IMG/VR virus record: IMGVR_UViG_3300026484_000283
Span: 1-20,827 of that record
Length of the DNA: 20,827 nt
Strand: one strand, 5' to 3'
DNA from: a virus
Shown here: positions 1 to 20,827 of the stretch, one piece after another
Layout: each line of letters begins with the position of its first letter
How positions within the stretch are numbered: the stretch's first letter is position 1
Position numbers and translations under genes: made by a program
The notes under the pieces: generated by a model
The model's database searches: none
What the model was told of the DNA's origin: nothing
What the model saw: the letters and a program-made list of their open reading frames with translations, nothing else

Positions 1-346
1 GGAACTAGCTGAGAAAATCAAGAATGGCGATGTTTCAATCACTCATACTTATGATGACGATACAGGAGAGATACTTACTACTACGTATGGAACAGGTACA
101 AGTAAATCTATCTATGAAGTGCAAAAAGATGCTGAAGAGCAAAAGATTTCAGAGAGTGAATCTAATGTAACTAATCGTTCTAACTTAGCAAATAGAGATA
201 TTGCAATCAAAGCACAGCAGGAACTAGCTGAGAAAATCAAGAATGGCGATGTTTCAATCACTCATACTTATGATGACGATACAGGAGAGATACTTACTAC
301 TACGTATGGAACAGGTACAAGTAAATCTATCTATGAAGTGCAAAAA
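1..346 (+). repeat. Exact tandem repeat, 219-nt unit (73 codons)
   Basis: Bases 1-127 recur without a mismatch at 220-346, so the period is 219 nt, a multiple of three that keeps the reading frame. The first copy runs off the left edge, so the full copy number is unknown. The encoded unit begins ELAEKIKNGDVSITHTYDDD and ends around SKSIYEVQK. Identity breaks at base 128/347, where copy one continues into DAEEQKIS and copy two into NKYTADIA. Perfect identity at synonymous sites points to a recent duplication or ongoing copy-number change. Confidence 0.95.
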
Positions 347-610
347 AATAAATATACAGCAGACATTGCGTTTGTAACTGCACAGAAAGCAGAACTTGAA
401 CATTCTGTTGTTTACAACAATCGTCTAAAAACGTTAGAAAGCTATAAAGGATATTTAGGTGATTTAGGTCTTGGTGGTTTTGTTATTCCCAAAGATATGA
501 CTAAATTATATTTAGATATGGTCTCCAATATTTACACAAATGGAAATACTACTCCTCAAAATATTACACTTACTCTTCCAACAGCAACAGATACTGTACT
601 GGCTACTTAG
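2..610 (+). CDS. 3' part of an unidentified phage (probably virion) gene, ending at an in-frame TAG
   Basis: The frame is open from base 2, so the real start lies left of the window; an internal GTG at 119 is not a credible start. The product is hydrophilic and helix-rich, with 73-residue repeats containing a THTYDDDTGEI segment, then an Asn/Thr-rich end. No family is recognised. Its place just before the scaffold and capsid genes suggests a structural protein (tail, needle or fibre component), but this is inference from position. The stop is TAG at 608-610; the next frame continues in the same phase after one Phe codon, so this and the next ORF may be one gene (see the junction entry). Confidence 0.7.
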   Translation, partial: ELAEKIKNGDVSITHTYDDDTGEILTTTYGTGTSKSIYEVQKDAEEQKISESESNVTNRSNLANRDIAIKAQQELAEKIKNGDVSITHTYDDDTGEILTTTYGTGTSKSIYEVQKNKYTADIAFVTAQKAELEHSVVYNNRLKTLESYKGYLGDLGLGGFVIPKDMTKLYLDMVSNIYTNGNTTPQNITLTLPTATDTVLAT

Positions 611-616
611 TTTATG
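608..616 (+). other. In-frame amber codon joining two open frames
   Basis: TAG at 608-610 is followed by TTT and then ATG at 614, all in one phase. No purine-rich ribosome binding site precedes ATG 614 (the upstream bases are GGCTACTTAGTTT). The downstream frame carries a diverged STHTYD segment resembling the upstream SITHTYD repeat. This fits a single gene interrupted by a nonsense mutation, translational readthrough, or termination-reinitiation. The sequence alone cannot decide between them. Confidence 0.6.
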
Positions 617-1804
617 AGTGGTAACATTGGAGTTAGTGAGACTCAAGATACTTATGAACCTCCTAAAGGAGCTGAAACTGATAATGGTGGCACTAACTAT
701 GGTGGTGCTTCCTCGAGTGGAACAAAAGTAGCAGGAGAAATTAGTTCTACTCACACATACGATACACAATCATCATCAACCATAGTATCTTCAGTAAAAA
801 TCTCTGATGAAAAGAATACTGCAACTACACAAGATATGATTAACTCAATAGGAGATAATCTATCTGATGTTACATCTTCCTTTACTGGTCATGTTACAGG
901 GTATGACGAGAATTCTTCGGTTACACATAAAATAAATAAAAATGGAACGACAACAACTACTAACGATGGGTACAGTGATATTATTGAACGGAGTGATGCC
1001 TATTCTCAAGAACAAGATATTTTCAATCAAGCAAAAAAAATCTTAGAGGGTGCAGAAAAAATTAAAAAAGAGTTAGCAGAGCGAAAAGATGATTTAGAAT
1101 ATAAAGACAATACAAAAAATGAGAAACCTGAAAAGCGTAAAGGAAATTGGGAACTAAGTTTTGATTTTAAACTAGATGGTTTTGCAGATCTTTCACTTAA
1201 TAAACCTCTTTATCTTTTAGAAGTTCCTAAACAATATGTAGAAAATATCATAGATGGTAGCGCTAATGACTGGATGGCTGGAGGTAAGCATTACGATAGT
1301 CCTCGTGCTGGTGGACAACTGTTTAATGTCACAGGAGATTTAAATACAGTTAAATTTTTAGGTTTACAAGATAAAAACTACTATAACACCCACTTAGACA
1401 GACAATTTCATAGTATGGGCGATGTTCAGCGAATACTTGAAGTAACGGCAGGAACACCTTATCAAGATAGTTCTTCTCTTACAAAATTAGCTCAAGCAAA
1501 TATTTCAAGAATTAGAGATTTGACACTCAAACATAATGCTGTTGTTTATGATGAGTTGTATAAATATGATGAATGGTCACATATGTCAAAAGATGAAAAA
1601 TCAGAATATCTACACGGTCAAGATAAAGAAAGTGTTGGCGATTATGTTACCTCGATTGGTGGTAATGTTGATGCTATATTAGATGATTGGTTCAACATAG
1701 GAAATAGTCACTTACTCGAAATTGAAGCCGATAGAATGGGTGATGATTTTGATGACTTTGTAGAAGATATAGGAGAATCTTTTTCTAAAGTGTTTGGTTG
1801 GTAA
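614..1804 (+). CDS. Unidentified phage protein; possible continuation of the upstream gene
   Basis: 396 residues from ATG 614. The N-terminal third is Ser/Thr/Gly-rich and looks disordered or fibrous, with THTYD near residue 47 echoing the upstream repeat. A charged helical stretch (around residues 135-175, many Lys/Glu) follows, then a more globular C-terminal half starting near NWELSFDFKLDGFADLSL. No signal peptide or membrane segment is seen. No known domain is recognised. It sits directly before the scaffold/capsid block, so a virion role is plausible. The lack of a ribosome binding site argues that it is translated by coupling to, or as part of, the upstream frame. Confidence 0.6.
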   Translation: MSGNIGVSETQDTYEPPKGAETDNGGTNYGGASSSGTKVAGEISSTHTYDTQSSSTIVSSVKISDEKNTATTQDMINSIGDNLSDVTSSFTGHVTGYDENSSVTHKINKNGTTTTTNDGYSDIIERSDAYSQEQDIFNQAKKILEGAEKIKKELAERKDDLEYKDNTKNEKPEKRKGNWELSFDFKLDGFADLSLNKPLYLLEVPKQYVENIIDGSANDWMAGGKHYDSPRAGGQLFNVTGDLNTVKFLGLQDKNYYNTHLDRQFHSMGDVQRILEVTAGTPYQDSSSLTKLAQANISRIRDLTLKHNAVVYDELYKYDEWSHMSKDEKSEYLHGQDKESVGDYVTSIGGNVDAILDDWFNIGNSHLLEIEADRMGDDFDDFVEDIGESFSKVFGW

Positions 1805-1817
1805 CAAGCATAGCATC

Positions 1818-1840
1818 TAAATGCACTACTTAAACTCTTT
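1818..1840 (+). promoter_or_regulatory. Candidate late-gene control motif, copy 1 (TAAAYGCACT)
   Basis: The 83-nt gap before the scaffold-like gene contains TAAATGCACT followed by an A/T-rich tract (ACTTAAACTCTTT). The gap before the other late block contains TAAACGCACT followed by a similar tract at 13321. The motifs lie 70 and 65 nt upstream of the respective ATG codons. They could be phage-specific promoter or activator sites. Support is only two copies with one mismatch over 10 bp plus equivalent placement. Confidence 0.35.
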
Positions 1841-1887
1841 TTTCTTACTACAATACCTTAAAATCAAATAGGGTTTAAAGGACACAT

Positions 1888-2631
1888 ATGGGTAATGGAA
1901 AAGAAGAGGAAAATACGTCGATAATAAATGAGTTAGAAGAAACACTTGGATTGTCAGAAACTCCTTTAGAGAATGAAGATACTCCAGCTTCTAAAGAAGA
2001 AGAAGAAGAGCCAAAAGAGATTCCAGTAACTCCAAATACAACGACTATGACAGATGAACAGTTAGACATTTCAAAAGAGATAACTAAGATAGATATACAG
2101 ATAGAAGAACTTGAAAAAGCAACTGTTGATATATCACAATTTTATGCAACGTTAGATAAAGAGCTTACTGAGGAAGAGCAAGATTTAGAGCTTACTGATA
2201 AACCAGCATATATGAAACTTGTGAATGAAAAAGCAAAAGAGTATGAAATAAAACATTCTAAACATGATGAGATACAAACGCTTAAAGATGAAAAAGAAAA
2301 TCAAGAGGGTATGTTTCAAAGACAAAATGCCATTACCGAAGTTATTACAAAATATCCTGATTACAACCATGAAAATATTTTAAAATTCTTCGAAAATGAT
2401 TTAAGTAGAGCAGAGCAAAAAAAGATATATGACTCTTCAAAATCGTATGCAGATGTATATGAAAATGCCTATAAAAAGCATCTTGAACTTAATCCATCAA
2501 ATATAGCAACAACCCCCGCACCAAATATTCCAAATGTAAATAATGCAAGACAAGAGAGTGTAAACCCATCGCAGGTTGAGCAGGGGTTTAAAACTGATGA
2601 AGAAAAAATAAGCGATGCACTCGGTATTTAA
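1888..2631 (+). CDS. Putative capsid scaffold-like protein (acidic)
   Basis: 247 residues with a very acidic N-terminus (runs of Glu around residues 5-45), then Lys/Glu-rich helices with coiled-coil character (about 60-180) and an Asn/Pro-rich linker before the C-terminus KISDALGI. An AAGGA box (taaaggacac) precedes ATG 1888. Size, acidity, helical content and position two genes before the major capsid protein match phage scaffolding proteins, which guide capsid assembly and then leave the prohead. The identification rests on composition and context; no sequence motif proves it. The last eight residues resemble the end of the next small protein (KIAEALGI). Confidence 0.55.
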   Translation: MGNGKEEENTSIINELEETLGLSETPLENEDTPASKEEEEEPKEIPVTPNTTTMTDEQLDISKEITKIDIQIEELEKATVDISQFYATLDKELTEEEQDLELTDKPAYMKLVNEKAKEYEIKHSKHDEIQTLKDEKENQEGMFQRQNAITEVITKYPDYNHENILKFFENDLSRAEQKKIYDSSKSYADVYENAYKKHLELNPSNIATTPAPNIPNVNNARQESVNPSQVEQGFKTDEEKISDALGI

Positions 2632-2656
2632 TTTAGATAAAAAAGGAGATAGATAG

Positions 2657-2866
2657 ATGGCTAAAAAAAACGAAGCAACACCAATCAAAGCAAGAGATGA
2701 ATGGGAAATTAAAGAGGATTTAAGCGCTGTTAAAAGAACAATGAAAATCTTTAAAGATAAAGATAGATTAAAAGATGTTCAAGATTTAATTAAGGCAGAT
2801 AAAGTAACAGAACAAACACTTGATGCAATCGCAGATGGGAAGATAGCAGAAGCTTTAGGTATTTAG
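2657..2866 (+). CDS. Small charged protein of the scaffold/capsid block
   Basis: 69 residues, rich in Lys, Asp and Glu, probably all helical, with no membrane segment. Start ATG 2657 is preceded by AAAAGGAGAT, a strong ribosome binding site. The C-terminus KIAEALGI nearly matches the scaffold-like protein's KISDALGI. This suggests both bind the same partner, for example the coat protein or portal, or that one gene end was copied from the other. No family is recognised. It may be an accessory assembly factor; this is inference from position and the shared tail. Confidence 0.6.
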   Translation: MAKKNEATPIKARDEWEIKEDLSAVKRTMKIFKDKDRLKDVQDLIKADKVTEQTLDAIADGKIAEALGI

Positions 2867-2880
2867 ATAAATAAAAAATA

Positions 2881-2970
2881 GCCCTACTCTAAGATAGGTA
2901 GCAACATTAGAGAGCCTTTAGCCCTCCCAAGTGTGTCGCTCTAGTGTTTGCTATCTATCTTAGGGTAGGC
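2881..2970 (+). other. Long hairpin in the mRNA upstream of the major capsid gene
   Basis: Bases 2881-2912 pair with 2939-2970 over about 31 base pairs, with one bulged C (2884) and one bulged T (2947), closing a 26-nt loop. Three pairs are G-U in the rightward RNA (2888-2964, 2898-2954, 2907-2944). They would be A-C mismatches in the leftward RNA, so the fold favours the + strand transcript. No T-run follows on the + strand, so it is not a standard intrinsic terminator. It could be a processing or stabilising element for capsid mRNA, a small RNA, or a miniature inverted-repeat insertion. Confidence 0.75.
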
Positions 2971-3013
2971 AAAAAGATTTAAAAATATATATACAATAAA
3001 TTAAGGAAACAAT

Positions 3014-4174
3014 ATGCCAACATTTAATGGAATGTCAGCAGCAGATTTTTTATCTACTGCTGATGAGAAAGTAGCTTATAGTAAATCAGTAACTAGAGAT
3101 TCTATGAGAAAGTCAAAAATCAAGCCTTTTATCGCTACTAGCGAAGATGATACAACAAGTGTATTTAAAGTTGTTCTTAAAACACTTGAAAAAGGAAGTG
3201 TGGTAGCGATAGAGTTAGAAGATTCTCTTACTCAAAGTGGTGCTGTTGGCGATGTTGATTTCTCTGCAAGTGCAGAAGAGATTAAAAAAATAAAACAATT
3301 TATCCCTATTGATGGGTGGCAACACTCCGTACCATCAAGTACAAACATTGTAAATAGAAGAAACTCTGATAAGTTTAAGACTGGTGCAACAAAGTCATTA
3401 ACAACGTGGGGAACTATGAAGTTTGATAAAGTTGCTATTTCTGCTTTAAGTGCAGATTGTACTAATATCGTAGTTTGTGGTCACCATTCGGACTCAACAC
3501 CTACAAATCTTATCAAAGAAGATGTACTTACAACGTCTGATGTTGAAGAGGCAAAAAATAGAGCTTCACTAGGTTTAGATGCTTCTGGTAATGCTACTGT
3601 TCCACCATTACTTCCTGTATCAACAACTCAAAATGAAAACCTTGGTTACTATGATGAAGTTGAATTTTTTATTATGTTTGTTGGTACAAATTCAGCTAGA
3701 AATATTAAAAATGATGCCAACTGGGCAGAAGCTAGAAAAGATGCTCTTGAGAGAGGAAAAACAAACCCTATCTTTAGTGGTGCGTTAGGTTTTCACGATG
3801 GTGTTCTTTTACTCAATATGAAAACACACACTGACCGTGATGCAGGTATACTTACTTCAAAAAGTAAATTTACTGGATTTGGTGGTGTAAAAAAGAGCGA
3901 CCTTAGCATTTATGCAGGTGGAGATGGTCAAGAAACAGAGATTAACCTTTTTGTTGGTGCTGGTGCTGGTTATATAGTTGTTGATCAAGGCATAGCTCTT
4001 TATGATTGGGCTGATGCTAAAGACCCTCGTAGAATGCATGCGGGGATAGATAGAGTATATGGTTTAGCAAAAACAAAATACAAAGCAAGTTCAAATGATG
4101 GCATCTTAGAGGGTTCTATTTTTGATAATAAAGATTATGCTGTTATTGCAGTTGTAGCTTCTACGGGTAAATAA
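3014..4174 (+). CDS. Major capsid protein, N4-gp56 / DUF4043-like
   Basis: 386 residues. The strongest signature is at about 237-264, where W..A..DA.ERG is followed by NPIFSGALGFHDGVLL, the conserved block of the N4-gp56-type (DUF4043) capsid family. A glycine-rich INLFVGAGAGY block follows near 310-320. A basic N-terminal region leads into alternating beta-type segments, and the length fits the family. It is the shell subunit of the head, placed after the scaffold-like gene and before connector genes. AAGGAA precedes ATG 3014. A TACAAT at 2992-2997 could be part of a dedicated promoter between the hairpin and the gene, but that is weak. Confidence 0.8.
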   Translation: MPTFNGMSAADFLSTADEKVAYSKSVTRDSMRKSKIKPFIATSEDDTTSVFKVVLKTLEKGSVVAIELEDSLTQSGAVGDVDFSASAEEIKKIKQFIPIDGWQHSVPSSTNIVNRRNSDKFKTGATKSLTTWGTMKFDKVAISALSADCTNIVVCGHHSDSTPTNLIKEDVLTTSDVEEAKNRASLGLDASGNATVPPLLPVSTTQNENLGYYDEVEFFIMFVGTNSARNIKNDANWAEARKDALERGKTNPIFSGALGFHDGVLLLNMKTHTDRDAGILTSKSKFTGFGGVKKSDLSIYAGGDGQETEINLFVGAGAGYIVVDQGIALYDWADAKDPRRMHAGIDRVYGLAKTKYKASSNDGILEGSIFDNKDYAVIAVVASTGK

Positions 4175-4183
4175 GGAAAACAG

Positions 4184-4573
4184 ATGGCAATTATAGTAAA
4201 AAGAAAAAAATTAGAGATTAGAGATACTGGAACAGTAACTTATGAAATAACAGGTAGTGCCAATGTTGGTAAAACTATTGACTTTATGGGTATCGCAGAG
4301 GGGTTTCGTGTTGTAGATGTAAACGTAACAGTAGATGAAGCTTTTGCAAATGATGATAACAAAGTATCAGTTGGTATAGAGGGTGATTTTGAAAGATTTA
4401 TACCTTTAACTACTATTGATGCAGTCAAAGGTATAGCATTTAATAACCGTCAATTATCAGCTAGTCAATCTATGGCTATTGTTGTAGATGTTGCTGGAAC
4501 AGCTAGTGCAGTTGGTAAAGCTACTGTTACTGTTTCTTATGTTAAACATCAAGTATCAAGACAAGATTACTAG
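4184..4573 (+). CDS. Possible capsid decoration or stabilisation protein
   Basis: 129 residues dominated by short alternating hydrophobic stretches rich in Val, Ile, Ala and Thr, suggesting an all-beta fold, with no membrane segment or signal peptide. It starts 9 nt after the capsid gene (AAGGAAAACAG before ATG) and its stop abuts the next start. A small beta protein directly after the major capsid gene is commonly a decoration (cement) protein. No specific family is recognised, so this is an inference from fold style and position. Confidence 0.5.
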   Translation: MAIIVKRKKLEIRDTGTVTYEITGSANVGKTIDFMGIAEGFRVVDVNVTVDEAFANDDNKVSVGIEGDFERFIPLTTIDAVKGIAFNNRQLSASQSMAIVVDVAGTASAVGKATVTVSYVKHQVSRQDY

Positions 4574-4888
4574 ATGACAAAAGTATATTTTACCCCTTAT
4601 AGTGCTGTAAGATATATAGGTACTAAGGCTAAAGAGTTTAAAGGCTCTTTAGCTAGACCTCGACCTATGTTGAAAAATGGTGACATAGTTATAGTAGATA
4701 AAAAAACAGCTTTTAACTTAACTAAAAAAGGGTTTGATAACTTTACTGAAGTAACAGATATTGAGTTTGAGCAAGTTAATATAGAGCTTAATATAGAACT
4801 TGAAAAGAAGCTTACTCAAGCTACTGCTGAAATGAAATTATTAAAACAACAATTAGCACAAGCTAATAAAGCATTAAAGGCTAAGTAA
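4574..4888 (+). CDS. Unidentified small protein between capsid and connector genes
   Basis: 104 residues: a basic, probably beta-rich N-terminal part (about 1-65, with RPRPMLKNGDIVIVDKKTA), then a coiled-coil helix with repeated Leu and Gln (about 70-104, KLTQATAEMKLLKQQLAQAN). The start codon directly follows the previous stop (TAGATG), implying translational coupling. Its place in the head module suggests a small head-neck or capsid-associated protein, but no family is recognised. Confidence 0.55.
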   Translation: MTKVYFTPYSAVRYIGTKAKEFKGSLARPRPMLKNGDIVIVDKKTAFNLTKKGFDNFTEVTDIEFEQVNIELNIELEKKLTQATAEMKLLKQQLAQANKALKAK

Positions 4889-4891
4889 TAT

Positions 4892-5482
4892 ATGAAAGCA
4901 AAAGACTTTTTAGACCAATCAAGAATTGAACTTCAAGAAAAATCTATACATTGGTCAGAGCCTGAGCTACTTATTAAACTACAAAGAAGTTACAACTCTT
5001 TGCAGTTTGACCTACCTTTTTTTATGGCTACAAAAACACTAGATATAAAAAAGGGTATAAGTGAATATAACCTTGATGATATTGTTTTAAAAAATATAAT
5101 TCTTCGTGTAGATAATCAAGCGTATAACTATGTTGAGTTTGAACAGTTTTTTATAAGAGTAGATGAAAAGCAATATACATTCAATGACAAACTACTGATA
5201 ATAAACCCAACTCCAAACTCTAATACTACTGCTACATTCGCATATAGATATTTAAAAGAGATAGAAAATATAAATTGTCATATAGAGCTACCTCTTGTCT
5301 ATAACGAAGCATTACGATACCTGTTTATGAGTAAAGTACACGAGAAACCTACTCGCAATACAAAAGATAGGAATCTAAACAAACATTACTTAGCTCTATA
5401 CCAACAAGAGTTAAGAGAACTTCAAACTACAAAGAAAAAAATAAGAAGAAAAAAAATAACTTCAAATTATCAAAGGGTTTAA
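4892..5482 (+). CDS. Putative head-tail adaptor (head-completion) protein
   Basis: 196 residues. The N-terminus has the pattern of connector adaptors of podoviruses: an initial helix, then W-S-E-P-E-L-L..LQRSYNSLQFDLP (about 21-42), followed by beta strands and, near 140-180, a helix with LPLVYNEALRYLFMSKVHE. The C-terminus is strongly basic (KKKIRRKK). Such proteins form the ring below the portal and receive tail parts. It sits two genes before the portal in one tightly packed operon. The family assignment is by pattern and context only. Confidence 0.5.
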   Translation: MKAKDFLDQSRIELQEKSIHWSEPELLIKLQRSYNSLQFDLPFFMATKTLDIKKGISEYNLDDIVLKNIILRVDNQAYNYVEFEQFFIRVDEKQYTFNDKLLIINPTPNSNTTATFAYRYLKEIENINCHIELPLVYNEALRYLFMSKVHEKPTRNTKDRNLNKHYLALYQQELRELQTTKKKIRRKKITSNYQRV

Positions 5483-5485
5483 ATT

Positions 5486-5755
5486 ATGTTCGAAAAGTGG
5501 GATAGTAAAGATACAGCATTGACTATACAAGGGCTTGGCTCACTTGCTGGTGCATGGGGTCAATATGAAAACGGCAAAGAAGCAAATAAGCTTATAAAAA
5601 AACAGTTACAATATGAAAAAGATAAAGATACGTATGCTAAAGGTCAAATGACTAAGGCTCAAACAAATCTTGAAGATGCTTGGACTGACTCTTCATTGAA
5701 CAAAAAGAAGAAAACAGATACTCTGGCAACAGGTGCGCTAGAAATAGTGACATAA
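5486..5755 (+). CDS. Small phage protein upstream of the portal gene
   Basis: 89 residues. A Gly/Ala-containing segment (about 14-28, IQGLGSLAGAWGQYENG) could be a short amphipathic or membrane-active helix. A Lys/Asp-rich coiled-coil stretch follows. The arrangement resembles the N-termini of small internal virion proteins that help DNA ejection, but it is too short for a firm assignment. It lies 3 nt after the adaptor gene and 1 nt before the portal gene. Confidence 0.5.
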   Translation: MFEKWDSKDTALTIQGLGSLAGAWGQYENGKEANKLIKKQLQYEKDKDTYAKGQMTKAQTNLEDAWTDSSLNKKKKTDTLATGALEIVT

Positions 5756-5756
5756 T

Positions 5757-7625
5757 ATGTTTGAAACAACAACAACACTCATAGACTGGTTAAGAGAATC
5801 AGCTTATCATTTTAAAGATACAAAAGCTTTTTCTGCAAAGGTTAGGAACTACTACAATGGCGACCAGCTAGATACAACTATAAAACAGATTTTAGCAAAT
5901 CGTGGGCAACCAGAACAGTATGAAAATAATATCGCAAAACATAACAACTCTATACTTGGATTTAAAAAAGAGCGAAATGTAGAGATAAAGCTATTTGGTA
6001 CAGAACTAAGAGATAGAGCGAGTGCAGATATGTTAAATGCACTTATAAAATCTATTACAAGTGTGAATGATTATGAAACAGAGATAGATGCACTTGATGA
6101 TGAGTTATCGATAGAGGGTGTATCTATTTGTGAACTAAGCATAAGTGCTAGTGGTGAGTATGATGAGTTTTCACGTGAGCATAAAGATTTAGAGATAAAA
6201 GCAGTACCAGAAGCACAAATGTTTCTTGACCCATTTTCCCACGGGAAAAACTATAATGATGATGCAAGATATATTCATCGTGCTTTTTGGATTGATGTTG
6301 AGGATTTGTATGGTTTAGGTTTTGAAGAAGAGCTTATAAAAAGATGTACTGATTCAAACTATTTAAGTGATGTTGTTGAAGATGATTTATATGCAGATGA
6401 GACTATAAGAAAAAGAACATTACTTACTTATAGTTGGTATAGAAAGTTTGATAAAACGAGTAAAAAAGATAAATACTATTACTGTTTTTGGAGTAATGAT
6501 ATTATATTGCTTCAAGGTGAAAGCCCTTTTAATTTCAAAGGTTTCCCTTATGAAGTTGAATTTTTAAACAGAGACTTTAGAGGAAATATAAAATATTGGG
6601 GATTGTATAGAGATATTATGCCTATTCAAGACCATATCAACTATGCAAAACTAAGACTTCAAAATATGTTAGCAAATAACAAAACACTTGTTCAATCTGG
6701 TGCATTGATAGATGATGATATAGATGCTTTTAATGATGAGTGGAGCTTAGATAATGCAGTAGTTTTAGTGAATGACTTAAATGGTATCAAAGATATAAAA
6801 CAAAATGTTCAAATCCAACAGATACTAAATATCATCATAGATGGACGTAACCAGATAAGTGAACTTCTTAATGTCAATAAAGAGATGTTAGGAAATGCAA
6901 ACAATCGCATGAGTGGTGTAGGTCAAGAACAGCGAATACAAACAGGTATGGTTGGGTTAAGTCGGTTCACAAATTCAAGTGATAGACTTCAAAAGAAAAT
7001 CATTAAAAAATCTATTAAGTTTATAGAGCAATACTATGATACTCAAAGGGTTGTAAGCATCATAGATGATGACTATGTTCAAGAGTTTTTAACTATGAAT
7101 GAGACTATACGTAATACTCACGGTGGTGTAGAGTTTGAGTTACTTGATGATGGAAAGATGAAACCACAAGTAAATAATGCCATAGTCGTAGGTAAATACG
7201 ATTTAATATTTTCAGTAAGACCAAAGTCAAGTAGTATGAGTTCTGAGAGTTTAAGACAAAATGTTGAGCTACTTAAAGTGCTACAAAGTACAGACCCTAC
7301 TCTTGTGAAATATCTTATCCCCGATATATTAAGAGATACTAACTCCTCTAGTGCTAAAAAGATTAGAGATATTATAGAGAAAAAAGATGATGAATCTCAA
7401 AACTCTCCACAAGCACAAGAAAATGCACAGTTACAAAAGCAGATACAAGGTTTAGAGTTCCAGCTTAAACAGTCTCAAACTAATCTAAACAATGCTAAAG
7501 CTGATGGTATTGCAAATAAAAACAAGATAGATTTACAAAAAGCTTTTAGCAATTCACTTATAGCAAAACAAAATGTACAAGTGAAGCAAGATAAAAATTT
7601 AGTTGATGGTATAAGGAGAGCATAA
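5757..7625 (+). CDS. Portal protein, P22-like
   Basis: 622 residues. The N-terminus shows the P22-type portal layout: a charged helix, NYYNGDQLD (about 31-39), RGQPEQYENNIAKHNNSILGF (about 49-69), then KERNVEIK. Next come an ELSIEGVSICELS segment and DPFSHGKNYNDDARYIHRAFW, matching the conserved wing/stem regions. Residues about 545-600 form a Gln/Asn-rich coiled coil. The dodecameric portal is the DNA entry/exit channel and the terminase docking site. The gene lies downstream of the capsid gene, whereas P22 and many other phages place it upstream. Its stop overlaps the next start by one base (TAATG). Confidence 0.8.
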   Translation: MFETTTTLIDWLRESAYHFKDTKAFSAKVRNYYNGDQLDTTIKQILANRGQPEQYENNIAKHNNSILGFKKERNVEIKLFGTELRDRASADMLNALIKSITSVNDYETEIDALDDELSIEGVSICELSISASGEYDEFSREHKDLEIKAVPEAQMFLDPFSHGKNYNDDARYIHRAFWIDVEDLYGLGFEEELIKRCTDSNYLSDVVEDDLYADETIRKRTLLTYSWYRKFDKTSKKDKYYYCFWSNDIILLQGESPFNFKGFPYEVEFLNRDFRGNIKYWGLYRDIMPIQDHINYAKLRLQNMLANNKTLVQSGALIDDDIDAFNDEWSLDNAVVLVNDLNGIKDIKQNVQIQQILNIIIDGRNQISELLNVNKEMLGNANNRMSGVGQEQRIQTGMVGLSRFTNSSDRLQKKIIKKSIKFIEQYYDTQRVVSIIDDDYVQEFLTMNETIRNTHGGVEFELLDDGKMKPQVNNAIVVGKYDLIFSVRPKSSSMSSESLRQNVELLKVLQSTDPTLVKYLIPDILRDTNSSSAKKIRDIIEKKDDESQNSPQAQENAQLQKQIQGLEFQLKQSQTNLNNAKADGIANKNKIDLQKAFSNSLIAKQNVQVKQDKNLVDGIRRA

Positions 7626-8941
7626 TGGGATGGTATGATGCATTTAGTGGAGATGTTGCAAGGGTAAATACAAGTCGTGTTACAACTGATACTGGTAGTG
7701 GAGCAAGTGCTTTTGGTGATGCATTTGCATCTTTTGGAAAGAGCCTTTATAGCAAAGAGATAGACAAAGAAAAATCAGCTGTTCTTGATTTACAGAAACA
7801 GAATGAACAAAACAAGTTAGATACTTTTAATACTCAGCAAACAGCAGATAAAAATTCAAAAGAGTATCTCTCCACTGCCTCTGACAATAACTCTTTAGAA
7901 GAGTTTAATCAAATAGCAAACTCTACAACTAAAGATGGTAAAAAATATCTTACAGGTTCATTTGAGGATAAACAAAAAGTTGTACAAATGTTTAAGGATA
8001 GAGAAAAAGAGAAACAAATAATATCTGACAATGCTGATAATTGGGTACAAAAAGAAGATAATAACGATTATATAGCTGATGCTTGGGGTGCGACAAGTAG
8101 AAAAGAGTTTAAAAAAAACAATATACTTGATGATACAAATTCAGTAGATAGTCCAACAATGGAAAAAGTTAATGCAATATTTACAGCTAGGGAAAAAGCT
8201 GAAGCAAATAAAATCAAAGAGAGACTTGACAACAACGTATCTAAGACTAAAAATGCACTTTATGGAGTTCAAAAAAATGTAGCAAATGAAAACCTTAAAA
8301 CTTTAAAAAAGACTAATACTGCTAATGACTTTAGTGATGCCTTTGGTAAATATACAGCATCTATAAATGGAACTGAAAATCTACAAACATTAAAAGATAA
8401 TTATAATAATGGTGGTGGTTTTGATAATATTTCTAAAGATGAGATAGAAAATCTAAATACAAAAATAGCTCTATCTGCAAAAGCTGATGCAAATAAAAGT
8501 AATGAAATAAGTAAGTTAAATAGTGTGAAGAAAGATTTGAAACAGCAACAGGCACTTTCCAAACAAGAGCAAAAACTATTTAAAGTAGAGCAGGAACTAA
8601 TCAAAAAAAGTACCGTAAAAAGTGTAGATGGAGCTAGAGATATTATAAGTATTTCCAAATACTTACGAGCGAAAGAAGCTCTTAAAAAAGATGCAAATGG
8701 TGAAGCAGTTGTCGATGAAACTACAAAACCAAAATTAGACTTTTTAGAAACTAAGATTATTCCACTTATGAATAATGGTAAAGATTTAACTCAAGCTTAT
8801 AATATTGCTAGTGAAGAATGGATAAAAAAACAAGATGAAGTTGAAAAGGATAAGTATTTAAAATCAGATCCACTAGATGGTAAATCAACACCTCCTCAAA
8901 AAAAGCAAGAAGTTGATGATTTTTTAGGTTTTATTGATTAA
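7625..8941 (+). CDS. Putative internal virion / DNA-ejection protein
   Basis: 438 residues, hydrophilic. A Gly/Ser/Phe-rich N-terminus (MGWYDAFSGD, then ASAFGDAFASFGKSLY) is followed by long Lys/Asn/Gln-rich helices with coiled-coil character through about residue 350. The short acidic end is DDFLGFID. There is no signal peptide or obvious membrane helix. Phages with P22-type portals often encode such helical proteins after the portal; they are packaged in the head and ejected with the DNA. It is the last gene of the rightward head module and faces the leftward module tail to tail. The role is inferred. Confidence 0.5.
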   Translation: MGWYDAFSGDVARVNTSRVTTDTGSGASAFGDAFASFGKSLYSKEIDKEKSAVLDLQKQNEQNKLDTFNTQQTADKNSKEYLSTASDNNSLEEFNQIANSTTKDGKKYLTGSFEDKQKVVQMFKDREKEKQIISDNADNWVQKEDNNDYIADAWGATSRKEFKKNNILDDTNSVDSPTMEKVNAIFTAREKAEANKIKERLDNNVSKTKNALYGVQKNVANENLKTLKKTNTANDFSDAFGKYTASINGTENLQTLKDNYNNGGGFDNISKDEIENLNTKIALSAKADANKSNEISKLNSVKKDLKQQQALSKQEQKLFKVEQELIKKSTVKSVDGARDIISISKYLRAKEALKKDANGEAVVDETTKPKLDFLETKIIPLMNNGKDLTQAYNIASEEWIKKQDEVEKDKYLKSDPLDGKSTPPQKKQEVDDFLGFID

Positions 8942-9069
8942 TGTATAAGGTATATTGATTTTATATGTCTATGCCTCTTTGGTAATGGAGTAGAATCTTT
9001 AGATAACATATTTGTTTTTAAACGACCTGTACTTTGATTAATATATCGTTGTCGTGATTTCCAACTCAT
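8938..9069 (-). CDS. Small basic ORF at the end of the leftward module
   Basis: 43 residues, strongly basic (MSWKSRQRYINQSTGRLKTN at the start, KRHRH near residue 33). GATGAGGAATGAG provides a ribosome binding site just before ATG (9069-9067). It lies 30 nt after the stop of the nuclease gene in the same direction, and its stop overlaps the end of the convergent virion gene by four bases. No family is recognised. Its reality rests on the ribosome binding site and position; it could be spurious. Confidence 0.35.
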   Translation of the reverse strand: MSWKSRQRYINQSTGRLKTNMLSKDSTPLPKRHRHIKSIYLIH

Positions 9070-9099
9070 TCCTCATCACACTTGATACTCTCAAAAACT

Positions 9100-9981
9100 T
9101 CAATTATTAGCAAGTCTAAACCCATCATCAACAGCTTCTTGTTCTGATTCAAGATACCTATCTCCTTTTTTTATATTTATTTTTATTCTATCATAGTTAG
9201 CATTACATGGTAGATGATAAATCATACTCTCTTTTTTACATTTAATGAGTGGATACTCCACAGAATACTGTTTTATGAAATGTTCAATATTATGTAATTT
9301 CAGATATTCTCTTGCTCTATCATCAAGATTATCATAGCTTGTAACAAGCATAGCATGTACTTTAATATTAGGATTTTCTAGTGCATAAGTCGCACTGTCT
9401 CCAACAAGTTGAGCGATAGTGTTTGAATGTATCTGATGTTTTTGAGCATAGTTTTTACACTGTATAAGAAGATGAGTTTTTTTATCTTTAATAATCAAAT
9501 CTATACCATCATCTTGAAGTTTTTTATAGATTCCATTATATGAGACATTCATACCTCGTTGCTCATAGATATAGCCTATTTGTCTTTCGTATCTTGCACC
9601 TATCTTTTCTGAACTACGGTTTAGTTTTTTGTCTCTGTAATTTTCAATGCAGTTATTTAACCTTTCTTCTTTCTTTCTTTTTTTCTCTTCAATTTCTTCT
9701 CTTTGCCTTGTAATATCATTATCTCTTTGCTGAATGATTTTTTGGTATTCTATTTGTTTTAGTTTTTTTTCTTTTTTAATGATATAAGATGATTTAAGTT
9801 GTTTGTTTCTTGCAATAACTATATCTAACTTGTTAATAAGTCTCTCTTGCTCATCTTTTAAATCTTTACTTCTTAATATCTTTTTATCATATAAAAATTC
9901 TACTAAATATTCAGTAGATTTTATATATAACAGTATTATTATGACAATCAAAATAATAGCAATAAGTATTACTTCAGACAT
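9100..9981 (-). CDS. Membrane-anchored Mrr-like (PD-(D/E)xK) nuclease
   Basis: 293 residues in four parts. Residues 3-20 are an N-terminal membrane helix of Ile/Leu/Val. About 38-120 is a highly charged coiled coil. About 126-235 is a restriction-endonuclease-like core with Glu132 (ARYERQIGY), Asp158-Gly-Ile-Asp161 and Gln174-Cys-Lys176, the Mrr-type active site. A C-terminal segment (YHLP at 255, Cys259, SEQEAVDDGFRLA at 279-291) resembles the small Ada-like tail of some phage and bacterial nucleases. All catalytic positions are present, so it should be active. A membrane-tethered nuclease inside a lysogeny operon suggests defence against incoming DNA; the target is unknown. It follows a small membrane ORF with stop and start abutting (TAAATG). 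Confidence 0.75.
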   Translation of the reverse strand: MSEVILIAIILIVIIILLYIKSTEYLVEFLYDKKILRSKDLKDEQERLINKLDIVIARNKQLKSSYIIKKEKKLKQIEYQKIIQQRDNDITRQREEIEEKKRKKEERLNNCIENYRDKKLNRSSEKIGARYERQIGYIYEQRGMNVSYNGIYKKLQDDGIDLIIKDKKTHLLIQCKNYAQKHQIHSNTIAQLVGDSATYALENPNIKVHAMLVTSYDNLDDRAREYLKLHNIEHFIKQYSVEYPLIKCKKESMIYHLPCNANYDRIKINIKKGDRYLESEQEAVDDGFRLANN

Positions 9982-10146
9982 TTATAATTCTTTTGTTAAA
10001 TTCACAATTTGAATATTTTCTTTAATGACTCTATTTATATGTTCTCGTAACTCATCATTTTTAGCATAAATGTTATTTTTATAAGTATCTAATGATCCTG
10101 CAAAAAAGAGAATAAAAAAGAAAACCAATAAGAAGAACACTTCCAC
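9982..10146 (-). CDS. Small membrane-anchored ORF coupled to the nuclease gene
   Basis: 54 residues with a GTG start at 10146. Residues about 3-17 form a Phe/Leu-rich membrane helix (VFFLLVFFFILFFAG), followed by a hydrophilic helix (DELREHINRVIKENIQ). Its TAA directly precedes the ATG of the nuclease gene, a layout typical of translational coupling. Upstream, a 10-residue frame overlapping the HTH gene's stop ends in TAA directly before this GTG. The ribosome binding site is weak. It may be a membrane partner of the nuclease, which carries the same kind of N-terminal anchor, but no family is recognised. Confidence 0.5.
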   Translation of the reverse strand: MEVFFLLVFFFILFFAGSLDTYKNNIYAKNDELREHINRVIKENIQIVNLTKEL

Positions 10147-10171
10147 TTACTTTTCTTCCATTCTAAACACT

Positions 10172-10393
10172 TTACCCATCAAAAACCCCCACATCCCTCA
10201 AAGTCTGTTTTAGTTTTTCATGTTTACATTTTTCTATATAATTTTCTAACCAAGATTTCACCCAACCTGGTACTGGCTTTTTTTCATCGTTCCAATTTCC
10301 AATATTACTATATGCTGAATTTGTTAAATTTGCAAACTCTTGTCTAGTTAAATTTATATCTTTTAATAATTTATCAAATTCTTTCTTTTTCAC
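10172..10393 (-). CDS. Small HTH DNA-binding protein (repressor/Cro-like), paralogue 2
   Basis: 73 residues. Nearly all of it is a lambda-repressor-like helix-turn-helix fold: FDKLLKDINLTRQEFANLTN (6-25), then the recognition-helix region SAYSNIGNWNDEKKPVPGWV and WLENYI. It aligns over most of its length with the HTH protein at 11360-11572 (shared FxKLLK, LTxxEF, WVxSWLENYI), so the two are paralogues from duplication. It could control the operators near 11657-11736 or its own operon. It lacks the peptidase or oligomerisation domain of a CI-type repressor, as expected for this short family. A UUUUAG hairpin lies in its leader. Confidence 0.7.
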   Translation of the reverse strand: MKKKEFDKLLKDINLTRQEFANLTNSAYSNIGNWNDEKKPVPGWVKSWLENYIEKCKHEKLKQTLRDVGVFDG

Positions 10394-10414
10394 TCTTTAA
10401 ACCCCTAAAAATAG

Positions 10415-10440
10415 ACTTCTCGCCCTAAAAGGCGAAAAGT
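10415..10440 (-). promoter_or_regulatory. Leader hairpin 3 with UUUUAG loop
   Basis: In the leftward RNA the stem pairs 10440-10431 with 10424-10415, with one C-A mismatch (10419/10436), around the hexaloop UUUUAG (10430-10425) closed by C-G. It lies 7 nt after the stop of the zinc-ribbon gene and about 21 nt before the HTH gene start. The loop and closing pair are identical to those of the two other hairpins in this operon while the stem bases differ. Confidence 0.7.
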
Positions 10441-10447
10441 AAAATCA

Positions 10448-10801
10448 TCATTTTTTTTCATGTAGTTTATGATATTCTCTTATCGCTACTTCTTCACCAA
10501 GTTTATTTGCCGTAGCTAACCATATTAAAGCTTCTTTTCTATAAAAAGAATAATCACAAGATGAGCATTTGAATTTTGCAGTTTGATAATTTGGCTTTTC
10601 CCCCACAGAGATGCTAGAGCCTTCAAAATAATTTGTAATACCTGCTTTTTTATACTCTTCGTATCGTTCTAAATCTTCTTTAGTAGCTTTTTTATCTTTT
10701 GAATGTAACTTATACATTCCACAATTTGGACATCTTGTAGCAAATCCATTGTATGTAAAAAAAAGAACTGCACCTAAAACAATTAATATAATAATTTCCA
10801 T
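10448..10801 (-). CDS. Membrane protein with zinc ribbon, unknown function
   Basis: 117 residues. One N-terminal membrane helix (2-17, Ile/Leu/Val/Phe-rich) is followed by Cys24-Pro-Asn-Cys27 and, after a charged spacer, Cys79-Ser-Ser-Cys82. These two CxxC knuckles should bind one zinc ion in the cytoplasm. Residues 85-117 form a helix. No family beyond a generic zinc ribbon is recognised. AAAGGGG precedes ATG 10801. Upstream lie a UUUUAG hairpin and several TATAAT-like boxes, so it may have its own promoter. Its place in a leftward lysogeny module suggests superinfection exclusion or a host-modifying role; this is inference. Confidence 0.65.
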   Translation of the reverse strand: MEIIILIVLGAVLFFTYNGFATRCPNCGMYKLHSKDKKATKEDLERYEEYKKAGITNYFEGSSISVGEKPNYQTAKFKCSSCDYSFYRKEALIWLATANKLGEEVAIREYHKLHEKK

Positions 10802-10832
10802 TGCCTAACCCCTTTATGTAATGTAGTTTGTT

Positions 10833-10856
10833 GCATTTAACCTAAAAGTTAAATGC
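10833..10856 (-). promoter_or_regulatory. Leader hairpin 2 with UUUUAG loop
   Basis: In the leftward RNA, GCATTTAAC (10856-10848) pairs perfectly over 9 bp with GTTAAATGC (10841-10833) around the hexaloop TTTTAG. It lies about 32 nt before the start of the zinc-ribbon membrane gene. The 3' arm contains an ATG (10836) opening an 18-codon frame that overlaps the gene start; this may be chance. Confidence 0.8.
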
Positions 10857-10871
10857 TAATAATATATTGAT

Positions 10872-10909
10872 TTTATACAGAAATTATAATAAAAACTCTT
10901 TAAATTATA
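10872..10909 (-). promoter_or_regulatory. Candidate leftward promoter(s) for the zinc-ribbon gene
   Basis: Three -10-like boxes read leftward: TATAAT at 10909-10904, TATAAT at 10888-10883 and TATAAA at 10877-10872 (preceded by CTG). None has a clear -35 box, which is common in Campylobacterota. A start from the last box would put the UUUUAG hairpin about 9 nt into the transcript, similar to the arrangement at 11595-11638. Confidence 0.35.
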
Positions 10910-10940
10910 GTTTCAGATTTGATATAACTCCCTCTCTTAA

Positions 10941-11363
10941 CTAATCATCTAATTCTCTTTTATATGCTATTTCCTCTTTGTGTTCTCTATAAATAAAGCT
11001 ATTTATATACATTATTATGACAATAATAATAAAGGGCAATAAAAACCAACCGTTTCCATCTTCAAAATACAGATATGTTAGAAGTACATAAGAAGGAGTT
11101 GCTATATATTCACTTCCTTGAGCATAATCAACTTTATAATTCAAAGCTTCTTCATATAAAACAGCATACGGTTCAGCAAAACTTATAAAGAATAAACTTA
11201 TTGTAAGTTCATTTATATGCATAATTTCAACAATATCCCACCATTCCATACCATTGTCATATCCGAATAATTTACTAGCTAAGTATGTTATATAAGCAGA
11301 TACAATTGGAGTAAAGAAGAGTAATACCGCTCTAAAATACCATTTCATTCTACTTCTTTTCAC
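10941..11363 (-). CDS. Multi-spanning membrane protein, unknown function
   Basis: 140 residues. The basic start (MKRSRMK) is followed by hydrophobic segments at about 9-30, 48-66, 88-100 and 106-125, giving three or four membrane passes and a charged cytoplasmic end (REHKEEIAYKRELDD). The positive N-terminus suggests it faces the cytoplasm. ATG 11363 overlaps the stop of the HTH gene (ATGA-type), so the two are translated together. No family is recognised. Being co-expressed with the putative repressor it should be made in the lysogen, which would suit an exclusion or defence protein, but that is inference. Confidence 0.65.
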   Translation of the reverse strand: MKRSRMKWYFRAVLLFFTPIVSAYITYLASKLFGYDNGMEWWDIVEIMHINELTISLFFISFAEPYAVLYEEALNYKVDYAQGSEYIATPSYVLLTYLYFEDGNGWFLLPFIIIVIIMYINSFIYREHKEEIAYKRELDD

Positions 11364-11572
11364 TTAATATAAGGCTTCATAGTCTCAGCAACTTTATCCA
11401 TATCTTTTGCTTTGATATAGTTTTCTAACCAACTTTCTACCCATTTAGGTATATTTATTTTTGAACTTCCCCAAGTATTCACTGTATTGTAATTCAAATC
11501 AATTACTTCACAAAACTCTTTTTTTGTTAAACTTGCTTGTTTTAATAATTTGTTAAATTCTTCTCTAGTCAT
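11360..11572 (-). CDS. Small HTH DNA-binding protein, likely lysogeny regulator, paralogue 1
   Basis: 70 residues, lambda-repressor-like helix-turn-helix: FNKLLKQASLTKKEFCEVID (6-25), then NYNTVNTWGSSKINIPKWV and WLENYIKAKD. It is the first gene leftward from the divergent control region, where a phage repressor usually sits. It is opposite the antirepressor operon and next to three 16-bp operators. It is paralogous to the 73-residue protein at 10172-10393. It is shorter than typical CI repressors and has no peptidase domain, so induction would rely on the antirepressor rather than RecA-driven cleavage (inference). Its transcript has a UUUUAG hairpin near the 5' end. Confidence 0.7.
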   Translation of the reverse strand: MTREEFNKLLKQASLTKKEFCEVIDLNYNTVNTWGSSKINIPKWVESWLENYIKAKDMDKVAETMKPYIK

Positions 11573-11594
11573 CGTTATAATCCCCTTAAACCTT

Positions 11595-11618
11595 GCATTA
11601 CCCCTAAAAGAGTAATGC
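11595..11618 (-). promoter_or_regulatory. Leader hairpin 1 with UUUUAG loop
   Basis: In the leftward RNA, GCATTAC (11618-11612) pairs with GTAATGC (11601-11595); an inner U-G and a C-G pair extend the stem to 9 bp around the hexaloop TTTTAG. From the -10 box at 11638-11633 the transcript should start near 11626, placing the hairpin about 8 nt from the 5' end. The 3' arm holds an ATG (11598) opening a 7-codon frame (MQGLRGL) that stops 2 nt before the HTH gene start. A GGGG box could serve the main gene. Confidence 0.8.
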
Positions 11619-11632
11619 TTAAATGATATGTA

Positions 11633-11638
11633 ATTATA
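11633..11638 (-). promoter_or_regulatory. Leftward promoter -10 box (lysogeny operon)
   Basis: Read leftward the box is TATAAT preceded by TGC, an extended -10 (TGnTATAAT). The -35 position (about 11656-11661, CATAAC) is poor and overlaps operator copy 1. The promoter would drive the HTH gene and the leftward module and could be regulated by occupancy of that operator. Confidence 0.6.
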
Positions 11639-11656
11639 GCATATAATAGAATATTG

Positions 11657-11736
11657 TTATGTTTTCATAGTATTAAAACTTGACATAGTTATATTTTCAT
11701 AATATAATTCTAAATATATATTATGTTTTCACAATA
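11657..11736 (+). promoter_or_regulatory. Three 16-bp operators at exact 32-bp spacing
   Basis: The copies are TTATGTTTTCATAGTA (11657-11672), TTATATTTTCATAATA (11689-11704) and TTATGTTTTCACAATA (11721-11736). Starts are exactly 32 bp apart, about three helical turns, so bound proteins would sit on the same DNA face. Copy 1 overlaps the leftward -35 region. Copy 2 lies inside the spacer and first -10 bases of the rightward promoter. Copy 3 lies just downstream of that promoter's start. This is the expected layout of a phage repressor operator region. Confidence 0.8.
11680..11708 (+). promoter_or_regulatory. Rightward early promoter with perfect sigma-70 consensus
   Basis: TTGACA at 11680-11685 and TATAAT at 11703-11708 are separated by exactly 17 bp. 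The promoter points to the antirepressor gene 42 nt downstream. Operator copy 2 fills its spacer and overlaps the -10 box, so a bound repressor would exclude RNA polymerase. A full consensus promoter is unusual in this AT-rich DNA and implies that strong repression is needed. Confidence 0.85.
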
Positions 11737-11749
11737 AAAAGGAAAGAAA

Positions 11750-12526
11750 ATGCAAGAACTTATAAAGATAGAAAAAAGAGTAATAGGTACTGAAGATACA
11801 AATTCGGTTATTGCAAGAGAGTTACATAAAACTCTTGAAATAAAAAAACAGTATTCAGATTGGATTAACACTCAAATCAACAGAACTGGTCTTCAAGAAA
11901 ATGTAGATTACATAATTGTATCTCAAAAAGTAGAAGCTGGTAAAGGTGTATCTACTCGTAAAGAGTACATCATAACAACAGACGCAAGTAAACATATAGC
12001 TATGATGAGTCAAGGTGCTAAGGCTAAAGAAGTTCGTGATTATTTTATCGCAGTTGAAAAAGAGTTTACTAGCTCAATCACACCACACCAAGATTTAACA
12101 CCTATTATAGAGATGATAGTAAAGCAAAATGAGATGATGATGAGTTTTATGCAAAATGTAACAGATGCTTTAACTAAACAAAGTGAAACTATTACACAAC
12201 TTGCCAAAACAGTTGAGGAGTTAGCAAACCCTGAGAGAAAAAGACACCAAGAGAGAATAGAGAACTTCAAACTTCTTCACATACAAGTTAAAAACACTGA
12301 AAATGACCCTATAACAACTCTACAAAGAGATAATCTTCGTGATAGTGTGAGTAAGAGAGCTAGGGAACTACAAAGATTTCATAATATGGATACTTCAAAA
12401 ATATCACAAATCATATTTAGTGAACTTAACAAAAAGTTTGCTACAAAAAGTTATGGGCATATAAAGCAAAAAAGCTATGTAGATGCTTGTTTGTATATAA
12501 ATCATTTAGAACTTTTTAACTCTTAA
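11750..12526 (+). CDS. AntA/AntB-type antirepressor
   Basis: 258 residues. Residues about 15-105 match the AntA/AntB antirepressor domain: VIARELHKTLEIKKQYSDWI, NRTGLQENVDYI, KEYIITTDASKHIAMMSQGAKAKEVRDYFI. A Gln/Thr-rich coiled coil follows (about 115-165), then a C-terminal helical domain (about 185-255) resembling the ORF6C type. Such proteins inactivate the phage repressor and trigger lytic growth. It is the first gene behind the operator-controlled consensus promoter, with GGAAAG before the ATG, and it leads an operon with an excisionase-like and a recombinase gene. Being repressed by the protein it antagonises would create a switch (inference). Confidence 0.85.
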   Translation: MQELIKIEKRVIGTEDTNSVIARELHKTLEIKKQYSDWINTQINRTGLQENVDYIIVSQKVEAGKGVSTRKEYIITTDASKHIAMMSQGAKAKEVRDYFIAVEKEFTSSITPHQDLTPIIEMIVKQNEMMMSFMQNVTDALTKQSETITQLAKTVEELANPERKRHQERIENFKLLHIQVKNTENDPITTLQRDNLRDSVSKRARELQRFHNMDTSKISQIIFSELNKKFATKSYGHIKQKSYVDACLYINHLELFNS

Positions 12527-12540
12527 TAAAGGAAAAACAG

Positions 12541-12705
12541 ATGAAACCAAATATTTTCACAAAAAAAGAAGCAGAGGTACTCTTAGGAGTATCTCCATCA
12601 GCACTTGTTACATTGTTAGATAATGGAGAACTAGAGCATTCACTTGTGAGTGGTAGAGTAAGAATATCTGAAAATCAGATAAATAGCTTTAAAGAAAAAA
12701 AATAA
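12541..12705 (+). CDS. Small HTH protein, excisionase-like
   Basis: 54 residues starting at ATG 12541 after AAAGGAAAAACAG. The sequence begins MKPNIFTKKEAEVLLGVS and continues with SALVTLLDNGELEHSLVSGR and VRISENQINSF, the pattern of the MerR/excisionase-type winged helix (HTH_17). Its stop is 1 nt from the recombinase start. Such proteins bend DNA at attachment sites and steer integrases towards excision. Co-transcription with both antirepressor and recombinase supports an excisionase role, though a plain DNA-binding regulator is possible. Confidence 0.7.
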   Translation: MKPNIFTKKEAEVLLGVSPSALVTLLDNGELEHSLVSGRVRISENQINSFKEKK

Positions 12706-12706
12706 G

Positions 12707-13300
12707 ATGGCAAGACCAGCAGGAACAACAAGAGCTAAAAAACCTATTCTCAAAAAAGAGTTTGATAGACTTATCACTGCAACAAATAGAAATTTAAGTT
12801 TACAACACTCAAGTAAAATAAAATTTAAAAGAGCTTTTACACTTCTGTATATCACTGGATGTAGAGTAAGTGAGATAGCACAACTACACTCTAAAGATAT
12901 AGAGATGATGATTAAAAATAACGAGTTTTCTTTGAGAAACAATACTAAAACAAAAAGTTCAAGACTTATAACATTTGATGAAAATAGAGTACAAATAGAG
13001 TTTTTAAAAAAGATATTACCTGCTGATAATGAGTATCTATTTATAAAAAACAACTCAATAAAACCCCAAACTGTTTCATCTCTAAAATATCAGATGAATA
13101 AATTTATCCATAAAACACTAGGAGAACTCTACTCAACACATAGTTTCAGAGCAGGATATATAACAACAGCACATCAAGTAGGTTTATCTATAAGACATAT
13201 TCAAGAGGATATAGGACATTCAAATTCTGCCACAACAGCAAGATATATAACTGTTACACACGATGAAATTTCTCGTGGGAAGAATAGGATAGGTTGGTAG
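12707..13300 (+). CDS. Catalytic-domain-only tyrosine recombinase (integrase)
   Basis: 197 residues. All catalytic positions are visible: Arg53 (TGCRVSEI), a Lys in NTKTKSS (about 81-83), His145-x-x-Arg148 (THSFRAGYIT), His171 (IGHSNSATT) and the nucleophile Tyr180 (TARYI). The usual N-terminal arm-binding and SAM-like core-binding domains of phage integrases (normally giving 300-400 residues) are missing; only a short basic tail precedes the catalytic fold. It probably mediates prophage integration or excision with the preceding excisionase-like protein. It lies about 6 kb from the presumed right attachment site, unlike most integrases, which sit next to attP. Confidence 0.8.
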   Translation: MARPAGTTRAKKPILKKEFDRLITATNRNLSLQHSSKIKFKRAFTLLYITGCRVSEIAQLHSKDIEMMIKNNEFSLRNNTKTKSSRLITFDENRVQIEFLKKILPADNEYLFIKNNSIKPQTVSSLKYQMNKFIHKTLGELYSTHSFRAGYITTAHQVGLSIRHIQEDIGHSNSATTARYITVTHDEISRGKNRIGW

Positions 13301-13320
13301 ATATATTTCTACACTACATT

Positions 13321-13343
13321 TAAACGCACTCTTTAAAATCCTT
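13321..13343 (+). promoter_or_regulatory. Candidate late-gene control motif, copy 2 (TAAAYGCACT)
   Basis: TAAACGCACT followed by CTTTAAAATCCTT lies in the 85-nt gap before the polyvalent protein gene, 65 nt from its ATG. It matches the motif at 1818 before the scaffold-like gene. A TAAGAT sequence at 13352-13357 could be the -10 box. It may let the polyvalent/terminase block be switched on together with the head module. Confidence 0.35.
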
Positions 13344-13385
13344 TAATTTAGTAAGATAAAAAATACTAATTTTAAGGTAGCTCCT

Positions 13386-16300
13386 ATGCAAGAACAACAA
13401 ACTTCACAAATTCAATCAAACCAACACATCACAAAAATGAGAAAAAGATACCCAGAGTATAATACGCTAGATGATATCTCTCTTGCTAAAATAGTAAATA
13501 AAAAAGACTATCCCAATATGGATGAGGAAGTTTTTTTAAATAAGGTCTTTAAAGAGACTCCAATACAAAAGATTGTTGAAGTAGAAAGTGAAACTATAAA
13601 TCCACATATTGCAAAAATGAGAGAGAAATATCCTATGTATGAAGAATGGGATGATATTACTCTAGCGAGAGCTGTAAATAAAAAAAACTATCCCGACATG
13701 GATGAAGAGGTTTTTTTAACTAAAGCTGGTTTAGGGGAGGTTTTAAAACAAGAAAATAAAGTATTTCAAGAAAAATTACCATCTATTGAAAAAACAGTTG
13801 GTGAATTAAATGATATTTCAGCAGGTTCTAACTCTAACTTTTATGATTATGGTGCATCAATAGTTAAAGCAGTTGGTAAAGTCGGTGGTTATATGGGATT
13901 TGATAAATTTGAAAGAAAATCAAAAGTACTGCAATCTAAAATAAATAAACACTCTGCTGATGAAAAGAAAAAAGTTACAAATGAAGGAATCTACGAAGTA
14001 AGTAGAATGGCGGGAGACCCTGTAAACTTTACCCCAGCAGGAATATTCACAAAAGGTACTAAAGTAGCAAGAGTTGCTAAATCAGTTGCAGGTGGTGCAG
14101 TTGTTGGTGCTTCAACGATGGTTGCTAAAAACTATGGAAACGATACTTTAACCCAAGAGGAAAAAGATTTAGAGATAAGTATAGGTGCTGGTTTTGTGGC
14201 TACTATAAATGGGGTAATTGCTGGTGTAACAAAAGGTCGTGTTACAAGTGCTATAAAAGATGTATCAGATATTGAAGTAATAAAAACAAATCCTGAAAAA
14301 TTTAACCTTAGTGAAGAAGAGGCAAAAGTAATAACTGATGCTCACGAGTTTCTAAAACAGAATAAACCTCAAAAAGCTAGTGATAATCTAGGATTTGAGA
14401 AAAAAGATGAAGATGTTGCAGCACCCACTACTAAAGTAGATGAAACAGTTATACCAGAGCAGAAACAAGAAGAGATTTTAACACCTCAAAAGCTGAGTGA
14501 AGTAGATGAAGCACTAGACCAAGATATGCAAGGGTGGAATAAAACGGCTGAAGATATTTTAGGGGAAAGTCCTAATCTTGAAAATAAAGTACGAGAAAAT
14601 AAAACTCTTGAATCTCACCCAAGAATTCAAACAGTAAAAACTATGAGTGATACTGATTGGGATGAAGCAAACGCACTTTTTAGCAAAGGTATAGACAATC
14701 TAGCAGTAGGAACTTATGCAGGGATAGAAACTGATGAGAATGGGAATATAGTTGATTTTAATGCAGATGATTTTGTTATAGGTTTAGGTGGATATACAGC
14801 ACTGAAAATGGCACTCAAAAATGGAACAGTTCAAGGAAAACTAAAAGAGTATGCTCAAAGTGCTATAAATAAAATAGATATGAATCCAGCAGTTTATAAA
14901 GAAAATGGGATAAATGCAATGTCACCAGTTAAAAGTAAATCTCAAAAAGAAAAAAGAGGAATTTATAATGTTACTTTTAATGGTAAAAATTCTACTGAGG
15001 TTAGAAAAGCTGATGGTGAAGTTATTGAGTACTCAAAAGGTGATTTAAAATATGGTGCAGAGCATATAAAATATAGGCATATAGGAGATGATAAAAATGG
15101 AAAAAGTAAGAATGGTATTATTACAGAGAATGAACTATTAGAACTAGGAGATGTTATTAAAAAAGGTTCTATTGAAACAAAAGACAATAAAAATATTTAT
15201 ACTTATTTTAATGAGAATGGAGAAAGATTTAGAGCCATCGTCGGTAAAAATAGTGAGGGAGAATCAGTAATAAGCTATTATTCAAATAGAAAAGGTGGGA
15301 GTCATAATGCTCAACCAAAAACCTCTTCTAATGAAAATACTAAGAGCATGGAACGAGCATTGGTAGATAACCAAAGTGATGAAGTTCACTCATTCCAGAG
15401 TGCATCAGATGGCAGTCCTCGAATTACCTATGACCAAACCCTTAATAATGGAAATATTATACCACAAGAGCCTAAAAAAACAAAGAGTGTACAAATTCAG
15501 TCACAAGGTGCTGGTCTTATTTTGGGGGTCACAGAAGATGAAGATGGAAATATGGACTACGATTGGAAGATGGGTCTAGCTGGTGCAGTTGGTGGTTCAG
15601 CTGTAGCTTATGGAGCTATGAGAGGAATAGCAAAGATAAAAATACCCCTTAAAGTCCAAAAACTATTTAACAAAGGGGAACTACAATCTAGCTCTTCTCT
15701 CCCTGATGAGACTAGGGTACAACTAAAACAAAGACAGTTTCAAGATAAGTTTAACAGAGTGAAACAGCTTATAAATTTAAAAGCAGATATAAACAAGATA
15801 GATGATGTGATAAACCCTTACCAAGCGGAGGAGCTTATGCACGGTAAAGTGGATGAACAAATAGATGAGTTCAATGAAAATATATATAGCCCTATCGTAG
15901 AGAAAATTTCCCAGGGGAAATTTAGTATTGATGAAGTAGATAAATATCTTTGGGCTAGACACGCACCAGAGCGAAATGCACAGATGCTAAAAAACAGACT
16001 CTCAGAACTAAAACCTAGTATGAGTATGGAAGAAGTTGGAGAGATATTTACTAAATATAAAGATGCTGATATAAAGGAGGTTCTATCTCAAACCAAAAAG
16101 ATGGGTGACCAAGCTATACACTTTGTACCACAAGAGAATATAGATGAGTTTTTAAAAGCAGTAGAAGCAAAAAAAGTACACGATAAGATAGCTGAAATCA
16201 CAAAAAGTGATAGTGCATTAAGTGGTATGAGTGATGATGATGCTTATAAAGTAATAAATAAATATATGAACAACCCAAAAATGCAAAGTATAGTAGATGA

Positions 16301-18428
16301 TATATATGCGATGAATGCTTCACGACTAGAAAAGATTTATAAAGATGGTTTAGAGAGTGAAGAGTTTATAAAAAAGATAGATGTATATGATAACTATGTT
16401 CCTCTTAGAAGAGAGTTTGATAAAGAAAGTATGCCAAATACTGGGAAAGGTTTTGATATAAAAGGTACAGAGATTAAAAGAGCTAAAGGGAGTAATAGAG
16501 AGGTAGAATCCCCTTTTATGCACTCTGTCCTTGCTTATCAAGAGACTATAGTAAGAGCTGAAAAAAATGAGGTTGGTAAGGCATTTTTAGCTTTTGCTGA
16601 TGAGTTTTCTGATGAAACACTTTATACTATTAGCAACTTAAAACATATACCACAACACAATAAACACGGTGCAGTTGTAAGTGTAAACCCAGACTATAAA
16701 ATAGGTGAAAATGTACTTCATGTAAAGATAGATGGGAAAATAAAAGAGATAGAGATACATGATAAAGCATTAGCAACTGCTTTTAAAAATCTAAACTCGG
16801 AACAAATGGGCTTAATACTTACTGCATCTCACAAAGCAGTAAGATTTTTAGCTGGTTTAAGTACCTCTTATAATCCTGTTTTTGTGGTATCTAACTTCAT
16901 AAGAGATATACAAACAGCTATGATAAATCTACCTGATGGGATAAAAGGTAATAGACTAAACATTGTCAAAGATGTATTTCCTGCTATGAGAGGAATATAT
17001 CGAAACGTAAGAGGTAAAGAGAAAAATGAGTGGGGAATACTCTATGATGAGCTAAGAAAAGAGGGTGGAACAACTGGCTGGAATAATATGTATGATGTTG
17101 TAGATATGAGAAAATCAACTCAAGATATTTTAGATAAATATAATGGAAAGATAGCACCTAAACGATGGTTTAAAAATATTTTAGGATTTGTAGAAGATAT
17201 AAATGATGCAGTTGAAAACTCATCAAGATTAGTAGCTTATAAAATGGCTAAAGAGAGTGGAATGACTAATGCAAAATCTGCAAGTATTTCTAAAAATCTT
17301 ACTGTAAACTTTAATAGAAAAGGGGAAGAAGGAACAGGAATGAATGCTGTATTTATGTTTTATAATGCAAGTATTCAAGGGACTGGAAGGATAATAGAAC
17401 GACTCACAACGAGTAAAACATCTCAAGCTCTAGTATCTGCAATGGTTGGGATAGGTGTCACTTTAGATATGTGGAATCGCTCTCAAAATGCAGATGCCTA
17501 TGCACAGATACCTAACTATATAAAAGATACAAACTATATATTTATGCACGAAGATGGTAGTTATAACTCTCTAAAACTCCCTTATGGGTACAATCTTTTT
17601 AAAGCATCTGGCGATTTGGCTTCTCAACTTTATCATGGAGAGATAGATAGAGATAAACTTCCTAGTAGATTTTTATCTCTTGTTGTAAGTGCCTTTAGTC
17701 CTCTTGGTGTAGATAGTGAAGACCCTATAAAAACAGTAACACCTACTTTAGCAAAACCAGTGCTAGAAGTTGCACTCAATAGTAACTTCTTTAGGGGAAC
17801 TATACAACCTGAAGATAACCCTTTTGAACCACAAAAGCCTGATTCACAAAAATATTTTAAATCAGTAAACCCCATTGCCAAAACAGTAGCTCAAAAGATG
17901 AATGAATATAGTGGAGGTAATATGTATGAAAGTGGTTGGGTAGATGTAAGCCCTGAAAGTATAGAACATTTAGTTGAGTTTGCAACAGGTGGACTTGGTA
18001 AGCTTATTTTAAGAACTGGTACAGTTATAGATCAAGCTCTTGATGATGATAAAAAAGTAGATATGAATAAAGTTCCATTTCTAAGAGCTGTTTATGCTAC
18101 TCCACGAGAAAAGTCTGAAACAAATCTCATATATAAGATGCACAATGAATCAGGTAAAACTTATTTTAATAAAGTACAAAGAGCTAGGTTTTTTAGATGG
18201 GCTAAGGAAGCATTAAATAAAGGTGATATAAAAAAAGAAACTTATAAAAAATTAAGAAAAAAGTTTACAGATAATCAATCTCGGATAGATTTTGCTCGAA
18301 AACATAATTTACAGTCGATAGATGATTATAGTAATTCTGAGTATATACAAGATGACGCTAAAACTGGTTTACATAGAAGTCAAAGAATAAAAATAAATAA
18401 AGAGCTGAAAAAAATGGAAGACAATTAA
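13386..18428 (+). CDS. Giant polyvalent ejected-type protein with BECR nuclease and LPD38 domains
   Basis: 1680 residues. N-terminus: two 40-residue repeats (15-54 and 75-114) of the form MRxxYPxYxxxDDIxLAxxVNKKxYPxMDEEVFL. About 230-285 is Gly/Ala/Val-rich and possibly membrane-active. About 525-640 looks like a phage Barnase-EndoU-ColicinE5/D-RelE-like (PBECR) nuclease, with YGAEHIKYRH (His560, His565) and a late VISYYSNRK segment. Similar glycine-rich hairpins lie before it (about 440-480) and after it (about 707-747). About 852-863 reads KYLWARHAPERN. About 1145-1345 matches the LPD38 region of polyvalent proteins (YNPVFVVSNFIRDIQTA, ENSSRLVAYKMAKESG, FYNASIQGTGR). Such proteins are packed in the head and enter the cell with the DNA, where the nuclease may attack host RNA or DNA. 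The stop abuts the small terminase start. Confidence 0.75.
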   Translation: MQEQQTSQIQSNQHITKMRKRYPEYNTLDDISLAKIVNKKDYPNMDEEVFLNKVFKETPIQKIVEVESETINPHIAKMREKYPMYEEWDDITLARAVNKKNYPDMDEEVFLTKAGLGEVLKQENKVFQEKLPSIEKTVGELNDISAGSNSNFYDYGASIVKAVGKVGGYMGFDKFERKSKVLQSKINKHSADEKKKVTNEGIYEVSRMAGDPVNFTPAGIFTKGTKVARVAKSVAGGAVVGASTMVAKNYGNDTLTQEEKDLEISIGAGFVATINGVIAGVTKGRVTSAIKDVSDIEVIKTNPEKFNLSEEEAKVITDAHEFLKQNKPQKASDNLGFEKKDEDVAAPTTKVDETVIPEQKQEEILTPQKLSEVDEALDQDMQGWNKTAEDILGESPNLENKVRENKTLESHPRIQTVKTMSDTDWDEANALFSKGIDNLAVGTYAGIETDENGNIVDFNADDFVIGLGGYTALKMALKNGTVQGKLKEYAQSAINKIDMNPAVYKENGINAMSPVKSKSQKEKRGIYNVTFNGKNSTEVRKADGEVIEYSKGDLKYGAEHIKYRHIGDDKNGKSKNGIITENELLELGDVIKKGSIETKDNKNIYTYFNENGERFRAIVGKNSEGESVISYYSNRKGGSHNAQPKTSSNENTKSMERALVDNQSDEVHSFQSASDGSPRITYDQTLNNGNIIPQEPKKTKSVQIQSQGAGLILGVTEDEDGNMDYDWKMGLAGAVGGSAVAYGAMRGIAKIKIPLKVQKLFNKGELQSSSSLPDETRVQLKQRQFQDKFNRVKQLINLKADINKIDDVINPYQAEELMHGKVDEQIDEFNENIYSPIVEKISQGKFSIDEVDKYLWARHAPERNAQMLKNRLSELKPSMSMEEVGEIFTKYKDADIKEVLSQTKKMGDQAIHFVPQENIDEFLKAVEAKKVHDKIAEITKSDSALSGMSDDDAYKVINKYMNNPKMQSIVDDIYAMNASRLEKIYKDGLESEEFIKKIDVYDNYVPLRREFDKESMPNTGKGFDIKGTEIKRAKGSNREVESPFMHSVLAYQETIVRAEKNEVGKAFLAFADEFSDETLYTISNLKHIPQHNKHGAVVSVNPDYKIGENVLHVKIDGKIKEIEIHDKALATAFKNLNSEQMGLILTASHKAVRFLAGLSTSYNPVFVVSNFIRDIQTAMINLPDGIKGNRLNIVKDVFPAMRGIYRNVRGKEKNEWGILYDELRKEGGTTGWNNMYDVVDMRKSTQDILDKYNGKIAPKRWFKNILGFVEDINDAVENSSRLVAYKMAKESGMTNAKSASISKNLTVNFNRKGEEGTGMNAVFMFYNASIQGTGRIIERLTTSKTSQALVSAMVGIGVTLDMWNRSQNADAYAQIPNYIKDTNYIFMHEDGSYNSLKLPYGYNLFKASGDLASQLYHGEIDRDKLPSRFLSLVVSAFSPLGVDSEDPIKTVTPTLAKPVLEVALNSNFFRGTIQPEDNPFEPQKPDSQKYFKSVNPIAKTVAQKMNEYSGGNMYESGWVDVSPESIEHLVEFATGGLGKLILRTGTVIDQALDDDKKVDMNKVPFLRAVYATPREKSETNLIYKMHNESGKTYFNKVQRARFFRWAKEALNKGDIKKETYKKLRKKFTDNQSRIDFARKHNLQSIDDYSNSEYIQDDAKTGLHRSQRIKINKELKKMEDN

Positions 18429-19100
18429 ATGGCTCACGACAACAGTATAAGATTTAGATGTAGAGCATTATTTGAAGTGCTAAATATGACACTTAGCTCT
18501 ATTGCAGAGCAGGAAACTATCGGTATCTCTACATTAAGTGATTGGAAAAATGATGATAGAGATGAATATGGCGGAATTTGGATAAAAGGATGTAAAGCTG
18601 GAAATGTAGATGCAATAGCTAAACAACTTAGAGAAGAGTTAGCAGCAACTTCAGTTTATGATGAGATGAAAAATAAACTCTCTCAGTATCAGGGGATAAC
18701 TGACACTGGTACGATGGAAGTATCTGGAATACTTGATTTATCGAATGAAAATAAAGAGTTACAAATCAGAGCTGAACTTGATATATCAATGCTATCAGCA
18801 GTCGGAGCAGATTGGTTTGATGCACAACTTCTTAAAAATAGTATGTTAAGTAGTATTGTTTTAAATAATCAAGTAAAAAAAGATATTACAAAAGTCAAAC
18901 AATCTGATATTAAAGCAAGTTCTGAAATACATAAGATAGCTAAAGAATCAAGATTTGGTAAAACTCCAGATACTGTTGTGTTTAATGTAAATGGAGACTA
19001 CACTCCAGAGGAGTTAAATAATTTATCCATGGAGGAGTTGGAACAGTTAATAGCTAAAGAGAGTAAAAGCATAAAAGAAAAAGTTATTGAAACTAAATAG
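18429..19100 (+). CDS. Putative small terminase subunit, DUF1804-like
   Basis: 223 residues. The N-terminus (about 7-40, RFRCRALFEVLNMTLSSIAE, then GISTLSDWKNDD) is an HTH with the pattern of the DUF1804 family of small terminases in Mu-like phages; the next part (KGCKAGNVDAIAKQLREEL) also fits. The family is usually near 165 residues, so the C-terminal part (about 140-223, Lys/Glu-rich with TPEELNNLSMEELEQLI) is extra and could contact the large terminase. Small terminases recognise packaging sites. ATG directly follows the TAA of the polyvalent gene. This is the last phage gene; no large terminase is present in the window. Confidence 0.6.
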   Translation: MAHDNSIRFRCRALFEVLNMTLSSIAEQETIGISTLSDWKNDDRDEYGGIWIKGCKAGNVDAIAKQLREELAATSVYDEMKNKLSQYQGITDTGTMEVSGILDLSNENKELQIRAELDISMLSAVGADWFDAQLLKNSMLSSIVLNNQVKKDITKVKQSDIKASSEIHKIAKESRFGKTPDTVVFNVNGDYTPEELNNLSMEELEQLIAKESKSIKEKVIETK

Positions 19101-19119
19101 AGTAAAAATTATAAAAAAG

Positions 19120-19142
19120 GGACACCTAAAAGGACACCTAAA
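19120..19142 (+). repeat. Tandem 12-bp repeat GGACACCTAAA near the prophage end
   Basis: GGACACCTAAA occurs at 19120-19130 and 19132-19142, with a period of 12 bp, 75-97 bp from the tRNA 3' end. Short direct repeats at this distance from a tRNA attachment core are the expected position of arm-type integrase or excisionase sites. That role is inferred from layout only. The rest of 19143-19216 is AT-rich with nothing recognisable. Confidence 0.45.
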
Positions 19143-19216
19143 TTTTCAATAATTATCTCGTAAAGTATGAATTTATTTTAAAGTTCGTATTTTAGGGGGT
19201 TTTTGAAGTAAAAAAG

Positions 19217-19293
19217 TGGTGGGTCCTATGTGACTCGAACACATGACCACTCCGTTATGAGCGGAGGGCTCTAACCAACTGAGCTAAAGACCC
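19217..19293 (-). tRNA. tRNA with CAU anticodon (probably Ile2, else elongator Met); likely attachment site
   Basis: 77 nt including an encoded CCA (19219-19217). The acceptor arm pairs GGGTCTT (19293-19287) with AGGACCC (19227-19221), with one G-U pair. The D arm has GCTCAGTTGGTTAGAGC, the anticodon stem is CTCCG/CGGAG, the loop is CTCATAA with anticodon CAT (19259-19257), and the T arm is ATGTG-TTCGAGT-CACAT. The CTTTAGCTCAG start and A73 resemble bacterial tRNA-Ile2, whose C34 is changed to lysidine, but elongator Met cannot be excluded. A T-run follows the CCA. The 3' end faces the last phage gene, 116 nt away, the usual geometry for integration into a tRNA. Confidence 0.9.
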
Positions 19294-19310
19294 ACTGTTT
19301 TGATGCTGTA

Positions 19311-19316
19311 ATTATA
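19311..19316 (-). promoter_or_regulatory. -10 box of the tRNA gene
   Basis: Read leftward it is TATAAT, ending 18 nt before the mature 5' end of the tRNA. No strong -35 box is visible. Confidence 0.55.
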
Positions 19317-19377
19317 GTAAAGAAAACTTATTAAATTCTTAAAAAATGAAAAAAATAGATTTTTATCTAATAAATAG

Positions 19378-19383
19378 TATAAT
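19378..19383 (+). promoter_or_regulatory. -10 box of proA
   Basis: TATAAT lies 31 nt upstream of the proA ATG, in a very AT-rich stretch, with no clear -35 box. A TAAGG ribosome binding site is at 19401-19405. The 121 nt between the tRNA and proA hold the two divergent promoters and nothing else recognisable. Confidence 0.6.
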
Positions 19384-19414
19384 ATTTTACTAAATATTAT
19401 TAAGGTTTTAAAAT

Positions 19415-20647
19415 ATGGAACAGTTTTTAAGCGAAGCAAAAAATGCAAGTAGAGTTTTATCTACACTAAGTGGTCATGATAAAAATAGAATATTAAAAGA
19501 GATGGCAACTGCATTAAGAGATGAAACAGAGTTATTATTAGAAGCTAATGCGTTAGATATGGCAGATGGTAAGAAAAATAATTTAACATCAGCTTTAATG
19601 GATAGACTTCTTTTAGATGATAACCGTATTGATTCTATGGCAGTAGCTATTGAAGAGATAGCTGGTCTTAAAGAACCTGTTGGTCGTGTTTTAGATGGTT
19701 GGGTTACTGAAGATGGTTTGAATATAAACAAAGTAAGTATCCCTATCGGTGTAATCGGTATTATCTATGAATCACGTCCAAATGTTACATCAGATACAGC
19801 AGCTCTTTGTTTTAAAAGTTCAAATGTTTGTGTTCTTAAAGGTGGTAAAGAAGCTGAAAACTCTAATAAAGCTATCGCTAAAGTTCTTCAAAGTGTATTA
19901 ACTACAAATAATTTACCAACTGCACTTATATCTCTTATTCCTGATTCTTCTCGTGAGGGTGTAAATAAACTTATAAAAATGGATAAGTATGTAGACCTTA
20001 TTATTCCTCGTGGTGGTGCTGGACTTATTAAACACGTTAGTGCAAATGCAACAGTAAGTGTAGTTAAGCACGATAAAGGACAATGTCATACATATATAGA
20101 TAAAGATGCAAAAATAGATAATGCAATAGCTATTGCTATAAATGCAAAAGTACAACGCCCTGGTGTTTGTAATTCTATGGAAACTCTTTTAGTAGATGAA
20201 GCGATTGCTAAAGATACCTTACCTCTTCTAAAAAAGGCTTTTGATGAAGTTCATACAGAACTTAAAGGGTGTTCAAATACTCAAAATATAATAGAAGTAG
20301 CAGATGCTAATGATGAAGATTTTGATACTGAGTATTTAGCAAATATTTTAAATATAAAAGTAGTTTCTGGTGTTGAGGGTGCGATAGAGCATATAGTACA
20401 ATTTGGTTCTGGTCATTCTGAAGCTATTATCACTGAAAATATTACAACTGCTGAAATATTTTTAAATGCGATAGATGCAGCAGCAGTATATGTAAACGCA
20501 TCAACACGTTTTACTGATGGTGGAGCATTTGGTTTTGGTGCAGAGGTTGGTATTAGTACAAATAAACTTCATGCACGTGGACCGATGGGTATAGAGGGTT
20601 TAACTACTTATAAATTTAAAATTTATGGAAGTGGGCAAACTAGATAA
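19415..20647 (+). CDS. proA: Glutamate-5-semialdehyde dehydrogenase (gamma-glutamyl phosphate reductase)
   Basis: 410 residues, close to the usual length of about 415. The enzyme reduces gamma-glutamyl phosphate with NADPH to glutamate-5-semialdehyde, the second step of proline synthesis, in the cytosol. Visible signatures are PIGVIGIIYESRPNVTSDTA in the cofactor-binding part, LKGGKEAENSN, IIPRGGAGLI, the catalytic-cysteine block QRPGVCNSMETLLV, and the C-terminal STRFTDGGAFGFGAEVGIST and RGPMGIEGLTTYKF. No frame damage is seen. It is a core host gene, so the prophage ends to its left. A gene for an exported protein follows 16 nt downstream, possibly in the same operon. Confidence 0.97.
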   Translation: MEQFLSEAKNASRVLSTLSGHDKNRILKEMATALRDETELLLEANALDMADGKKNNLTSALMDRLLLDDNRIDSMAVAIEEIAGLKEPVGRVLDGWVTEDGLNINKVSIPIGVIGIIYESRPNVTSDTAALCFKSSNVCVLKGGKEAENSNKAIAKVLQSVLTTNNLPTALISLIPDSSREGVNKLIKMDKYVDLIIPRGGAGLIKHVSANATVSVVKHDKGQCHTYIDKDAKIDNAIAIAINAKVQRPGVCNSMETLLVDEAIAKDTLPLLKKAFDEVHTELKGCSNTQNIIEVADANDEDFDTEYLANILNIKVVSGVEGAIEHIVQFGSGHSEAIITENITTAEIFLNAIDAAAVYVNASTRFTDGGAFGFGAEVGISTNKLHARGPMGIEGLTTYKFKIYGSGQTR

Positions 20648-20663
20648 TTGAAGGGGTTTTAAT

Positions 20664-20827
20664 ATGTACATTAAATACTTATTATTACTGTTAGCAATAT
20701 TACCATTAACAATTTTAGCTCAAAATAGTATTGTCGATAATAATGTAACAGAGGTTGTTCAAGAAAAATTACAAATTATTGATGTAGATACTATACAATC
20801 AAATAAGATAGTTTGGGTCACAAATTC
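20664..20827 (+). CDS. Start of an exported protein, unknown function, cut by the window end
   Basis: The frame is open from ATG 20664 to the right edge (54 residues visible). The first 18-20 residues form a signal peptide: a Lys near the start, a Leu-rich core (YLLLLLAILPLTIL) and a likely cleavage after LA, before QNS. The following residues are polar (IVDNNVTEVVQEKLQ). AAGGGG precedes the start. Too little is visible to name a family; it should be a periplasmic, outer-membrane or membrane protein of the host. Confidence 0.75.
   Translation, partial: MYIKYLLLLLAILPLTILAQNSIVDNNVTEVVQEKLQIIDVDTIQSNKIVWVTN

Follow-up and report, generated by a model that had tools for sequence, protein, structure and literature searches.

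A hairpin with a near-fixed loop and a covarying stem ahead of phage HTH genes, very probably an undescribed control element

Three genes of one leftward phage operon are each preceded by a hairpin with the same six-nucleotide loop, which raises the question of whether these hairpins are a selected RNA element and, if they are, what reads it. The locus lies in a 20,827-nt virus record (IMGVR_UViG_3300026484_000283; the whole stretch is referred to below as the window). The window looks like a prophage in a Campylobacterota host, since its portal protein shares ∼29–30% identity with Helicobacter prophage portals and it carries a phage integrase-family gene and, from 19415, a gene that we take to be proA-like. 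An open reading frame at positions 2–610 contains the unit ELAEKIKNGDVSITHTYDDDTGEILTTTYGTGTSKSIYEVQK twice.

The operon (11572–9100) and an AntA-type antirepressor gene at 11750 are divergently oriented; the latter has a sigma-70-type promoter match (12/12) in the intergenic region. A putative promoter of the operon itself, a consensus match only (ATAACA, 16 nt, TATAAT), is at 11633..11660 on the minus strand. Three 16-bp direct repeats (TTATGTTTTCATAGTA and variants; 11657..11736), unlike the hairpins in sequence, lie at an exact 32-bp spacing between the antirepressor and HTH promoters and are candidate DNA operators for a repressor. The region is laid out like one that controls lysogeny. 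Two of the genes behind hairpins encode paralogous Cro/C1-type HTH proteins of the phrog_8898 family, of 70 aa (11360..11572, minus strand) and 73 aa (10172..10393, minus strand, GTG start). The other encodes a 117 aa protein (10448..10801, minus strand) with an N-terminal hydrophobic stretch and a weak Zn-ribbon resemblance, all of its family matches being below cut-off. PADLOC gave no match in the operon. The 293 aa protein at its end (9100–9981) combines a hydrophobic N-terminal stretch with an Mrr_cat_2 nuclease domain and a weak C-terminal match to the "sunset" domain.

The earlier note had placed three hairpins with a UUUUAG loop closed by C-G ahead of these genes, and all three were confirmed on the minus strand at the coordinates given, with the same loop. 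The first (w1, 11595..11618) is GCAUUACUC-UUUUAG-GGGUAAUGC, in DNA GCATTACTC-TTTTAG-GGGTAATGC, with a 9-bp stem and covarying homologues; the second (w2, 10833..10856) is GCAUUUAAC-UUUUAG-GUUAAAUGC, in DNA GCATTTAAC-TTTTAG-GTTAAATGC, also of 9 bp; the third (w3, 10415..10440) is ACUUUUCGCC-UUUUAG-GGCGAGAAGU, in DNA ACTTTTCGCC-TTTTAG-GGCGAGAAGT, and its stem is of 10 bp, longer than the five (UCGCC/GGCGA) that had been described. Folding adds one further pair (U-G) to each around a UUUA tetraloop, with z-scores of −3.9 (w1), −3.2 (w2) and −2.8 (w3). Among the 15 hairpins of the window with at least 9 bp and a 6-nt loop, only the loop TTTTAG occurs three times, and across 60 dinucleotide shuffles of the window (hairpins of at least 8 bp) never more than two hairpins shared a loop. 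All three are genuine and non-random. A fourth CTTTTAGG in the window (19125–19132) gave no comparable hairpin on folding.

Each hairpin stands a short distance ahead of its gene: 22 nt for w1 (gene start 11572), 31 nt for w2 (10801) and 21 nt for w3 (10393). The intervening ribosome-binding segments, all on the minus strand, are UUUAAGGGGAUU behind w1 (11579..11590, with a GGG-type Shine-Dalgarno), AAAGGGGUU behind w2 (10807..10815, where the distance from the hairpin is greater than in other copies) and AUUUUUAGGGGUUU behind w3 (10399..10412). The predicted operon promoter would place w1 near the 5′ end of the mRNA; w3 begins 8 nt past the stop codon of the preceding gene, where there is no good promoter.

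Copies beyond the window element were found on other viral and prophage contigs. Scanning the DNA around relatives of the window HTH proteins revealed this hairpin at the equivalent position in L009, L010, L012, L013, L014 and L020. A covariance model built from 11 copies then matched sites absent from its input in L012 (3812 and 4217), L010 (1782 and 947) and L015 (4217), as well as in L075 and L082; L160, L184 and L130, the last with its loop inverted, came from pattern scanning of the viral collection. A two-motif scan (CTTTTAGG...ATTTTANGGG) returned a single true copy, on the contig of L020. Counting the window, its near-identical sister (L008) and L130, the total comes to 22 copies, spread over 15 contigs of viral or prophage origin; 21 distinct copies have the standard orientation, and L130 is the 22nd.

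The element is almost confined to viruses, and cellular genomes contributed one copy (L103). A covariance-model search of 397 Campylobacteria genomes, of low sensitivity because few candidates were scored per genome, gave matches in 45 genomes, and L103 was the sole true copy among the matches read; most of the others were discarded as lying within coding sequence or lacking an HTH gene. A strict pattern search of the same 397 genomes found no GCA-type stem and one chance match of the ACTTTT type. Some 80 sites on viral contigs that matched the stem in a free-loop pattern scan were also rejected, having mostly AAATTT-like loops and no phrog_8898 gene behind them, and seem to represent some other conserved sequence. 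The free-loop scan also turned up a palindrome, ACTTTTYCCCAAATTTGGGARAAAGTC, that recurs in many unrelated viral contigs (loci L289–L368, e.g. L291, L296, L299), at some sites in or near antirepressor-like reading frames.

Sixteen copies stand directly upstream of a phrog_8898 HTH gene, with 16–21 nt between hairpin and start codon, and w2 is the only intact copy before a non-HTH gene. The earlier expectation of further copies ahead of small HTH or membrane genes thus holds for HTH genes of one family and fails for a general small-gene leader, the Zn-ribbon-like gene being an exception. The 117 aa protein has relatives only on the sister contig (100%) and in one 29% match, which lacks this kind of hairpin, and no relative outside the sister contig carries the element. 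Duplication of the element has occurred in tandem or along with additional HTH gene copies: L012 and L013 contain extra tandem copies within the leader, while each of the three HTH genes of L010 has its own hairpin, and the phage of L010 also has a near-copy of the L075 element before a decayed HTH gene. Copies at 4217–4266 in both L012 and L015 lie just past an HTH stop codon and lack an HTH gene downstream (in L012 the copy faces a convergent gene), and are likely relics of a lost module. In L130 (676–702), ahead of an HTH gene, an ACTTTT-type outer stem and the ribosome-binding segment are kept and the loop is CUAAAA instead of UUUUAG.

The claim that a conserved loop on a covarying stem marks a selected RNA element was supported by a gap-free alignment of the 21 standard copies compared with shuffles. 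Standard pairs filled 88.3% of the pair cells (65.8% in shuffles), 51 cells were altered on both sides (20 in shuffles), and the covariation score was 0.61 (0.22 in shuffles), falling below 0.1 when the 3′ arm was shifted by one column. Two of the five measures (pairs with a double change and pair types) were at or below the shuffles, because nearly every column varies. The clearest case is provided by L012 (three copies) and L013 (two), whose mid-stems read CGC, CCC, AGC, AGC and UCC with matching partners, despite nearly identical HTH proteins. Even in these copies serving the same regulator, the outer arm is conserved and the mid-arm is free yet complementary; across the family the outer arms are partly conserved as AGCAYT or ACTTTT. 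Stems in homologous leaders are thus kept through compensatory changes, not disrupted without compensation. The inner-stem counts (four G-U against six A-C) do not single out the RNA strand as the folding strand.

The exact loop and closing pair of the window copies do not extend to the family, which is characterized by a stem of 9–11 bp and a near-fixed apex C-[U/C]-UUU-[A/U]. Its invariant positions are C10 and U12–14, with U or C at position 11 and A or U at position 15, and the UUU[A/U] loop is closed by U-G (13 copies), U-A (4) or C-G (2), being unpaired in the remaining 2 of the 21. The center is asymmetric, and its orientation is constant in 21 of the 22 copies. We know of no earlier account of such a loop: Rfam 15 gave no match above the gathering threshold in the window, and none was found in the literature searched, in agreement with the earlier note. 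Judged from these sequence comparisons, the hairpin is very probably an undescribed control element for the synthesis of the HTH regulator.

The segment from hairpin to start codon has the common reading AUUUUANGGG(R)UU. A GGG-type Shine-Dalgarno is present in 14 of the 16 hairpin leaders versus 17 of the 119 other leaders of phrog_8898 genes (p = 6e-9, uncorrected for relatedness of the sequences). The loop (UUUUAGG) resembles the ribosome-binding segment (UUUUANGGG), a resemblance that may or may not be meaningful. Putative −10 boxes lie mostly 21–26 nt upstream of the hairpin, and the predicted accessibility of the ribosome-binding site is variable (0.16–0.77). Inspection by eye showed base-pairing between the 5′ arm and the Shine-Dalgarno to be no general feature. 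Upstream of 3195 in L160, repeats of ACAACATWTAGATA, unlike the hairpin, surround the promoter and are likely DNA operators.

The phrog_8898 family is found in 150 of the 397 Campylobacteria genomes sampled, and the hairpin in only 16 of ∼140 distinct HTH genes examined. In an HTH tree of 61 columns (poorly resolved), the hairpin-bearing proteins are scattered among close relatives without a hairpin, so that the element seems to come and go more freely than the HTH gene. Close homologues in L011 and L035 have no hairpin, which means that the protein does not require it. Leader hairpins of L015, L016, L023, L024 and L037 are centered on AUUUUAAAU and may form a related class. In L015, the leader of the HTH gene that starts at 4001 has four tandem hairpins (∼3850–3990) with UUUAAA-type centers and two alternating arm types.

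The fixed distance to the ribosome-binding site, a predicted promoter usually 21–26 nt upstream, a fixed loop and a free stem are all compatible with an RNA operator acting on translation. We tentatively propose, as a reading that is quite possible, that the hairpin and the GGG-type segment constitute a two-part RNA operator for translational autoregulation of the HTH protein. The hairpin in the mRNA would be bound by a protein that reads both loop and structure, and a protein sitting beside the Shine-Dalgarno would keep the 30S subunit off. The likeliest ligand would be the encoded HTH protein or a paralogue from the same phage, the former being the most economical choice given that the downstream gene is nearly constant and is duplicated together with the element. 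The regulator would then limit its own synthesis post-transcriptionally, on top of control at the separate promoter-proximal DNA repeats, and in the window both HTH paralogues would be joined with the Zn-ribbon-like gene in one small post-transcriptional regulon. That in some of the phages a minimal Cro-like HTH protein of ∼70 aa binds the UUU[A/U]-loop hairpin of its own mRNA, as a new family of RNA operators, is a possibility that we hold with more reserve.

The main rival to the HTH protein as ligand is a different RNA-binding factor: a host protein, the ribosome or another phage protein acting in trans would raise or lower translation, with the HTH gene as mere cargo. The same loop stands ahead of diverged HTH proteins and once (w2) ahead of a different gene, and it is inverted in L130, all of which speaks against the HTH ligand; the many HTH leaders without a hairpin and the tight placement beside the ribosome-binding site also suit another factor. 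On the other hand, the coupling is almost exclusive to one HTH family, and a host factor should have host targets, while the element is nearly absent from the host genomes sampled (by a low-sensitivity search). We regard such a factor as somewhat unlikely.

An unlikely reading is that of a DNA palindrome serving as operator for an HTH dimer, with the hairpin a by-product of its symmetry. Inverted repeats are the usual targets of HTH dimers, and the partly conserved outer arms, the A-C mismatches (no rarer than G-U) and the inverted center of L130 are all consistent with it. However, mid-arms differ and stay complementary among copies serving the same protein, the center is asymmetric and in one orientation in 21 of the 22 copies, and the copies sit on the downstream side of the predicted promoter, a constant distance ahead of the start codon; the promoter-side repeats (11657–11736) are better candidates for such operators.

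It is quite improbable that the hairpin acts as a 5′ stabilizer, blocking 5′-dependent decay and leaving the ribosome-binding site free. The distance from the predicted −10 boxes would indeed put it near the 5′ end, but a plain stabilizer needs no fixed loop, w3 follows a stop codon with no good promoter, and the tandem copies would be left unexplained. The odds are poorer for a loop targeted by an antisense or other trans-acting RNA, even though UUUA matches the YUNR U-turn pattern of kissing loops, the loop is conserved on variable stems, and the CUAAAA of L130 is the exact complement of UUUUAG: the window holds no hairpin with a complementary loop except the antisense of the copies themselves, nor any evidence of an antisense promoter. 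An intrinsic terminator or attenuator between the operon genes is highly improbable, as such an element calls for a G+C-rich stem with a U-run immediately behind it: w3 was the only window copy to score terminator-like in a scan, and the U-run is missing there in w1, in w2 and in most relatives.

For the RNA operator that we favor, the nearest precedent is Aca2: Birkholz et al. (2024, Nature 631:670) reportedly described its RNA-level autoregulation in the acrIF8–aca2 operon of Pectobacterium phage ZF40. The two systems share a phage HTH regulator, an mRNA-leader hairpin near the ribosome-binding site and separate promoter DNA repeats. They differ in that no anti-CRISPR gene was recognized in the window, RNA binding is putative here, and the present HTH proteins, of ∼70 aa, are not detectably homologous to Aca2, an RNA-binding HTH protein (PMC11239489, PMC12456014) of 116–124 aa with its own dimerization domain (PMC8434428). 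Aca2 was absent from the matches (E 1 or lower) of a profile search with the HTH protein. In an AlphaFold2 model of the 73 aa protein (pLDDT 83), Aca2 was among the structural neighbors (TM 0.63–0.70, E 0.36 and above), as were many other HTH proteins to a similar degree; the structural matches were weak overall (E 0.2 and above) and included many ordinary HTH proteins.

Two other systems invite comparison. In cluster K mycobacteriophages, some genes carry a conserved segment (SAS) where translation starts, in roughly half of the cases with an inverted repeat (ESAS) just upstream, and a link to translation initiation has been proposed; ESAS has conserved 17-bp arms and a variable spacer of 4–13 bp and precedes many gene families (PMC3203893). 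The present element likewise marks the start of a subset of phage genes with an inverted repeat upstream, but it has a fixed spacer (the loop), covarying arms and one gene family. Neither the 13-bp SAS GGGATAGGAGCCC nor the conserved 17-bp arms occur in the leaders read here. The MS2/R17 coat protein hairpin is an RNA operator that includes the start codon and has the coat protein as its ligand. It resembles our element as a short hairpin beside the ribosome-binding site, with key loop letters and a covarying stem; in contrast, the present hairpin ends ∼20 nt upstream of the start codon and its ligand is only putative.

The binding of RNA by phage HTH repressors has been recognized only recently and has, to our knowledge, essentially one well-characterized case, and RNA-level regulation in Campylobacterota has been little studied. 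The element is a covariation-supported candidate for another RNA-binding lineage of phage HTH proteins, and it comes with built-in controls in its tandem operators, natural hairpin-less variants and inverted-loop variant. If the proposal is correct, an HTH lineage separate from Aca2 would practice autoregulation at the RNA level and would have been duplicated as operator-plus-gene modules; if the ligand is other than the HTH protein, the hairpin would still be a regulatory RNA motif, hitherto undescribed, of Campylobacterota viruses.
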